Assembly: GCF_018448905.1 (NCBI RefSeq)
Contig: NZ_RCWA01000012.1
Coordinates: 1 to 64,000 of the forward strand
Direction of reading: 5' to 3'
DNA length: 64,000 bases
Origin: Photorhabdus heterorhabditis
Lineage (GTDB): Bacteria; Pseudomonadota; Gammaproteobacteria; Enterobacterales; Enterobacteriaceae
Shown here: positions 1 to 64,000 of the stretch, in pieces
Layout of the letters: each line of letters opens with the position of its first letter
Numbering within the stretch: position 1 is the first letter of the stretch
Notes under the pieces: model-generated
Database searches by the model: none
The model's input: the letters and a program-made list of their open reading frames with translations, nothing else
What the model was told of the DNA's origin: nothing
Program-made: the position numbers and the translations under genes

Positions 1-1
1 T

Positions 2-118
2 ATCAATGCGGCGCTCAACATCCGGCGCAAGGGCATACAGGAATTACAGGCGGCGGGACTCGTCGTTTCTGCCCATGGAGGCCAGCGTAAATCCGTCACA
101 CAGACGGTTGCGGCCTGA
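2..118 (+). CDS. IS200/IS605-family TnpB (OrfB), C-terminal end only
   Basis: Only the last 38 codons lie in the window. The frame reads INAALNIRRKGIQELQ and ends in a TGA at 116-118. The N-A-A-x-N-I-R-x-x-G pattern is typical of the extreme C-terminus of TnpB/OrfB RNA-guided nucleases of IS200/IS605 elements, just after the last RuvC motif. The start is outside the window, so intactness cannot be judged. It points into the stub of a toxin gene, which suggests the element landed there. Confidence 0.7.
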   Translation: MNAALNIRRKGIQELQAAGLVVSAHGGQRKSVTQTVAA

Positions 119-160
119 GAAGTGGGAGGACTCGCCGTTTACGGCGGGGAGCAGTCACTT
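119..160 (+). mobile_element. Right end of the IS200/IS605-type element
   Basis: Directly after the tnpB stop lies a subterminal hairpin: CGCCG (133-137) pairs with CGGCG (142-146) across a TTTA loop, and outer GACT (129-132) pairs with AGTC (153-156). Short imperfect hairpins downstream of tnpB are the recognition structures at the right end of IS200/IS605 elements. The exact cleavage point was not determined. Confidence 0.5.
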
Positions 161-197
161 ACGCTTTGTCTATGGTTTCCTTTTCATTGGATTTTGA

Positions 198-290
198 TGT
201 CATACATCCCAGATTTTTATAAATATTTCACCACCTGAAATTGAAATAGAGTTAGCGCTGAAACGACTGGAGGATATGACACATGGCTAA
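198..290 (+). pseudogene. 3' stub of a RelE/HigB-like toxin gene
   Basis: An open frame with no start of its own ends in EIELALKRLEDMTHG and a TAA that overlaps the ATG of the downstream XRE gene by 8 nt. Its position (toxin first, overlapping the antitoxin start) and charged helical C-terminus fit HigB/RelE-type toxins, whose genes precede a HigA-type antitoxin. Nothing toxin-like remains upstream of position 198, where the IS end lies. The family call is inferred mainly from position. Confidence 0.4.
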
Positions 291-570
291 AGTAACTCCT
301 ATCTTACATTCGGAAGTGAGAAAACGTCTTCTTAATACACCGGAAGCTCTGCAAGCCTATGCTGAGGCCACAGAAGAATATGAGTTGCTAGAACAGCTCA
401 CTGAGTGGCGGGAAAAGGCAGGTCTAAAAAAAGTAGATGTGGCTAAACGGATGGGAATTAACCCGTCCGCAGTTACCCGGATTGAGAAGAATGTAACGAG
501 AGCTAGCTGGCACACACTTAAACGTTATGCTGCTGCATGCGGAGTTGAATTATCTTTGACTACGAAATAA
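283..570 (+). CDS. XRE-family antitoxin (HigA-like), probably orphan
   Basis: A 95-aa protein. Residues about 38-90 form a helix-turn-helix: LTEWREKAGLKKVDVAKRMG is followed by a recognition helix with PSAVTRIEKN. This layout (short N-terminal helices, then XRE HTH) is that of HigA/RelB-type antitoxins that bind the toxin and repress their own promoter. The ATG at 283 is preceded by GGAGGATATGACAC. The partner toxin gene immediately upstream is reduced to a stub, so any present function is likely only DNA binding. Confidence 0.75.
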   Translation: MAKVTPILHSEVRKRLLNTPEALQAYAEATEEYELLEQLTEWREKAGLKKVDVAKRMGINPSAVTRIEKNVTRASWHTLKRYAAACGVELSLTTK

Positions 571-633
571 TGTTGTAAAATGCGTGTTCTGTTGGTGATA
601 ACACGCAGAGGCACACTTATTTGGTATGCCTTA

Positions 634-664
634 AAATGGCTTCCAATTAAAGAAGCCATTTTTC
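634..664. terminator. Bidirectional rho-independent terminator
   Basis: AAATGGCTTC (634-643) pairs with GAAGCCATTT (652-661) around an 8-nt AT-rich loop, with a T-run on the plus side and an A-rich flank that becomes a T-run on the minus side. It separates the plus-strand antitoxin gene from the convergent minus-strand operon. Confidence 0.75.
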
Positions 665-678
665 TGGGGTATTCCCAC

Positions 679-1221
679 CTAAAATCTCGTTTTTTTCAGC
701 GAAAGTAAAAACAGCATATTTTTAACAATAAAGGCGCTGATTAAAAAACAGAGGAAAACGAAAAGTGCATCGATATAAGTAAGATTAAGATAAATAAAAT
801 AGGCTGTTGTGACGCCAATAGCGGAATCAAGTTGGTCGAATAAAATAAATAGCCGCTTATTTTTCTCTGGATGTTGCCCCGGTGGTGCGCCGAGTCTTCT
901 TTTTAGCCAGGAGTTTGGTAATTCGAAAAGAACATAGCCGAGACCCGCCAGAAACCCGGTAAATAAGCAGGAAGAAATAGTCTGGGGAATCGTTGTGTCT
1001 TGTGTTCCAGTGTCGAAAACTAACCACAATAGCGAAAATAGCGCGGTAATAATGGGTACAGCAATAAAACCGCGCCAAGTCTTGTTACGGCCGAAATAAC
1101 GTTGATGTATTGGAATAGCCCAGTAGGCAAAATAGTTTTTTGTCACAATCACCATATGTAAACAGCCACCAAGGATGACGGGGATCATTAAAATCCACCC
1201 ATGATAAAAGCTATTGAGCAT
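679..1221 (-). CDS. CDP-archaeol synthase-like (CarS/DUF46) membrane cytidylyltransferase
   Basis: A 180-aa polytopic membrane protein with about five hydrophobic segments. Key loops are FGRNKTWRGF, then LPNSWLKRRLGAPPG, then LFDQLDSAIG. These match the conserved GxxKTWRG, SxxKRRxGxxPG and D-Q-x-D blocks of CarS/CdsA-like enzymes, which transfer CMP from CTP to a lipid phosphate. In archaea CarS makes CDP-archaeol; bacterial members are poorly characterised. I prefer the ATG at 1221 over an upstream in-frame start (1344) because it matches the family N-terminus and overlaps the upstream gene by 11 nt. Last gene of the operon. The substrate here is unknown; the neighbouring CDP-alcohol phosphatidyltransferase is the natural consumer of its product. 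Confidence 0.72.
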   Translation of the reverse strand: MLNSFYHGWILMIPVILGGCLHMVIVTKNYFAYWAIPIHQRYFGRNKTWRGFIAVPIITALFSLLWLVFDTGTQDTTIPQTISSCLFTGFLAGLGYVLFELPNSWLKRRLGAPPGQHPEKNKRLFILFDQLDSAIGVTTAYFIYLNLTYIDALFVFLCFLISAFIVKNMLFLLSLKKTRF

Positions 1222-1834
1222 AAAGACTCCAGAAATGAAGGCCGGTAAATAAAACAAACCCTGCAAGTGTTGTACTGACGATGGTACTGAGATGTTTGAA
1301 TTTATAAAACGGGCGATCCCATAGCATGGCGATACTGAATGCAATAAGCGCCAATGTTAGTAAGAGATGTGCCAACCATGACATTACGACTAAACTGACC
1401 AAAGTGTAACCGCTGACAATAAATAAGCTCCAGAATACGGGCATACCAAGATAGGAGAGTCGATCTTCATCCTGAATATTTCCGACTTCATTAAATACGG
1501 ATAATCGCAGACAACCGCTGATTATCATTAAGATAATAAACAGTGAATACCAGGATTGATAACCGGAAAGGTATAGGATGATGGATGGTGAGATCAGGTA
1601 AATAAGTTGATCCATAAATCCATCAAGATAACGGCCAAAAGGGCGGACAATATCTAAGTTTCTGGCCAGAATACCATCGAGTGCGTCGCCAAGCATGGCA
1701 AGATATAAGAACGCAATGGCCAGATAATGCCAATGCTGTAATGCGGCTGCCACGGAGAGAGCGCTAAATAGCGCTCCACCAATAGTGATATAGTCTGCTC
1801 TGTTTAGCTGGATGATGAAATGGTTACTGTTCAT
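1211..1834 (-). CDS. CDP-alcohol phosphatidyltransferase family membrane protein
   Basis: A 207-aa membrane protein with about six hydrophobic helices. It carries the full family signature D-G-x2-A-R-x8-G-x3-D-x3-D, read as DGILAR, eight residues, GRYLDGFMD (residues about 50-75). These enzymes (PgsA, PssA, archaetidyl-head-group synthases) displace CMP from a CDP-lipid with an alcohol, using two metal ions held by the Asp residues. ATG at 1834 overlaps the TGA of the ligase gene (ATGA), implying translational coupling. With the adjacent CarS-like enzyme it forms a complete activate-then-attach head-group module. The acceptor alcohol cannot be told from sequence. Confidence 0.82.
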   Translation of the reverse strand: MNSNHFIIQLNRADYITIGGALFSALSVAAALQHWHYLAIAFLYLAMLGDALDGILARNLDIVRPFGRYLDGFMDQLIYLISPSIILYLSGYQSWYSLFIILMIISGCLRLSVFNEVGNIQDEDRLSYLGMPVFWSLFIVSGYTLVSLVVMSWLAHLLLTLALIAFSIAMLWDRPFYKFKHLSTIVSTTLAGFVLFTGLHFWSLYAQ

Positions 1835-3405
1835 AATTTTTCCTTGTATGGAAAGGAGGATAATTGGTCTTTCTTGAGCATATTTATCAGCGCAATGCGG
1901 TTTATTTTGCTGTTATGGCGAATGTCAACGGGAATAGGATTGGCATAATAAATCCGGGTAACCAGAGTGAGATCCAGTTCGTCTAAAATGGTGGATAAAC
2001 CTGTCGGCAGGGTGGTACTTTCCAATATCAGCGCGGCTCCACCCAGAGGGTGCAATACAAATGCGCTCCGTGCGATATTTGACAGTTCATTAATCCTTTT
2101 TTCTACCATATAGGGATGGATAATACGCCCATCATCTAATATCACCTTGTCTTTTACCCGTCCAAGCAACCAGAGTTGCCTTGTGGCGTCTATGTAGCCA
2201 ACGTCACCGGTACAGTGCCAGATCCCTCCCTGTTTACGCGGGAGTTTGTTTTCTTTTGTTGCTTGAGGATTATCAATATAGTCTTTGAGCACATGAGGCC
2301 CGGCAACCAGAATTTCACCTATATCACCGGTAGCCAACGGAGTAATTTGCTGGGGATCAGCGGTTATCTCTCTGATACATATTTCGGCTTGTACGACGGG
2401 TTTCCCGACCAGATAACCATCATGTGTTGCCCAGTGATTTAATTGCGTTGTCATTTCGACCGTACTGATCGGTTCGACCTCGGTGGAGCCATAGACGACT
2501 AAATGCTTCGCATGTGGAAAGACGGTCAGACAGTTTTCGAGCAGTTCCTTATTGGCAGGAGCACCACCTACGATAACAGTTCGTACATTGGGGAATGACA
2601 ATCTGTTATTTCTAGCGTAATCAGTGAGTTTGCTCATATAAGCGGGTGCACCGCTGAGGCAGGTGACGCCCTCATTTTGCAACTGCCCGACGATCTTCTG
2701 TGCATCAACAGTTGCAGGATGGGCAAAGTCAAAATCAGGCAGAATACTGCTATTACCGCAGCACAATGAATGCAGTACCATGACGGGAAAACTGTGCAGG
2801 TCAATCTCATTCTTTTCTTCGGGAAGAAGCGCCTTTATGGCGTAAAGTTGTGCTAACAGGCTATCGTGAGTACGGTTTGCCCCTTTAGGTATACCGGTAG
2901 AACCAGAGGTAAAAGTAATTAATCCCGTCGTATCCGGCGGTAGGCTACGGCAGATAAAACGATTTAGTGGTAAATGTTGGCTGGGCGCTTTCAGTACTTT
3001 CATGCCCCAGATACGCTGTCCAATCACAAAACGGCGCGGTCGCCACAGTTCGGGGATCAGAAACCAGAATTTTCCTAATGCAGGTTGGGTGATAACCGCC
3101 GATAATTTACTGTGCCGTAGCGTCTCCCGGAGTTGTTTTTTGGAAAGACCCCGCTCAAGCATAACCGGAACCAGTCCCAATCCCAGAATGGCGATAAGCA
3201 ATGGGTAAAGTACTAATCCGGGCTGAACAATCACTAATAAGCGATCACCGGCCACGAACCCGGCTTGGGTTAACAGATGCTGGAAGTGGGATGCATGAGA
3301 AAAAAATTCCCGAAAACTTAAACTACTGCCGTGTGGTGCTTGCAGGGCTAAATGCTCAGGGTGTTTTTGGGCCGCATCGACAATGGGCTGACAAATATTT
3401 GTCAT
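1831..3405 (-). CDS. AMP-dependent synthetase/ligase (OleC/acyl-AMP ligase-like)
   Basis: A 524-aa adenylate-forming enzyme. The P-loop-like core TFTSGSTGIPKGA is near residue 170, VVYGSTEVEPIS near 310, and the hinge region GDVGYIDATRQLWLLGRVKD near 410. It should activate a carboxylate as an acyl adenylate for transfer to CoA, an amine or an alcohol. Parts, such as the N-terminal QPGLVLYPLLIAILGLGLVP stretch, recall OleC-type enzymes of hydrocarbon and beta-lactone pathways; that resemblance is from memory. ATG at 3405 overlaps the preceding stop by 4 nt. With the GNAT-like gene just upstream it suggests an activated acyl group passed to an amine or alcohol. The substrate is unknown. Confidence 0.8.
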   Translation of the reverse strand: MTNICQPIVDAAQKHPEHLALQAPHGSSLSFREFFSHASHFQHLLTQAGFVAGDRLLVIVQPGLVLYPLLIAILGLGLVPVMLERGLSKKQLRETLRHSKLSAVITQPALGKFWFLIPELWRPRRFVIGQRIWGMKVLKAPSQHLPLNRFICRSLPPDTTGLITFTSGSTGIPKGANRTHDSLLAQLYAIKALLPEEKNEIDLHSFPVMVLHSLCCGNSSILPDFDFAHPATVDAQKIVGQLQNEGVTCLSGAPAYMSKLTDYARNNRLSFPNVRTVIVGGAPANKELLENCLTVFPHAKHLVVYGSTEVEPISTVEMTTQLNHWATHDGYLVGKPVVQAEICIREITADPQQITPLATGDIGEILVAGPHVLKDYIDNPQATKENKLPRKQGGIWHCTGDVGYIDATRQLWLLGRVKDKVILDDGRIIHPYMVEKRINELSNIARSAFVLHPLGGAALILESTTLPTGLSTILDELDLTLVTRIYYANPIPVDIRHNSKINRIALINMLKKDQLSSFPYKEKL

Positions 3406-4457
3406 GCGATCCTCCTGTAATAAAGCGCATATTGATGTCTGGTGGAAGCGGGTGTATTGAAGAGCCGTTCTGCGGTCTTTAATGATTTATTATCTTCACG
3501 CATCAGGGCGCCCCCTAAACGGGGATGAACGAGGCTGGCGCTCTGCTGATATGAGTGATACAGCGAATGATATAGCCGACTCCCCCGATATTGCGGCGCA
3601 ACTGCTACAGTTTTCAACAAGCCTATAGCGGGCTGACCTTTTTGGCTCACGGATAAGCTAAGAATTAACCCAGTAATCTCGCCGCTGACGGTTTTAGCCA
3701 GAAATGACGCAGGGTAGAGACAAAAAGGTTTAATAAATTCCTTACCGCAATAATGTTGAAATGTTGTCCATGACGGTGTGGTGTAAGCGAAATTCTCGCC
3801 GAAGACTGAGTCGATGAAGGAATATAATTTAACCTGTTCTTGCATCCATAATTCTGGTGTTAACGGTAATAATGTTGCCTGGGGATCAGGGAATTTTTGT
3901 GCGCGTAGATAATCTTGCCGAAAGTTGTTTGCTATTGCTTGGGTGTCATCGAATAGCGAGGTATAGCGGTAACGAGTATTAAACCCCAACTTTTCTAATA
4001 AAGGGGAATAATAAGGCGGATTATAAGGTTCATTCTCAAAGGGGGGGACATCAAAATGATCAAGCCGGACGCGGTAATGCCCGAAGGTCGAAAAGTTAAT
4101 CGGCCCGTAGAGATTGTGTGCGCCATTTTTCTTGGCCCATTGTTCCAGGGCGCTAAACAGCATGGTGTTGCTTGCCATATCATTATCGGTTTCCCAAAAA
4201 CCGAAAAATGCGGCGGATTGACCATCAACGGCATGGGGCACTAAAAAACCGGCAAGACGAGTTTTCCCCGGAATACAGCCAATCCAGGCTTTGCTGTGAT
4301 TAAACCAGGGATTCTCCAGACTGAATTGTTGTTGTACCTTCTCCCGGTCTTCGCCAGGCCAGAGCGGCCAGTCACGGTAGATGGCTGCCGGAAGATCGAG
4401 AAAACTTTCAGGCAGTGGGTTGGCCGGGGACCACTCGCCCATGAAGATATCAGACAT
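3402..4457 (-). CDS. GNAT-like acyltransferase, YghO-type
   Basis: A 351-aa soluble protein. The central block NLYGPINFSTFGHYRV followed by PYNPPYYSPLLEKLGF is characteristic of the YghO-type group of large GNAT-like proteins. A C-terminal GNAT half contains GLLKTVAVAPQYRGSRLYHS, the acyl-CoA pyrophosphate-binding loop region (V-x-P-x-x-R-G). The ATG at 4457 is chosen because AAGGAG lies 6 nt upstream; an upstream in-frame ATG (4547) has no such site. The gene overlaps the end of the upstream gene by 8 nt. It probably transfers an acyl group to an amine in this pathway; neither donor nor acceptor can be read from the sequence. Confidence 0.65.
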   Translation of the reverse strand: MSDIFMGEWSPANPLPESFLDLPAAIYRDWPLWPGEDREKVQQQFSLENPWFNHSKAWIGCIPGKTRLAGFLVPHAVDGQSAAFFGFWETDNDMASNTMLFSALEQWAKKNGAHNLYGPINFSTFGHYRVRLDHFDVPPFENEPYNPPYYSPLLEKLGFNTRYRYTSLFDDTQAIANNFRQDYLRAQKFPDPQATLLPLTPELWMQEQVKLYSFIDSVFGENFAYTTPSWTTFQHYCGKEFIKPFCLYPASFLAKTVSGEITGLILSLSVSQKGQPAIGLLKTVAVAPQYRGSRLYHSLYHSYQQSASLVHPRLGGALMREDNKSLKTAERLFNTPASTRHQYALYYRRIA

Positions 4458-7194
4458 GTTCGCTCCTTGAAGGTAATTCTTCTGTAGTGGTGTTGTGCAA
4501 GCGGATAATACTCCCGGTTGCACCGTCCATGCGTACCCAATCGCCATCTTTTAAAATTTGGGTGACCGCTGGAATGCCAACAATTGCGGGAATACCCAGT
4601 TCGCGGGCTACAACGGCAGAATGAGAGAGTGTGGAACCACGTTCAATTAATAACCCGCCCGCTGTAGGGAATAATGGTGCCCAGCCGGGATCGGTACGAA
4701 CGGTACAAAGGATCTGCCCTGCCAGCGACATTTCATCCTGCGGGTTTTTAATTAAGCGAATAGTTGTTTCAACTAGCCCTGGATAACAACCGATGCCCTG
4801 TAGCATTCCGCTATCGGTTGGGGCTTGTTGTTCCTTATAGGGGTAGCTGTAATCTTGCTGCTGATACAGCGAGCCTCTAATGAAGAAGTGATGGGCTGGT
4901 TCATCCTCTGTTTCGTAACCAGCATACTCCTGTTTGCGTATGGCAACTAAAGGCTTAAGCTGAGTTTGTACCGCCGTTCCTTCGTAGCTGCTGTAGATTT
5001 CCTCTAACGTCAGATAGAAAATATCACGTGACTCGGCAAGGATTCCTTCCAATGCGTATGTCTGACCAAGCTGTATGAAAATATCCCGATATAGCCCAAA
5101 CATACGGGTTCGGGTGAAGCGCATATTTTCCCGGTGGCGTATTGCCTGGCGCAATTTCTGCAAATTCTTTTTGAAGGCGGCCATACGTTTGGAGCCAAGT
5201 TGCTCGCGTATTTGCTGAAATGCGGTGTTTTCTGCCTGAGTACGTAATTTTCTTTCCCGGCTGGATAACGTCTCTGGTGTGAGGGTATCGATAGCAAGGT
5301 AGTTTTTTAGTATCAGAAACAGAAAACTGGGATCTTGTTTTAGTGTAATAGTTTCCAGCTTTAGTTCGCCCATAGTACGATCGCCATATTTTTCAATATA
5401 ATCAATGCACTGTTGGTAGAATGGTTCATCGAGCTGGCGTGCTTGGGTTAACAGAGTACGTGCGTCACCGTTCGTTAGCAGGGTGCATAATTCAGGGCGC
5501 TGGCGCGCATATTGGCACATCTTTAACAGCACTTTGGTTGGTTGGGTACTTTCAATATCTTCGTCCCCTGAGAGGAGATCACCTAATAATGCCGTTGGAT
5601 TCTCAATGCCAGCCGCCGCCAGTCCCCGGTGTACTCGGCCATTAAACATCATTACGTAGAAATCATTCAGAATTGGCGTTGTCCAGCGCCGTAGCAGGTG
5701 CTCATCGAGATATTTCAATTTCTCGATTAGTTGGCCGCTGTTGCAGGTATGTAACTCTGTTCGTTTTATGGCTGCGGCATGTTGTTTAAATTGTGCTAAA
5801 AACAACTCTACTCGCCGATCCATCGTTCTGAAAGCGTATAGTAGTCGTAGCAATGCCCATCCCATTTGGGGAAGTTTTTTTATTTTATCGCCCAATGAAA
5901 GCTCTTTATCTTCAATGAAATCGACAGGATCTTCCATCCCCATCATTCTTTCCATATCTTTCTTATTAGTTTGGAAAGAGGGGAGTAATAATAGCCCTTT
6001 ATACCAGTTGTTGATGTTGTAATAGATCCGGCCTTTAATTAAGCCGAGCATATTTTCCAACATGGAACGATGCTGATTAACTTGTTTATCTGAGCAGCCC
6101 AATGCACGTATTGTCTGCTCATAAACAGTGGCATAACCAGCACGGGCAAAAGAGAAAGTCAGTGGCGTGGTTATTCCACAATAAGATTCTTGAATATTAG
6201 AGTTATCGAAGATAGTACGGTGTTCGTTCTTATCATCCTGACGGGGTAGTCTGGTTATTGGCCGGGTCTGTAGAATAAAGATTTGATGATTTTGCACCGT
6301 CCACTCAATATCTTGCGGACAACCGCGTGCCGCTGCGATTTTTTTTCCAATATCTCGCAATGCATATATTTCATCATCGGATAAGGTTGGTGCCCGCTGT
6401 TTTTCCTCTTCAACGGGTACTGTCACTGTACCGCTGCCGTTGGCGGTATCGAAGACACTTGCTGTCCCTTTTTGCGTGATATGGCGTTCGATCTCAGGCA
6501 TGGTGAGATGAACTGAAAACTCATCGGTATCGCATTCACCAGAAACTACACCTTCCCCAGTACCCCAAGCGGATGAGATTAAGTAATGTTGTCTACTGCC
6601 GGTAACTGGGTGCGCGGTAAACATGACTCCAGAAACTTCACCGGCAACCATGTTCTGAATAATAACAGCGCTACGGATATTACCCATCGGCAGTCGTTTG
6701 TGCAGGCGATATTGCAATGCACGGGTATTAAAGGCTGAAGCCATCACAGCACGTAAGCTGTCGGCAAGTGCGGATTTGCCACGCTGAAATAGGTAACTAT
6801 CCATCTGCCCGGCAAAAGAAGCATTGGCAGCGTCCTCACCAATAGCGGATGAGCGAACAGCAAAAAATGTATCTGGGTGATTCTCTGACAACAGAGCCAG
6901 CTCTGCTTCTAATTCCGCAGGCAGAGGGAGTGATTGTAACCATTGGCGCAAAGGGGCAGCAATGGCGTCGAGTTTTTCCTGGCTGATATCATGTGGCACG
7001 GAGGCTAACTGTTCCACAATGGTGATCGCAAATGTATCGTTAGCTAATAAGTTGTTTAGTACCTCGCTGCTGATGACCCAATAACCAGGTACAGGAAAAC
7101 TATTTTGCGTTAGCCATAATAAATTAGCCGCTTTGCCGCCTAAGGAATGCTCCGATAATTTAATAGCACTATCTTGAGTATAGAGATATTTCAT
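4450..7194 (-). CDS. PEP synthase/pyruvate phosphate dikinase-like phosphotransferase
   Basis: A 914-aa protein with the three-part plan of dikinases. The N-terminal ATP-grasp domain has GGKAANL, FFAVRSSAIGEDAANASFAG, GVMFTAHPVTG and an ILQTRPIT end. A divergent helical middle follows (about residues 330-770). The C-terminal phosphohistidine domain has ERGSTLSHSAVVAREL with the swivelling His near 858. It lacks the C-terminal TIM-barrel of true PEP synthase, so it resembles Rph-type enzymes that phosphorylate a small molecule with ATP as donor, releasing AMP and phosphate. ATG at 7194 follows GGTGG and begins MKYLYTQD; a start at 7236 has poorer context. A housekeeping ppsA role is unlikely. 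The acceptor is unknown. Confidence 0.75.
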   Translation of the reverse strand: MKYLYTQDSAIKLSEHSLGGKAANLLWLTQNSFPVPGYWVISSEVLNNLLANDTFAITIVEQLASVPHDISQEKLDAIAAPLRQWLQSLPLPAELEAELALLSENHPDTFFAVRSSAIGEDAANASFAGQMDSYLFQRGKSALADSLRAVMASAFNTRALQYRLHKRLPMGNIRSAVIIQNMVAGEVSGVMFTAHPVTGSRQHYLISSAWGTGEGVVSGECDTDEFSVHLTMPEIERHITQKGTASVFDTANGSGTVTVPVEEEKQRAPTLSDDEIYALRDIGKKIAAARGCPQDIEWTVQNHQIFILQTRPITRLPRQDDKNEHRTIFDNSNIQESYCGITTPLTFSFARAGYATVYEQTIRALGCSDKQVNQHRSMLENMLGLIKGRIYYNINNWYKGLLLLPSFQTNKKDMERMMGMEDPVDFIEDKELSLGDKIKKLPQMGWALLRLLYAFRTMDRRVELFLAQFKQHAAAIKRTELHTCNSGQLIEKLKYLDEHLLRRWTTPILNDFYVMMFNGRVHRGLAAAGIENPTALLGDLLSGDEDIESTQPTKVLLKMCQYARQRPELCTLLTNGDARTLLTQARQLDEPFYQQCIDYIEKYGDRTMGELKLETITLKQDPSFLFLILKNYLAIDTLTPETLSSRERKLRTQAENTAFQQIREQLGSKRMAAFKKNLQKLRQAIRHRENMRFTRTRMFGLYRDIFIQLGQTYALEGILAESRDIFYLTLEEIYSSYEGTAVQTQLKPLVAIRKQEYAGYETEDEPAHHFFIRGSLYQQQDYSYPYKEQQAPTDSGMLQGIGCYPGLVETTIRLIKNPQDEMSLAGQILCTVRTDPGWAPLFPTAGGLLIERGSTLSHSAVVARELGIPAIVGIPAVTQILKDGDWVRMDGATGSIIRLHNTTTEELPSRSEHV

Positions 7195-7356
7195 GTTATT
7201 CCACCAATGCAGCAATAGTACACTTATGTATATCATGGTCTTATTTGCACATAATATTTGTGGGTTAATAGATCAATAAGACTCGAATGTATTACAAGCT
7301 ATTGCTGCACCCTTGTTATTAGAGGAAGAGTGAATTAAATAACTTAATTCGATTTA

Positions 7357-9885
7357 CTATTGATTTCGTGTTAATGAAATAAGCCAGTGGATAGTTTTCA
7401 TCGTGCGCTCCATAAATGGATAGCCAACAACATTATGTGCCATCATATAAAACGGGATTCTTCTCATACAGAAATCACGTAGCGCTAGTTCATAACCGCG
7501 ATACCAATTTATTGGATCGAGAGCAATCCCCGATTTTTGCTCGAGTTCAATTCGGTGTAGTTCAATATAATAGGCCACACTGTTTGCATCACTTTGCTGG
7601 TGGTCTAAGCTAAAGGCTAACAGTTCAACGAGGTCGCGTTGTGGTAGATGCAAAGTAGACAATTCCCAATCCCAAGCGCATAAACGTAACCCCTCTTCCT
7701 GCTGCCGGAAGGCAATATTACGTGGATTGAAGTCACCATGGATCAATGTCCGAGGCATCTGTTCGATTTCTTGCCACCAGATGGCTGAGTTATCTACCCA
7801 GTGCTGGAAATCTTGATGTTCCTCGGCGGTTAATAGCTCCGGGAATGTTTGGTGAACAAAATTGCCTAGTTTTTTCCATAGGGGACTCATTTGTGAAACC
7901 GTATCAGCATTCGAAATTTGCAGTTGTGGGAATTTCCACATTAGCTCTTCTTCTTGCCCTAACCAGATGGCGTGAATATCGGTAATCCCTTGGATAGCGG
8001 CTTCAAGGTGGTGCTGTTCCCAGGGCATTTCCAGATTAATATTGTTCATTAACACCATATCGTGAAGCAATTCTTCAATTAGGGCATAGGTTCCAGTTGT
8101 CTCGTTTTCAATCACACCATAGATGACCGGCATATAACGCATGAGCTGTGGATTTTGCTGGTTCATAATAGCTAGCTCGCGGGTATGGCTCTGGTTAAAT
8201 TCAAGCTGATGTGCAAAATTCTGAAAAACAGCAAACAGCTCAGGGGAACAGTGTTTGGCGATATCCAGTATCATGTTAACCACCTCATTCCCCAACGGTT
8301 TTAGCTTCAGCATTATAGGTAGAGTGAGCTGTGCGGATGTGGTCATAGCAAAGGGAAATAGACCAATTAAACGTTCTGCATAGTTTGAACTCAGCTGGGT
8401 TAGCATGCTATGTCCATCATCACCAGAAAATTTGGGTTTGATGGTGGTCAGGTTAGCCCCTTGTAACACAGGGTTAAAATTTGCTTGTTGGAAGAATGAC
8501 AGATCAAGCTCTTGCGGGGTACGCGGAATAATGCCAACGGTGGGAGCTGGATGGTTACGGCTGAGTTTTTCATGCGATTGCGCAAACTCATCCGCAGCAA
8601 TGGCTGACAGTGTTGAAATATCAAGAGCCAGGCAATAACTAGCAATGATCTCAGCCAGGCAAGTGGTGCCGTTTTCATCGGTGCAGCCCAACATATTCAG
8701 GCATTCGCGTTGGTGTGGTAAATAGGTACCTCCGCCGACTGTGCCTACGATCAGTGATGGCAGTGTGATACTGCAATAGACGCGGTTATCGGCAGTTAAT
8801 GTCATGTGCAAATGCGCTACCGATGATTCATGTACGCAGGCGATATCTTGGCCTAAGGCTGTAAACATCCCGGCGATAACATTTGCTGCATTAATATTTA
8901 TACCAACCATCCCTGAAGCCGTAGCTCCTTCGCAGACATGATGATAAGCGGTGACAAGTTGTTGAGGAGTGACTCGCAGGATTTGCTGACAGGATTCAGC
9001 ATTTAGATAAACCTCTGCCACGACACGTGTTCCACGTCCTTCAATAAAGGATTGATAAGCTACCTTTTTATCGCTGGAAGTATTACCGTCTATCATAAAG
9101 TGGCGCAGTGGTATAAAAGCCATTTTTGCTAGCTGCTCTTGTATCCATTGGCATGCATACCAGGTACAGATGGTGGTCATATTCTGACCCGCAGCGGCGG
9201 CTGTATTGTAGATAAACTGCAAATGGACACTGCGTCCAATGATGTGTGGTTTTATTTCCGTTAATTGCGCATGCTTGGAGTGACGTCCAATTTCATGCCG
9301 TAGTTCGCTGATATGTTCGTTGATCCAATCACTGAACATAATGCTATGTGAGACGCTATAAAATTCAAAACGGGGAGCTCGTATCATGCGTTGACCAAGC
9401 ACACGGGCAGTCGTACCCCCTGATTGCATAATGGCTGAGGAACCACGGGATATTGACGCAATTAGGGCGGCTTCTGTGGTGGCAATCGGTGCGTAATATA
9501 CCCCTTGAGCGTATTGTCCCTTTATCAATAAAGGGCCAGCAATCCCTACAGGGATTTCTATTGAACCAATAAATCCTTCAATCGTTTTTGTTAGTTTCGT
9601 CGCGTCCAGATGGGTATTTGCCACGTGTTCCAGCGTATGTCCGGTATGTTTTGCCAAATAATCCAAGCGTTTTTGCCGGGCTTCCTCGGTATATGTATAA
9701 AGATGGCGGCGGGGTAATAATTTTACCTGGGCTGCTGTTGTATGAACGGCAGATACCTCTTGGTGTTTATTGCTGAATATGTCACGTGATAATTCTGGAA
9801 TTGAACTCAGTGCACCGCTCTCTATGTGAGTAGTAGTATTATCTGAGACATGACTCTCATATGATTGGATATTTTTTTGCAACAT
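7357..9885 (-). CDS. HMG-CoA reductase fused to an APH/choline-kinase-like domain
   Basis: An 842-aa two-domain protein. Residues about 45-445 are an HMG-CoA reductase of the class I type. It has PIATTEAALIAS (Glu138), DGNTSSDKK (catalytic Lys273/274) before IEGRG, ALGQD (Asp347), LIVGTVGGGT, and QSHEKLSRNH (His438), so all four catalytic residues are in place. Residues about 500-842 form an APH-type phosphotransferase fold with the catalytic loop HGDFNPRN (716-723) and the metal-binding WDWE (Asp739). The first domain should make mevalonate from HMG-CoA with NADPH; the second should phosphorylate a hydroxyl. I know of no described protein with this fusion. ATG at 9885 follows GAAGGAAA; the upstream ATG (9945) lies inside the previous gene. 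One continuous frame, so not an assembly chimera of two frames. Confidence 0.85.
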   Translation of the reverse strand: MLQKNIQSYESHVSDNTTTHIESGALSSIPELSRDIFSNKHQEVSAVHTTAAQVKLLPRRHLYTYTEEARQKRLDYLAKHTGHTLEHVANTHLDATKLTKTIEGFIGSIEIPVGIAGPLLIKGQYAQGVYYAPIATTEAALIASISRGSSAIMQSGGTTARVLGQRMIRAPRFEFYSVSHSIMFSDWINEHISELRHEIGRHSKHAQLTEIKPHIIGRSVHLQFIYNTAAAAGQNMTTICTWYACQWIQEQLAKMAFIPLRHFMIDGNTSSDKKVAYQSFIEGRGTRVVAEVYLNAESCQQILRVTPQQLVTAYHHVCEGATASGMVGININAANVIAGMFTALGQDIACVHESSVAHLHMTLTADNRVYCSITLPSLIVGTVGGGTYLPHQRECLNMLGCTDENGTTCLAEIIASYCLALDISTLSAIAADEFAQSHEKLSRNHPAPTVGIIPRTPQELDLSFFQQANFNPVLQGANLTTIKPKFSGDDGHSMLTQLSSNYAERLIGLFPFAMTTSAQLTLPIMLKLKPLGNEVVNMILDIAKHCSPELFAVFQNFAHQLEFNQSHTRELAIMNQQNPQLMRYMPVIYGVIENETTGTYALIEELLHDMVLMNNINLEMPWEQHHLEAAIQGITDIHAIWLGQEEELMWKFPQLQISNADTVSQMSPLWKKLGNFVHQTFPELLTAEEHQDFQHWVDNSAIWWQEIEQMPRTLIHGDFNPRNIAFRQQEEGLRLCAWDWELSTLHLPQRDLVELLAFSLDHQQSDANSVAYYIELHRIELEQKSGIALDPINWYRGYELALRDFCMRRIPFYMMAHNVVGYPFMERTMKTIHWLISLTRNQ

Positions 9886-9905
9886 AACTATATTTCCTTC
9901 GATAC

Positions 9906-10850
9906 CTAAGCAAACCCAAGCTTTATTAAAATACTGGCAGCGCAAACTGAATAACCCAGAACCATAAACATTCCCACGACAGCTTCATCGCGTTTGCGAT
10001 TTTGAATAGTGGGGTGGCAGAGAAATTTACCCAATTGCCATAGACACAATGCATAACAAACTACCAAGATAATTAATGCCCATAACACTATGCCGTCAGT
10101 GGTGATATTAATTAGCCAAATCTGTAACACTAACATTATGGTGAGTAATGCTGCGATAATAGCGATCGCCCCTTTTCTGCCGAAAATAGATGAATAGGTT
10201 GGTATTTCCGGACGTTCTTCATCTGGGCCTTTACACTTGCGTGTAATTTCAAAACTAAATCCAGAGAAAAAGCATAACCCCATCAAAACCCATATTGGGA
10301 AAGTGAGTGTGAGGTTGGGACTAGCGATATTAACCAGCCACCAGATAATGAGTGGCATGACCAACATATGGGAAATGGCATACCAAGTGAGGTGCTGGTT
10401 TAACCATTCACTGATAAAGAATTCTTTCCCCATAAGACAGGTCCAGATAAAGACTAATAGCCAGGCAAAAGTGACTGAACCAACTCCCTGATCTAAAAAT
10501 AAACTCCCACCCAATTGCAGGGTAATGCAGCAGATACCGAGTACTCGTAGATTTTTCAGCGTAATAATGCCGCGCTGTAATATCCGCTGTGGGTGGTGTT
10601 CACAATCCAGCTGATAATCTTTATGCTCATCGAATATCCGTAATAGTAAAAAATAAGAAAAGGACATTAAGCAACCAAGCAGGATCTCCCATGATAAAAC
10701 CGGCTTTTCCCCTATCGAGTAAAAAGCTACGGAATAGCTGATGATATAAAATATAAAGAAAAGTGGCGCGTTCTGTAGCGGGAAGCGCTCATCCATCCAT
10801 AGCTTTATCCTCTTACCAATGAATCTTGAATAAATATCTTGGCCTTCCAT
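9906..10850 (-). CDS. UbiA-type prenyltransferase-like membrane protein
   Basis: A 314-aa protein with eight or nine hydrophobic segments. The first Asp-rich motif is LRIFDEHKDYQLD (residues about 92-104) and a second polar loop is RKCKGPDEERPE (about 205-216). Both sit on the cytosolic loops expected for UbiA enzymes, which bind prenyl diphosphate through Mg2+ and transfer the prenyl group to an aromatic or glycerol-phosphate acceptor. The motifs are variant rather than canonical N-D-x-x-D, so the substrate could be unusual. First gene of the minus-strand operon, 20 nt before the HMG-CoA reductase fusion. In archaea a UbiA enzyme makes digeranylgeranylglyceryl phosphate; that parallel is only a hypothesis here. 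Confidence 0.7.
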   Translation of the reverse strand: MEGQDIYSRFIGKRIKLWMDERFPLQNAPLFFIFYIISYSVAFYSIGEKPVLSWEILLGCLMSFSYFLLLRIFDEHKDYQLDCEHHPQRILQRGIITLKNLRVLGICCITLQLGGSLFLDQGVGSVTFAWLLVFIWTCLMGKEFFISEWLNQHLTWYAISHMLVMPLIIWWLVNIASPNLTLTFPIWVLMGLCFFSGFSFEITRKCKGPDEERPEIPTYSSIFGRKGAIAIIAALLTIMLVLQIWLINITTDGIVLWALIILVVCYALCLWQLGKFLCHPTIQNRKRDEAVVGMFMVLGYSVCAASILIKLGFA

Positions 10851-11471
10851 ACACCATTCCTATTTATTGTATAAAGATCGAACTAATATACGTTTGTGAC
10901 AAATTACAGCCCAAGGATAGTAAATCCAGAAGCAATACTTAATGAAATCCATGCGTGTTTTTAACATTATTCCTGGGAATAACCGTAAGAAATACGTATG
11001 GACTGACGTCATACGTTAAGCTAAAAATTTGCAATCCGCTATAATCAAGATGTGTAAATTTAGATCTTAACATGCAACTTATGTTTACAATTTCTTTCGT
11101 AACTGTATGTTTGTCTGTATTTTTATTTTCTCTTCAGATTGAAAGAATAACGGGCCTTGATCTCCTACTTTAGAATGATATAGAGAGTATCTGCCCTGTT
11201 ATCTGCAACGATTGTATTCTCATATAGGTCTTCTGTGGGGCAAAGCCTCCTGATATAAAATACCGGAATAGAGTAATAATGGTTAAGTATTTTAATTGAA
11301 TTAAAGAAGGGATGTTTTGATTTAGAGCAGTTTATAAGCAGATGTTACCCTAATAGCTAAAAGTAAAATTTACAGCTAGTTCTGCGTTGGATTCTTGATG
11401 TAGGATCGGAGGAATACCGATGTATTTTGGCAGAATAGCTACATTACTTTATCGAGTAAGGAGTCTGAGTT
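10851..11471. other. Intergenic region between the lipid-like operon and ubiT
   Basis: About 620 bases without a convincing gene on either strand. It must contain the minus-strand promoter of the operon beginning at 10850 and whatever drives the truncated ubiT on the plus strand. I saw no recognisable residue of the missing ubiT 5' part and no transposon end. The sequence is AT-rich with scattered TATAAT-like hexamers, too many to choose one. Confidence 0.5.
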
Positions 11472-11825
11472 GTGTTAGGAAAAATCCGCGATCTCAATCT
11501 GCGTTGGTTTATTACTGCCCATGATAATCATTTGGTTCTCAGTCGGCATGAGCAGAAAGATATTGGTCTTAGCGACAAAGCCAATGATCTGATTCTGATA
11601 GCTACCCGTAAAGAAGCCTCTGATATCCTTTCCTTCCTGCATCATCATTTGTGTATTGCAGGAGAAGCTGGATTGGGGTTGTATGTTAAAAATCTAGTAG
11701 ATGTAATAGTGTTAAATCCCATATTTGCTGTTCTCCGTGCGGGTTTGTTGCAATTAGATGAGTTTATTAAAATCAATGTGCTGGAGGGCGTATATCAATA
11801 CGATCATGCGCGATTATCATGTTGA
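11472..11825 (+). CDS. ubiT: UbiT (YhbT) SCP2-domain protein, N-terminally truncated
   Basis: 117 aa, against about 174 in E. coli. From RDLNLRWF onward it follows YhbT closely (GLYVKNLVDVI, LLQLDEFIK), but the first 55-60 residues of the family are absent. A stop (TGA 11466-11468) closes the frame six nucleotides before the GTG at 11472. UbiT is an SCP2-type lipid-binding protein of the O2-independent ubiquinone pathway, working with UbiU and UbiV. An AAGGAG sits 9 nt upstream of the GTG, so a short product may be made. Its stop overlaps the yhbS start by 7 nt, as in E. coli. ubiU and ubiV, which lie divergently next to it in E. coli, are absent here. Function is doubtful. Confidence 0.7.
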   Translation: MLGKIRDLNLRWFITAHDNHLVLSRHEQKDIGLSDKANDLILIATRKEASDILSFLHHHLCIAGEAGLGLYVKNLVDVIVLNPIFAVLRAGLLQLDEFIKINVLEGVYQYDHARLSC

Positions 11826-12322
11826 TTAGAGTAGAAATTCCGGTAGACGCCGCCGGGATAGATCGGTTACTACGGAAATCATTTGATACCACAGTGGAAG
11901 CGGAATTGGTACAGCAACTGAGAGAAGATGGATTACTGACATTGGGCATGGTTGCCACGGATGACGTAGGCCAGGTAATCGGTTACGTGGCATTTAGTCC
12001 GGTAGATATTAATGGCGAGGATCACCAGTGGGTCGGTTTGGCGCCGTTGGCGGTTTCTGAAGAATACCGTCGGCAGGGGATTGGAGAAAGACTGATATAT
12101 GAAAGTCTGGATAGCTTGAATGAATTTGGCTATAGAGCAGTCGTTGTTTTAGGTGATCCACGTTATTACCGTCGATTTGGTTTTACGCTTGCCTGTGAGC
12201 ATCAGTTGCATTGTCAGTGGCCAACATATGAACCCTATTTTCAGATATATGAATTAGCTGATAGTTTTTTGGCTGACCATACTGGACTGGTTACTTACTC
12301 TCCGCCTTTTGACCGTTTCTGA
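11819..12322 (+). CDS. yhbS: GNAT acetyltransferase YhbS
   Basis: 167 aa, aligning end to end with E. coli YhbS ([18 protein letters not shown], then [14 protein letters not shown]). The acetyl-CoA loop is [15 protein letters not shown] near residue 80. The cellular substrate is not established. It overlaps ubiT by 7 nt at its start. Its last 28 nt overlap the convergent yhbQ gene. Confidence 0.9.
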
Positions 12323-12606
12323 ATTGATGCTAAATATTCTGCTATACAGATGGGCTGGCAAATAACCAGCCTCTCTTTTTGTTGTTTACTCAACTGTTTT
12401 ACCTGATATTCCAGTCGTGAAGCATTGGATTTGTCGCCAGCATTACTGCTGAAAACCAGTTGCAATGGGCCTTTACCTCTGAGTGCTTTTGCTCCTTTAC
12501 CATTTTCATGCTGTGCAAAACGGCGGTTGATATCTGTCGTTATTCCTGTGTACAGCGTTCCTGTTTTCGTTTTCAGCAAATAAAGAATCCATTGATTTTT
12601 AGCCAT
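12295..12606 (-). CDS. yhbQ: GIY-YIG domain protein YhbQ
   Basis: 103 aa, a single GIY-YIG nuclease-like domain. It has [20 protein letters not shown] (the YLL and YTG halves of the motif), [18 protein letters not shown], and a catalytic-type Glu in [11 protein letters not shown]. The UPF0213 family is small and its DNA substrate is not well defined. It converges on yhbS and overlaps its 3' end. Confidence 0.88.
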
Positions 12607-12882
12607 ATAATTTTTTTCTTAATTTTTTATTTCTGATATTTGTATTTTGCTCAAGTGGTCTTTCTATATTATTTTTCGGAATAATTTATCTTAAGTTATT
12701 ATAATATAATAGATTTATTAAAACTTGTTACATATCAATTTCCTGGATATAGCATTAATCATTCAAAAAATTTGAAATAGAATAGCAGTAATTGCTAATT
12801 TTTATTCTGTCAGTTAGAGCATAATATGATCCACGTCACAGAGAGTGATCTGTCCCCTTAAAAATTGATCAAGGATCATGTT

Positions 12883-13134
12883 ATGAAAAATGTAAAATAT
12901 ATTGCTGCTGTTTTAACTTTAAGTGCTATCTCTTTTGGTAGTATGGCGGCAACTGAGGTCCAATCTTCTTCATCTCCTAAAGTTGGTGTGGTTTCTGTCA
13001 CGGGAGCTGATACCCTGGAAAGCCTGAGTGCCGAGTTGTCCAAAAAAGCTGACAAAGCTGGCGCATCTTCTTTCCGTATTATCTCTGCTAGTGGTAAGAA
13101 CCAATTGTCAGGTGTTGCTGAAATCTATAACTAA
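12883..13134 (+). CDS. DUF1471 (YhcN/BhsA/McbA-type) small periplasmic protein
   Basis: 83 aa with a clear signal peptide (MKNVKYIAAVLTLSAISFGS, cleavage after SMA). The mature part has VGVVSVTGADTLESL, a helix SAELSKKADKAGA, then SFRIISASGKNQLSGVAEIYN. This is the one-domain alpha/beta fold of DUF1471 proteins, several of which respond to stress or influence biofilm. The ATG at 12883 is used because AAGGATC precedes it and it starts the signal peptide. Which paralogue it is cannot be told. Confidence 0.85.
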   Translation: MKNVKYIAAVLTLSAISFGSMAATEVQSSSSPKVGVVSVTGADTLESLSAELSKKADKAGASSFRIISASGKNQLSGVAEIYN

Positions 13135-13257
13135 TTTATAGTAGAGCATACTGAACCCTGATTTTGTCAGGAGATATCAGAACACGCCGCAGGATGATGT
13201 TTATCCGGGCGTGGTTCTGGGTATCCGGGCAGATAAAATCCTTCCATTGGAGGGAGT

Positions 13258-13689
13258 GTGAATACCACTGAAAACTTTCATCTTATTCGTCAATACCTCG
13301 CAAGACAGCATGTCCTTACGCTTTGTACCGCCGCCGATGACGATATTTGGTGTGCGAGTTGTTTCTATGTTTTTGATGCGGATAAGATAGCCTTTTTGTT
13401 TATGACTGAATCCCATACTCGGCATGGTGAAATGATGCAAATAAATCCACAGGTTGCAGGTACTGTTGCAGGACAGATTCGTAATATTGCACAGATAAAA
13501 GGTATTCAGTTCAAAGGGGAGGTCATTCGTCTTGAAGGTGAAAAAGATAAAGCGGCCAGAGCACGTTATTGTCGCCGCTTTCCAGTGGCCATTGCTGCTA
13601 AAACACCTGTCTGGCAGCTGAATCTTAGTGAAATAAAGATGACTGATAATACGCTGGGATTTGGTAAGAAAATCTGCTGGCAACGATGA
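13258..13689 (+). CDS. yhbP: YhbP (UPF0306), flavin-binding-type split barrel
   Basis: 143 aa, matching YhbP through [28 protein letters not shown] and [17 protein letters not shown]. The family has the pyridoxamine-phosphate-oxidase split-barrel fold; its reaction is unknown. Translation begins at a GTG (13258) preceded by GGAGGGA. It converges on nrdG with a 2-nt gap. Confidence 0.88.
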
Positions 13690-13691
13690 AA

Positions 13692-14156
13692 TTATCTTAA
13701 TTTATGAATAATCTGGTTGTAACTGCCACGCCACAGTAAACCGGGATCATAAAGTGCTTGTACAAATTTTCCGTCCACGAGCACATTAATATAGCTGACA
13801 ATTTCCTGTTGAGCTTCATTAAGGTCATCTAACCGATAGCCAGTCCAGATCCAGATGTCCTTTTCAGGACATTCTGCCTTGACCCGTCTTACCAATTTCA
13901 GGATTGCTGGTATGTTATGTCTATGCAGAGGATCGCCGCCAGACAGAGATAACCCTTGTCGTTTAATACGGCTATCCTGTAAATCGGCGATAATACGGTC
14001 TTCTATTTCCTGTGTAAATGGGTGACCAGAATTCACTCGCCAGGTGCTTTTGTTATAACAACCGGGACATTGATGTTCGCATCCCGCGACGAATAGCGTA
14101 CAACGAGTTCCGGGACCGTTAACTACATCAACGGAGTAATATTGGTGATAATTCAC
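13692..14156 (-). CDS. nrdG: Anaerobic ribonucleotide reductase activase NrdG
   Basis: 154 aa radical-SAM enzyme. The CxxxCxxC cluster motif is CEHQCPGC near residue 26, followed by SLSGGDPL. It uses a 4Fe-4S cluster and S-adenosylmethionine to place the glycyl radical on NrdD. It lies 18 nt downstream of nrdD on the same strand, the usual nrdDG operon order. Confidence 0.97.
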   Translation of the reverse strand: MNYHQYYSVDVVNGPGTRCTLFVAGCEHQCPGCYNKSTWRVNSGHPFTQEIEDRIIADLQDSRIKRQGLSLSGGDPLHRHNIPAILKLVRRVKAECPEKDIWIWTGYRLDDLNEAQQEIVSYINVLVDGKFVQALYDPGLLWRGSYNQIIHKLR

Positions 14157-14174
14157 TTTCTTAGCCTGTTTTAA

Positions 14175-16313
14175 TTAGCCTAACCGCCCATTTGTCAGAT
14201 GTTTTACCCTGCGTTTTACTTCTTCCTGTTTACCTGCGTTGAATGGACGAGCGTCAGGACTCCCCAAATAACCGCAGACGCGGCGGGTTACTGATACTCT
14301 TGAAGGTTCATGATTGCCACAACGAGGGCAGGTAAACCCTTTGCTGGTACAGGAGAATTCACCGGTAAATCCGCAGTCATAGCATTCGTCAATGGGTGTA
14401 TTGGTTCCATAATAAGGGACACATAAATAGCTGTAATCCCAGACATCTTCCAGTGCTTTTAAATTATGTTGTAGGTTAGGATATTCGCCATAACAGATAA
14501 AACCGCCATTTGCCAGTGGTGGGTAAGGTGCTTCAAAATCCAGTTTATCGTAAGGATTGACCTTCTTTTCAACATCTAAATGAAAACTGTTGGTGTAATA
14601 GCCTTTGTCTGTCACGCCTTTGATAACACCAAATTCAGCGGTATCAAGGCGGCAGAAACGGTCACATAGATTTTCACTTGGTGTACTGTATAGGCTGAAA
14701 CCATAACCGGTTTCTTTCTTCCATTGATCAGTTGCTTTTCGCAGATGGTTAATAATTGAGATAGCCTTTGCACGTAATTGTTGATCATCAAATAGATGAA
14801 CCTGATCGCCATACAATGCATTAATGGTTTCATGAATGCCAATATAGCCCAAAGAGATAGAAGCTCTGCCATGCTTAAAGATTTCAGCAATATTATCATC
14901 TGCTTTCAAGCGAACTCCGCAGGCACCTTCCATATAAAGGATTGGAGCAACTCGTGCTTTGACCCCTTCCAGACGGGCAATACGAGTCATCAATGCTTGC
15001 TTCGCCAGAATCAGACGTTCATCTAGTAATTGCCAGAAATGTTTTTCATCTCCTCTGGCTTCGATGGCAATACGGGGCAGGTTTAGGCTGATAACTCCTA
15101 GGTTATTGCGTCCTTCATGAATTTGCTTCCCATTTTCTTGGTAAACATTGAGGAAACTGCGGCAGCCCATTGGGGTTTTAAAGGAGCCCGTGATTTTAAC
15201 AACCTGATCGTAGTTAAGAATATCAGGATACATCCGCTTACTCGCGCATTTCAGGGCCAGTTGTTTGATATCGTAATTAGGATCACCAGACTTATGATTC
15301 AGACCGTCGCGGATAGCAAATACTAGTTTGGGGAATATTGCTGTTTTGTGGTTCTTACCTAAACCAGCAATGCGGTTACGTAGAATAGATTCTTGGATTA
15401 GGCGGGATTCTTTTGAAGTACCAAGACCAAAGCCAAAAGTGACAAAAGGTGTTTGTCCGTTGGTGGTATGCAGAGTATTAACTTCGTATTCCAGTGACTG
15501 AAAAGCGTTGTAACACTCTTTTTGGGTTTGTGTTTCAGCGTAGGATTTTTTATCGGCAATATCCCATTCTGTAGCGATGGCTAAGTGTTTGTCATAGCTC
15601 GCTTTAACAAATGGTGCTAACACTTCATCTATACGGTTAATTGTGGTACCACCATAAATATGGCTGGCAACCTGAGCAATAATCTGAGCCGTTACCGCTG
15701 TTGCGGTTGAAATGGATTTTGGCGGTTCTATTTCAGCGTTACCCATTTTGAACCCGTTGGTCAGCATGCCGTTCAGGTCGATCAACATACAGTTAAACAT
15801 CGGGAAAAAGGGTGAATAATCGAGATCGTGATAGTGGAGTTCACCTCTTTCGTGAGCTAATACCACATTACGAGGCAGAATATGTTGTTTGGCATAATGT
15901 TTGGCAACAATTCCTGCCAACAGATCGCGTTGAGTGGGGATAACTTTACTATCTTTATTGGCATTCTCGTTGAGCAGGGAAATATTACTTTGCTCAACTA
16001 AGCCACGGATTTCCTGATTAAGACGGCTATGTAACTCTCGGGCAATGTCCCTGTCATGACGATATTCAATATAGAGACGAGCTAGGTGCTTATAGTTGCC
16101 CGCCATTAATTGATTTTCTACTGCGTTTTGAATATCCCATATATCAACTTGTTTGTAATTAGCCATTAATTGCGTTACTGCGGATGCAACTTGAGCACAA
16201 TATTTATCATCTGTGACGCCAGCAGCAGAAGCGGCCCGTTTTATGGCATCTCTGATACGGGCTTCATCAAATGGTGCTTGATGACCATCTCGTTTTATCA
16301 CAACAGTTTTCAC
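14175..16313 (-). CDS. nrdD: Anaerobic ribonucleoside-triphosphate reductase NrdD
   Basis: 712 aa, the normal length. An N-terminal ATP cone (KRDGHQAPFDEARIRDAIKR) is followed by the catalytic barrel. The C-terminus has a zinc site with two CxxC pairs (CYDC and CPRCG) and the glycyl-radical loop RRVCGYLGS near residue 680. It reduces ribonucleoside triphosphates to deoxy forms under anaerobiosis. Upstream there are two NrdR boxes and an FNR-like site, consistent with control by dNTP/ATP status and oxygen. Confidence 0.97.
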   Translation of the reverse strand: MKTVVIKRDGHQAPFDEARIRDAIKRAASAAGVTDDKYCAQVASAVTQLMANYKQVDIWDIQNAVENQLMAGNYKHLARLYIEYRHDRDIARELHSRLNQEIRGLVEQSNISLLNENANKDSKVIPTQRDLLAGIVAKHYAKQHILPRNVVLAHERGELHYHDLDYSPFFPMFNCMLIDLNGMLTNGFKMGNAEIEPPKSISTATAVTAQIIAQVASHIYGGTTINRIDEVLAPFVKASYDKHLAIATEWDIADKKSYAETQTQKECYNAFQSLEYEVNTLHTTNGQTPFVTFGFGLGTSKESRLIQESILRNRIAGLGKNHKTAIFPKLVFAIRDGLNHKSGDPNYDIKQLALKCASKRMYPDILNYDQVVKITGSFKTPMGCRSFLNVYQENGKQIHEGRNNLGVISLNLPRIAIEARGDEKHFWQLLDERLILAKQALMTRIARLEGVKARVAPILYMEGACGVRLKADDNIAEIFKHGRASISLGYIGIHETINALYGDQVHLFDDQQLRAKAISIINHLRKATDQWKKETGYGFSLYSTPSENLCDRFCRLDTAEFGVIKGVTDKGYYTNSFHLDVEKKVNPYDKLDFEAPYPPLANGGFICYGEYPNLQHNLKALEDVWDYSYLCVPYYGTNTPIDECYDCGFTGEFSCTSKGFTCPRCGNHEPSRVSVTRRVCGYLGSPDARPFNAGKQEEVKRRVKHLTNGRLG

Positions 16314-16386
16314 AATATGGCTCCTTGAAAATGTTATCCATAGGTATCGACAATACCCGTTCGGGTATTTAACTTAAATATGAATA

Positions 16387-16433
16387 ACTCTATATGTAGA
16401 TCGTGCTTTATATTTAAACACAACATATAGTAA
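16387..16433 (-). promoter_or_regulatory. Tandem NrdR boxes of the nrdDG promoter
   Basis: Two 16-bp imperfect palindromes lie 31 bp apart, three helical turns: ACTCTATATGTAGATC (16387-16402) and ACACAACATATAGTAA (16418-16433). Against the remembered consensus ACACWATATATWGTGT they match at about 11 and 13 positions. Paired boxes with this spacing are the hallmark of NrdR repression of ribonucleotide reductase operons. Confidence 0.7.
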
Positions 16434-16460
16434 ATTGAAGCAAAATAATAACGACTTGAT

Positions 16461-16474
16461 TTGATCTAAGACAA
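16461..16474. promoter_or_regulatory. Possible FNR site upstream of nrdDG
   Basis: TTGATCTAAGACAA has one perfect half-site and three of five bases of the other half of TTGAT-N4-ATCAA. Anaerobic induction of nrdDG by FNR is known in E. coli. It sits about 150 bp upstream of the nrdD start. Confidence 0.35.
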
Positions 16475-16511
16475 GGAAGAGTCAGCTATATTTGGAGGGT
16501 AGAGAAAAGCA

Positions 16512-16543
16512 AAAACCTTTAGCTAGCGACTAACTAAAGGTTT
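16512..16543 (-). terminator. Terminator of the pyrBI-ridA operon
   Basis: On the minus strand AAACCTTTAG pairs with CTAAAGGTTT, followed by TTGCTTTTC. It lies 20 nt after the ridA stop. Confidence 0.7.
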
Positions 16544-16563
16544 ACAACAGTGGAACTGGGAGA

Positions 16564-16950
16564 TTATCTACGAATCGCGATAGCTTCAATTTCGATTTTA
16601 ACGTCTTTTGGTAGACGGGCTACTTCAACACAGGAACGTGCTGGAAAAGAGGCATTATGTTCTTTGAAGAATGCTTCATAGGTAGAGTTAACAGTGCCGA
16701 AGTCATTTAAGTCCTTAACGAAAACGGTTGTTTTAACAATGTCACCTACAGTCAAACCTGCTTTCTCAACGATAGCTTTAACGTTTTCCAGTGATTGACG
16801 AGCTTGAGCAGCAATATCTTCTGCTACATCACCTGTTTCTGGATTTACCGGGATCTGCCCGGAAGTGATTATCATGCTGCCTAGATCAACACCCTGAACA
16901 TATGGACCAATTGCAGCAGGGGCTTTATTGGTATTAATCTCGTATGACAT
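16564..16950 (-). CDS. ridA: RidA, 2-iminobutanoate/2-iminopropanoate deaminase
   Basis: 128 aa, near identical to E. coli RidA (APAAIGPYVQGVDLG, SGQIPVNPETGD, ARSCVEVARLPKDVKIEIEA). The Arg of the ARSCVEV segment and the Glu of the C-terminal KIEIEA segment are conserved active-site residues. The trimer hydrolyses reactive enamine/imine intermediates made by PLP enzymes such as threonine dehydratase. It is the third gene after pyrB-pyrI, as in E. coli. Confidence 0.96.
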   Translation of the reverse strand: MSYEINTNKAPAAIGPYVQGVDLGSMIITSGQIPVNPETGDVAEDIAAQARQSLENVKAIVEKAGLTVGDIVKTTVFVKDLNDFGTVNSTYEAFFKEHNASFPARSCVEVARLPKDVKIEIEAIAIRR

Positions 16951-17042
16951 AGGTTCTCCTGTTAATGTGATAACTGAATAAATGTTTTACCAAAGGTACT
17001 ATTATAGTTCCCGTATCTGCCTCAGCAACTGGCATAGATCGT

Positions 17043-17507
17043 TTAATCGTTGAGTATTACCACGTTGCGGTCGAACTCTTTCTCACAGTATTTGCAGGTT
17101 AGCACCACGTCTTCGGATGTGACTTTGACCCGAAAACTACTTTCTACAGGCTCATTGTGGCTAATACAGTTGCTATTCGGGCAGACTAGCACGCAATCAA
17201 TGCGTTCAGGCAAGTTAATTGGCAGTTTCTTGACGACTTCATAGTTTTCAATACAGTTCACCGTTGCGTTCGGTGCATACATAGCCAGCTGGTTAGCTTG
17301 TTGCTCTGTAAGGAATGTATTTTCGATTTTGATGAGATCTTTTTTACCTAATTGATTGGAAGGCAGGTTCAGGCCGATGGTGATACGTTGATCAGTTTCA
17401 GTCAGTTTAAACAGAGAAAGTAATTTGAAGCCTACCTGAGCTGGGATATGGTCAATCACTGTACCACATTTAATGGCTTCGACTTGTAATTTATGATCTT
17501 GGGTCAT
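17043..17507 (-). CDS. pyrI: Aspartate carbamoyltransferase regulatory chain
   Basis: 154 aa with start [20 protein letters not shown] at 17507, matching E. coli PyrI; an in-frame ATG at 17552 would add 15 residues not found in the family. The zinc domain has CPNSNC and CKYC near the C-terminus. It binds CTP and ATP and links catalytic trimers. It sits 141 nt after pyrB, a longer gap than the roughly 13 nt I recall in E. coli. Confidence 0.95.
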
Positions 17508-17648
17508 AGTGTTTTTATGAATACATTTTGGTGACAATTTGTCTGTATTCACCCTCCAGGTAATGGTTAAGAATCGACACGCATTCCATGTTAGAAAGAA
17601 AGTAATAACCAGTTATGTTCGCGGATTAAAAAGTATTTTCTTTTTTAA

Positions 17649-18572
17649 TCATTCATTTAAAACTAAAGATAATAGTGCCTGACGAGCATAAATGCCATTT
17701 TCTGCTTGTTGGAAATAATAAGCATGGGGAGTTTTATCTACATCGACAGTAATTTCATCAATACGTGGCAATGGATGTAGAACTTTAAGGTTTTCTTTCG
17801 CTCCCGTCAGATCAGTGGCACGTAGAATAAATTGTGCTTTTACATTGGCATATTCGGATGGATCAAGGCGTTCTTTTTGTACACGAGTCATGTAAAGAAT
17901 ATCCAGCTCTGGCAAGACTTCTTCAATATTAGTATGCAAGCTATAAGTAGAACCTTTTTCATTCAGCATATGAAGAATATGGTTTGGCATTGCCAGTGCT
18001 TCTGGGGCGATAAAATAGAAATGGTTGCCATTAAATTTTGCCAGCGCTTGTGACAGCGAATGGACGGTGCGGCCATATTTTAGGTCACCAACCATGGCGA
18101 TATTCAGACTGTCCAGCCGTTTCTGGGTTTCTTGAATAGTGAACAAGTCCAGTAAGGTTTGAGTCGGGTGCTGATTAGCGCCATCACCGGCATTGATGAT
18201 TGGAGTATTACTGGAAAATTCAGAAGCCAAACGTGGTGCACCTTCTTGTGGATGGCGCATCACGATAGCGTCAACATACTGGCTGATAACGGAAATGGTA
18301 TCTGCCAGTGTTTCTCCTTTCTTGCCTAGGGAAGTGTTACTACTATCTGAAAAACCAACAACTGAAGCACCAAGACGGTGAATTGCTGTTTCAAAAGAGA
18401 GGCGAGTACGAGTAGAGGCTTCAAAGAAACAACTGGCGATAACCTTGTGTTTCAGTAATTCAGGCTGTGGTCTGGCTTTTAGTGCGGCAGCAGTCTGCAA
18501 TACCAATTCCAGATCTTCGCGGCTCAGATCATTTATTGAGATGATATGTTTGCGATATAACGGATTAGCCAT
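17649..18572 (-). CDS. pyrB: Aspartate carbamoyltransferase catalytic chain
   Basis: 307 aa. Carbamoyl-phosphate site [11 protein letters not shown], the SLGKKGE loop that contributes across the trimer, HPTQTLLDL, and [10 protein letters not shown] are all present. It forms carbamoyl aspartate in pyrimidine synthesis. It is preceded by a leader peptide gene and an attenuator, so expression should fall when UTP is high. Confidence 0.97.
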
Positions 18573-18631
18573 TTTTCACTCTCCTCTAATGCTGACATCC
18601 GGGTGTAGCGATTATCAATTGATTGCCGGGC

Positions 18632-18656
18632 AAAAAAAAGCCCCTCAATGAGGGGC
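18632..18656 (-). terminator. pyrBI attenuator
   Basis: On the minus strand GCCCCTC pairs with GAGGGGC around AAT, followed by eight T residues. The hairpin overlaps the end of the leader peptide gene, so a ribosome closely following RNA polymerase would prevent its formation. This is the known UTP-sensing attenuation of enterobacterial pyrBI. Confidence 0.92.
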
Positions 18657-18758
18657 ATTAAATGATCGGTTTAGCGGCGGGAAAAACAATGGTTGCTGGC
18701 TGCCTTTAGGCAGTTGCACTCGCACTTTAGCTTGACGAAAATAAGCGCTGTTTTTCAT
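18645..18758 (-). CDS. pyrL: pyrBI leader peptide PyrL
   Basis: 37 codons: MKNSAYFRQAKVRVQLPKGS, then QQPLFFPPLN to a TGA lying inside the attenuator stem. It starts behind GGGAGAAATC, as in the E. coli leader. Translation through it couples pyrB transcription to UTP level. Confidence 0.88.
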   Translation of the reverse strand: MKNSAYFRQAKVRVQLPKGSQQPLFFPPLNRSFNAPH

Positions 18759-18783
18759 GATTTCTCCCGGCAAATTGCGGCGC

Positions 18784-18811
18784 ATTATACTCGTGAAAAA
18801 TCTTACAGCAA
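18784..18811 (-). promoter_or_regulatory. pyrL-pyrBI promoter
   Basis: Minus strand: TTGCTG (-35), 16 bp, TATAAT (-10), followed by GCGCCGCAATTTGCCGGGAG, closely resembling the E. coli pyrBI start region. The -10 is 25 bp from the pyrL ATG. Confidence 0.75.
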
Positions 18812-18884
18812 GTATCGCAGGAAGAAAAATGGTATTGGCAGCATCACGTCTTTATAGACATAATCCTACAGATACCTTAAGTAA

Positions 18885-19901
18885 TCAGATTTTTAAATCC
18901 TTTGCTAGTGTTGCTACCATTACCGCTTTAATGGTATGTAGGCGATTTTCTGCCTGATCAAATACAATACTGTGTTCTGATTCAAAAACTTCATTGGTGA
19001 CTTCCAGTCCGCCATACATATCAAATTTGTCTGCCAGTTGCTTACCTAACGTCGTTTCTTCATCATGGAATGCAGGCAAGCAGTGCAGGAATTTTACCTG
19101 CGGATTACCTGTCATTTTCACCATATCCATATTGACCTGATAAGGTTTCAGTAGGCTAATTCGTTGTTGCCAAACTTCTTTTGGCTCTCCCATCGAAACC
19201 CAGACATCGGTGTAAAGAAAATCAGCATCTTTAACACCTTCCGCGATATTTTCAGTTAGAGTAATTTTACCGCCGGTTTTTTCAGCCAGTTTTTGGCATT
19301 CAGCAACTAGTGTTGCATCTGGCCAGTACTCTTCAGGAGCGACCAGTCGAACATCCATACCTGTCAGTGCTGCAGCTTCTAGCATGCTATTGCCCATATT
19401 ATTACGGGCATCACCTAAATAGGCGAATTTGATTTCTGACAGCGGTTTCTCAGGTTGATGCTCTTGGATAGTGAGTAGATCTGCCAGTAACTGGGTAGGA
19501 TGAAATTCATTCGTCAGGCCGTTCCATACGGGGATGCCAGCGTGTTCTGCCAGCGTTTCAACTACTTTCTGAGCATAGCCACGATATTGAATACCGTCAT
19601 ATATGCGACCAAGTATACGGGCGGTATCTTTAATTGATTCTTTATGACCAATTTGATTACCACTAGAGCCAAGATAAGTGATATTTGCCCCTTGGTCATA
19701 AGCAGCTACTTCAAATGAACAGCGCGTGCGGGTGGAATTCTTTTCGAAGATTAGCACAATATTTTTACCTGTTAGCAGAGCTTTTTCTGTGCCGGATTTT
19801 TTAGTCGATTTTAATTCAGCTGCCAGCTTCAGAAAAGCGGGGATTTCTGCTGAAGAAAAATCAAGTAACCTTAGTAAATTACGTTGATAGAACGGATTCA
19901 T
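18885..19901 (-). CDS. argI: Ornithine carbamoyltransferase
   Basis: 338 aa. Carbamoyl-phosphate motif [20 protein letters not shown], ornithine/catalytic motif [10 protein letters not shown], and DVWVSMGEP. The start [15 protein letters not shown] at 19901 fits the family; a start at 19919 would add six residues. It makes citrulline for arginine synthesis. Two ARG boxes overlap its promoter region. Confidence 0.96.
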
Positions 19902-19924
19902 TGTTGAGTACCTCTGCATTTATT

Positions 19925-19963
19925 TTTGCATTTGTATTCAATTTATATCTATAAAAATTCAAT
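19925..19963 (-). promoter_or_regulatory. Tandem ARG boxes (ArgR operator) of argI
   Basis: Two 18-bp ARG-box-like palindromes separated by 3 bp: TTTGCATTTGTATTCAAT (19925-19942) and TATCTATAAAAATTCAAT (19946-19963). They match the WNTGAATWWWWATTCANW pattern at about 15 and 14 of 16 defined positions. Paired boxes 3 bp apart are the normal ArgR hexamer site. Confidence 0.82.
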
Positions 19964-20064
19964 TTCAACTCCGTGTTAGATTTCTTTGATGTAAACAGTG
20001 GTTAGGCTGACTGTGGTGTGGGAGAATGAAAGTTGGGACGGCCAACTGATTGAGGATATTGGGT

Positions 20065-20487
20065 ATGGCAAATCAAAAAGACTTAGAAGAACAACGTGAA
20101 GAAACGCGCCTTATTATTGAAGAATTATTGGAAGATGGTAGTGACCCAGATGCGCTTTATGCCATTGAACACCACTTTTCTGCAGAAGATTTTAATCTGT
20201 TGGAAAAAGCTGCTGTCGAAGCCTTTAAGCTAGGTTATGAAGTAACTGATGCAGAAGAATTGGAGGTTGAGGATGGCACTATTCTTATGTGTTGTGATGT
20301 TATTAGTGAATGTGGGTTAAGTGCAGAACTGATCGATACCCAGGTTGAACAACTGATGAATCTGGCCGAAAAAATCGGTGTCAATTATGATGGTTGGGGT
20401 ACTTACTTTGAAGATCCTGACGCACAAGATGATGATGAAGATGATGAAGACGATCTACCGGAGCAAGGAGGAGATAGGCTTCATTAA
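20065..20487 (+). CDS. rraB: RraB, regulator of RNase E activity
   Basis: 140 aa, acidic, with a C-terminal Asp/Glu run ([13 protein letters not shown]). The N-terminal [18 protein letters not shown] matches RraB, which binds RNase E and changes its cleavage choices. The ATG at 20065 is the family start; upstream in-frame codons from 20050 are non-homologous. It is divergent from argI, as in E. coli. Confidence 0.93.
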
Positions 20488-20510
20488 GGTATTGAGGTAA
20501 GAAGTAATAG

Positions 20511-20549
20511 AGGGTCTAGCTTACAGGTTTCCAGTCTGTAAGTTGCCCT
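20511..20549 (+). terminator. Hairpin after rraB, probable terminator
   Basis: CTTACAG (20520-20526) pairs with CTGTAAG (20536-20542), and outer AGGG (20511) pairs with CCCT (20546-20549), followed by a short TTTA. The T-run is weak. Confidence 0.5.
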
Positions 20550-20632
20550 TTATTAATTTAAAGCGTGGTTAATTCTTATTTCCTTTTTATAGGAATTTAT
20601 ATTTCAATTGAACGTTAATATCTGCTGATTTT

Positions 20633-21274
20633 TCAAAGTAGAGCTCCCATGACTAAGAAAACAGCCATTATGATTATCATCCCTCCACCTAGTATGTTCA
20701 CTAGCCTCATTCTTTTTTCAGTAAAAGATGCGCGCGAGCTCACCGCATGAGCGGCAGCGACCCATGCTGTATCTATCACCAAGCCTAAGCCAATCGGTAT
20801 CAATGAAAAACTGAGCAGGGATAAAATAGGGCTGTCTATTCCTTCGGTTAAAAAGCTTGGAACTATCGTACCAAACATAATCAATGCCTTCGGATTCGTT
20901 GCACCAACGATTATTCCTAGCGCCAATGTTTGTTTATTTTTCTTGGAGCTAACATTCTCGCCAACTCGCAGCGGCCTTGAAAAAAAAAGATATTGAACAC
21001 CGATGACTAGTAAGGCAATAGCACCCAGCAAACGAATGACCATCAAAGCAGTGCTGGATTGTATGAGCAAAGAGCCAATTCCCAAGGCAAGGATCACAGC
21101 AACGCAATAGGTTCCGATTGCATTTCCAATCACACCACGTAATGCGTTGGTCCGTCCTACTGACACCGCCTGTCCCACAATAAACATGATACTTGGGCCA
21201 GGAACAGCGATTAGTATTGAGCTAGTCAGCATGAGTCCTAACAGACCTTGAAGTGTCGTAAAATTTGTGAACAT
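20633..21274 (-). CDS. LysE/RhtB-family amino acid exporter
   Basis: 213 aa with six hydrophobic helices. The family signature is in the first two helices: VPGPSIMFIVGQAVSVGR followed by NALRGVIGNAIGTYC, and GATNPKALIMFGTIVPSFL mid-protein. These carriers export amino acids or derivatives. It lies 109 nt downstream of the FAD oxidoreductase gene on the same strand and may export that enzyme's product. It replaces yjgM/yjgN, which stand between rraB and valS in E. coli. Confidence 0.85.
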   Translation of the reverse strand: MFTNFTTLQGLLGLMLTSSILIAVPGPSIMFIVGQAVSVGRTNALRGVIGNAIGTYCVAVILALGIGSLLIQSSTALMVIRLLGAIALLVIGVQYLFFSRPLRVGENVSSKKNKQTLALGIIVGATNPKALIMFGTIVPSFLTEGIDSPILSLLSFSLIPIGLGLVIDTAWVAAAHAVSSRASFTEKRMRLVNILGGGMIIIMAVFLVMGALL

Positions 21275-21383
21275 AAGGTAACCTTCGCTATCTGGCGCAG
21301 GGACATGAATTTTTAGATAAAAATCGCTATCCTGTCCCTGCCGTGTTAGTTAAATTTCGTTGTACACATCTAGTACAATACAA

Positions 21384-23198
21384 TCATGACTGCTTGGCAA
21401 GCAATGCCAGGGTTGGTTGAATCCGCAGCGCTTCTGCAATCTCCTCCTCGCTCATGAGGGGATAGCACTTCTCGACAAACTCATCAAGCACTGGCAACAT
21501 GCTTCTGCGCTCTTCAATGTCAAGTGCACAGGCGCAAGCATTGAAAGCGACGTTCCTGTACTGATCAACATTGGTTTCGGCATCTACATAGTCATCAAGG
21601 TCCCAACGGCCAATAAGACTCTCTTGCATATGGAAGGCGTTCACTTCTACACCTTCGCGGAAAACATGAAACACAGGGTGGATATAAGCACTTTGGGAAG
21701 TGTCGAAATGATCGGCTGGTAACGTAAAGTAATGTGTCGGGAGTTCGCCATTGCCATACCGATAGAATCCATACTCAAATACTATCTCAAGGCGATTTTG
21801 TTTATCTCCCCAACGCTCGTTGTTATATTCTCGCGAAAACGAAGGCCATACGTGCGCGTGTATAACACCTTCATCATGACATTCTTCAAATGTGACTACG
21901 TTTCCGAAATAGCTGAAAAGCTCAAATAGTGGCATGCTTGTACTGACAAGGTCTACGAGAAACTTGGAGAGAGATACCAGCGCGTCAGAAGGGTTATCAA
22001 GAGGTACTCTGCATTCAAATATTGGCTTGAGAGCTATGCCGTGATATTTCTCAGCAATGATATTTCCAAGCGCTTGAATATTACATCGGAAACCATGTAC
22101 AAAACCGGAGGCTGCATCTGGATCATTGACTCGCATAGAGGTACCAATAAAATAGAGCCCTGGTACGTTCACTGACTCCCAACTTGATGTGAGCAAACAG
22201 TATTTGCCTTTTTCGTCAACATCTGGTCGAACAGTATTCATGTCGAAAATATCTGATAAGGTATAGTTGAATCCACAGCATACAATCACATCGTCAACGA
22301 TGCCTGTGCGTTTCATCCATCTTGGCGGAGACCAATGCGGGCAAGGTGTCTCGTAGCTGACCAATAATTGTCCTTTATGCTTCCCACTAGCGATTCGCCG
22401 AATTTCAACAATGCGGTCACTGACAATATTGTTGTTGGACTTGAGTTGCATCAAATCGAAAACATCTGAGACTTGAGCACGCAAATCATGCACGTTGTGA
22501 GTCTGCCGGGCGAACAGAGGTAATGATCTCGTGACAACCCGCGTTTCAGCTGTGATATCGATAAGGTGGTGTGCAATTTCGAAAGCAGAGTTACCTCGTC
22601 CAAGTACCATCACGATTTTATTTTTATAGCGCTCAGCAGCGGTATTTGGATCGAAGTTCTCGTAAAGGGTACAGGTTTCAGCATTAAGCCCTTTAATATC
22701 TGGCATAATTGGCTTTGATACGCCGGTAGCACAAAATATTCGATCTGCTGAGATGGACAGAGAATCAGAAATCTCGATAATAAAATGTTCATTCTCTTTC
22801 ATTATACGCCGAACGCGCATATTGGTGCGTATACACTTTACGAGCCCCATTTTATCGGCTACGTATTTTAGATATTCTTTATAAATTCTTGCTGATGGCC
22901 AATGTGCTGATGTCCATTCTGTAAATTGAAGTTTTGGATCATTCACCACATCTTCCGCGTTAATAGTGCTGAGAGTGTGCCAGTCATAACGCATCCGATA
23001 GGTATGATTGTCTCCGGGAACATATTTTTTGTTGAGCGAGATCAACTCTCCACATACAGGAAATCTATCCCACTGACCACCAACAGTCTCGTTTGCTTCA
23101 AGTAAGAGATATTCAATACCGCGTTTACTAAATTCAAGGGCCATATTTAGCCCAGCAGGACCGCCACCAATAATAATATTAGGATAATGGTTTCGCAT
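21384..23198 (-). CDS. FAD/NAD(P)-dependent oxidoreductase, flavin monooxygenase-like
   Basis: 604 aa. The FAD-binding Rossmann motif IIIGGGPAGLNMALEFSKRG starts at residue 8. A second nucleotide-binding motif, VLGRGNSAFEIAHHL, is near residue 200, and a distal FAD-contact segment, GLYFIGTSM, near 345. About 190 C-terminal residues extend beyond a typical N-hydroxylating or Baeyer-Villiger-type monooxygenase. The general layout recalls FOXRED2-like proteins (from memory). The substrate is unknown; an amino acid derivative is plausible given the adjacent LysE carrier. The translation start region is duplicated upstream (see the repeat at 23172). Confidence 0.75.
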   Translation of the reverse strand: MRNHYPNIIIGGGPAGLNMALEFSKRGIEYLLLEANETVGGQWDRFPVCGELISLNKKYVPGDNHTYRMRYDWHTLSTINAEDVVNDPKLQFTEWTSAHWPSARIYKEYLKYVADKMGLVKCIRTNMRVRRIMKENEHFIIEISDSLSISADRIFCATGVSKPIMPDIKGLNAETCTLYENFDPNTAAERYKNKIVMVLGRGNSAFEIAHHLIDITAETRVVTRSLPLFARQTHNVHDLRAQVSDVFDLMQLKSNNNIVSDRIVEIRRIASGKHKGQLLVSYETPCPHWSPPRWMKRTGIVDDVIVCCGFNYTLSDIFDMNTVRPDVDEKGKYCLLTSSWESVNVPGLYFIGTSMRVNDPDAASGFVHGFRCNIQALGNIIAEKYHGIALKPIFECRVPLDNPSDALVSLSKFLVDLVSTSMPLFELFSYFGNVVTFEECHDEGVIHAHVWPSFSREYNNERWGDKQNRLEIVFEYGFYRYGNGELPTHYFTLPADHFDTSQSAYIHPVFHVFREGVEVNAFHMQESLIGRWDLDDYVDAETNVDQYRNVAFNACACALDIEERRSMLPVLDEFVEKCYPLMSEEEIAEALRIQPTLALLAKQS

Positions 23199-23263
23199 TA
23201 TACTTATCTCCTCTAGTAATAATATTAAAATAATGAACTCGCATTATATTTACCTCTTATAAC
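23172..23263. repeat. Tandem 46-bp duplication of a translation start region
   Basis: The segment 23172-23217, covering the first codons and Shine-Dalgarno region of the FAD oxidoreductase, is repeated imperfectly at 23218-23263. On the minus strand the outer copy also holds an ATG (23244) behind an AGAGGTAAATATA site. It opens a 21-codon frame beginning MRVHYFNIITRGDKY that ends inside the real gene. Confidence 0.7.
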
Positions 23264-24016
23264 GATGAAATTGAGATAAGGGTTTCACATTTATCTCCGC
23301 TTAATTTTAAACTATTCCATAATTTATTTTGAGTGATATCAGAAGGGAGGTAGAGCAACTACCCTTCTTTAGGAACCAAAAATTTTTGCTCCTGAAATAT
23401 ATTATTAGCTCCCAAGTACTATTTATTAAAGATAATATTTATGGATGAAACTTACGCCTATTAATTAAATTTTTTCATCCATAATGCATGCGCGAAGGAT
23501 ACTCTCAAATATCGATGCGAATTTCAAATATAAAGTTATGATTAGTTGATTCAGCAATGTTATATATTATTTTCCATCCATAATAATGGAATGATAATAA
23601 ATTGTAATAAGCCGCCAATGATTAATTGAGGAAGTGTTTTTGATAAGGTTTTCGTTATTATTTATACCCATTCAACTTGAAGATGCCGGTTTTAATATTT
23701 TAAAGTAAATATTAATGGTATTGTTCTGGGGAAGATTATTTTAATCCAGTCTGGAAATGATAATTTTTTACACATAATTCAGGTGGTTAATTCAGATACT
23801 GGACTGTTTTAGCTGATAATGTTTTTGTGACCTTGAATGAGGTGAGAAACCAGATTGAAATTATAGCCTAAAATTCTATCATCGATGGGAAAGAAGGATA
23901 AATGAGAATATCAATAGTTTCATCAGACAATACTTTCCAAAAGGAATAGATTTTAAGTAAGGATCAAATGAAATATTATCAGTGGTGAAATTCAGCGTAA
24001 TTTAATAAATAGAAGT
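23264..24016. other. AT-rich intergenic region
   Basis: About 750 bases with no supported gene. It must hold the promoter of the FAD oxidoreductase. A 25-bp match to an ERIC terminus lies at 23663-23687. Nothing else recognisable. Confidence 0.5.
23663..23687. repeat. ERIC terminal fragment (possible)
   Basis: TATACCCATTCAACTTGAAG followed by ATGCC resembles the outer end of the ERIC elements in this window (TATACCCAAT...CAAGATGC). No central or opposite arm follows. Confidence 0.3.
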
Positions 24017-24067
24017 GCAGAATTCTGAACGCTTCCGTTGCATGGCTGAATGTGTTCAGAATTCTGT
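24017..24067. repeat. Inverted repeat downstream of the ABC transporter operon
   Basis: GCAGAATTCTGAAC (24017-24030) pairs with GTTCAGAATTCTGT (24054-24067) over a 23-nt loop, 13 of 14 positions. Each arm itself contains the palindrome CAGAATTCTG. It lacks a T-run, so a terminator or mRNA 3'-end stabiliser role is only possible. Confidence 0.55.
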
Positions 24068-24133
24068 GTCAGACTTTCGCTACTTCCAGGTATTAAGAGA
24101 AACCATCTCTTGAAAGAAAAGAGGGTCACTTTC

Positions 24134-24907
24134 TTATTTGGAAACGTCGGTACCGAAATATTTAGTAGAAATTTGCAGGTAAGTGCCATCAGCTTTAATG
24201 TCGGTTAACGCTTTATCGATAGCGGTTTGTAATTCTGGTTCGCCTTTACGGATGAGAATACCGACTTGATCACCATTGGGTTCAGATGCGACAACTTTTA
24301 CCGGTGCATTAGGTTTGTGTTTTTTAAAATCCAGATAGGACAGATTATCATTGATGGTTGCATCAGCCCTACCTGTAGCAACCAGATCGATTGCCTGATT
24401 AAATCCTTCGGTAGGGACGATTTCCGCACCAAAACGTTTTGCTAACTGTGCATAGTTGCTGGTTAAGCTATGGCTTGATGTTTTACCTTTCAGGTCACTA
24501 AATGTCTTGATACTGCCATTGTTTTTGCGGGTGATAAGTACGGCTTTGGAGATAATATACGGAGTGGAAAAGTCATATTTCTTCTTACGCTCTGGTGTAA
24601 TAGCGACTTGGTTGAGTACGGCGTCGTAGCGTTTGGCATCCAGTCCGGCAATCAGGCCATCCCATTTTCCTTCAGTGAACTCGGCTTTGACATTTAGACG
24701 ATGGGCGATTTCGCGACCAATCTCAACATCAAAACCGGTTAAAGTTCCTGAAGCGTCGTGATAGGTAAATGGTGGATAGGTTCCTTCGGTAGCGATTTTG
24801 AGCACACCCGTTGATTGAATCTTATCAAGGCTAGATTCTGCACTGGCAGAATGTACGATGCTGAATTGAATGACACCAGCTAATAATGCGGTAAGGAACA
24901 CTTTCAT
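24134..24907 (-). CDS. Polar amino acid ABC transporter, substrate-binding protein (copy 1)
   Basis: 257 aa. Signal peptide MKVFLTALLAGVIQFSIVHS with cleavage after ASA. The mature protein has GVLKIATEGTYPPFTYHD, LTGFDVEIGREIAHRL, KWDGLIAGLDAKRYDAVLNQ and ERKKKYDFSTPYI, the SBP_bac_3 signatures for cystine- or polar amino acid-binding proteins. The ATG at 24907 is used rather than 24928, which would add a charged stretch before the signal. It follows the ATPase gene on the same strand. It is clearly paralogous to the protein at 26838-27611. Confidence 0.9.
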   Translation of the reverse strand: MKVFLTALLAGVIQFSIVHSASAESSLDKIQSTGVLKIATEGTYPPFTYHDASGTLTGFDVEIGREIAHRLNVKAEFTEGKWDGLIAGLDAKRYDAVLNQVAITPERKKKYDFSTPYIISKAVLITRKNNGSIKTFSDLKGKTSSHSLTSNYAQLAKRFGAEIVPTEGFNQAIDLVATGRADATINDNLSYLDFKKHKPNAPVKVVASEPNGDQVGILIRKGEPELQTAIDKALTDIKADGTYLQISTKYFGTDVSK

Positions 24908-24998
24908 TTTGTTTCTCCAGGCGACCAAAAAATTTATTTATCTGATCATCATTGGTTGTTGTAAGGATCAATGATGACAAGGTGTTGTTAACGGTGGG

Positions 24999-25763
24999 TT
25001 ATATCTCCCAATCCGGTAAGGTATTCGTTAAGGTCGAAACAAATTCGACGGTACGTTGTTTAAGGGCACGAGTAAAAATAGTTTTCGACGTTCCCGATTC
25101 GACAATTTCTCCAGATTCTAAGAATATGACGTTGTAAGCTAGGTTTGCAGCCAGACGTAGATCGTGTGTAGCCATTAACATCGTGGTTCCTTCTTTGGCT
25201 AATTGTTTCAATACAGCTACAACTTCCAGAGATAATTCTGGATCGAGCGCGGAAGTTGGCTCGTCGCACAATAACACTTTGGGAGAAGGTGCCAGCGCCC
25301 TGGCAATCGCGACACGCTGTTGTTGACCACCGGATAGTGTGGCAGGTAAGGCATCAGCTTTGTGTGACATGCCAACCTTTTCCAGCAGTTCAAGCGCTCG
25401 CTTTTTTGCTTGTTCATGTGACCATTTCTGAACCCAGATCAGCCCTTCCATAATGTTTTCAATGACGGTGAGGTGAGGGAAAAGCTGAAAGTTTTGAAAC
25501 ACCATACCGGTTTGCTGGCGAATCCGTTGTACGTCCTTGTGAGCAATTCGCTCTTTACCAATGAAGGTCATGCTTTCATTGCCAATTTGGAGCTTCCCTG
25601 CCTGAGGAATTTCTAATAAGTTGATACAGCGTAACAGCGTGCTTTTGCCGCTTCCTGATGGGCCGATTAATGCGGTAAGGCTGCCTTCCTCAATAGTAAG
25701 ATCGATATTTTTCAGGATCTTTTGCCCGTTAAAACTTTTCTCAATGCCGTTGAGCTGTATCAT
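24999..25763 (-). CDS. Polar amino acid ABC transporter ATPase
   Basis: 254 aa. Walker A GPSGSGKST, Q-loop FQNFQLFPHLT, signature LSGGQQQRVAIARAL, Walker B VLLCDEPTSALDP and H-loop ATHD are all present. It closely resembles GlnQ/TcyN-type ATPases. Its start overlaps the end of the permease gene by 23 nt. Confidence 0.95.
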   Translation of the reverse strand: MIQLNGIEKSFNGQKILKNIDLTIEEGSLTALIGPSGSGKSTLLRCINLLEIPQAGKLQIGNESMTFIGKERIAHKDVQRIRQQTGMVFQNFQLFPHLTVIENIMEGLIWVQKWSHEQAKKRALELLEKVGMSHKADALPATLSGGQQQRVAIARALAPSPKVLLCDEPTSALDPELSLEVVAVLKQLAKEGTTMLMATHDLRLAANLAYNVIFLESGEIVESGTSKTIFTRALKQRTVEFVSTLTNTLPDWEI

Positions 25764-26442
25764 TTTCTAATTCCTTTGTATCGCTCTTTTGCGAAAACTT
25801 CTTTTCCAGACGGGCTTGTAATGATGATAATACTGAACTGATTATCAGATAAATTATTGCAGCTTCGGTGTAAAGAATGAGAGGTTGATAAGTCACCGCA
25901 GCAATACGTTGTGCAGCAAGGAACAGCTCCGGTACTGTGATTACTGAGGCCAGCGAAGTATCTTTCACCAGTGAAATAAATGTGTTTGAGAGCGGTGGAA
26001 TGGCGATTCTCGCGGCCTGAGGCAGAATGATCCGGCGTAACGCTTGTGTCCAGCTCATACCGATGGAGTAAGCAGCTTCCCACTGTCCTTTTGGTACAGA
26101 TAATAAAGTAGCGCGGATTACCTCAGATGTATAGGCACCGATATTCAGGGTGAAACCGATAACGGCTGAAGTAAATGCACCTAGTGTAATACCAACACTA
26201 GGTAGAGCATAAAAAATAAGAAACAGTTGTACAAGCAACGGCGTACCACGGATCAGCCATACGTAGAATTTGGCAATGGCAACAAAGGGTTTCGGCCCGT
26301 AAAGCCGGATTAGTGCAACGATAAAGCCCAGTATAATACCAAGAGTAAAGGTAATAAGAGTGAGTGGAATAGTGAAAGTAAAGCCTGCATAGAGCATAGG
26401 CCAAAAAGAATCGAGTACTAAATTGAACCAGGATGGTTCCAT
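25741..26442 (-). CDS. Polar amino acid ABC transporter permease
   Basis: 233 aa. The HisM/GlnP-type signature FTFTIPLTLITFTLGIILGF lies at the N-terminus and the EAA loop EAAYSIGMSWTQALRRIILP near residue 140. Permeases of this type act as homodimers. It lies between the two binding-protein genes and is transcribed with the downstream ATPase. Confidence 0.93.
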   Translation of the reverse strand: MEPSWFNLVLDSFWPMLYAGFTFTIPLTLITFTLGIILGFIVALIRLYGPKPFVAIAKFYVWLIRGTPLLVQLFLIFYALPSVGITLGAFTSAVIGFTLNIGAYTSEVIRATLLSVPKGQWEAAYSIGMSWTQALRRIILPQAARIAIPPLSNTFISLVKDTSLASVITVPELFLAAQRIAAVTYQPLILYTEAAIIYLIISSVLSSLQARLEKKFSQKSDTKELENDTAQRH

Positions 26443-26559
26443 ATATTTTCCCTATTGTGTGTAATATAAGAATATATTTATATGTAATTTTGAAAATATC
26501 ATATGGCAAGCTGGTCGTTTATATATATAAAATAAAGTTATATCATATTGGATTTTTGA

Positions 26560-26686
26560 TATACCTGTTATCTTTCAAGTTGCCTCTTTGTTGGCTGCAC
26601 TCACTCACCCCGGTCACAGAGTTATCTATGCTCCCGGGGATACGCTCTCTTACCGTTGCGATGCATCTTGAAATCTATTGGGTATA
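26560..26686. repeat. ERIC element 1 (127 bp)
   Basis: Full-length imperfect palindrome from TATACCTGTTATCTTTC to TCTATTGGGTATA, with the ERIC core TTGGCTGCACTCACTCACCC and GCTCCCGGGGAT. It stands between the second binding-protein gene and the permease. Confidence 0.92.
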
Positions 26687-26837
26687 TATCAATGAATTTG
26701 CATAAATTAATATATTTTATTTTTGGTTAAAATATTCGCTGATTGTGCGATTAAACGGGATTAACGATAAAGTCCCCAGGTCAGAATTTGTATCCGATTT
26801 TGAAGGAACGGGGACATTTGAGTAAGAGATGTTTCAC

Positions 26838-27611
26838 TTATTCACGAGTATTGGTGCCAAAGTACTGAACCCAGATGCGCTGGTAGGTGCCATCGGCTTT
26901 GATATCAGTTATTGCTTGATCGATAGCTGTTTTCAGATCTGGCTCTCCTTTGCGGAGCAAAATGGCTGTCTGAATTGCGTTGGGATCAGAAGCTACAATT
27001 TTCACCGGTGCATTTGGTTTGTGCCTCTTATAATCCAGATAAGGTAGGTTATCGTTGATTGTGGCATCGGCTCTGCGGGTACTAACCAATTCGATTTCTT
27101 GGCTAAATCCATTCGTGCCGATGATTTCCGCGCCGTTATGTCTTGCAATTTGGGCGAAGTTGTTGGTCAGAGTATGTGCTGAGGTTTTGCCTCGTAAGTC
27201 GCTAAATGTTTTTATGCTGTTGTTATCTTTATGGGTGATAAGTATGGCTTGAGATGTGATATATGGAATGGAAAAATCATATTTTTTCTTGCGTTCAGGT
27301 GTAATTGCAATTTGATTAATTACAGCATCAGAACGTCCAGCATCCAGTCCGGCAATAAGTCCATCCCATTTTCCTTCGATAAATGCCGGTTCTACATTTA
27401 AACGCCGTGCAATTTCACGACCGATATCAACATCGAAGCCTGTCAAAACGTCTGAAGCATCGTGATAGGTGAATGGTGAGTAAGCCCCTTCGGTTGCAAT
27501 TCTGAATACACCAGTTGATTTAATCTTATCAAGCGTTGATTCTGCATTGGCTAAATGTACAAGACCGAATTGAGTAGTACTTGCCAATAAGAGAGTAAGA
27601 AGTATTTTCAT
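26838..27611 (-). CDS. Polar amino acid ABC transporter, substrate-binding protein (copy 2)
   Basis: 257 aa with signal peptide MKILLTLLLASTTQFGLVHL, cleaved after ANA. It shares most residues with copy 1 (KWDGLIAGLDAGRSDAVINQ, ERKKKYDFSIPYI, LRKGEPDLKTAIDQAITDIK). Differences cluster around ligand-contact regions (ASDPNAIQTAILLRKGEP against ASEPNGDQVGILIRKGEP), so its specificity may have shifted. It has no permease or ATPase of its own and lies upstream of the pair at 24999-26442. It is flanked by ERIC elements 1 and 2. Confidence 0.9.
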   Translation of the reverse strand: MKILLTLLLASTTQFGLVHLANAESTLDKIKSTGVFRIATEGAYSPFTYHDASDVLTGFDVDIGREIARRLNVEPAFIEGKWDGLIAGLDAGRSDAVINQIAITPERKKKYDFSIPYITSQAILITHKDNNSIKTFSDLRGKTSAHTLTNNFAQIARHNGAEIIGTNGFSQEIELVSTRRADATINDNLPYLDYKRHKPNAPVKIVASDPNAIQTAILLRKGEPDLKTAIDQAITDIKADGTYQRIWVQYFGTNTRE

Positions 27612-27740
27612 TTCATTTCTCCGGGTTATTAGAAATTAGTGAAGCAATTTATTTGGGACTCATGTATTACCTGTATGCTTAGGTTTCTGAGAACTGTCTC
27701 TGTTCATTGCTTATGGTCATCCTAATAATACTTACTGGAA

Positions 27741-27867
27741 TATACCCGTTATCTTTCAGGTTGCCTCTTTGTTGGCTGCACTCACTCACCCCGGTCACCT
27801 AGTTATCTATGCTCCCAGGGATTCGCTCCCTTGCCGTCGTGATGCATCTTGAAATCCATTGGGTATA
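27741..27867. repeat. ERIC element 2 (127 bp)
   Basis: Full-length, same orientation and nearly the same sequence as ERIC 1 (TATACCCGTTATCTTTC to TCCATTGGGTATA). It lies 130 bp upstream of the second binding-protein gene. The AT-rich 280 bp between it and the valS terminator holds no gene. Confidence 0.92.
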
Positions 27868-28150
27868 GATTATTAAGATTAATATAGAGTTTAACTTTTT
27901 ATTTGCAATAATATATTTGTATGATTGTATTCTCAACATAATATGCGAAATATAATGATTTATATATAAAATAAAATTATATCATATTGTGATTTTAGAT
28001 ATGTAAATATGAGGGATTAATAAAATAAATATTTATTAGATATGTTTTTAAAGAAAATAGGTTTTTGTTTTCAATATGTTTTATGTGTTTATACAGAATG
28101 GGGTGAATGTATGCTTTCTTATAAATTTTATCGTTCAGTTTTTAAATTAA

Positions 28151-28179
28151 AAAGCCACTGACAATGAATTGTAGTGGCC
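28151..28179 (-). terminator. valS terminator
   Basis: Minus strand GGCCACTACAAT pairs with ATTGTCAGTGGC (one bulge), followed by TTTTTAATTT. Located 28 nt after the valS stop. Confidence 0.8.
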
Positions 28180-28206
28180 TGGGTGGAAATTTAATTTTTG
28201 AGAATA

Positions 28207-31104
28207 TTACAACGCGACAATAGTTTCTTTTTGAGCCAGTAACTTCTCTTTTGATGTATTGCAGTTTGCCAGACGCTCACGTTCTTTGGCTACAACGGTT
28301 TCAGGTGCACGGCTGACGAAGCCTTCATTCGATAGTTTACCTTCGATGCTGCCGATCTCTTTATCCAGCTTTTCAATCTCTTTATCCAAACGGTTCAGCT
28401 CGGCTTCTTTATCGACTAAGCCAGCCATTGGGATTAACACTTCTGCGCCATCAATTAACTTGGTCACAGAAACCGGCGCTTCTTCACCCACAGACAGAAG
28501 AGTAACCGAAGAGAGGCGGCCCATTGCTTGAATAAAATTCAGATTTTCTGCTACACGGCGTTGTGCGTCAGCGTCAGCATTACGCAACAGAACTTCCAGT
28601 GGTTTGCCAGGCGCAATATTCATTTCAGCACGGATATTACGTACTGCAATAATCGCTCCTTTAATCCATTCCAGATCGTTCAGCGCCAGTTCATCAACTT
28701 TTTCCTGATCAAATTCTGGGAACGGTTGTAACATAATGGTATCGGCTTCAATCCCTTTAACTACTTTCACCCTCTGCCAGATGGTTTCGGTGATAAATGG
28801 AATAATAGGATGGGCCAGACGCAATAATCCTTCCAGAACTTCAATCAGAGTGTGACGAGCACCACGAATTTCTGCTTCTGAACCTTTGTTGATCGCCGGT
28901 TTAGACAGCTCCAGATACCAGTCACAGAATTGGTTCCAGGTGAACTCATAAAGAATATTGGCAGCCATATCGAAACGATATGTATCCAGTGCTTCACGAT
29001 AAGCTTTCACTGTCTGGTTAAATTCAGCCAGAATCCAGCGATCAGCTAATGACAGCACCATTTCGCCACCATTTTGTCCACAGTCCTGGCCTTCTGTATT
29101 CATCAGTACAAAACGGCTGGCGTTCCATAGTTTGTTACAGAAGTTACGGTAGCCTTGCAGACGTTTCATATCCCAGTTGATATCACGACCAGTCGAGGCC
29201 AGTGCTGCCAGTGTAAAGCGCAGGGCATCTGTACCGTGCGCTTCAATACCTGCCGGGAATTGTTTTTCTGTGCGCTTGCGGATTTTTTCCGCCAGCTGTG
29301 GTTGCATCATATTGCCAGTGCGTTTTTCCAGCAGATCTTCCAAGGCAATACCGTCAACCATATCCAGTGGATCAATGACATTCCCTTTAGATTTGGACAT
29401 CTTCTGACCTTCTTCATCCCGGATAAGTCCGGTCATGTAGACAGTCTTAAATGGAACCTGAGGCTTGCCATTTTCATCTTTGATGAAATGCATGGTCATC
29501 ATGATCATGCGCGCAATCCAGAAAAAGATAATGTCAAAGCCGCTCACCAACACATCCGTTGGATGGAAGGTTTTTAGTGCTTCGGTTTGTTCTGGCCAGC
29601 CAAGGGTAGAGAAAGTCCACAAACCGGAAGAGAACCAAGTATCCAGTACATCTTCATCTTGGTTGAGGATGATATCTGCGCTCAGATTATTTTCACGGCG
29701 AACTTCTTCTTCGCTGCGACCTACATAGACATTACCTTCCGCGTCATACCACGCCGGGATGCGGTGACCCCACCATAATTGACGGGAGATACACCAATCT
29801 TGGATATCGCGCATCCAGGAGTAGTACATATTCTCATACTGCTTAGGTACAAACTGGATATCGCCATTCTCAACGGCTTCGATCGCCACTTTTGCCAGAG
29901 GTGCAGTACGGACATACCACTGATCAGTCAGCATTGGCTCGATAACTACGCCGCCCCGATCGCCGTAAGGAACAGTCAGATCATGAGCTTTGATTTCAAC
30001 CAGCAGACCCAATTTTTCAAATTCAGCAACCATTGTTTTACGGGCAGCAAAACGCTCCATACCCCGGTATTCAGCTGGAATATCAGAACTGTAAATATCA
30101 GAAACTTCGCCATTGGTATCGAAAACTTCTGCTTCATTACGGATATTGCCATCAATTGTCATGATATTGATCATCGGCAGGGCATGACGTTTACCCACTT
30201 CATAGTCGTTGAAGTCATGAGCAGGCGTGATTTTCACGCAACCGGTGCCTTTTTCCATATCTGCGTGTTCATCACTGATAATGGGAATACGGCGATTAAC
30301 CAGTGGCAGAATGATCTCTTTGCCGATTAAATCCTTATAGCGCGGATCTTCTGGGTTAACTGCTACACCGGTATCGCCTAACATGGTTTCAGGCCGGGTA
30401 GTTGCAACGATTAGATAATCTTTACCTTCTGTGGTTTTTGCGCCGTCAGCCAGTGGATAACGCAAGTGCCACATAGAACCTTTTACTTCACGGTTCTCGA
30501 CTTCCAGATCAGAAATAGCAGTGTGTAATTTCGGGTCCCAGTTAACCAGACGTTTGCCACGGTAAATCAGGTTTTCTTGATACAAACGGACAAAAGCTTC
30601 TTTTACAGCGTTGGATAGACCTTCATCCATGGTAAAACGCTCACGTTCCCAGTCAACGGAGTTACCCAGACGACGCATCTGATTGGTAATCGTACCGCCG
30701 GATTCTGCTTTCCATTGCCAGATTTTATCGATAAAAGCGTTGCGGCCATAATCGTGACGTGTTTTGCCTTCTTCTGCCGCAATCTTACGCTCAACCACCA
30801 TTTGAGTAGCAATACCTGCATGGTCAGTACCGGACTGCCACAAAGTATTCTTACCTTGCATCCGCTGATAACGGATCATGGTGTCCATAATGGTTTGCTG
30901 GAATGCATGGCCCATATGCAGGCTACCGGTTACATTTGGCGGCGGAATAACAATACAAAAGCTCTCACGGCTGGTGTCGCCGTTAGGCTTGAAATAACCA
31001 CTTTTCTCCCAATGGGTGTAAAGAGGTTGCTCAATTTCTTTAGGATTGTAAGTTTTATCGAGAGATGGCTCGGATTGCGTTTGGCTAGCGGGTGTTTTTT
31101 CCAT
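28207..31104 (-). CDS. valS: Valyl-tRNA synthetase
   Basis: 965 aa. Class I signatures [15 protein letters not shown] (HIGH box) and [12 protein letters not shown] (KMSKS box). The editing domain has [20 protein letters not shown]. The C-terminal coiled-coil arm ([20 protein letters not shown]) contacts tRNA-Val. holC lies 13 nt upstream, as in E. coli. Confidence 0.98.
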
Positions 31105-31117
31105 TTTATCTTGATAC

Positions 31118-31567
31118 TTAGTATGTTGGCGGCGTTGCCATGGTCAAATTAAAGCCGACGCTGCGATATAATTTATATCGTTCACGCGCCAACTGTTTCA
31201 AATTCTCGTCTATAGGAACGAAGTCTATCACTTCATGGAAAGCAGTGGCAAAGTCTGCGAATTGCGGCAGCAGATTTATCAATATATCACGGGGAGAATT
31301 TCCCCGTTTCTGAGGCCAACATAACTCAACTGGTGCACCATATCTCGGCCCTTCACCGGCAAGATTATGCGGGACGAACTGATGGGGTTCCCGTTGCCAT
31401 AGGGCTTCATCTAACTTTTCTGCCTGTTGCTGATCTTCACAAGCAATTAGCACACGTTTTCCGGCTCGCCATTGGTCAGCCGCAAATTGACATGCTAGCC
31501 ATTCGTGAGCTTGTAAATCTGCCTGGAGTGATGGTTGTTCCAGTAAATAAAACGTGGCGCTTTTCAT
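31118..31567 (-). CDS. holC: DNA polymerase III chi subunit
   Basis: 149 aa, matching E. coli HolC ([66 protein letters not shown]). Chi links the clamp loader to single-strand binding protein. It is between pepA and valS on the same strand. Confidence 0.96.
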
Positions 31568-31623
31568 AATGTCTCTTACGGGGAAAGGGCATTGTTAATG
31601 CCCTTTAATTAGCGAGGTATAAA

Positions 31624-33144
31624 TCAATCGTCGTTATTGATACCGGCACTTCCTGCACGATTTAACAGGAATTGCGACAATAGTGCAACCGGACGGCCTG
31701 TTGCGCCTTTCGCTTTACCTGAACGCCATGCAGTACCAGCGATATCCAGATGTGCCCAATGATATTTTGTTGCGAAGCGGGACAGGAAGCAGGCAGCAGT
31801 AATAGCACCACCCGCACTACCACCGGTATTCGCCAGATCGGCAAAATTAGAATCGATTTGCTCGAAAAATTCGTCGGCCATTGGCAGACGCCATGCGCGA
31901 TCACCGGATTGTTCAGAAGCATTTAGTAGCTCATGGGCCAGTGGGTTATGGTTAGATAGTAACCCACTGTAATGATTACCAAGAGCTGTTACGCAAGCAC
32001 CGGTCAATGTGGCGACATCAATGACCAATTCTGGATCAAAACGTTCAACGTAAGTTAACGCATCACACAGAACCAGACGACCTTCTGCATCAGTATTGAG
32101 CACTTCGACCGTTTGACCAGATAGGGTGGTTAAAATATCCCCAGGCCGGTAAGCACGACCTCCTGGCATATTCTCACAGCCAGCCATGACACCGATGACA
32201 TTGAGTGGTAATTGTAGCTCAGCAACCACACGCATCACGCCATAAACGGTTGCTGCGCCACACATATCGTATTTCATCTCATCCATCCCACCAGCAGATT
32301 TGATTGAAATACCACCAGAATCAAAAGTCAGGCCCTTGCCAACCAAGATGATCGGTTTAGCATTTTTATCAAGGCTGCCTTTATATTCCATGACTGACAT
32401 CAGGGATTCATTCTGAGAACCCTGACCAACCGCCAGATAAGCGCTCATTCCCAACTCTTTCATCTGCTCTTCACCAATTACTTTTGTTGTAATGTGGCTA
32501 TTAGCAGAGTCTGCGAGCTGACGGGCTTGGGAAGCTAGATAAGCTGCGTTACAGATGTTTGGTGGCATATTGCCAAGATCTTTAGCTGCTTTGATACCGA
32601 TAGCAATGGCAAGACCGTGTTGGATTGCCCGTTCACCGCTGGTCAGTTCCCGACGGGTTGGAACATTAAACACCATTTTACGCAGTGGGCGGCGTAGCTC
32701 ATTTTTATTGCTTTTAAGCTGGTCGAAAACATAAAGAGACTCTTTTGCTGTTTCTACCGCTTGGCGTACTTTCCAGTAATTATTACGGCCTTTAACATGT
32801 AATTCTGTTAAAAAACAGACTGCTTCCATTGAACCAGTTTCATTAAGGGTATTGATAGTTTTTTGGATAATTTGTTTATACTGACGTTCATTCAGCTCGC
32901 GCTCTTTGCCGCAGCCTATGAGCAGAATACGTTCAGATAACACATTGGGAACATGATGCAACAGCAGTGATTGACCAACTTTGCCTTCCAATTCACCACG
33001 GCGCAACAAGGCGCTGATATAACCATCACTTATTTTATCGAGCTGTTCGGCAATAGGGGATAAACGGCGAGGTTCGAAAACGCCAACAATGATACACGCA
33101 CTGCGTTGTTTTTCCGGGCTACCGCTTTTTACACTAAACTCCAT
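31624..33144 (-). CDS. pepA: Leucyl aminopeptidase PepA
   Basis: 506 aa. The dinuclear metal site lies in [15 protein letters not shown] (Lys and Asp ligands) and the signature [14 protein letters not shown]. It is an M17 hexameric aminopeptidase; in E. coli it also acts as a DNA-binding factor in Xer recombination and carAB control. Divergent from lptF. Confidence 0.97.
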
Positions 33145-33429
33145 GCGTTCTCCTGAATCTTAAAGACAAAGACGGATGCTATCGCTAGAATATAACGTTC
33201 CGTATTAATCTACCCCATAGAAAGTTAACTATTTATGTTAAGCTAAACGTACTATTTCTTAATGTTTAGCTAACTATAAGTATATTCTGACTGGGAACCT
33301 AAATTATGGAATGCTTCGATATCATTTTAGCAGTGAGGAAGCCAAACTGATGCACATAATAAATGGTATATATACAATGAAGTTAGCGATTTTCCTGCAA
33401 AAAGACAAGTTTTCACAGGCGTAATAAGC

Positions 33430-34530
33430 GTGATCATCATTAGATATCTGATACGGGAAACCCTGAAAAGCCAAGTTGCGATACTCTTTGTCCTCTTATT
33501 GATCTTTTTTTGCCAAAGATTAGTAGAGATTTTGGGAGCAGCAGTGGAAGGGAACATCCCAGCAAATTTAGTTATATCCTTATTAGGATTAGGTGTGCCT
33601 GAAATGGCGCAGCTTATTTTACCCTTGAGTCTTTTTCTTGGGGTGTTGATGACTTTCAGCAAGCTTTATACTGAAAGTGAAATTACTGTTATGCATGCGT
33701 GTGGTTTGGGTAAGCGTGTGTTGGTGGTTTCGGCGCTTATTCTGGCGTTGTTGACTTCCGCGTTGGCCGCAGTGAATGTTATTTGGATGATTCCTTGGTC
33801 CTCAAAATACCAGGAGCAGGTATTGGCTGACGCGAAGGCTAATCCAAGTCTGGCGGCGATAATAGAAGGGAAATTCAAACCTTCTGATAACGGTAACTTG
33901 GTGCTCTATATTGGTAGCGTACACGGTGATAAGTTTAAAAACGTATTCCTGGCCCAGCTTCGTCCGGTGGATAACCAGCGCCCTTCAGTTGTTATCTCTG
34001 ATGGTGGCCATATGGTGGAGCGGCCTGATGGTAGGCAGGAGGTTATCCTTAATCATGGTATGCGTTACGAAGGCACTGCAATGCTGCGTGATTTCAGGAT
34101 CACTGAGTTCAATAATTATCAGGCGGTTGTTGGGCATCAGGTTTCAGCCGTAGATGGCGATAAAGTTGAACAAAAATCCATTACTCAGTTATGGCGGGAT
34201 AATGATAAGGACTCTCGCGCTGAGTTCCATTGGCGTCTGACTCTGGTACTTTCGGTACTGATTATGGCCATGATGGTTGTACCGTTAAGTGTAGTAAATC
34301 CACGTCAAGGGCGGGTGCTAAGTATGTTACCTGCGATGCTGCTTTATCTGATTTTCTTCTTACTGCAAAGTTCCCTGCGCTCTAACGGGAGTAAAGGTAA
34401 GTTGGACCCGTTGATCTGGATGTGGGTAGTTAATGGCGCTTATCTGATGCTGGCGTTGGTTCTCAATATCTGGGACACCGTGCCGATGCGCAGGATTTGG
34501 TCCCGTCTCAAAGGAAGAGGAGTAGCCTGA
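33430..34530 (+). CDS. lptF: LPS export permease LptF
   Basis: 366 aa. Six membrane segments in two groups flank a periplasmic beta-jellyroll-like domain (about residues 120-260). The GTG start at 33430 begins IIIRYLIRETLKSQVAIL, as in the family. With LptG and LptB it extracts LPS from the inner membrane. It overlaps lptG (TGATG). Confidence 0.96.
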   Translation: MIIIRYLIRETLKSQVAILFVLLLIFFCQRLVEILGAAVEGNIPANLVISLLGLGVPEMAQLILPLSLFLGVLMTFSKLYTESEITVMHACGLGKRVLVVSALILALLTSALAAVNVIWMIPWSSKYQEQVLADAKANPSLAAIIEGKFKPSDNGNLVLYIGSVHGDKFKNVFLAQLRPVDNQRPSVVISDGGHMVERPDGRQEVILNHGMRYEGTAMLRDFRITEFNNYQAVVGHQVSAVDGDKVEQKSITQLWRDNDKDSRAEFHWRLTLVLSVLIMAMMVVPLSVVNPRQGRVLSMLPAMLLYLIFFLLQSSLRSNGSKGKLDPLIWMWVVNGAYLMLALVLNIWDTVPMRRIWSRLKGRGVA

Positions 34531-35606
34531 TGTTTGGTGTATTAGATCGTTATATCGGGCGGACTATTCTTCAGACTATTCTGATGACATTGTTTATGCT
34601 GGTATCACTCTCCGGCATTATTAAGTTTGTTGATCAGTTGAGAAAAGTGGGGCAAGGGGAATACACCACTATTTCCGCTGGCCTTTATGCTTTGCTAAGT
34701 GTGCCGAAAGATATTCAGATATTCTTCCCGATGGCGGCTTTACTTGGTGCATTATTGGGACTTGGCACATTGGCAACTCGTAGTGAGTTGGTGGTTATGC
34801 AGGCTTCTGGTTTTACCCGTATGCAAGTTGCTGGCTCAGTCATGAAAACGGCTATTCCGTTGGTGATCTTGACGATGATTATCGGTGAATGGGTAGCGCC
34901 ACAAGGTGAACAGATGGCACGTAATTACCGGGCTCAGAAAATGTTTGGTGGCTCTCTGGTTTCAACAACCAAAGGTATGTGGGCGAAAGATGGGGCCGAT
35001 TTTATCTACATCCAGCGGGTAATGAGCGACACAGAGATTAAAGGCGTTAATATCTATCATTTTAATGATGATAAAAAACTACTCTCTGTGAAATATGCAG
35101 ACAGTGCTGTTTATGATGAGGAGAACGATCTGTGGAAGCTTTCTCAGGTGGAAGAATCTGATCTGACAGACAGTAAAAAAATCACTGGGTCGCAGCACAT
35201 TTCTGCTGACTGGAAAACCCGCTTGACGCCAGAGCAATTGAGTGTTGTTGCTCTTGATCCTGAAGCACTTTCTATCAGTGGCTTGTATCAATACATCAGT
35301 TATCTTAAACAAAGTGAGCAGGAATCAGGACGTTATCAACTGAATATGTGGAAAAAGATCTTTGCACCACTTTCAGTTGCGGTAATGATGTTGATGGCTC
35401 TCTCTTTCATCTTCGGGCCTCTGCGTACCGTACCGATGGGAGTTAGGATAATAACAGGTATCACTTTCGGCTTCTTATTTTACTTACTCAATGAGATCTT
35501 TGGCCCATTGAGCTTGGTTTACAGTATGCCAGCAGTTCTGGCCGCATTGTTACCAAGCCTATTGTTCCTTGCTCTAAGTGTTTATTTACTCCTTAAGAGA
35601 CAGTAG
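34530..35606 (+). CDS. lptG: LPS export permease LptG
   Basis: 358 aa starting MFGVLDRYIGRTIL, as in E. coli LptG; an upstream in-frame start at 34497 would lie within lptF. Same six-helix plan as LptF with a periplasmic domain. It pairs with LptF. A short GGTCC/GGACC hairpin (35621-35637) follows but has no T-run. Confidence 0.96.
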   Translation: MFGVLDRYIGRTILQTILMTLFMLVSLSGIIKFVDQLRKVGQGEYTTISAGLYALLSVPKDIQIFFPMAALLGALLGLGTLATRSELVVMQASGFTRMQVAGSVMKTAIPLVILTMIIGEWVAPQGEQMARNYRAQKMFGGSLVSTTKGMWAKDGADFIYIQRVMSDTEIKGVNIYHFNDDKKLLSVKYADSAVYDEENDLWKLSQVEESDLTDSKKITGSQHISADWKTRLTPEQLSVVALDPEALSISGLYQYISYLKQSEQESGRYQLNMWKKIFAPLSVAVMMLMALSFIFGPLRTVPMGVRIITGITFGFLFYLLNEIFGPLSLVYSMPAVLAALLPSLLFLALSVYLLLKRQ

Positions 35607-35716
35607 CTTTTAGCAATCATGGTCCAGTAATGGGACCCGATTTGGAGGAACTGTGGGATGGGTTTTATGAACACGAAACTCCATCCCTGGTATCTCTAAT
35701 TTATAAAACGTCAACA

Positions 35717-36934
35717 TCAAGCTTGATTATGATTCCTCGACAATGCAGCGACTAGTTGATTAACTCCTGTTGTGACGCTGCTAAACTTACTGTGTTGTTT
35801 GCGGGTAATCACGACAAATACTCCGATATTTTGTTCGGGGATCATTGCTATATACGTATTGAATCCACCGCCTCCACCGGTTTTCTGATAAATATTTGGA
35901 GTATCACCACGGGTACTCATATAAACCCAACCAAGACCAAGACCATCCGCTTGACCGGCAACATCCATTCCTTTGATTGCAGCCAGATCGGAACGCTTAA
36001 AATAAACACCTTGTTCGCGGCTGGCGGTCTGTTTACGTAACTGACTGTTTGATGATAGAAACTGCTGCATCCAGCGTTGCATATCTTTTGGTGTTGAATA
36101 AACGCCACCACTACCGGCTGCTGCAACAGTATTGACACATGGACTAGGCTTATAACTTTCCATCAAACGGGCACACTGAGAACGGCTTGGTGTCAGTGTC
36201 GTGTCTTTCATAAAATAAGGGCCGGTGATCTTATCGTATAACAAGCGGGTATATGGCTTACCTGCGGCTTTAGAGAGTGCATCTGCCAATAAATCGTAAG
36301 CCAGATTGGAATAAGAAGCTGTTGTGCCTGGAGGTATATCTAATTGGGCTGTTTGCAACCAGGTCCAGCGGTTGGCTTGTGTAGGCCAGACAAAAACAGG
36401 ACGTCCCCATTTCCCTCCCGGTTGTTCACGAGGTAACCCACTGGTATGGCTTGCTAGGTGGAACAACCGGATAGGTTGAAGGGAACTATATTGAGGCACT
36501 TTCACACCGTAATAACTATAGTCTTGTAATGGATCGGTGGAGCGTAAAACCTTATCCTCTTCCAGTTTGATCATAATCTCACTGGTCATCAGCTTAGTCA
36601 GTGAGGCGATACGGATAACGGAATCAGGCTTAGGGCGGATACCACTTCCCGGACGGGTTTCCCCGAAGCTACGGTAAACCACCTGATTATTATCAACTAC
36701 CACCATTGCCATACCTTGCGCATTGCTACCGTTGAAAATATCCCGTGCATACTGATCGACCAATTGTGAAGCTAGCTTTTCAGTTCTCGAATTGCCTTCA
36801 AACACTTCCCATTTTAGCGGCTGTTTCTTTGGTTGCAGAAACTTTATCGAATATATTTTATCGGAAGAAGAGCAGGCCGCGAGAGCCAGCACCATGGCAG
36901 AAACAGGGAAGATCTTAAAAAGCAGTTTATTCAT
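35717..36934 (-). CDS. ampH: AmpH-type serine hydrolase (DD-carboxypeptidase/endopeptidase)
   Basis: 405 aa, close to E. coli AmpH along its length (YRSFGETRPGSGIRPKPDS, HTSGLPREQPGGKWGRPVF). Active-site motifs: S-x-x-K in IASLTKLMT, Y-x-N in SYSNLAYD and K-T-G in QKTGGGGGF. It acts on peptidoglycan and weakly on beta-lactams. Unlike the E. coli protein as I recall it, the N-terminus has a lipobox (LALAACSSS), so it is probably an anchored lipoprotein. Confidence 0.9.
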   Translation of the reverse strand: MNKLLFKIFPVSAMVLALAACSSSDKIYSIKFLQPKKQPLKWEVFEGNSRTEKLASQLVDQYARDIFNGSNAQGMAMVVVDNNQVVYRSFGETRPGSGIRPKPDSVIRIASLTKLMTSEIMIKLEEDKVLRSTDPLQDYSYYGVKVPQYSSLQPIRLFHLASHTSGLPREQPGGKWGRPVFVWPTQANRWTWLQTAQLDIPPGTTASYSNLAYDLLADALSKAAGKPYTRLLYDKITGPYFMKDTTLTPSRSQCARLMESYKPSPCVNTVAAAGSGGVYSTPKDMQRWMQQFLSSNSQLRKQTASREQGVYFKRSDLAAIKGMDVAGQADGLGLGWVYMSTRGDTPNIYQKTGGGGGFNTYIAMIPEQNIGVFVVITRKQHSKFSSVTTGVNQLVAALSRNHNQA

Positions 36935-36999
36935 TTTGAATTAACCAATCAAACATACTTCCAGTGAATACAGGAACAGGATAGAAAGACCAAAAACTG

Positions 37000-37092
37000 C
37001 TACTTATTCTTTTTAAACAATGCCATCAACGCACCAATGACAATGCCTAAAAAAATACCGGCACCAATCCAGCTAATAATCGTCATAATCAT
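37000..37092 (-). CDS. 30-aa single-span membrane protein
   Basis: MIMTIISWIGAGIFLGIVIG is followed by ALMALFKKNK: one hydrophobic helix with small-residue (G/A) packing positions and a positive C-terminal tail, predicting Nout-Cin. GCGAGGTAA directly precedes the ATG. I do not recognise the family. Possibly its own transcript between ampH and the tRNA gene. Confidence 0.55.
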   Translation of the reverse strand: MIMTIISWIGAGIFLGIVIGALMALFKKNK

Positions 37093-37372
37093 TTACCTCG
37101 CAGTGAATTATCATCCTGAGATTATATAAGGTGATTATAGGTTGTCTATCTGCGTCAGATGTTTCAGCCTGTTATGGTTGTAAAATTATTTTTGGGTATT
37201 TATCGTTGCTTTAGTGCTTAGTCGGGAATTTATTTTGGCTAGAAAAAATGTTATTGAGCGTGTTTATGTGTTCGCGAGGGGCTTTGTGCTTATAAATCAA
37301 GCGCAGTTTTGCATTGAACATATGCAATACGCTCTTTTTTTCGACATTTAAACGAAATCAGAAGGATAACAG

Positions 37373-37400
37373 TTGCTAACAGATCGCTGACAAGTATAAT
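37373..37400 (+). promoter_or_regulatory. Promoter of tRNA-Leu(CAA)
   Basis: TTGCTA, 16 bp, TATAAT, 29 bp upstream of the mature tRNA 5' end. Consensus-like -10 with a GC-rich start region (GGCCTCCG). Confidence 0.6.
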
Positions 37401-37429
37401 GGCCTCCGTTATCCGCATACTACTTCAGT

Positions 37430-37514
37430 GCCGAAGTGGCGAAATCGGTAGACGCAGTTGATTCAAAATCAACCGCCTTCGGGTGTGCCGGTTCGAGTCC
37501 GGCCTTCGGCACCA
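37430..37514 (+). tRNA. leuX: tRNA-Leu (anticodon CAA)
   Basis: 85 nt with encoded CCA. Acceptor GCCGAAG pairs with CTTCGGC. D-loop AATCGGTAGACGC, anticodon stem-loop TTGATTCAAAATCAA (anticodon CAA), class II variable arm CGCCTTCGGGTG, and T-arm GCCGGTTCGAGTCCGGC. A P4-type integrase gene begins 164 nt downstream, so the 3' part probably serves as an attachment site. Confidence 0.97.
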
Positions 37515-37623
37515 TTTGACCTTCCAAAGACGTCCATAAACTTACGTAACTACCTGAAAAACAACAAATTACTTAGTTTTTGAGTCTATAATCGTCCATT
37601 TGTATCCGTTGACATCCATGATA

Positions 37624-37676
37624 TTTGGGGGTCAAATTGGGGGGCAGTTCTTTTCGATAATGAGTTGACCCCCAAA
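37624..37676 (+). promoter_or_regulatory. Inverted repeat in the integrase 5' region
   Basis: TTTGGGGGTCAA (37624-37635) and TTGACCCCCAAA (37665-37676) are perfect 12-bp inverted copies. The second ends 2 nt before the integrase ATG, where it would cover the ribosome-binding region. It may be an integrase or excisionase operator, or an RNA hairpin limiting translation. Confidence 0.55.
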
Positions 37677-37678
37677 TT

Positions 37679-38848
37679 ATGCCTTTAACAGACATGGAAG
37701 CTCGTGCGGCAAAGCCCCGTGAAAAAGAATATAAACTTACTGATGTACAAGGTTTGTATCTGCTTATTAAACCCAGTGGCTCAAAACGCTGGTATCTGAA
37801 ATATCGGTTTATGGGTAAAGAAAGCCGGATTGCTTTAGGTGCATATCCTCAAGTAACACTGGGGAAAGCTAGAGAGCAACGCGATAGTATTAAGATAATG
37901 ATCCGCAATGGCATCAATCCCAGTAAAAAAAGAGAAGTAGAAAAACAAGAAGCGATTGCCGAAACCTTAACTTTTGAAAAAGTGGCTAGAGATTGGCACA
38001 GTAGTAATAAGCGTTGGTCAACAACGCATTCAGAACGAGTATTAGGGGATCTCCGACGTAATGTTTTCCCTGCGATTGGGAATAAAAGTATTGCAACTTT
38101 AGAAGCCAAAGATCTGTTGGCACCTCTCAAAGAGATAGAAAGCAGTGGTCGATTGGAACTCGCTTCCAGACAACAACAAAGGATTACTGCTATTATGCGC
38201 TATGCGGTACAAAATGGCTTGATCGCTCGCAACCCTGCTCAAGATCTCAAAGGTGCGTTGGCGACACGTAAATCAACTCATCGTCCTGCTCTTCCTCTTG
38301 AAAGATTACCCGATTTTCTGACTCGTCTTGAGCACTATAAAGGACGCTACTTAACTATTTTAGCTGTCCGACTGACTCTATATATATTTATTCGTTCCAG
38401 TGAACTCCGCTTTGCACGCTGGAGAGAAGTTGATCTGGATAAAGCACTGTGGACAATTCCAGCAGAAAGAGAGCCTATTGATGGTGTTAAACATTCTCAT
38501 AGAGGTTCGAAGATGCGAACGGTACATCTTGTACCTTTATCCCACCAAGCTCTTGAATTACTGAAACAGATAAAAAAATTATCTGGAGATAATGAGTTAA
38601 TCTTTCCGGGCGATCATAATCCAAATAAGCCAATGAGTGAGAACACAATAAATGCTGCTTTAAGGACGATAGGTTATGACACTAAAACGGAAGTTTGTGG
38701 GCATGGTTTCAGAGCGATGGCTTGTAGCGCTTTAGTTGAATCAGGGCTATGGTCAAAAGATGCAGTTGAAAGACAAATGAGCCACACAGAGCGTAATGGT
38801 GTCCGAGCTGCTTATATCCTTTCATGGACTCTATCTGTAAATAGCTAA
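37679..38848 (+). CDS. P4-type tyrosine integrase, C-terminus altered
   Basis: 389 aa. An N-terminal DUF4102 arm-type domain (MPLTDMEARAAKPREKEYKL...), a SAM-like core-binding domain (about 100-190) and a catalytic domain with R in IFIRSSELRFARW, H-x-x-R in HGFRAMA, H in QMSHTERN and the likely nucleophile Tyr in VRAAY. After that Tyr the usual Asn/His-rich tail ending in an MMQWWAD-type motif is missing, and the protein ends ILSWTLSVNS. The tail contributes to subunit exchange in this family, so activity is doubtful. It lies beside tRNA-Leu, as does intB at leuX in E. coli. Confidence 0.85.
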   Translation: MPLTDMEARAAKPREKEYKLTDVQGLYLLIKPSGSKRWYLKYRFMGKESRIALGAYPQVTLGKAREQRDSIKIMIRNGINPSKKREVEKQEAIAETLTFEKVARDWHSSNKRWSTTHSERVLGDLRRNVFPAIGNKSIATLEAKDLLAPLKEIESSGRLELASRQQQRITAIMRYAVQNGLIARNPAQDLKGALATRKSTHRPALPLERLPDFLTRLEHYKGRYLTILAVRLTLYIFIRSSELRFARWREVDLDKALWTIPAEREPIDGVKHSHRGSKMRTVHLVPLSHQALELLKQIKKLSGDNELIFPGDHNPNKPMSENTINAALRTIGYDTKTEVCGHGFRAMACSALVESGLWSKDAVERQMSHTERNGVRAAYILSWTLSVNS

Positions 38849-39158
38849 AGTTAAAAAAACACTATTGTTTTATTATTCCCCCATTTAAATAAAACTCCCC
38901 CATTCATTACCCACTTTATTTTTCTTTAAATAAAGATAAGATGATTTTCTAATTACAGAATAATGTGAGTACTCTATTGGATATTAATAAATAGGATGGT
39001 GTTAAACATACATTATGAATGAATTAAATAGCACTATACCGACAGAAGGAAAATACCTACTCTTCCCCCATTTTGTCCCCCACAATGTATGGATTTTTAT
39101 TGCCCCCACGTTGATATTATTAAAATAGCTTCAAAAATAGTTATTTTTGTGATATGGA
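38849..39158. other. Intergenic, decayed mobile DNA
   Basis: About 310 AT-rich bases with several CCCCCA/CCCCCATT tracts. No gene, terminator or second copy of the tRNA 3' end was seen. Confidence 0.4.
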
Positions 39159-39377
39159 GTGGTTGTATCAATCTCGGCATTGATCCAGAAATTGGGGATA
39201 CCAAGACATGATTATTATTCTCCTTTGATTCAGAATATTTTCTCTTTTCGTCGGGGGAATAGAGACGAGGAATATCGCAAGACGCTTGAACTTATCAGTC
39301 CATATTGCCGTTTCGATACTGTTTTCACTGCGACATTATTTGATGATAAATTAGTGCTAACAATAGAATACAGCTAG
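39159..39377 (+). CDS. Hypothetical short protein, probable remnant
   Basis: 72 codons from a GTG without a clear Shine-Dalgarno site. The sequence LIQNIFSFRRGNRDEEYRKT, ending DDKLVLTIEYS, looks protein-like, but I do not recognise it. It may be the tail of a gene disrupted on island decay. Confidence 0.3.
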   Translation: MVVSISALIQKLGIPRHDYYSPLIQNIFSFRRGNRDEEYRKTLELISPYCRFDTVFTATLFDDKLVLTIEYS

Positions 39378-39395
39378 GATTTTTATTCGAGTAAT

Positions 39396-39518
39396 ATGCC
39401 GTTAGTGCTATTTAGCAGTTTTAAAGGTGTACTGGATGATATGATATCGATTAATTTCTATCATGGAAAACATATCGCAGAAGGTATAGTGACTGCTGAA
39501 TTTGGTACGGAAAACTAA
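39396..39518 (+). CDS. Hypothetical 40-aa frame, probable remnant
   Basis: MPLVLFSSFKGVLDDMISIN followed by FYHGKHIAEGIVTAEFGTEN. It follows the previous remnant by 18 nt in a different frame and ends just before ERIC 3. The two could be pieces of one gene. No known family. Confidence 0.25.
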   Translation: MPLVLFSSFKGVLDDMISINFYHGKHIAEGIVTAEFGTEN

Positions 39519-39527
39519 TTAACTATA

Positions 39528-39654
39528 TATACCCAATGGATTTCAAGATGGATCGCGACGGCAAGGGAGCGAATCCCCGGGAGCATAGATAACTCTGTGA
39601 TCGGGGTGAGTGAGTGCAGCCAACAAAGAGGCAACTTGAAAGATAACGGGTATA
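39528..39654. repeat. ERIC element 3 (127 bp, inverted orientation)
   Basis: Begins TATACCCAATGGATTTC and ends AAAGATAACGGGTATA, the reverse orientation to ERIC 1 and 2, with the ERIC core intact. Located about 100 bp upstream of the peptide deformylase gene. Confidence 0.92.
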
Positions 39655-39668
39655 AATTTAAAAATAAA

Positions 39669-39729
39669 GCAGTTTGGACCGTAGCGCTATAGTGTGGTTC
39701 AAAACCAACAAAAAGCGACGACAAACTGC
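39669..39729 (+). other. Potentially structured leader upstream of the second deformylase
   Basis: GCAGTTTG (39669-39676) and CAAACTGC (39722-39729) are perfect inverted copies enclosing a smaller GGTT/AACC hairpin (near 39695). The outer stem ends 23 nt before the ATG. It could be a 5'-UTR fold or an old mobile-element end; no known RNA family recognised. Confidence 0.35.
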
Positions 39730-39752
39730 CTGAATAGAGAGAATCATTTGTC

Positions 39753-40259
39753 ATGGCAACATTAGAAATATTGACTATTCCGAATGAAAGACTGAGACAA
39801 AAATGTGTCGAGGTTGTAAATGTTGAGGCTATCCAGGGCCTTATTGATGACATGCTTGAAACCATGTATAGCACTGATAATGGGATCGGTTTGGCCGCAC
39901 CACAAGTTGGACGAAAAGAAGCGGTTGTGATCATTGACATTTCAGCGACGCGGGATGAACCTTTGATTCTGGTCAATCCCAAAATCGTTGAAAAAGAACG
40001 CAGTGTTATCGGACAAGAAGGGTGTTTATCTGTCCCAGGATATTATGCAGATGTAGAGCGATTCGAAAAGGTGAAAGTTGAAGCGTTAAACCGGCATGGT
40101 GAGGCAATAACGGTGGAAAGTGAAGATTTCCTGGCTATTGTGATGCAACATGAAATTGATCACCTGCATGGCAAAATCTTTATTGATTATTTGTCACCAC
40201 TGAAAAGGCAAATGGCGCTTAAAAAAATTAAAAAGTATAAAAATAACAAAGCATCTTAA
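39753..40259 (+). CDS. def: Peptide deformylase (additional copy)
   Basis: 168 aa. The three metal-site motifs are GIGLAAPQVG, EGCLSVPG (Cys ligand) and QHEIDHLHG (two His ligands and catalytic Glu), so it should be active on N-formyl-Met. There is no fmt neighbour, which the housekeeping def normally has, and the gene sits in decayed mobile DNA, so this looks like a second, accessory copy. Such copies can confer resistance to deformylase inhibitors; that is a possibility only. The Lys-rich tail (KKIKKYKNNKAS) is unusual. Confidence 0.92.
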   Translation: MATLEILTIPNERLRQKCVEVVNVEAIQGLIDDMLETMYSTDNGIGLAAPQVGRKEAVVIIDISATRDEPLILVNPKIVEKERSVIGQEGCLSVPGYYADVERFEKVKVEALNRHGEAITVESEDFLAIVMQHEIDHLHGKIFIDYLSPLKRQMALKKIKKYKNNKAS

Positions 40260-40444
40260 TCAGCTTTAAACCACAGTCATCAAGGGGGAAAACTGAAACG
40301 TCAATATCGTGTGGATGAGTTCCGGTATTGCGATGAAACCCCTTGATAGATTGGCTCGTTTCAGAAGAACCCCCTTTCTGGATGAGTATTTATTAATGTT
40401 GTTGTCGATAAATCAAATTAGTGACCTGATTTACAGGAAAACGT

Positions 40445-40455
40445 GACTTATAGTC
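40445..40455 (+). promoter_or_regulatory. C-box operator 1 (GACTTATAGTC)
   Basis: GACTTATAGTC followed by CGTGG, 38 bp upstream of the first controller-like XRE gene. It matches GACT-N3-AGTC plus CGTG, the operator core of restriction-modification controller proteins (Esp1396I/AhdI type, from memory). Confidence 0.72.
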
Positions 40456-40492
40456 CGTGGTTTGATAAGTAACATAGTTCGATACTTATCAA

Positions 40493-40729
40493 ATGAAAAA
40501 GCCTAATACTATAAAATCCCTTTTTGGACAAAGAGTTAGATATATCAGAGTGGCATCTGGTATGTCTCAGGAAGCTTTTGCTGATAAATGTGGGCTCGAT
40601 CGTACTTATATCAGCGGTATTGAACGTGGAGTCAGGAATCCCACGCTTGAAGTTATCAATGTGATTGCAAGTGGCTTGCAAATCGAACTGAAAGATTTGT
40701 TCGATTTTAGCTCCCTCCAGAAGATTTGA
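40493..40729 (+). CDS. C-protein-like XRE regulator, copy 1
   Basis: 78 aa, a single HTH domain: VRYIRVASGMSQEAFADKCG, then recognition helix LDRTYISGIERGVRNPTLEV. The DRTYISGIER-x-x-RN string is characteristic of restriction-modification controller proteins, which bind C-boxes upstream of their own gene and time endonuclease expression. Such a box lies upstream here. No methylase or nuclease gene is adjacent. Its 5' region and coding sequence are closely repeated at 41131-41415, a tandem duplication. Confidence 0.75.
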   Translation: MKKPNTIKSLFGQRVRYIRVASGMSQEAFADKCGLDRTYISGIERGVRNPTLEVINVIASGLQIELKDLFDFSSLQKI

Positions 40730-40821
40730 TTCTCCTGCTAACGTAATCACTTTCTTGCCGAATCGCATAAAATTGAAACAGCCCATCTTGGCGATGCGCT
40801 GTTTCAATAATATATAGCCAC

Positions 40822-41031
40822 TTATCTTATGTATCTCGAAGGCCATATCTCGGCAGGATCGCGATCTAAAGCGTCAGCGATAAGTTGTTGACCTTTAGGC
40901 CAACGGCGTTGCAGGGTATTGGCAAGGGTCGATGATGCTAACCCTGCTTTTCTTGAAACTGCTGCTAACGATGTTCCCTGTTTTTTCAGTGCGGCGATAA
41001 TGTCTGCTGGGTGCCAGTCCTGATTTTTCAT
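40822..41031 (-). CDS. Ner/Nlp-like DNA-binding protein
   Basis: 69 aa. WHPADIIAALKKQGTSLAAV is followed by SRKAGLASSTLANTLQRRWP and EIWPSRY, matching the Ner/SfsB (Nlp) family of small repressors derived from Mu-like phages. Divergent from the second C-protein-like gene; a reversed C-box stands in its upstream region. Confidence 0.8.
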   Translation of the reverse strand: MKNQDWHPADIIAALKKQGTSLAAVSRKAGLASSTLANTLQRRWPKGQQLIADALDRDPAEIWPSRYIR

Positions 41032-41088
41032 CTTATTTCTCCACGTTACGGATAACTTTGATATGAAAAGATAAATCGTTACATAGTA

Positions 41089-41099
41089 GACTATAAGTC
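41089..41099 (-). promoter_or_regulatory. C-box operator on the Ner-like gene side
   Basis: GACTATAAGTC is the exact reverse complement of C-box 1. It lies 58 bp upstream of the Ner-like start, oriented toward that gene and 32 bp from C-box 2. Confidence 0.6.
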
Positions 41100-41130
41100 A
41101 CATATAATAACATAACTTACAGTAAAAAGT

Positions 41131-41141
41131 GACTCATAGTC
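41131..41141 (+). promoter_or_regulatory. C-box operator 2 (GACTCATAGTC)
   Basis: GACTCATAGTC followed by CGTGGTCTGATAAGTAAC, differing from copy 1 at a few positions. It is 38 bp upstream of the second controller-like gene, the same spacing as copy 1. Confidence 0.72.
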
Positions 41142-41178
41142 CGTGGTCTGATAAGTAACATAATTCGATACTTATTAG

Positions 41179-41415
41179 ATGAAAAAGCCAAATGCTATAA
41201 AATCCCTTCTTGGACAAAGAGTTAGGCATCTTAGACAATCATCTGGGATGTCTCAGGAAGCTTTTGCCGATAAATGTGGAATTGATCGTACGTATATCAG
41301 TGGTATTGAGCGGGGGATCAGAAATCCGACGCTTGAAATCATTAACATTATTGCAAGTGGTTTGCAGATTGAGCTGACAGATCTGTTTGATTTCAGTACA
41401 GAATCAAAAAATTAA
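41179..41415 (+). CDS. C-protein-like XRE regulator, copy 2
   Basis: 78 aa, differing from copy 1 at only a minority of positions (VRHLRQSSGMSQEAFADKCG, IDRTYISGIERGIRNPTLEI). Same start MKKPN and same upstream C-box arrangement. Two near-identical controllers could bind each other's boxes. A small ACCTC/GAGGT hairpin with TTTT (41470-41488) may terminate it. Confidence 0.75.
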   Translation: MKKPNAIKSLLGQRVRHLRQSSGMSQEAFADKCGIDRTYISGIERGIRNPTLEIINIIASGLQIELTDLFDFSTESKN

Positions 41416-41674
41416 AACTCATTATCTTTCAAGAATTTTTTATTCTCCCTTTTGAGCGAATGCTTCAATACCTCTATTTTGAGGTTTTCTGTGGCAATGT
41501 CATTATAGAAATTAAGCTAATTCTAATCGTGATTACAAATTAAGTATTGGATGATTTTAGAGAAACATAGGCAAGTCGTTCAAGTAATCGGTTATTAATA
41601 TTACATAGAAGTAAAAATTACCCTTCTGATATTGTGTTCTTTGGTGGTATCTGACCTATTTTATATGCTACTGA

Positions 41675-41956
41675 TGGCGGGGATTACGGAAATATTCCAT
41701 GATTATTTGATGGGGGTTAAGTTTGCTACTCCGCATTCCGGTGATCTCAAATGTAACAGCACAACCCTATGGTTCTGCTGATATTGCTGAGAAATTGGTA
41801 CAACAATTGACTCAACCTGAGCGTTGGCAATCGAGTATTCAATTTATTTACCGTCACGGGCCGATGTTTTTCATTGAGCCTGGTGCAAAAACGGTGTTAT
41901 CCAAACCTATGCCTTCTTTGCTAGTCCGTTGTTCCAGCTATGAAATCACTCTCTGA
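41675..41956 (+). pseudogene. Malonyl-CoA acyltransferase (FabD/trans-AT-like) remnant
   Basis: Two frames carry pieces of one protein. FHDYLMGVKFATPH is read to about 41733, and from 41723, one frame over, RIPVISNVTAQPYGSADI followed by AEKLVQQLTQPERWQSSIQF. This is the C-terminal third of an FabD-type transacylase (IPVxSNVTA, QL-x-PVRW). The N-terminal catalytic Ser region is absent, there is a frameshift and probably an internal deletion after FHDYLM. The end runs into the next gene. Confidence 0.7.
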
Positions 41957-41966
41957 GGATAAAAAG

Positions 41967-42992
41967 ATGATCAATATTATAAAGCGTGCGACTATTCCAA
42001 TAATTAACTCGGTATTTAAAGATGGTGTGGAGCATATGATTGGGGCGGTACAGCCATTGGCTCAGCTTCCTCAATATCAGAATTTTGTAAAAAATCAGCA
42101 GCCATTAAGTATCAGTTTCGCAGAGCTAGCTCCGGGTGAGGTGCATAAACCACACCAGCACAATGTTGCCAGCATGGTGATCATCACTTCAGGTAAAGCA
42201 ACGCTTATTGGCGACACGATCGCTTTAGTAGAGAAAGGAGATGTAATATGTATCCCGGCAGGTAACCAACATGGATTTCGCTGTGATAAAGGGGAAGGGT
42301 TGGATGCATTATCGATTCAATATGACGCTGACGGGCTATTTAGTGAAAAGCACGCTAATATTAATTTCTCTGCATCAGAAATACCGCAGCAAGCATTATT
42401 AAACTTTAATGAGCAGTGTTGTGTGAAAGCGGAACAGACACTGTTTTTCCAGATGTTCAAGGATGGGCGAATGAAGGATGAGCGTAATTTAAATATATTT
42501 AAGGGCTGGTTACGACAATGGTCAGAAATTTTCCAATATATTATGTATGCGCGTCAGTCTATGGTTGTTGACGGTCGGTATCATCCTTTATTCCTGGAAC
42601 ATTTCAAGGATGAATTAGGTCATGATGAATTATTACCACCTAAACGTGGTTGGGATGCACAGATTGATTCCTATGGTAATTGGTTCGTATTGAAAATGTT
42701 TCAGTTAGATAATTTAGAGAAGTTGATTATTGTCCATTTAGTTCTGGAGAAATGCGCGGATATGTTCCATCTGCTAGCCAACTCACAGGTTAGTGATCCA
42801 GGTGAATATATAGCAGCACATTCTACTTTAGACCACGGTCATTCGGCATTAGGTAGTGAGCTTTATCAACATATTTCTCATGAGGAGAGTTTGGCATTAC
42901 AGCAGCTTTGTGCTCAAGCATGGGAAATGATGATCTTGTTGTTAGAACGAATAGCGGTGTTAACCCTTAATGAGATCGAGAATATGGGTTAA
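41967..42992 (+). CDS. Cupin + heme-oxygenase-like (HDO/TenA-fold) fusion protein
   Basis: 341 aa in two domains. Residues 45-125 form a cupin with metal-site His in GEVHKPHQHN (H60, H63, H65) and IPAGNQHGF (H102). Residues about 145-341 are helical and resemble heme-oxygenase-like di-iron oxidases, with clustered acidic/His residues LEHFKDELGHDELL (E211, H212, H219) and STLDHGHSALG (D289, H290, H292). Such proteins oxidise amines or amino acids; SznF-type enzymes combine the same two folds in the opposite order. ATG at 41967 behind CTGAGGATAAAAAG is preferred to 41940. The substrate is unknown. Confidence 0.65.
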   Translation: MINIIKRATIPIINSVFKDGVEHMIGAVQPLAQLPQYQNFVKNQQPLSISFAELAPGEVHKPHQHNVASMVIITSGKATLIGDTIALVEKGDVICIPAGNQHGFRCDKGEGLDALSIQYDADGLFSEKHANINFSASEIPQQALLNFNEQCCVKAEQTLFFQMFKDGRMKDERNLNIFKGWLRQWSEIFQYIMYARQSMVVDGRYHPLFLEHFKDELGHDELLPPKRGWDAQIDSYGNWFVLKMFQLDNLEKLIIVHLVLEKCADMFHLLANSQVSDPGEYIAAHSTLDHGHSALGSELYQHISHEESLALQQLCAQAWEMMILLLERIAVLTLNEIENMG

Positions 42993-43027
42993 CCGTGATT
43001 GGCTGGAACGATTAAGGAAATGTCACT

Positions 43028-43794
43028 GTGAGTAAATTACATAAAGGCATGAGTGAGGAAGCGTTCGAGAATGGTTATTTTTACGTAGTTGAACTCCGAC
43101 AGTTTGCTAAGTCTTTGGGAATTGCCTCAGATAATTTAAAAAAGCATGAGCTTGAGCTGCATATTAGGTCACATCTGTTTGGTTACTCTGGCGATTTGCC
43201 TATACCCTTCATCCTTCAAGTTGCTGCTTTGTTGGCTGCGTTCACTTACCCCAGTCACATAGTTATCTATGCTCCTGGGGATGCGTTCACTCGCCGCCGC
43301 GCTGCAATTTGAAATCTATTGGGTATATTGCTATTCCTAACAAAAGGGATCGTGCTGGTCGGGATTTACTCACCCTGAAAAGTTTGGTAATTAATTACGT
43401 CAGTGATAAACAAACGAAAAATTTCTTGTTAGAACAGGTGGGCCGTCGATATGGGCCATTACCGGATAAATCAGGGCAATGGTATTGGTTAAATCATTGG
43501 CGTAAGATGAAAATTGCTAATGATAATAAAATTACCTATGGCGATTTAGTCGAGCATTTGGCTTCTTTGAGACAGCAGGAAGGGAGGCTTCCACAGATCC
43601 CCTCTGCTCGTTTGAATAATTTTATTAGCGATTTTATTGCTGATCCGGAAAATAAAGGTAAAGGGAAAAAACAGGCACTGGAAATATGGCAGAAGCTGAA
43701 AGAAAAAAATTTACCTAAAACATATCTTGCTTATAAACAAAATAAGAACCTACCAGATGACAAAATTGAATGTTTTATTGATATTAAGGATTGA
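43028..43794 (+). pseudogene. SAP-domain protein gene split by an ERIC insertion
   Basis: The 5' part (GTG 43028) encodes MSKLHKGMSEEAFENGYFY then VVELRQFAKSLGIASDNLKK, a SAP-like nucleic-acid-binding helix pair. The 3' part from 43328 gives IPNKRDRAGRDLLTLKS to NKNLPDDKIECFIDIKD. Between them lies a complete ERIC element (43201-43327). Removing 43203-43327 (125 nt, leaving one TA) rejoins the frames as GDLPIAIPNKRDRAG without a stop, giving a protein of about 213 aa. As it stands, translation from the first part stops at 43312; a TTG at 43309 could restart the second half. The intact family looks like small SAP/DUF6434-type proteins; function unknown. Confidence 0.8.
43201..43327. repeat. 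ERIC element 4 (127 bp) inserted in a gene
   Basis: TATACCCTTCATCCTTC to TCTATTGGGTATA, full length. It sits at a TA target within the SAP-domain gene, with TA at both ends consistent with TA duplication. Variant core CACTTACCCCAGTCAC, the same sub-family as ERIC 9. Confidence 0.93.
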
Positions 43795-43887
43795 ATGAAG
43801 CATTAAAGAAAATAGGATTAAAGTTAAATTGGTAAAATTTGTCATGATCCTGGAGGGAGAATGAGTTTCTCCCTCTGAATAATGTTA

Positions 43888-45081
43888 TTAGATATTGATG
43901 ATTTGCTGTGCGCCATTACGTTCAATTTTTATTGTCAGTTTACCCATAGGGGTTTCTGACAACTGATTGCGAACATAGGTTATATCTTTAGGAAGGATTT
44001 TCTGACCATTAACCTCTAGCACAATATCACCATTTTTCAAGCCAAATTTCTCAATATCTTTTGGTTCGTTATAAAAGACTTCTATTTTATTATTAAAATA
44101 GCGAACCATAATAGTTCGAAATAGTTTATTATCATAACGAGTAAAATTTTTAGCGTTAAAACAGAGCAACATTTTATTTGGAATAAACAGATAGTCATCA
44201 AAACGTGAGAAGAAATTCAGCCCGAGGCTATATAGATCCTGTTTATTTTCACTGACTCGCAGACGACCCACCGGCAGTTGTTGTAAATAAAAGCCGTCAA
44301 TCAGGTACTCTTTACTACTATCAATCCCGCTGGCGGATGCATATTTTACGTTAATTCCTTCGGAAATCTTATCCTTATGCTCTTTTTTCAGATATTCAAT
44401 AAATTCCTGAGAAGCATAGCTATGACTGGCTCCGGTATCTATATTAAAAATGACATTGGAAACTTGGATTGCAGGGGATCTATTGTAACTGTCACTGTAA
44501 GGTTCACATTGTTGATAATTTAGTACTGAAGGGGCATGTCTCCATACTGTCAGAGTATGATTCAGGTTATTGATCTCCCAGCTTAACTGACGGAAAGTAC
44601 CAATTCCAAGAATGCCATCTATCTTTTGACCAATGGACTGACTGAAGAGACTCATATCAAGACCAATCCAGGGATCGGAGCCAGGCACGGTATAATTACC
44701 GATAGTAATAGCCAGGGGTTGCCATAATGTTAAGTCAGCTTTGTGTAATGTTCCGCTGGTAGTCATCATTCCATCGGACAACATACGATGGAATGTAACC
44801 GGTATTTTTGATTCTGGCGTGATTTGTGTCAGTGTTTTGGCTAGCTTATTATCAATGATGGTGTAACTGGCACCAGTATCTAACCAGAATTGATATTTTT
44901 TCCCGGAGATAGTGACAGGAATAATGAGTGCTGTAGGTTGATGGATATTCAGTTTGGTAGAGAGTACCGGCTTGTTTTCTTCGGTAATAAGGTTTTTTTC
45001 CATATGACTACAACCTGCTATCAGTGTCAGCAGACTTGCAGAGGTAAGTACTCGGCAAGTTATTTTTCCCTGTTTTTTCAT
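43888..45081 (-). CDS. Double-DTG aspartic protease-like lipoprotein with PDZ domain
   Basis: 397 aa starting MKKQGKITCR at 45081, giving a lipoprotein signal with lipobox LIAGC (Cys24). Two retropepsin-type motifs follow: FWLDTGASYTIID (DTG 68-70) and FNIDTGASHSYAS (DTG 215-217). The hydrophobic-Gly segment DGILGIGTF pairs with the first. Residues about 330-397 form a PDZ-like domain (FGLKNGDIVLEVNGQKI). Two DTG halves in one chain resemble a pepsin-like pseudo-dimer built from retropepsin units. Likely a periplasmic, membrane-anchored protease; substrate unknown. An in-frame ATG at 45129 would spoil the signal peptide. Confidence 0.72.
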   Translation of the reverse strand: MKKQGKITCRVLTSASLLTLIAGCSHMEKNLITEENKPVLSTKLNIHQPTALIIPVTISGKKYQFWLDTGASYTIIDNKLAKTLTQITPESKIPVTFHRMLSDGMMTTSGTLHKADLTLWQPLAITIGNYTVPGSDPWIGLDMSLFSQSIGQKIDGILGIGTFRQLSWEINNLNHTLTVWRHAPSVLNYQQCEPYSDSYNRSPAIQVSNVIFNIDTGASHSYASQEFIEYLKKEHKDKISEGINVKYASASGIDSSKEYLIDGFYLQQLPVGRLRVSENKQDLYSLGLNFFSRFDDYLFIPNKMLLCFNAKNFTRYDNKLFRTIMVRYFNNKIEVFYNEPKDIEKFGLKNGDIVLEVNGQKILPKDITYVRNQLSETPMGKLTIKIERNGAQQIINI

Positions 45082-45630
45082 AAGATTAGATTCCTTTTTT
45101 GTTGTGTGGATACCCAATACATGATGCACTCGAAATAAATAGCGTGGCGGTACTACGCAGAATAGTATGTGTCACCAGTACAGGCTAGTTGTATTTAGAG
45201 TACTATTATCCACGTTTGAATAAAACCAAAGTTAAACAATCACACAATTGTATTGATTGACATGAAGTTTTGTCAGTCATGTTTATGACAACGGTACTGT
45301 GGGTTTACGCTATGGTATAACGAAAATGATAGCTATCGATAAAATTGAACGATAGAAATAATTAATAGTTACATTGGTTTGATAATTAATTGAAATAGAT
45401 GTAGCATATAAAAGATAAATTAATCAGTATCTTTGGTTATATAGTGCAGATTAAATATAACTATTTAAAATAAAATCCATGATAAATTATTACTATTTTA
45501 GTCGTCGTAAGGTGATGTTAATAAATAGTTATTGGGTTATTTATATGTGGGAATTATTTTCCTGGCAAATATCAGGGTGATTTTAATATAAGAAAATAAC
45601 ACCTTTGTGTTAAAGGAATATATTGATTTT
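45082..45630. other. AT-rich intergenic region between divergent genes
   Basis: About 550 bases between the aspartic protease-like gene and the glycosyltransferase. No gene, ERIC or hairpin with T-run recognised. It should contain both promoters. Confidence 0.45.
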
Positions 45631-46620
45631 ATGTCTATGTCACTGAAACTTAGCATTGTCGTATCCGTTTATAATGGAGAGCGATTTTTACCACAGTTTT
45701 TTGCTAATTTATCTCGACAAAAGCTGACTGATTTTGAATTAATTTTGGTTGATGATGGTTCAACGGATAATAGTCACCAGATGTTGGCGAAATATGTCAT
45801 AAAATTCCCAAAAGCAGTAATTATCACGCAAAAGAATCAAGGGGTTTCTATCGCCCGCAACACCGGTTTAGCGAAAGCTAGAGGGGATTATGTGGCTTTC
45901 CCTGATATCGATGATGTCATTTGTCCGGGCATGTATAACCGATTGTTGGGGATCGCCCAGACCAATGATCTGGATATTGCCACTTGCAACGGTCATTACG
46001 TTTATGATGATGGTCGGCCAGCCCGAAAGATTTTTCCTTCTGATCGTCTTTCTTCTACTGCGGTGCTGAGTGGGCCAGAATGGTTACAACAAGCACTGAA
46101 TTCACGCAAATTCCTGCATGTAACTTGGTTGAATATTTATAAACGGGCTTTTCTGGCAAAGCATAATTATCAGTTTGAGCCAGGGTTACATCATCAGGAT
46201 ATTCCATGGACAACAGAACTATTATTGACGGCAAACCGTGTGCAATATATTGATGAATCTTTTTATGACTACCTGATTCATTCTTCTTCGGTATCTCATA
46301 CTCCCGCAGATGATCGTATTAAGGTAAGAACTGCACATCACTATATGAAAATCTTGGAGATGCTGAATAATATTAATCAGCGTTATCCACAGCAAGTCAA
46401 GCTGGCGCCAGCGTGTCATTGGCAGATTGCTAAAGAAGGGCTGGGAATTTTGCATACCATTAATGAGATAGAGTCTTCTGTTATAAAGCAGCAAATCGTT
46501 CATGAATTGTTTGAGCGCGGTATTTGGTCAATGATCTGGAAAAATGCTCGCGGGTTTAGATTACATTGGCGTTTGGCACGCCGATATCCGCGGCTTAGGG
46601 CAGCGTTGAAAGCCGTTTAG
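45631..46620 (+). CDS. Family 2 glycosyltransferase
   Basis: 329 aa. GT-A core: LSIVVSVYNGERFLPQFF, ILVDDGSTDNSHQML, GVSIARNTGLAKARGDYVAF and the metal-binding FPDIDD. It transfers a sugar from a nucleotide sugar, probably to a polysaccharide or LPS. It stands alone, not in a surface-sugar cluster. ATG at 45631 follows AAAGGA at some distance; a GTG at 45607 in frame is the alternative. No strong terminator before the convergent Rih gene. Confidence 0.85.
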   Translation: MSMSLKLSIVVSVYNGERFLPQFFANLSRQKLTDFELILVDDGSTDNSHQMLAKYVIKFPKAVIITQKNQGVSIARNTGLAKARGDYVAFPDIDDVICPGMYNRLLGIAQTNDLDIATCNGHYVYDDGRPARKIFPSDRLSSTAVLSGPEWLQQALNSRKFLHVTWLNIYKRAFLAKHNYQFEPGLHHQDIPWTTELLLTANRVQYIDESFYDYLIHSSSVSHTPADDRIKVRTAHHYMKILEMLNNINQRYPQQVKLAPACHWQIAKEGLGILHTINEIESSVIKQQIVHELFERGIWSMIWKNARGFRLHWRLARRYPRLRAALKAV

Positions 46621-46658
46621 GATAAATAACGGCCTTAATTACGATTTAATTTTTCGCT

Positions 46659-47609
46659 TTAGTCGCAGGTATCGTCAATGTTTTTCAATGCATTTATGAT
46701 CAGTTGCCAGAATCTCTGATGATCAAGTTTTACTGCAACTTGGGTGTGGCAATCTTCTGGTGGTGGATAACGGAAATCCGCTACTGTCATACCGACGGTC
46801 AAGGTGCCATTCAGCTCAATATTGACCGGCACTTTCTGCGTGGTCATTACTGTAGGGTCGATTACATAGGCGACAGCGCAAGGATCATGTACTGGAGGGG
46901 AATTAAAGCCACGCCTTTTTTGATAGTTCTTGCCGTAAAAATCCAGCATTTCCATGACAAACCGAGAGGTTTTGTTATTAATACGCGAAATTGCTTCTGT
47001 AACTTCTGGCGTGGCCTGCGCTTGATGTGTCAGATCCAATCCAACCATGGTGAGAGGCCATTTCTCATTGAAAACAATGTGCGCTGCTTCTGGATCAATT
47101 TTGATGTTGAATTCTGCAACTGCACTTCGGTTACCGGTGTGATACCCGCCCCCCATTAATACAACTTCTTTTACCCGTTCGACGATCTGCGGTGCTTTGC
47201 GGACAGCGAGGGCAATATTAGTCAGGGCCCCGGTAGGAACCAGTGTCACTGTTTTTGGAGGATGGGACATGATGGTATCGATGATCAGATCTATCGCATG
47301 GCGAGGATCGAGAGTCCGAGAATGTTTCGGGAGTTTTGGACCATCTAGACCGGAGTCACCGTGAATATCCGGTGCAGTTTGAATGTCGCGTACCAATGGG
47401 CGGTGACAGCCAGCGGCAATGGGGACCCCAGTAATACCGGCAATGTGGGCTATCGCCAGTGTATTACGCGTGACTTTATCCAGTGTCTGATTACCGACAA
47501 CCGTTGTGATTGCTAATAGTTCAATGTCAGGATTGCCATGCGCCAGTAAAATAGCAATGGCGTCGTCATGTCCCGGATCGCAATCAAGAATAATCTTTTT
47601 AGTGGTCAT
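46659..47609 (-). CDS. Ribonucleoside hydrolase (RihA/RihB-like)
   Basis: 316 aa. The Ca2+-binding signature LDCDPGHDDAIAILLAHG is at the N-terminus, with MGGGYHTGNRSAVAEFNIK and PVHDPCAVAYVI further on. It cleaves nucleosides to base and ribose. It is closer to the pyrimidine-preferring RihA/RihB group than RihC by my reading, but not decisive. RBS GGAGC lies before the ATG. Confidence 0.88.
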   Translation of the reverse strand: MTTKKIILDCDPGHDDAIAILLAHGNPDIELLAITTVVGNQTLDKVTRNTLAIAHIAGITGVPIAAGCHRPLVRDIQTAPDIHGDSGLDGPKLPKHSRTLDPRHAIDLIIDTIMSHPPKTVTLVPTGALTNIALAVRKAPQIVERVKEVVLMGGGYHTGNRSAVAEFNIKIDPEAAHIVFNEKWPLTMVGLDLTHQAQATPEVTEAISRINNKTSRFVMEMLDFYGKNYQKRRGFNSPPVHDPCAVAYVIDPTVMTTQKVPVNIELNGTLTVGMTVADFRYPPPEDCHTQVAVKLDHQRFWQLIINALKNIDDTCD

Positions 47610-47837
47610 TTTCGCTCCTTGCAGAGAAAACCATACGAAAAATCAGCATAATTCAGTTAAAACATCTATTCCGTGACGAAATCTTAAATTTGGGTTAGCT
47701 CTCTCATAAATGTTTAATAAAATGTCTGATAATTGTGATTTTATTAACATATAAACAACAATTGAGTTGTATATCCAGTTTGAGTGTGATTCTTATAGTT
47801 TCGCTATGGAATAGGCGGACAGTATCTGCTTCGGATT

Positions 47838-47974
47838 TATACCTGTTATCTTTCAAGTTGCCTCTTTGTTGGCTGCACTCACCCGGTCACATAGTTCTCT
47901 ATGACATAGTTATCTATGCTCCCGGGGATTCGCTCCCTTGCCGTCGCGAGGCATCTTGAAGCCTATTGGGTATA
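47838..47974. repeat. ERIC element 5, 137-bp variant
   Basis: TATACCTGTTATCTTTC to CCTATTGGGTATA. Relative to the 127-bp form it lacks five bases (CTCAC) in the left arm and has a 15-bp duplication in the centre (ACATAGTTCTCTATG 47889-47903, ACATAGTTATCTATG 47904-47918). It ends 32 bp upstream of the LuxR gene. Confidence 0.92.
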
Positions 47975-48006
47975 TTGTTTATCTCTTAATAATTGCGAGG
48001 GCTGGA

Positions 48007-48762
48007 ATGGATATTCATGTGGATAGATTATCAGCAGTGATTGAATCGGTGGCAACCAGTAAATTTTATCCCAATTTACTTACCTGGCTGGAACAATTTA
48101 TTGCCTTTGATAACGCTATTATCTATGCCTTCGAGCAAGGCGTTCCTCCACGTTGCTTGACTAAAGCTGAGAAGAAAAATAGTGATGTGGTAAACCAGCT
48201 TTATCAACAGGGGGCTTATCTGCAAGATCCTTTCTATCAAGCCCTGACAGATGGTGCCGAAACGGATCTGTTTACCCTGCGAGAACTCGCGCCAGTGGGA
48301 TTCTATCATACTGATTACTATCTTAATTTTTATAGTAAGACTGGCTGGCAGGATGAAGCAGGCGTTTTGTTGAAGCTCTCTCCTCAAAGACAACTTGGCC
48401 TATTTTTTGGTAATGAAGATCGGCTATTTTTAATACAAAAACAGCATCAGAAAAACCTGCGAACAGCGCTAGAAATTATCCGCAGTGTAGCGCGATTACA
48501 TGGTGAAATGATGCTGCAAACCCCTGTTGCTGAAATGGTTTGTCTGGATACTCAGATTCGTTATGCCTTGACGCCGAGAGAATGTGAAGTTGTGGAATTA
48601 ATATTGCAAGGTAAAGGTTCCCCACAGATTGCTGAGAAACTTTTTATCAGCACGGGAACTGTGAAAAATCATCGGAAAAATATTTATCAAAAACTGCAAA
48701 TTAGATCACAAGCAGAGCTTTTTAGCCTATTCATGACGTCACCTTCCCGTTATTTTGCCTAA
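48007..48762 (+). CDS. LuxR-family transcription regulator 1
   Basis: 251 aa. The N-terminal 180 residues are an unrecognised sensor domain (DPFYQALTDGAETDLFTLRE); I see no clear autoinducer-binding signature. The C-terminal GerE-type HTH is LTPRECEVVELILQGKGSPQ then IAEKLFISTGTVKNHRKNIY. ATG at 48007 follows GCGAGGG; longer in-frame starts lie inside ERIC 5. It precedes, on the same strand, an oxidase gene that has an operator-like dyad, so it is a good candidate regulator of that unit. Confidence 0.85.
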   Translation: MDIHVDRLSAVIESVATSKFYPNLLTWLEQFIAFDNAIIYAFEQGVPPRCLTKAEKKNSDVVNQLYQQGAYLQDPFYQALTDGAETDLFTLRELAPVGFYHTDYYLNFYSKTGWQDEAGVLLKLSPQRQLGLFFGNEDRLFLIQKQHQKNLRTALEIIRSVARLHGEMMLQTPVAEMVCLDTQIRYALTPRECEVVELILQGKGSPQIAEKLFISTGTVKNHRKNIYQKLQIRSQAELFSLFMTSPSRYFA

Positions 48763-48789
48763 GTCACAAATGTTAATACTGTGTTGCGA

Positions 48790-48807
48790 ATGTCCCTAAA
48801 GGGACAT
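48790..48807 (+). promoter_or_regulatory. 18-bp dyad upstream of the oxidase operon
   Basis: ATGTCCCT-AA-AGGGACAT, an 8+2+8 perfect dyad followed by GGTGATAT, 63 bp before the oxidase ATG. The same design (CCT-WW-AGG centre, then GGT and GATAT) recurs upstream of the permease at 55441-55458. Size and symmetry fit a LuxR/GerE-type operator. Confidence 0.6.
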
Positions 48808-48870
48808 GGTGATATGGCTACGCGCTACAGATAATCCGGTGATTATGTCAGATGCTAATTGGGGTGTCAT

Positions 48871-50175
48871 ATGAACAATGATGTTGATTCATTAACTTAT
48901 TACGCTGCGACCAAAAAATATGATCTTCGCTTTCCGACATTAAGAGAAGATCTAGATGTAGATGTCGTCATTATTGGCGGTGGATTTTCCGGTATCAATA
49001 CTGCGCTGGAACTGGCAGAAAAAGGTATCACTAATATTGCGATCTTGGAAAGTCGTTATCTTGGTTATGGGAGTACAGGTCGTAATGGTGGCCAGGTTAT
49101 GGCGGGTATCGGTCACGATCTGGAAGTGATCAAGCGCTATGTTGGTGATAGAGGGTTGGAAACGATCTTTAAGATCAGCAATCTGGGTGCAGGCATTATT
49201 CGTGATCGTATTGATAAATACAATATTGATGCTGATCTCTGCCGTGGTTATAGCTATCTTGGCATGAATAATAGGCAGGAAAAAACGTTACGTAGTTGGC
49301 TGAAAGATTTTAAGGCGGTTTCTCCTGATGAAGATATTGAGCTTTACACTGGCTCTGATGTCAAAAAGGTGATCGGCTCTGATGCTTATACTTGTGCGCT
49401 GAAGCATATGGGAGCTGGGCATGTTCATTCCCTGAACTTATTGTTAGGTGAGGCAAAAGCCGCGACAGATTTTGGTGTAAAAATCTTTGAGAACAGTCAA
49501 GTACTGAATATTGAATATGGTCCCAGAGTAACAGTTCGTACCGCGATGGGATCGGTTCGTGCGAGTAAAATGCTGTGGGCTTGTAACGCCTTTATGAATA
49601 GTGGCCTTGAACCGTATATTTATAAAAAGGTGGTTAACACTTATGCCTTCCAGTTAATGACGGAAAAATTGCCGGATGATTTGATTGAGAAAATCAGTCC
49701 GATTCGCGGTGCATACAGTGATATTCGTCCGGTGATTGATTATTTCCGTGTGACGAAGGAAAACCGTCTCTTGTTCGGTAGTGCAACTCCTTACATTGAA
49801 CATATCCCATCTGATTTGAAAGCCTGGAACCGCCATTTGATGCTGAAAGCTTTCCCTTATCTGCAAGATGTGAAGGTTGAACTGGCATGGGGAGGACCGT
49901 TGTGTTGTAGCGCAAACTTGTTCCCACAGATTGGCTCTTTGCCGCAGTACAATAATGTGTTCTATGTTCAGGGGTATTCCGGTTTTGGGGTAACGCCGAG
50001 CCATATCGTTTGTAAGGTACTGGCCGAAGGGATGGCCGAAGGATCTGAGCGTTATGACCTGATGAGTTCAATTCCTCATGTGAATATTTTCGGCAAAGAT
50101 AAATTGCGACATTTCATGGTATCTGCTGGCAAGATTTGGCATCAAACGTCAGGGTACTGGAAAGGTCGCCGTTAA
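48871..50175 (+). CDS. FAD-dependent amine/amino acid oxidase (DAO family, PuuB-like)
   Basis: 434 aa. Rossmann motif VVIIGGGFSGINTALELAEK near residue 33, then GYGSTGRNGGQVMAGI, the covalent/close FAD-contact loop seen in PuuB and other DAO oxidases, and a C-terminal GYSGFGVTPSHI. Members oxidise gamma-glutamylputrescine, sarcosine or related secondary amines to an aldehyde. The aldehyde dehydrogenase two genes downstream fits such a product. The ATG at 48871 is preferred to a start at 48859. Confidence 0.85.
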   Translation: MNNDVDSLTYYAATKKYDLRFPTLREDLDVDVVIIGGGFSGINTALELAEKGITNIAILESRYLGYGSTGRNGGQVMAGIGHDLEVIKRYVGDRGLETIFKISNLGAGIIRDRIDKYNIDADLCRGYSYLGMNNRQEKTLRSWLKDFKAVSPDEDIELYTGSDVKKVIGSDAYTCALKHMGAGHVHSLNLLLGEAKAATDFGVKIFENSQVLNIEYGPRVTVRTAMGSVRASKMLWACNAFMNSGLEPYIYKKVVNTYAFQLMTEKLPDDLIEKISPIRGAYSDIRPVIDYFRVTKENRLLFGSATPYIEHIPSDLKAWNRHLMLKAFPYLQDVKVELAWGGPLCCSANLFPQIGSLPQYNNVFYVQGYSGFGVTPSHIVCKVLAEGMAEGSERYDLMSSIPHVNIFGKDKLRHFMVSAGKIWHQTSGYWKGRR

Positions 50176-50239
50176 CTTATTGATATCAATGTTATTCATT
50201 GAGAAATTTATAAATTATTTTATTTGAAACGAGAACATC

Positions 50240-50608
50240 ATGATTAAATCACTTTTATTGAACAAACCACTGCCTGAACTATTGAACATTGGTAGCGTAA
50301 GCAATTTGGGTTCTACCGTGGTGGAAGGCGATCCACAGGCAAGTGTTGCAATGGTATTTGGTGAGCCAACGGATAACCTGACCTGTGGTATTTTCGCCTG
50401 TACTCGTGGCAAGTTCAGTATGGTGTATCCGTTTGATGAGCACGCAACCGTTTCGGAAGGCTCGGTGAAACTGACTGATGTGAAGAGCGGTGAAACCGTC
50501 GAATATCATCCGGGGGATTCCTGGTTTGCTGCGAAGGGAACTGAAGTGTTGTGGGAAGTGACCACTGACCGTTTTGTGAAGCATTATCTGGCTTGTATTG
50601 AAGGTTAA
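50240..50608 (+). CDS. Cupin protein of the DUF861/EutQ-like group
   Basis: 122 aa. A single small cupin: FACTRGKFSMVYPFDEHATV, EGSVKLTDVKSGETVEYHPG, DSWFAAKGTEVLWEV. DUF861 cupins accompany amine oxidase and aldehyde dehydrogenase genes in several catabolic operons; their role is unclear. Metal His residues are few, so it may not be an enzyme. Confidence 0.8.
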   Translation: MIKSLLLNKPLPELLNIGSVSNLGSTVVEGDPQASVAMVFGEPTDNLTCGIFACTRGKFSMVYPFDEHATVSEGSVKLTDVKSGETVEYHPGDSWFAAKGTEVLWEVTTDRFVKHYLACIEG

Positions 50609-50636
50609 AAAGCATCCGTCTGACCAGAGGTAAATG

Positions 50637-52130
50637 ATGAGTGATATCACCCTGTTACAACAAGTTACTACCTTTCTGCAACGCAATCATGGCCATTATA
50701 TTAATGGTCAGTCAGTACGTGGTCAGGAGAATCAAACGTTTTCTGTGGTGAACCCTGCGGTTGATGAAGTCGTTGCAACCGTGAATCAAGGCGGTGAAAC
50801 AGAAGTGAATGCTGCTATGCAAGCGGCACATACTGCCTTTCATGGTGTATGGGCGCAGACTTCACCTATGGAGCGCGGTTATTGCCTGAATCGCTTGGCA
50901 GATCTGTTACTGGCACATCGGGAAGAATTGGCGCAGCTAGAAAGTCTCTGTTCCGGTAAAACGATCCAATTATCTCGTATGCTGGAAATTGATTCGTCTG
51001 CTCAATTCCTGCGTTATTTTGCCGGATGGTCAAGTAAGATCAGTGGTGAAACCCTGAATGTTTCTTTACCTTCTTTTAAGGGTGAACAATACACGGCATT
51101 TACCCGGCGTGAGCCGATTGGTGTGGTGGTAGGGATTATTCCGTGGAATTTCTCCATCATGATTGCCATCTGGAAAGTGGCAGCTGCACTGACTTGCGGC
51201 TGTACCATTGTACTGAAACCCAGTGAATACACTCCGCTGACGATGCTCAGAGTGGCTGAATTAGCCAAAGAAGCGGGTATTCCTGATGGTGTCATTAATG
51301 TGATTAATGGCTCTGGCTCGGTACTTGGTCCAGCACTGATAGGCCATCCATTGTGTGCCAAAGTGACATTCACCGGGTCTGTGCCAACAGGCATTGCTGT
51401 CGGTAAGTCAGCCATGGAACAGGGATTAACTCGCGCTACGCTGGAGCTGGGTGGTAAGAACGGCGCGGCGTTTTTGGCGGATATGTCTGTTGAAAAGATA
51501 GTCGATGGTGTTCTGGAAGCCGGTTATCTTAATCAGGGGCAGATTTGTGCTGCGGCTGAACGTTTTTACATTCCTGCCAGTCATATGGATGAAGTGTTGA
51601 AATTGTTGTCTGAAAGACTTGCAGCAATGAAAATTGGCTCGCCGCTGGATGAATCAACAGAAATGGGGCCTTTGGCTAATAAAGAGCACTATAACAAGAT
51701 TTTGTCCCTGTTTGAGCAAGCTCGTCAGGAAGGCAGTGAGATTGTGTATGGGGGGCATGCTCTGGCAGGTCCGGGTTTCTTTGTGGCACCAACGGTTATT
51801 CGTGCTAACAGCGCTGACGATTCATTGATGAAGGAAGAGACATTTGGCCCGGTAGGAACTTTCCTCAGCTATAACGATGAGGAAGAGTTGATTGAGTTGA
51901 TGAACAGCACCCCATTTGGTTTGGCTGCGAGTTTGTGGACCAATGATCTGAGCAAGGCTATGCGTATGATCCCGCGTATCGAAGCGGGGACGGTTTGGAT
52001 CAATATGCATACCTTCCTCGATCCTGCATTACCATTTGGTGGCATGAAATCGTCAGGTATTGGCCGTGAATTCGGTAGCGCTTTTATTGAGCACTATACT
52101 GAATTGAAATCAGTGATGGTTCGTTATTGA
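50637..52130 (+). CDS. NAD(P)-dependent aldehyde dehydrogenase
   Basis: 497 aa. Motifs PWNFSIMIAIWKVAAALTCG (cofactor), KPSEYTPLT, FTGSVPTG, LELGGKN (general-base Glu) and NQGQICAAAERFYIP with the catalytic Cys. Most like FeaB/phenylacetaldehyde dehydrogenase in my memory, but substrate assignment is loose. It should oxidise the aldehyde formed by the upstream oxidase. Two adjacent ATGs exist; 50637 has the better spacing (6 nt) from AGAGG. Confidence 0.9.
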   Translation: MSDITLLQQVTTFLQRNHGHYINGQSVRGQENQTFSVVNPAVDEVVATVNQGGETEVNAAMQAAHTAFHGVWAQTSPMERGYCLNRLADLLLAHREELAQLESLCSGKTIQLSRMLEIDSSAQFLRYFAGWSSKISGETLNVSLPSFKGEQYTAFTRREPIGVVVGIIPWNFSIMIAIWKVAAALTCGCTIVLKPSEYTPLTMLRVAELAKEAGIPDGVINVINGSGSVLGPALIGHPLCAKVTFTGSVPTGIAVGKSAMEQGLTRATLELGGKNGAAFLADMSVEKIVDGVLEAGYLNQGQICAAAERFYIPASHMDEVLKLLSERLAAMKIGSPLDESTEMGPLANKEHYNKILSLFEQARQEGSEIVYGGHALAGPGFFVAPTVIRANSADDSLMKEETFGPVGTFLSYNDEEELIELMNSTPFGLAASLWTNDLSKAMRMIPRIEAGTVWINMHTFLDPALPFGGMKSSGIGREFGSAFIEHYTELKSVMVRY

Positions 52131-52244
52131 TTTTGTATCTGAATTAAAGGATGGCCCCTGAGCGGTAAAAGGGGTACTCCTGATTTCTCATTAATCCTTG
52201 TTTATTGCTTTTGATATGTCTCCTTTCCTTACATTTACTAAGAT

Positions 52245-53342
52245 TCAGCCTTTGTGATTGATAACGTAACGAGTGCTACGACCGCCAGCTTCGGTGCTTT
52301 CCAAACAACCTAGTTCAACTAAGTGTGCCAAGTGCCTAGTTGCAGTGGCGCGACTTACCTTTGTTACCTTTTGGTATTGGCTGCTGCTAATGCCCTGTTC
52401 AAAATTGCTGTCCAGCATACGGTTTAGCACCTTCGCTTGCTCTTCGGTAAGTTGGGTCTGATCTATCCGTCGCCAGAATTTAGCTTTTTGCACAACCTGA
52501 TTAATTTCTTTTAGCTTGTTTGCTAAGGTCTCATTCAATATTTTCAGAAACCAAACCAACCAGACAGTAATATTCAAGCCGCCTCGCTGAGTGCTTTCAA
52601 GGATTTCGTAATATGCCTTACGATGATTACAAATACTTACCGACATTGCGTAGAAACGGATTGAGCGGTTTTCCGCTTGAGCAAGTGCAAGGTCTGTCAA
52701 AAATCGGGTAATGCGTCCGTTCCCGTCTTCTAAGGGGTGAATTGTCACAAACCATAAATGAACGATTGCCGCTCTGATGATGGGGTCAAGATGGTTATCT
52801 GTTCGGGATTGATTAAACCATTCTATGAATTGAGTCATTTCAGTGACCATTTTCTCTGGCGGCGGTGCTTCAAGGTGGACAGTTGGCTTATCCAAACGAC
52901 CGGATACTACTTCTATTATCCCTTTGCGTAATTTACCTCCCTGTATCGGATTGAACATGGTATAGCCTTCAGGGAATATCAACTGGTGCCATCTGAGGAT
53001 ACGTTCAAGGGTTAGAGCAGAATCACTATTTTCTATCACATCGAGGGCGACTTCTGTAATGCCATCACTCTTCTCTATTGCTGGATAAGGTTTTTCTTCC
53101 GTAATGCCTAATCTGTTTGCCAATGACGAACGTATCGAAGCCGCATTTAATCTTTCTCCTTCAATTTCGCTTGAATAGAGTATGCTGGATAGAAGGCTAT
53201 CAAGCGTTGCCTGCCTGGCGTCTTCAAAGTCAGATTTGCCTAATAACAATCCTTGGTTAAAATGCACGTCTCGCAGTAATGGCGCAATAATGTCGGCATT
53301 CCAATGGAATTTCGGCCAATTCGGTTGTTCCCATATCCACAT
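52245..53342 (-). CDS. Fic-family protein with DUF4172 N-terminus and HTH tail
   Basis: 365 aa. N-terminal DUF4172 begins WIWEQPNWPKFHWNADI. The inhibitory alpha motif S-x-x-x-E-G is at 57-62 (SSEIEGE). The active-site loop is HPLEDGNGRITR (His202). The C-terminal winged-helix (about 305-365) has SSQYQKVTKVSRATATRHLA. It should transfer AMP to a protein hydroxyl when de-inhibited; the HTH suggests a role in its own regulation. ATG at 53342 behind AAGGAAAAACTT is preferred to the TTG at 53363. It interrupts the catabolic cluster. Confidence 0.9.
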   Translation of the reverse strand: MWIWEQPNWPKFHWNADIIAPLLRDVHFNQGLLLGKSDFEDARQATLDSLLSSILYSSEIEGERLNAASIRSSLANRLGITEEKPYPAIEKSDGITEVALDVIENSDSALTLERILRWHQLIFPEGYTMFNPIQGGKLRKGIIEVVSGRLDKPTVHLEAPPPEKMVTEMTQFIEWFNQSRTDNHLDPIIRAAIVHLWFVTIHPLEDGNGRITRFLTDLALAQAENRSIRFYAMSVSICNHRKAYYEILESTQRGGLNITVWLVWFLKILNETLANKLKEINQVVQKAKFWRRIDQTQLTEEQAKVLNRMLDSNFEQGISSSQYQKVTKVSRATATRHLAHLVELGCLESTEAGGRSTRYVINHKG

Positions 53343-53355
53343 AAGTTTTTCCTTT

Positions 53356-53418
53356 TGAGTCAAATAAGCCTTGTATTCTACTCAACATATGAGTCGAATA
53401 GTAATTTTATTTGACTCA
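53356..53418 (-). promoter_or_regulatory. Repeated TGAGTCAAATA operators at the fic promoter
   Basis: TGAGTCAAATAA (53356-53367), TGAGTCGAATA (53390-53400) and, inverted, TTATTTGACTCA (53407-53418). The outer copies are perfect 12-bp inverted repeats. The innermost copy touches the fic translation start region. They probably bind a regulator, possibly the HTH of the Fic protein. Confidence 0.6.
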
Positions 53419-53492
53419 TTTTGGGCTTTCGCCTTGTATCTTTATTGGTACAGGGAGACGATTTACGGCAATTTTTGCTTTGAGTGAGCAGT

Positions 53493-53642
53493 TCACTGGA
53501 AACGATTTTCAGGTTCATGAATCAGTTGGCGTAGGACAAGCTTTCTGGGCACAGCTTCATTTTGTTGAGGCAGTATTTTCTGTGCTTGTTTAACACAAAA
53601 GTCAGCAAGATTAGTCAGGAAATGTCTTTCCTGCTCAGGCAT
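53493..53642 (-). CDS. Hypothetical 49-aa frame, doubtful
   Basis: MPEQERHFLTNLADFCVKQA, then QKILPQQNEAVPRKLVLRQL, looks like real helical protein sequence but has no good ribosome-binding site and ends early (IHEPENRFQ). Divergent from the AraC gene. It may be the beginning of a truncated gene; family unknown. Confidence 0.25.
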   Translation of the reverse strand: MPEQERHFLTNLADFCVKQAQKILPQQNEAVPRKLVLRQLIHEPENRFQ

Positions 53643-53664
53643 AGTGAGTTGCATGGAGGATGCA

Positions 53665-54288
53665 ATGCACGATGATAAAATTGACGCCTATGTGAAACGG
53701 TTCGATCAGGTATTTGGTTATATTGAGCGCCATTTAGACGAACCGCTTACACTGGAACGACTGAGTGATGTTGCGAATTTTTCGCGTTATCACTTTCACC
53801 GACAGTTTGGTGACTACTGCGGTATACCTGTAGGACGCTATATCCAATTAATGAGATTAAAGCGAGCTTCCTACCGCTTAGCATTCAATCCGTTAGAAAA
53901 AATTATTGATATTGCGTTGGACGCAGGTTTTCAAAACCCAGAATCGTTCAGCCGTGCTTTCAAACAGTCGTTTGGTCTAACACCTAGCCAGTTTCGCAAA
54001 CAACCGGATTGGGCATGTTGGCACCAACGTATTCCTGAACAAAAACGTACAAGGACACAAACTATGAATGTAAAAATTGTTAATTTTCCAGAAACACGCG
54101 TTGCTATATTGTCCCATCATGGTCAATCTGAGCAGGTCAATGCGACGGCTGCACGTTTTATCGAATGGCGCAAAACTACAGGATTGTCGCCTGTTGCTAC
54201 CAGTCAAACCTACGGTATTGCTCCGCATGATCCGGTACTGTGGCGCTTCCCCTCATTTGATTTTTATTTGAATAACTACTTTGATTAG
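53665..54288 (+). CDS. AraC-family regulator with truncated GyrI-like domain
   Basis: 207 aa. The N-terminal double HTH has LTLERLSDVANFSRYHFHRQ and IDIALDAGFQNPESFSRAFK then FGLTPSQFRK. From about residue 130 a GyrI-like (SOUL/Rob-tail) effector domain starts, MNVKIVNFPETRVAILSHHG, but after TYGIAPHDP it breaks off into unrelated LWRFPSFDFYLNNYFD. Full-length relatives are about 280-290 aa. DNA binding is probably intact and ligand sensing lost. ATG at 53665 follows TGGAGGA. Confidence 0.8.
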   Translation: MHDDKIDAYVKRFDQVFGYIERHLDEPLTLERLSDVANFSRYHFHRQFGDYCGIPVGRYIQLMRLKRASYRLAFNPLEKIIDIALDAGFQNPESFSRAFKQSFGLTPSQFRKQPDWACWHQRIPEQKRTRTQTMNVKIVNFPETRVAILSHHGQSEQVNATAARFIEWRKTTGLSPVATSQTYGIAPHDPVLWRFPSFDFYLNNYFD

Positions 54289-54336
54289 GCATGCAAAGCC
54301 ATCTTATTGTTACAGGTAATTTATAACATTTACCAA

Positions 54337-54996
54337 TTACAAGTGCCGGGTAATAAATCCGTTGGAAACCAGTTCGGTGCGATTAGTCACTTTAGTTTTG
54401 ACAAAGATATTGCGCAAATGGGTTTTTACGGTAGACAGGGAGATATTAAGTGCTTGTGCAATCCGTTTGTTACTAGCACCTGCTCTTACCAAATTAATAA
54501 TTTCCTGTTCTTTAGCTGTCAGAATCGTTGGTGTTTCAGGAAGTAAATCTCTAGTAGCTAATTCAATTAATGGTAGGATAGTACTGAGCCGATTAAAATC
54601 TTTCGGTGTAAATGGAATATCTCGTAATAAAGAAACTCCAGCGATAATTCGGTTGTGTTGGCGGATAAATATTTCTGCAATATCTTGTATGTTATTTGGC
54701 AGCATAAATTCATAGTAGTATTTATTATGCTTGGTCAGTGTATTTTGATCCATGCCAACCATATTAATATCATTTTGTTGATAATTGGCCGGTTTGAGTG
54801 GATCTAAATGCTGAAAATGTGCCAGATAATTCTTGTGTGTTTCGCCTGAAATACCATACAGAATGTAGTTCTCAGGGCGTGACTTATCGTTCACCAGATA
54901 GAATGCTGCAGCTGAGATAGGAACTAAATGAGCAATAGTGTTCAGGCAACTGTAAATTAAAGTATTTTCACGGTTGGTTGAAGGTAAGGTAGACAA
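54337..54996 (-). CDS. LuxR-family transcription regulator 2
   Basis: 219 aa. An N-terminal sensor-like domain (HFQHLDPLKPANYQQNDINM) is followed by a GerE HTH, LTAKEQEIINLVRAGASNKR then IAQALNISLSTVKTHLRNIF. The HTH is distinct from regulator 1, but the general plan is the same. Divergent from the APC permease gene. A rearranged ERIC element lies 26 bp upstream in the same relative orientation as at regulator 1. Confidence 0.85.
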   Translation of the reverse strand: MSTLPSTNRENTLIYSCLNTIAHLVPISAAAFYLVNDKSRPENYILYGISGETHKNYLAHFQHLDPLKPANYQQNDINMVGMDQNTLTKHNKYYYEFMLPNNIQDIAEIFIRQHNRIIAGVSLLRDIPFTPKDFNRLSTILPLIELATRDLLPETPTILTAKEQEIINLVRAGASNKRIAQALNISLSTVKTHLRNIFVKTKVTNRTELVSNGFITRHL

Positions 54997-55021
54997 GAAT
55001 GTTCTCTCTTAGAATAGTATC

Positions 55022-55158
55022 TATACCCAATAGATTTCAAGATGCATCGCGACGGCAAGGGAGCGAATCCCCGGGAGCATAGATAACTATGTCATAGAGA
55101 ACTCTGTGACCGGGTGAGTGCAGCCAACAAAGAGGCAACTTGAAAGATAACAGGTATA
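55022..55158. repeat. ERIC element 6, 137-bp variant, inverted relative to ERIC 5
   Basis: Read on the minus strand it has the same 5-base loss and the same central 15-bp duplication as ERIC 5 and differs from it at only a few positions. It begins 26 bp before the start of LuxR regulator 2. Confidence 0.92.
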
Positions 55159-55570
55159 ATTGGATAAGTTGAAATGGATGATTAATAAAAGGGTAATTAA
55201 ACTGTGGAATTAACACAAAATAAACATCTTAATAACGTGACATAGATTACAATAAATAAAATTTTATAAGGTGATAGTTACTGATTAACAACACTATATT
55301 GGTACATTTCTGAAGTGATTTTTTCATGTGTTAATGAATTATTGTTTTTTTATTGTTTGATATTTAAGTGATTATGTTTTTTATCTCTACCTTCTGGTAT
55401 TTTTCGCGATATTTTTTGCGTCATTAATCTCCCTTTGGATATCGTCCTTTAGGACGATGGTCGATATTCCGCTTCGCTTTCTATAGTGTATTTATCCCTA
55501 ATGAAATTTACAAAAAATTCACAAATAAATAGTTATTAACGTTATTTTTATGGCCGGAATAAGAGGGAAA
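55159..55570. other. Intergenic region upstream of the permease
   Basis: About 410 AT-rich bases. Apart from the dyad at 55441-55458 I see only AT-rich sequence. It should carry promoters for the permease (plus) and LuxR 2 (minus, through the ERIC). Confidence 0.45.
55441..55458 (+). promoter_or_regulatory. 18-bp dyad upstream of the permease operon
   Basis: ATCGTCCT-TT-AGGACGAT, an 8+2+8 perfect dyad followed by GGTCGATAT, 112 bp before the permease ATG. It parallels the dyad before the oxidase gene (48790-48807), including the downstream GGT and GATAT. Confidence 0.6.
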
Positions 55571-57067
55571 ATGATGAGTATGTCAACGCGGCTGGCTTCG
55601 CATATTGAAAAGGGCGTGGTGGGGTTTCCTACTACACTGGCAAGTTCCGTTGGGGTAATTATGGCAAGCCCGGTTATTCTGACTGTAACAAGTGGTTTTG
55701 GTATTGGTGGTGATACTTTCGTATTGGCTATGATAATTAGCTTTATCATGATGCAAGCTCAAGTGACGACTTTTTCCGAAGCGGCAGCCATTTTACCGAC
55801 ATCGGGTTCTGTCTATGATTATATTTCTTGTGGAATGGGGCGGTTTTGGGCGATTACCGGCGCGCTTTCAGCTTATTTAATTGTTCATATTTTTGCGGGT
55901 ACGGCAGAAACAATTCTGTCTGGCATTATGGCATTAGTGAATTTTGATAGCCTTAATACGGTGATGGAAAGTAATAACGCGTCATGGATGGTGGGCGTTG
56001 GACTGGTTATTACTTTCGGGTTACTGAATGCGTTGGGTATTGAAGCGTTCAGTAAAGTCGAAATTGTGCTGACATTCTGTATGTGGAGTACTTTGGTTAT
56101 TTTCAGTATTTGCGGATTATTGATGCCGTTTACTGTGCCACTGGAGAGTTGGTTCGGTGAGGGGCTTAATCTGAGCGATCCACTAGCGGTACTGAGCTTG
56201 GTGGGTATGGCGATGTTTATGTTTGTTGGCTGTGAGCTGGTCACGCCTATGGCGCCAGAAATTAAAAATTCTGCCAAAGTGCTCCCGCGAGCAATGATGA
56301 CAGGCTTGTGTGGCGTGGCTCTCTGTATGGGGTTATACGGGGCATCGATCAGTCATCAGGTAGAGAATGTACTGGTTGATGTAGAAAATAATGTTCGTTT
56401 GCTGGAAACGCCAATGGCAATCCCTGCGTTTGCGGGTCAGGTAATGGGCGATTTTGGTAAGTATTGGATTGGTACCGGGTTATTACTGGCAGGGGCTGCA
56501 ACGATTAATACCCTGATGGCGGCTGTGCCACGCATTTTTTACGGTATGGCATTGGATGGTGCATTGCCGCGTATTTTTGCTTATCTGCATCCACGTTTTA
56601 AAACGCCAATATTTGGGATTTTGGTTGCGGTAATGATCCCCTGTTTACATGCCTTTATTATTCAGGGCGATTTGAATCGGATTATGCCTTTGGTTCTGGC
56701 AGCAGTATGTGCTTGGTGTGTGGCTTATTTGTTGGTGACATGTTCCGTGATATTACTGCGTATCCGCAGACCTGATTTACATCGTGCCTATAAATCACCC
56801 TTTTTCCCATTGCCTCAGATTATCTCTAGTGTGGGTATTATCTTGGCGATTATTCATATCACACCTCCGGGAATGAATCCCAGTGACGTGTATATTCCCT
56901 TCGCCATTATGTTGGGCCTGACAGCCAGTTATGCTCTGTTTTGGACGCTCTGTGTACAACGGGTGAATCCGTTTAAACCAGTGCCCGTTGAGCAGGTACT
57001 TTCGCATACTTTTACTCAGGGTGAATTGTCGGAGGTGCAACGTGAGTCACTTCGTTCCCTTCATTGA
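55571..57067 (+). CDS. APC-superfamily amino acid/polyamine permease
   Basis: 498 aa with about 12 membrane helices. The helix 1 substrate loop reads GFPTTLASSVGVIMASPVIL rather than the more usual GSGIF. FSEAAAILPTSGSVYDYISC and GVEAFSKVE-like GIEAFSKVEIVL are typical of the family. It probably imports the amine consumed by the oxidase. ATG at 55571 follows AGAGGGAAA; one at 55550 is alternative. It shares the operator-like dyad with the oxidase unit. Confidence 0.85.
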   Translation: MMSMSTRLASHIEKGVVGFPTTLASSVGVIMASPVILTVTSGFGIGGDTFVLAMIISFIMMQAQVTTFSEAAAILPTSGSVYDYISCGMGRFWAITGALSAYLIVHIFAGTAETILSGIMALVNFDSLNTVMESNNASWMVGVGLVITFGLLNALGIEAFSKVEIVLTFCMWSTLVIFSICGLLMPFTVPLESWFGEGLNLSDPLAVLSLVGMAMFMFVGCELVTPMAPEIKNSAKVLPRAMMTGLCGVALCMGLYGASISHQVENVLVDVENNVRLLETPMAIPAFAGQVMGDFGKYWIGTGLLLAGAATINTLMAAVPRIFYGMALDGALPRIFAYLHPRFKTPIFGILVAVMIPCLHAFIIQGDLNRIMPLVLAAVCAWCVAYLLVTCSVILLRIRRPDLHRAYKSPFFPLPQIISSVGIILAIIHITPPGMNPSDVYIPFAIMLGLTASYALFWTLCVQRVNPFKPVPVEQVLSHTFTQGELSEVQRESLRSLH

Positions 57068-57662
57068 TGCTATTTGGCGGCGATTCAGTAAACCCCGCCA
57101 CCCTTCTGGCTATCAGGTCGGTATGACTCTAAACTGGCTGCAACAGAATTTGTCACCTTACTGTTGTGAGCGTTTATCAACAGAAAGTTTGCAAATTACG
57201 TTACCTGATGGACCTCTGGTTGAAGTTTATGAAAAGCCGAAAGCACTGTTTCTGGCTTATATTGTCAGTTGTTGTTTTCGTTTGCAGGGAATCACTTCAT
57301 TCAAGGAAAAAATAGTTATTAAAGCCAAAGTAAAAGGAATACTTCGGCGAAAGACAGTGAATTATTACTGTTGTCATGGTGCAGAGTTTGGACAGCAGAT
57401 TATTGATTTACTCAATCAGTATCCATTGATTGGTGAAACGTTAGCAGAGCTGGATTTTCGGCATCTCACATTGAATATTTATCAGGGGCAATGGCAGTTC
57501 GAGGTGGAGCATTTTGCTGCTTCTGAGGTTGTTAGTCGGTTACCCGCTAGTCGTCGTTATTTGCGTTTGACAACTAGGCAGCGTTATCTATTACTCAGTA
57601 CCTTGCTGATGTTTAGCCAGTTAATAGGGAAATTAGATGAAAAAACAGTAAGATATGCATAA
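57042..57662 (+). CDS. DUF3156-like protein
   Basis: 206 aa from a GTG at 57042 with GGAGGTG just upstream, overlapping the permease end by 26 nt, so translationally coupled. The sequence runs YQVGMTLNWLQQNLSPYCCE, VEVYEKPKALFLAYIVSCCF, YYCCHGAEFGQQIIDLL. I tentatively place it with DUF3156, which often follows APC permeases; no function is known. No signal peptide or membrane helix. Confidence 0.6.
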   Translation: MSHFVPFIDAIWRRFSKPRHPSGYQVGMTLNWLQQNLSPYCCERLSTESLQITLPDGPLVEVYEKPKALFLAYIVSCCFRLQGITSFKEKIVIKAKVKGILRRKTVNYYCCHGAEFGQQIIDLLNQYPLIGETLAELDFRHLTLNIYQGQWQFEVEHFAASEVVSRLPASRRYLRLTTRQRYLLLSTLLMFSQLIGKLDEKTVRYA

Positions 57663-57684
57663 TTCTTGTTTATTTTAAAATAGA

Positions 57685-57716
57685 AACCACCGATATTTAT
57701 TCAGGAATCGGTGGTT
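57685..57716. terminator. Hairpin after the permease operon
   Basis: AACCACCGAT (57685-57694) pairs perfectly with ATCGGTGGTT (57707-57716) over a 12-nt loop. T-rich sequence follows on the minus strand and a weaker one on the plus strand. Probable terminator. Confidence 0.65.
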
Positions 57717-57906
57717 ATCAAGTCATTGTTGTTCAATATATATTTAATATATGGAAAATAATATCGTCAGGAAAGTTTAAAAGTAATTATAATATCATGA
57801 AGTTACCATGTGAAAATTATTTGTTTATTAGAATGACTACGAAGTTATATCGTTAAAAGGCTGTTATAATATTTTAGTGATAAACAGATGTATTGGAAAC
57901 ATGTTA

Positions 57907-57975
57907 GCTCTCCGTGGGAGCAATTCTCGTTGTAGGTTGGTTGTTCGTAGTTGGAAGCTCCTATTTTATTTTTAG
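57907..57975 (+). promoter_or_regulatory. Possible attenuator-like leader before the HpaB-like gene
   Basis: GCTC (57907) can pair with GAGC (57918-57921), or GGAGC (57917-57921) can pair with GCTCC (57957-57961), followed by TATTTTATTTTTAG. The two pairings exclude each other. Speculative; no known riboswitch recognised. Confidence 0.25.
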
Positions 57976-58028
57976 ACCTTTGAAGATCGATTTACCTAAA
58001 ATCAATCCCGTTTCGGAGGAAGTCATTA

Positions 58029-59474
58029 ATGTCTAGAACAGGTGAGGAATATATTGAAAGCCTGCGTGATGGAAGAACTGTTTTTTTAAATGGAGAAAAG
58101 ATCACAAATCATGTGGATCACCCTGCTTTTCGAAATGCAATCAGGACCGTAGCTTCACTTTATGATTATCAGGCAGAACATGCCGATCGGATGACGTTTG
58201 AAATCCCTGGAGGCAAGAACGTCGGTTTAAGTTGGGAGCTTCCTGATACTCGAGAAAAATTGATTGCCAGAGGTGAGGCTGCGTATGCTTGGGCAATGCA
58301 GAGTTGTGGTTGGTTAGGCAGAAGTCCGGATCATGTTGCTTCTGCTATGACTGGAATGATCACTCACCTGGAAATATTTGAGGAATATTCTAGGGACAGA
58401 GCCGAGGCGTTAAAAAACTACTATTTATATGCCCGTGATAAAGATACTTATTTGACTTTTACATTAGTCAATCCACAAGGTGATCGATCCAAAACGCCCA
58501 GTGAGCATGTAAAAAACGTATTTCATACTCTTCGTGTACTGGAGGAAAAACCGCAAGGAATCATTGTTCGAGGGGCAAAAATGTTAGGGACAGCCGCTGT
58601 CCTTGCAGAAGAGGTTTTTGTTGGTGTGTTCAATCCACTTAAAGAATTTGTGGATGATCAATATGCTCTATCTTTTGCGTTACCTTTGAATACTAAAGGG
58701 ATAAAAATTCTTTCTAGAAAGTCCTATGAAATAGGAAGCAATAAATTTGATTCCCCTTTATCGCATCAATTTGATGAAAATGATTCTGTAGTTTATTTCG
58801 ACGATGTCCTCGTGCCGTGGGAAAGAGTTTTTATTTATAAAAATACAGGTATGTGTCGCAGACAATTTCAGGCAACTGCTGCTGATGTTTTAATGGATGT
58901 TCAGGGCATGGCCCGATATGCCGTTAAGCTACATTTCTTATCGGGTTTGGCTCATCAGCTTACCGAAGCTATAAGCACCAATGAATTCCCTGCTGTTCGA
59001 GAGTCACTAGCTGAGCTGGCTTGCTATGCCACTAACATGGAAGGGCTATTTCGTGGTTTGCTTCACAACCCTGATCGACATAATGAGTACTATATTCCTA
59101 ATCGATTACAACTATATGGTTGCCAGGTTGTTTTGCAGTCAATTTATCCAAAAGTGATAGAAAACATCAGAACACTTTCTGGTGGTGGTGTGATTATGTT
59201 GCCATCCAACTATGCTGACTTAAAAAATCCAGAAATCCGTGACTTAATAGAAAAAACGCAATATTCAACCTTACTTGAACCCATTGAACGCGTGAAGTTA
59301 CTGAAATTAGTTTGGGATGCCATTGGCTCTGAGTTTGCATCACGTCATACTCAATATGAAATGTTCTATTCAGGGACGCATTTTCTTGCTTTGTCTCGTG
59401 TTTATGAACAATATGATTGGGATTTTGCTAAGAGTATGAGTAGAGGGATTTTAGATTCTATTGATGTGAAATAA
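58029..59474 (+). CDS. HpaB-family FADH2-dependent monooxygenase (oxygenase component)
   Basis: 481 aa. Family features: N-terminal TGEEYIESLRDGRTVFLNGE, mid-protein RGAKMLGTAAVLAEEVFVG, VYFDDVLVPWERVFIYKNTG and C-terminal YEQYDWDF. HpaB and PvcC-type enzymes ortho-hydroxylate phenols using FADH2 from a separate reductase. No HpaC-type reductase or HPA catabolic genes are adjacent, so a natural-product or tyrosine-derivative role is as likely. ATG at 58029 follows CGGAGGAAG. Confidence 0.88.
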   Translation: MSRTGEEYIESLRDGRTVFLNGEKITNHVDHPAFRNAIRTVASLYDYQAEHADRMTFEIPGGKNVGLSWELPDTREKLIARGEAAYAWAMQSCGWLGRSPDHVASAMTGMITHLEIFEEYSRDRAEALKNYYLYARDKDTYLTFTLVNPQGDRSKTPSEHVKNVFHTLRVLEEKPQGIIVRGAKMLGTAAVLAEEVFVGVFNPLKEFVDDQYALSFALPLNTKGIKILSRKSYEIGSNKFDSPLSHQFDENDSVVYFDDVLVPWERVFIYKNTGMCRRQFQATAADVLMDVQGMARYAVKLHFLSGLAHQLTEAISTNEFPAVRESLAELACYATNMEGLFRGLLHNPDRHNEYYIPNRLQLYGCQVVLQSIYPKVIENIRTLSGGGVIMLPSNYADLKNPEIRDLIEKTQYSTLLEPIERVKLLKLVWDAIGSEFASRHTQYEMFYSGTHFLALSRVYEQYDWDFAKSMSRGILDSIDVK

Positions 59475-59727
59475 ATTGTGTATTTAATATAGGGTATAGT
59501 TACTCATCTTTAATTTTATCGAATTTGAAGAAACGGGATAGAATATATTCCGTTTCTTTGTTGTTTAATCCATTAAAAGAGGGGTAAGTTCACTAGGCTC
59601 ATATTAATGTGCTAAGTTCTTCATATGTCCATATAATAATTGGTTGTAAAATAATTTATTTGGGATATTTGGGCGCGGTTATATCATTACTAATGAAAGT
59701 TAGTATGCAATTAATTTCTCTTGAGGA

Positions 59728-59854
59728 CTTACCCAATAGATTTCAATTTGCAGCGCGGCGGCAAGTGAACGTATCCCCAGGAGCATAGATAACTATGTGA
59801 CCGGGGTGTGTGAGTTCAGCCAACAAAGAGGCAACTTGAAAGATAACAGGTATA
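59728..59854. repeat. ERIC element 7 (127 bp, worn left end)
   Basis: Same orientation as ERIC 3 and 6. It begins CTTACCCAATAGATTTC (terminal TATA changed) and ends AAGATAACAGGTATA. The core GTGACCGGGGTGTGTGAG is slightly diverged. Confidence 0.88.
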
Positions 59855-59925
59855 TATCTCATGGTGTGAGACGTTGTCTTACGGAACACAGTCATTAGTA
59901 GCAAAGTGGTAAATTAGGTATATTT

Positions 59926-59943
59926 TTTTCACATAATTGTCAC
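59926..59943 (+). promoter_or_regulatory. PHO box upstream of phoA
   Basis: TTTTCACATAATTGTCAC: two 7-bp repeats 11 bp apart, matching CTGTCAT-N4-CTGTCAC at most positions. It lies 73 bp before the phoA ATG. PhoB control of phoA under phosphate limitation is well established. Confidence 0.6.
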
Positions 59944-60016
59944 ATAGTTTATTTAGTATTCCTTTTAGTAGATAACGATAGTTTTTACTCCGATTGTTTT
60001 TAACAAGGAAATCTAA

Positions 60017-61459
60017 ATGTCTAAAAAACATACAAAAAATTTGATCGCAGTTATGATTTCAGCCTTAATTTCAGGAGTCAGCCTGCCAGTGTTGGCAGAG
60101 AGTACTCAGAAGGTTAATCAAATTATGGCGGAAGATCGTGCAGTAAAAGGCAATATTACTGAATTTGGTGGTGCTCGTCGTATGACTCACAATCAGGTTG
60201 AGGCATTGAAGGCGGCAATTAATAACCATAAAGCTAGAAATGTTATTTTGTTTATTGGTGATGGGATGGGTGATTCTGAAATTACTATTGCCCGTAACTA
60301 TGCAGAAGGTGCTGGTGGATTTTTCAAAGGCATTGATGCTTTGCCATTTACTGGACAATATACACACTATTCTCTCGATAAAAAGACCCATAAACCTAAC
60401 TATGTGACTGATTCTGCCGCTTCTGCTACAGCTTGGGCTACTGGCGTAAAAACCTATAATGGGGCATTGGGCATTGATGTATTTGGTAAAGATCACCAAA
60501 CCTTGCTTGAGCTAGCAAAAGCGAATGGTAAAGGGACCGGCAACGTCACAACGGCCAGAGTGCAGGATGCTACACCAGCTGCACAATATGCGCATGTGAC
60601 CAACCGCTATTGTTCTGGTCCGAAAGAGACGGCAGAAGAATGTCCGACGAATGCGTTGGAAAATGGGGGACGAGGTTCTATCACCGAACAGCTGTTAGTG
60701 GCTCGTGCTGATGTAACATTAGGTGGTGGTGCTAAGATTTTCACCCAGAAATCGGTTGCTGGAGATGGAAAAGGTAAAACGCTGGAAGAGCAGGCACAAG
60801 AACAGGGCTACCAGCTGGTAAGAGATGCTAAGTCACTGGCATCAATTACCGAAGCAAATCAGAAAAAACCGCTATTGGGTCTGTTCCATGAAGGCAATAT
60901 GGATATTGCTTGGGAAGGGCCTAAAGCGGTTTATCACGGTAATATTGATAACCCTCCGGTGAGCTGTAAAGTGAATTCCAAACGGAATCCTGATGCGCCA
61001 ACTTTGGCACAGATGACAGCGAAAGCTATCGATCTGTTGAAAGAAAATAAGAATGGTTTCTTCTTGCAAGTAGAAAGTGCGTCTATTGATAAGCAGGATC
61101 ACAAAGCTAACCCTTGTGGGCAGATTGGTGAAACGGTTGTATTGGATGAAGCGGTTCAAGTTGGCCTGAAATATGCGCGTGAACACGGTGATACATTAGT
61201 GATTGTCACGGCTGATCATGCTCACTCTAGCCAGATTATTGAAGCGAATGTGAAGTCTCCAGGACTAACTCAAGCATTGATTACCAAAGATGGTTCTGTA
61301 ATGGCAGTGAGTTACAGTAATTCTGAGGGGAAAGAGCAGGAACATACGGGAACTCAGCTCCGTGTTGCCGCTTATGGCCCTCAGGCAGCGAATGTTGTTG
61401 GTTTGACCGACCAAACAGATCTCCATTTCACTATACGTAGTGCGATGGAATTAAAGTAA
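60017..61459 (+). CDS. phoA: Alkaline phosphatase
   Basis: 480 aa. Signal peptide to about residue 27 (cleavage PVLA|ES). Metal and catalytic motifs: [11 protein letters not shown] (Asp), [14 protein letters not shown] with the nucleophilic Ser, and [12 protein letters not shown] (Asp, His). Cys residues for disulphides are present (RYCSG, EECPT). A periplasmic phosphomonoesterase. Confidence 0.95.
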
Positions 61460-61518
61460 TTTTTGCCAGATGATGCATTGAATGGTAAGAATTGAAAGTA
61501 AGATTACTTTTAATATTC

Positions 61519-61552
61519 TGCCCGTTAGTCAGATTTTTTGATTAACGGGCAG
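61519..61552. terminator. Terminator after phoA
   Basis: CTGCCCGTTA (61519-61528) pairs perfectly with TAACGGGCAG (61543-61552), 14-nt loop. No long T-run follows, but stem strength and position (60 nt past the stop) support it. Confidence 0.6.
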
Positions 61553-61736
61553 ACTTGTATACAAAATTTAAATTTAATATTACGGTCACGGTATTCGTCT
61601 GGGTATTGTATATCCTTCCATACATGGTTCTGTTATTTAGGCTTGTAACGCCGCGTATGGAGAGAGAATTGGCTAGTTTGATCCGTTTGCGTTTATCAGC
61701 AAAATGACACAAATCATGAAGGAAAGTGGAGCACCT

Positions 61737-61790
61737 CGCCGGCAAGTGAACGCAGCCAACAAAGCGGTAACTTGAAGGATGAAGGGTATA
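61737..61790. repeat. ERIC element 8, internally deleted remnant (54 bp)
   Basis: CGCCGGCAAGTGAACGCAGC then CAACAAAGCGGTAACTTGAA to GGGTATA. It equals the right half of ERIC 9-type elements with the centre missing. The junction is at AAGTGAA, a string that occurs twice in the intact sub-family, so deletion between those short repeats is likely. The left arm is also lost. Confidence 0.8.
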
Positions 61791-61817
61791 AATCCGATTA
61801 AAAAGGTTAACATCATT

Positions 61818-62609
61818 ATGTCAGACATTCGCCTGTATATGCTGCAAACCGGATCTCTCAAATGTAAGGTTCACAATATTAAGATGAATCAGGGGAATGG
61901 TGCCGATTATGAAATTCCGGTTCCATTTTTTCTACTCACTCATCCTAAGGGTCATACGCTGATTGATGGCGGTAATGCGGTTGAAACTGCAACCGACCCC
62001 GAAGGCTACTGGGGAACTATCACAAAAACCTATTGGCCGATAATGCGTGAAGATGAAGGCTGTGTAGCGCAAGTGAAAAAACTGGGGATTGATCCCGCAG
62101 ATATCCGCTATGTGGTGCAATCCCATCTTCATCTCGATCACACTGGCGCAATAGGGCGCTTCCCTAATGCGACGCATATTGTACAACGACGTGAATATGA
62201 ATATGCCTACACACCGGACTGGTTTGCTGTCGGTGGCTACATTCGTAAGGATTTTGATCGTCCGAAGCTGAAATGGGCGTTTCTGGATGGGGAACGCAAT
62301 GATTTGTTTGATGTCTATGGGGATGGAATTTTAAAAACGGTATTTACTCCGGGGCATTCGCCGGGACATCAATCACTACTGATTACTTTGCCGAACAGTG
62401 GCAGCTTGTTGTTAACAATTGATGCTGCTTATACTCTCGATCATTGGGAAGAACGTGCATTGCCTGGGTTTCTCACTTCTACCGTTGAAACTGTGCGTTC
62501 GGTGCAAAAGTTACGGCATTTAGCCGAACGTACAGATGCGATTGTGGTAACGGGACATGATCCGGATGCCTGGCCAACATTTCGTAAGGCACCTGAGTAT
62601 TATGATTAA
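61818..62609 (+). CDS. attM: AttM/BlcC-type lactonase (metallo-beta-lactamase fold)
   Basis: 263 aa. The dinuclear zinc motif is QSHLHLDHTGAIGRF (H103, H105, D107, H108), with FTPGHSPGHQS and VVTGHDPDAW supplying further ligands. It matches my memory of Agrobacterium AttM/BlcC along nearly the whole length (DIRLYMLQTGSLKCKVHNIK, YEIPVPFFL, THIVQRREYEYAYTPDWF). Such enzymes open gamma-butyrolactone and N-acyl homoserine lactone rings. ATG at 61818 is the family start; the in-frame ATG at 61779 lies in the ERIC remnant. No blcA/blcB neighbours. Confidence 0.9.
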   Translation: MSDIRLYMLQTGSLKCKVHNIKMNQGNGADYEIPVPFFLLTHPKGHTLIDGGNAVETATDPEGYWGTITKTYWPIMREDEGCVAQVKKLGIDPADIRYVVQSHLHLDHTGAIGRFPNATHIVQRREYEYAYTPDWFAVGGYIRKDFDRPKLKWAFLDGERNDLFDVYGDGILKTVFTPGHSPGHQSLLITLPNSGSLLLTIDAAYTLDHWEERALPGFLTSTVETVRSVQKLRHLAERTDAIVVTGHDPDAWPTFRKAPEYYD

Positions 62610-63391
62610 ACCGAGTTCGGCAATATTGGTATTTTGTAAACTAGATTCTGCCACTCAATAAGAGAAAAGGAACATTTCCAAAAATAGCCAGAGAGTGGAA
62701 GTGCTATTTAATTCAGAAAGCCTGCTTTAACGCGGGTTCATTGTATGCTTTCAGTGATTAAACAGCCTGAATGCCCACTGAATATTTATCTGATCATTAT
62801 TTCACGCGGAAATTCAATCAATTCATTTAACTAATTATTTTTGCGATTATTAATTTTTGACAAATAAGAGGTTAATATTAATTTGTTGAAAAGGAATATA
62901 TTTTCTTTTCATGTAAAGTGAAGCGATAAATGGTGATGCCTTATAATGTTTTGTTTTAATAATGATCACAAAATTGACTCAACAAGGCTTACATTTTTGA
63001 CATAAGACTGATACTGTTCAATAAAATAATTATAATGTTTATACCTTTCATCCTTCAAGTTGCTGTTTTGTTGGCTGCTTTCACTTACCCCAGTCACATT
63101 GTTATCTAGACTCCCGGGGATGTGTTCACTTGCCGCTGCGCTGCAAATTGAAATCTATTGGGTATAGATAATAAATTTCAAAGAAATATTATATAAAGTA
63201 AAAAGTTAGCAGTTATTTCTATTGTGAAATCAGTATTGATATGTTGTAGCGTGTTATTGTTTTTTAATAAAAGTATTTGGTGAATATTTCAATCGATAAA
63301 TGGAAATAAGATATATGATTTACTTTAAAATAATAAATGGTAACGCGCTCTGTATTTATTCTTAAATCTAACGAAGATAGGGTATAACGCT
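62610..63391. other. Intergenic region before the carbamoyltransferase
   Basis: About 780 bases, AT-rich, holding ERIC 9. No further gene seen. It should contain the promoter of the carbamoyltransferase gene. Confidence 0.5.
63040..63166. repeat. ERIC element 9 (127 bp)
   Basis: TATACCTTTCATCCTTC to TCTATTGGGTATA, full length, same sub-family as ERIC 4 (CACTTACCCCAGTCAC). It is 225 bp upstream of the carbamoyltransferase gene. Confidence 0.92.
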
Positions 63392-64000
63392 ATGAATATA
63401 ATAGGTATCTCTGCAAATTTCCATGATTCTTCCTGTGCGCTGATCAGTGATGGTCAATTAGTAGCAGCTGTTTCAGAAGAGCGATTTTCTAGACTTAAAA
63501 ATGATTCCAGATTGCCAATTAGAGCTTTCAGGTATTGTTTAGAAGAGGGCGGGATTGATATTACTGATGTTGATTGTGTCGCTTATTATGAGAATCCGTA
63601 TAAAAAGCTGTCCAGGCAACTTGCTTCTAATTTTAACTTTTCTGCTACCGATGGCCTTCATTGGTTGGATTGTCACAAGCCATTTCGTGATATCACTGAA
63701 ATATTAGGGTATGAGAAAGAGATTAAATTTTACGATCATCATATGGCTCATGCCGCCGGGAGTTATCTATTTTCTGGTTTCACCGACGCAGCTATATTAA
63801 CTTCCGACGGTGTAGGTGAATGGGAAACATCTACTTTTGGTTATGCGCAGGGCGATAGTATTAATTTATTCGAGAAAATCGAATATCCCAATTCAGTCGG
63901 CCTCTTTTATAGCACTATTACTAACTATCTGGGATTTAAAGTACTCAGTGGTGAATATAAAGTCATGGGGTTGGCACCTTATGGTAAGCCAATATATACC
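63392..64000 (+). CDS. NodU/CmcH-family carbamoyltransferase, N-terminal 203 codons
   Basis: Open to the end of the window. It begins MNIIGISANFHDSSCALISD then LVAAVSEERFSRLKNDS, and contains YDHHMAHAAGSYLFSGF, LTSDGVGEWETS and VLSGEYKVMGLAPYGKP. These are the HSP70/actin-like Kae1-type fold motifs of TobZ/NodU/CmcH, which O-carbamoylate antibiotics or signalling molecules with carbamoyl phosphate and ATP. It is the likely first gene of a biosynthetic cluster beyond the window. The C-terminal domain is not visible. Confidence 0.9.
   Translation, partial: MNIIGISANFHDSSCALISDGQLVAAVSEERFSRLKNDSRLPIRAFRYCLEEGGIDITDVDCVAYYENPYKKLSRQLASNFNFSATDGLHWLDCHKPFRDITEILGYEKEIKFYDHHMAHAAGSYLFSGFTDAAILTSDGVGEWETSTFGYAQGDSINLFEKIEYPNSVGLFYSTITNYLGFKVLSGEYKVMGLAPYGKPIYT

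Follow-up and report, generated by a model that had tools for sequence, protein, structure and literature searches.

Positions 679..10850 of the window (the whole 64,000-nucleotide stretch of Photorhabdus heterorhabditis DNA analysed here) hold seven open reading frames, all on the minus strand. They run in the order UbiA-type prenyltransferase, HMG-CoA reductase (HMGR) fold fused to a kinase, PEP-synthase-like phosphotransferase, YghO-type GNAT, AMP-forming ligase, CDP-alcohol phosphatidyltransferase and CarS-like cytidylyltransferase. A first-pass annotation had proposed a single-strand operon of seven genes at this position, and the ORF check of the window bears it out: the order is kept across relatives, and dN/dS values of 0.048-0.183 across the operon (seven genes by five comparisons) indicate that all seven genes are under purifying selection. 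The families it named also hold, with six of the seven proteins passing the Pfam gathering cut-off; the exception, the GNAT, is placed by alignment with YghO. But where do the genes begin? Stop codons interrupt the N-terminal extensions of orthologues of the GNAT (5 loci), CarS (2 loci, L027 and L034, upstream of 1221) and the HMGR–kinase fusion (1 locus). The probable true starts are thus ATG codons at 4457, 1221 and 9885, in frames that open at 4547, 1344 and 9945, respectively; the PEP-synthase-like gene has a possible alternative start at 7194. With start 9885, the gap between UbiA and the HMGR gene is +20 bp by subtraction, and the next junction is a gap of +120 bp. With the revised GNAT and CarS starts, the remaining junctions are overlaps of 8 (PEP-synthase-like–GNAT), 4 (GNAT–ligase), 4 (ligase–CDP-alcohol transferase) and 11 bp (CDP-alcohol transferase–CarS).

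The first gene, the UbiA-superfamily prenyltransferase (9906..10850; PF01040, 6.5e-15), scores 426.8 bits against NF004617 (cut-off 239) and has the motif DExKDxxxD. The fusion protein (7357..9885) joins the HMGR fold (PF00368, 7e-114) to an APH-type small-molecule kinase (PF01636, 1.1e-7) with the motifs HGD....N and DWE; the structure model of the kinase (pLDDT 46.4) is too poor for use. The PEP-synthase-superfamily enzyme (4450..7236; PF01326, PF00391) belongs to its own family, NF004883 (1955.5 bits), carries the motif SHSAVVARE and consists of an ATP domain, a middle part and a C-terminal His domain. PEP synthase has a C-terminal TIM-barrel domain that binds PEP/pyruvate; here, the Pfam matches are PPDK_N and the mobile His domain, with no barrel. 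The three-part order is the layout of rifampin phosphotransferase (Rph) and the prodigiosin ligase PigC. The PigC model is matched end to end with 342 bits, although the protein stays under both the Rph and the PigC cut-offs, and in the PDB the family profile finds its closest relative in 5fbs, titled phosphoenolpyruvate synthase, which we take to be Rph. The putative N-acyltransferase (3402..4457) is 26% identical to YghO of E. coli BL21 (B) over 150 columns (E=1.6e-13); its low-confidence structure model (pLDDT 55.6) matches GNAT-type structures and is of no use beyond the assignment of a GNAT fold. The ligase (1831..3405; PF00501, 6e-45) reaches 535.9 bits against NF006754 (cut-off 478) and is related to the beta-lactone synthetase OleC, with 215.6 and 194.2 bits against OleC models whose cut-offs, 900 and 850, are not reached. 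The CDP-alcohol phosphatidyltransferase (1211..1834; PF01066, 1.8e-13) has the motif DG..AR.{8}G...D...D, as do five of five relatives checked, and is closest to serine-type synthases. Its best-scoring model is archaetidylserine synthase, level with PssA at about 66 bits each and below the cut-offs (200 and 107), so its preference for serine is suggested by sub-cut-off scores. Last, the CarS-like CTP:lipid-phosphate cytidylyltransferase (679..1221; PF01864, 30.4 bits, cut-off 22) carries FGxNKTWRG and DxxDS, with KTWRG and DxxDS seen also in the alignment, and gives 35.8 bits against the equivalog NF003114 (cut-off 148).

How far does this arrangement extend? The first-pass annotation had proposed a search for the same neighbourhood in other genomes and trees of the domains. 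All seven genes were found in identical order at 13 of 13 loci (12 Photorhabdus and Limnobaculum), and also in G243, G268 and G390. A wider cassette occurs in other Gammaproteobacteria and in Roseinatronobacter: HMGR, UbiA and the PEP-synthase-like enzyme, in most cases joined by a ligase related to OleC and a GNAT of the YghO type. Type A and C loci (18/18) have the kinase, CDP-alcohol transferase and CarS without DUF3419 and DOLK, whereas nine type B loci combine the core of HMGR, UbiA and PEP-synthase-like enzyme with DUF3419 (the BtaA family) and DOLK instead. The two head-group gene sets never co-occur (18 loci vs 9), in a presence table whose profiles were partly derived from the same loci and whose scores are no independent evidence of kinship. 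L068 and L069 (short contigs), L052, L072 and L073 were left out of the count of nine; L068, L069 and L052 have DUF3419 and lack the kinase, CDP-alcohol transferase and CarS, in no conflict with the split. DOLK is putatively a polyprenol-kinase-like protein, a name given on the basis of a motif; neither Pfam nor NCBIfam assigns it a family, hhalign found no relation to CarS, and the gene is in two pieces in L055 and a partial match in L071. Within the stretch fetched for L067, a type B locus, there is neither GNAT nor ligase. Type B recalls the betaine-lipid (DGTS) pathway, as DUF3419 stands where type A has the CDP-type set; in the window, DUF3419 was matched neither in the operon nor elsewhere. 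The HMGR, UbiA, PEP-synthase-like enzyme, GNAT and ligase of type B are, to our knowledge, not part of BtaAB. BtaA reportedly matches DUF3419, and in algae DUF3419 transcripts accompany the DGTS lipid (PMC6642084).

Fusions are found on both sides of the split, PEP-synthase-like enzyme to DUF3419 in L055 and CDP-alcohol transferase to CarS in L054. In L054, a formyltransferase gene lies directly before the ligase, at the position of the YghO-type GNAT in type A. Is the amine then formylated instead of acylated? An ordinary 160-aa GNAT gene directly after the PEP-synthase-like gene weakens this idea; and because L054 keeps a ligase without the YghO-type GNAT, the two need not form one acylation module. 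The L054 ligase is fused to an alpha/beta hydrolase, in a layout similar to that of the OleBC fusion; OleA and OleD are not among the cassette genes identified. The UbiA and ligase trees set A and C apart from B (0.99 and 0.974), and in the tree of the PEP-synthase-like enzyme type B falls on one side of a branch (0.999). Type A and type B HMGRs were not established as one clade apart from true HMGRs.

What might the operon make? Our preferred reading, with a probability of about 0.4, is that amphiphiles are made by a modular cassette, of which this operon represents the phospho version (type A). The head groups are best read as exchangeable amino-acid types, phosphoserine-like or ether-homoserine. 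Conservation, co-inheritance, intact motifs, mutually exclusive head-group sets and fusions are observed; we infer the substrates and the order of steps throughout. The HMGR-fold enzyme would turn an acyl thioester other than HMG-CoA into a primary alcohol, the fused kinase would phosphorylate it, CarS would convert the resulting phosphate to a CDP-lipid, and the CDP-alcohol transferase would put a small alcohol, serine being the likeliest, in the place of CMP. UbiA may add a prenyl chain from the MEP pathway of the host. The ligase and the YghO-type GNAT are predicted to activate an acid and then N-acylate the amine of the head group. The PEP-synthase-like enzyme, the least certain step, could carry out an ATP-dependent phosphoryl transfer or a condensation. 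In type B, the BtaA-family aminocarboxypropyl transferase and the polyprenol-kinase-like protein would yield an ether-linked homoserine head. An amphiphile whose head group depends on CDP had already been suggested from the letters alone, and it fits CarS and the CDP-alcohol transferase as well as their fusion. If this reading is right, the amphiphile made by an operon of 12 genomes of Photorhabdus, insect-associated bacteria, is undescribed; the chemistry of one group of HMGR-fold enzymes is not that of mevalonate synthesis; and the head-group route (CDP or BtaA-family) is swapped as a module while the core otherwise stays constant. Bacterial HMGR, UbiA and CarS annotations need not, then, imply isoprenoid or archaeal-lipid metabolism. 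Possible, if on balance doubtful, is an unrecognised class of bacterial amphiphiles, perhaps membrane lipids, built on the alcohol from an HMGR fold with a rebuilt pocket and bearing a phosphodiester-serine (A) or ether-homoserine (B) head whose amine is acylated or formylated. In that case, evolution would have taken the HMGR fold out of mevalonate metabolism and made it a reductase that forms head groups.

Why should the thioester be other than HMG-CoA? The domain could instead make true mevalonate, which the kinase would turn into phosphomevalonate, the C6 backbone then receiving a prenyl chain, an acyl group and a CDP-dependent head group. The fold fits (381 bits against the Pfam HMGR family), and so does the catalytic tetrad: E559, K691 and D767 (human numbering) are kept in 12 of 12 aligned cassette HMGRs and H866 in 11, the twelfth (G268) being trimmed at that position, with its H866 visible in a separate inspection. 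R590 is also retained (12/12), as is K692 (11/12, the twelfth an unreadable X). However, S684 is replaced by D or E, and K735 by residues other than K, in all 12. We take these two positions to be the HMG-carboxylate contacts of the human enzyme, and both are retained in the three solved HMGRs aligned. The score against TIGR00533, the equivalog used for class I HMGR (300.1 bits), is under its cut-off (441.8). HMG-CoA might come from leucine breakdown, or from a carboxylase-type gene set that accompanies a second HMGR-family gene elsewhere in the genome. With this second gene, and others of the family in related genomes, HMGR is less out of place here than had been thought. The genome has no HMG-CoA synthase over the cut-off (PF01154, best 21.6 bits vs 25), no match to PF18376 for mevalonate-diphosphate decarboxylase, and the MEP marker IspH, in agreement with the earlier view that isoprenoids are made by the MEP route and the mevalonate pathway is incomplete. 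The replaced pocket residues and the lack of such a synthase make mevalonate a doubtful building block, and the rival that depends on it is unlikely. In this cassette, an enzyme related to the target of statins seems to have been repurposed. Part of the first-pass interpretation is supported, namely the operon and the CDP head group; its mevalonate building block has become questionable.

Could the product be secreted? An N-acylated, prenylated phospho-amino-acid directed against competitors or the insect host, in place of a membrane lipid, is a rather less likely outcome than not, though several observations favour it: peptide-synthetase-type genes abound in the genome (59 AMP-binding matches), PEP-synthase-like enzymes of the same layout include the condensing enzyme PigC, related HMGRs adjoin NRPS-type genes in L035 and L029, and an ABC transporter stands before the operon in L034. 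However, UbiA, the CDP-alcohol transferase and CarS (about nine, four and four transmembrane segments by a crude hydropathy count) come from membrane-enzyme families with lipid substrates, the conserved seven genes include no transporter, and the operon has an identical position in 12 of 12 Photorhabdus loci, themselves chosen for having it. The homology of the GNAT to YghO recalls the rhodobacterial sphingolipid genes (aca/yghO, aasR, acpR, spt and epi; E. coli B, Caulobacter), with the GNAT as ceramide N-acyltransferase and the ligase as its acyl activator. In E. coli B, yghO is reportedly the N-acyltransferase gene 'aca' and neighbours AasR/AcpR/Spt (PMC9386255). Such a ceramide-type pathway is improbable, since serine palmitoyltransferase, ACP and epimerase are absent among the seven genes and the ligase is of another subfamily, distant from AasR (best HSP 31% across 80 columns; profile score 72 bits). 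True archaeal-type ether lipids are still harder to credit. UbiA, CarS, HMGR and an archaetidylserine-synthase-like CDP-alcohol transferase are all in the operon, four enzyme types shared with that pathway, and, searched against the PDB, the UbiA family profile matched digeranylgeranylglyceryl phosphate synthase alone (6m31, E=1.9e-4; threshold E<=0.1). Yet neither G1P dehydrogenase nor GGGP synthase is among the seven genes, the mevalonate route is incomplete, the HMGR pocket is altered, and scores fall under equivalog cut-offs, as with CarS and NF003114, so the early judgement that such lipids are unlikely was sound. On this evidence, the readings as archaeal lipids, as sphingolipids and as canonical mevalonate use were set aside or given less weight.

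The gene kit is apparently rare, scattered and undescribed; no description of the operon was found in the literature searched, in keeping with the earlier note that called it undescribed. A phylum-wide scan with the PEP-synthase-like profile at E<=1e-110 was positive in one of 398 genomes, the operon's own, which marks the cassette as rare. A gene-order scan around G681 was positive in one of three, G681 itself, and added nothing. The Streptomyces locus with an HMGR–kinase fusion (L029) has generic AMP-binding matches only, with no UbiA, PEP-synthase-like enzyme, YghO-type GNAT, CDP-alcohol transferase or CarS. Among the 20 matches listed of 644 E. coli records, all cover only a piece of a TnpB-type gene at the left edge of the window. 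L072 has a PEP-synthase-like gene with weak GNAT (87 bits) and UbiA (38 bits) matches, L073 has PEP-synthase-like (437 bits) and ligase (50) matches, and L052 has the PEP-synthase-like gene and DUF3419 only. In plasmids, tblastn of the GNAT and CarS gave no match, but a profile search found a GNAT in the plasmid locus L038.

The seven-gene, one-strand operon of the first-pass annotation is borne out by the reading frames: seven minus-strand ORFs occupy 679-10850. Pfam matches above cut-off cover UbiA, HMG-CoA_red with APH (the HMGR–kinase fusion), PPDK_N with PEP-utilizers (a PEP-synthase-like protein, PEPS), AMP-binding (the ligase), CDP-OH_P_transf (CDP-OH-PT) and CarS-like domains; the fourth gene gives a sub-threshold GNAT match only. 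Signature motifs are unbroken in CDP-OH-PT, CarS, kinase, UbiA, ligase and PEPS. Because the N-terminal extensions of the HMGR–kinase, GNAT and CarS ORFs hold stop codons in other loci, their starts probably lie at 9885, 4457 and 1221, respectively. Given the revised GNAT and CarS starts, the overlaps proposed between genes are also found, measuring 4-11 bp at the last four junctions. dN/dS lies at 0.048-0.183 (seven genes, five comparisons each). GNAT, ligase and CDP-OH-PT have a dS of 0.23-0.42 to P. thracensis/P. khanii versus 0.58-0.60 to P. asymbiotica, whereas UbiA, HMGR, PEPS and CarS follow the opposite pattern, lower to P. asymbiotica than to P. thracensis/P. khanii. This contrast reads as a recombined stretch at window 1211-4457, covering the first three genes named. 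Separately, the 20 matches listed of 644 records show that the left end of the window (1-159) corresponds to a TnpB-type transposon gene found on both plasmids and chromosomes in E. coli.

Is the neighbourhood kept elsewhere? The first-pass annotation had proposed this search together with trees of single domains, and a contig scan recovered the seven genes, order kept, in 13/13 loci (12 Photorhabdus plus Limnobaculum allomyrinae); such searches yield matching loci only, so these counts describe loci chosen by having the operon and are no measure of absence within Photorhabdus. The closest named loci by HMGR–kinase are those of P. asymbiotica and P. australis (93% identity). A family scan at E<=1e-20 matched the fusion in 11/392 genomes, nine with HMGR and kinase parts (in G243 across two frames) and two with the HMGR part alone, and the complete set is also present in G243, G268 and G390. 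Upstream flank genes like the window's, which we take to be yhbS- and yhbQ-like, are kept in 12/12 Photorhabdus loci, and a downstream HTH gene in 8/12, partial or in pieces in some. Two Limnobaculum-type copies have broken frames (L027 in UbiA and PEPS, L034 in HMGR and GNAT), which could reflect operon decay in that genus or draft errors.

In a wider search, the PEPS profile (E<=1e-110) found a match in 8/369 Gammaproteobacteria, own genome counted, in 1/398 of a phylum sample (own genome only) and in 4/40, 1/3 and 5/57 genomes of order scans, centre genomes counted; a plasmid search added the cassette of Roseinatronobacter sp. S2. The resulting loci exchange their head-group set. In type A loci and the single type C locus (L054), kinase, CDP-OH-PT and CarS are present in 18/18 (the window, L016-L028, L032/L074, L033, L034 and L054) and DUF3419 or DOLK in 0/18. 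In type B, nine loci (L038, L049, L050, L051, L053, L055, L067, L070, L071) combine HMGR, UbiA and PEPS with DUF3419 and DOLK, a membrane protein of ~440 aa that is split in two pieces in L055 and partial in L071; kinase, CDP-OH-PT and CarS are found in 0/9. Here GNAT is present in 8/9 and ligase in 7/9, L049 stopping at a contig end and L067 being without both within the fetched stretch. Outside these counts stand L068 and L069 (short contigs), L052 (PEPS and DUF3419 only), and L072 and L073 (PEPS, other matches weak or none). Several genes are fused: PEPS with DUF3419 in L055, and in L054 CDP-OH-PT with CarS and an alpha/beta hydrolase with the ligase. In L054 a formyltransferase gene precedes the ligase, at the position of the type A YghO-type GNAT, and an ordinary 160-aa GNAT gene directly follows PEPS.

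Types A and C separate from B in the UbiA tree (support 0.99) and the ligase tree (0.974). In the PEPS tree, a branch with support 0.999 has type B on one side; the PEPS proteins of L072 and L073 group with A and C. The HMGR tree joins type B with a Photobacterium enzyme (98/98) and unites the kinase-fused group (100/100), each supported in itself, and shows no single clade of the two apart from true HMGRs. The Photobacterium gene (L030:11860-13119) is a stand-alone HMGR with S684 -> D and K735 -> N (human numbering); no cassette partner surrounds it and an EamA transporter gene adjoins.

What does the cassette HMGR reduce? The first-pass annotation offered mevalonate as a building block, a proposal that fares poorly. 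The catalytic tetrad is retained; S684 and K735, which we take to bind the HMG carboxylate and which three solved HMGRs retain, are changed in 12/12 aligned cassette enzymes (S684 is D or E, K735 is missing), and the NADP motif DAMGMN becomes xAxGQN. K735 is also missing from related non-cassette HMGRs (Photobacterium, Alteromonas, g140, Streptomyces and a second own gene), so its loss is not peculiar to the cassette. IspH is found in the genome, as expected from the MEP route claimed for the host. The genome has no mevalonate-diphosphate decarboxylase and no HMG-CoA synthase over the cut-off (one 21.6-bit match; among seven control genomes with a match, E. coli included, one is likewise below cut-off). 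Because of the altered pocket and this enzyme complement, HMG-CoA is an unlikely substrate.

On the best-supported reading, the operon belongs to a modular route to an amphiphile whose head groups can be swapped. Conservation, the exchange of gene sets and the fusions are what the data show directly; the substrates and step order we infer. BtaA moves a 3-amino-3-carboxypropyl group onto a lipid hydroxyl. CDP-OH-PT is nearest to serine-type synthases, with scores below cut-offs. Since DUF3419 is of the BtaA family and CDP-OH-PT is most like serine-type enzymes, both sets would be able to place an alpha-amino acid on a hydroxyl: a serine head through a phosphodiester in type A, a homoserine head through an ether in type B. 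DOLK may be akin to dolichol/phytol kinases, which it resembles in a motif only; it has no Pfam match over cut-off and no NCBIfam match. The sole PDB match of the UbiA profile is DGGGP synthase. PEPS has the same layout as Rph/PigC, and its step is the least understood of the pathway. PMC6642084 places DUF3419 in the BtaA family and reports DGTS in 20/21 DUF3419-positive algal strains. The GNAT is related to YghO, whose gene is described in PMC9386255 as the one for N-acyltransferase within the sphingolipid locus of E. coli B; this kinship suggests that the head-group amine is acylated, and the formyltransferase gene hints at formylation in L054. Among the papers listed by literature searches, Photorhabdus-directed ones included and subscription journals thinly covered, none describes the operon. 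The portions seen of PMC9386255, PMC12419801, PMC1262709, PMC6642084 and PMC11481567 (the last on a Photorhabdus inhibitor of ubiquinone synthesis) hold nothing on it.

Other HMGR-family genes lie in different settings. The second own gene (contig G000:C3, L037:8509-9795) has a biotin-carboxylase gene on one side and a carboxyltransferase gene on the other, in company with genes for MmgE/PrpD and biotinyl domains. This arrangement suggests branched-chain acid metabolism; the pocket of this second HMGR is also changed (R590 -> N, K692 -> R). A Streptomyces sp. NBC_01435 plasmid carries an HMGR–kinase fusion (L029:17539-20313, 37%) near DUF6182 and adenylation/carrier-domain genes, with no UbiA, PEPS, YghO-type GNAT, CDP-OH-PT or CarS at the locus. 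Finally, L035:6810-9608 encodes an AMP-ligase fused to an HMGR domain, beside NRPS, thioesterase and ATP-grasp-type genes, and L036:8908-11613, from the same genus, matches it in ORF layout; the pair is a further sign of HMGR folds serving in natural-product clusters.
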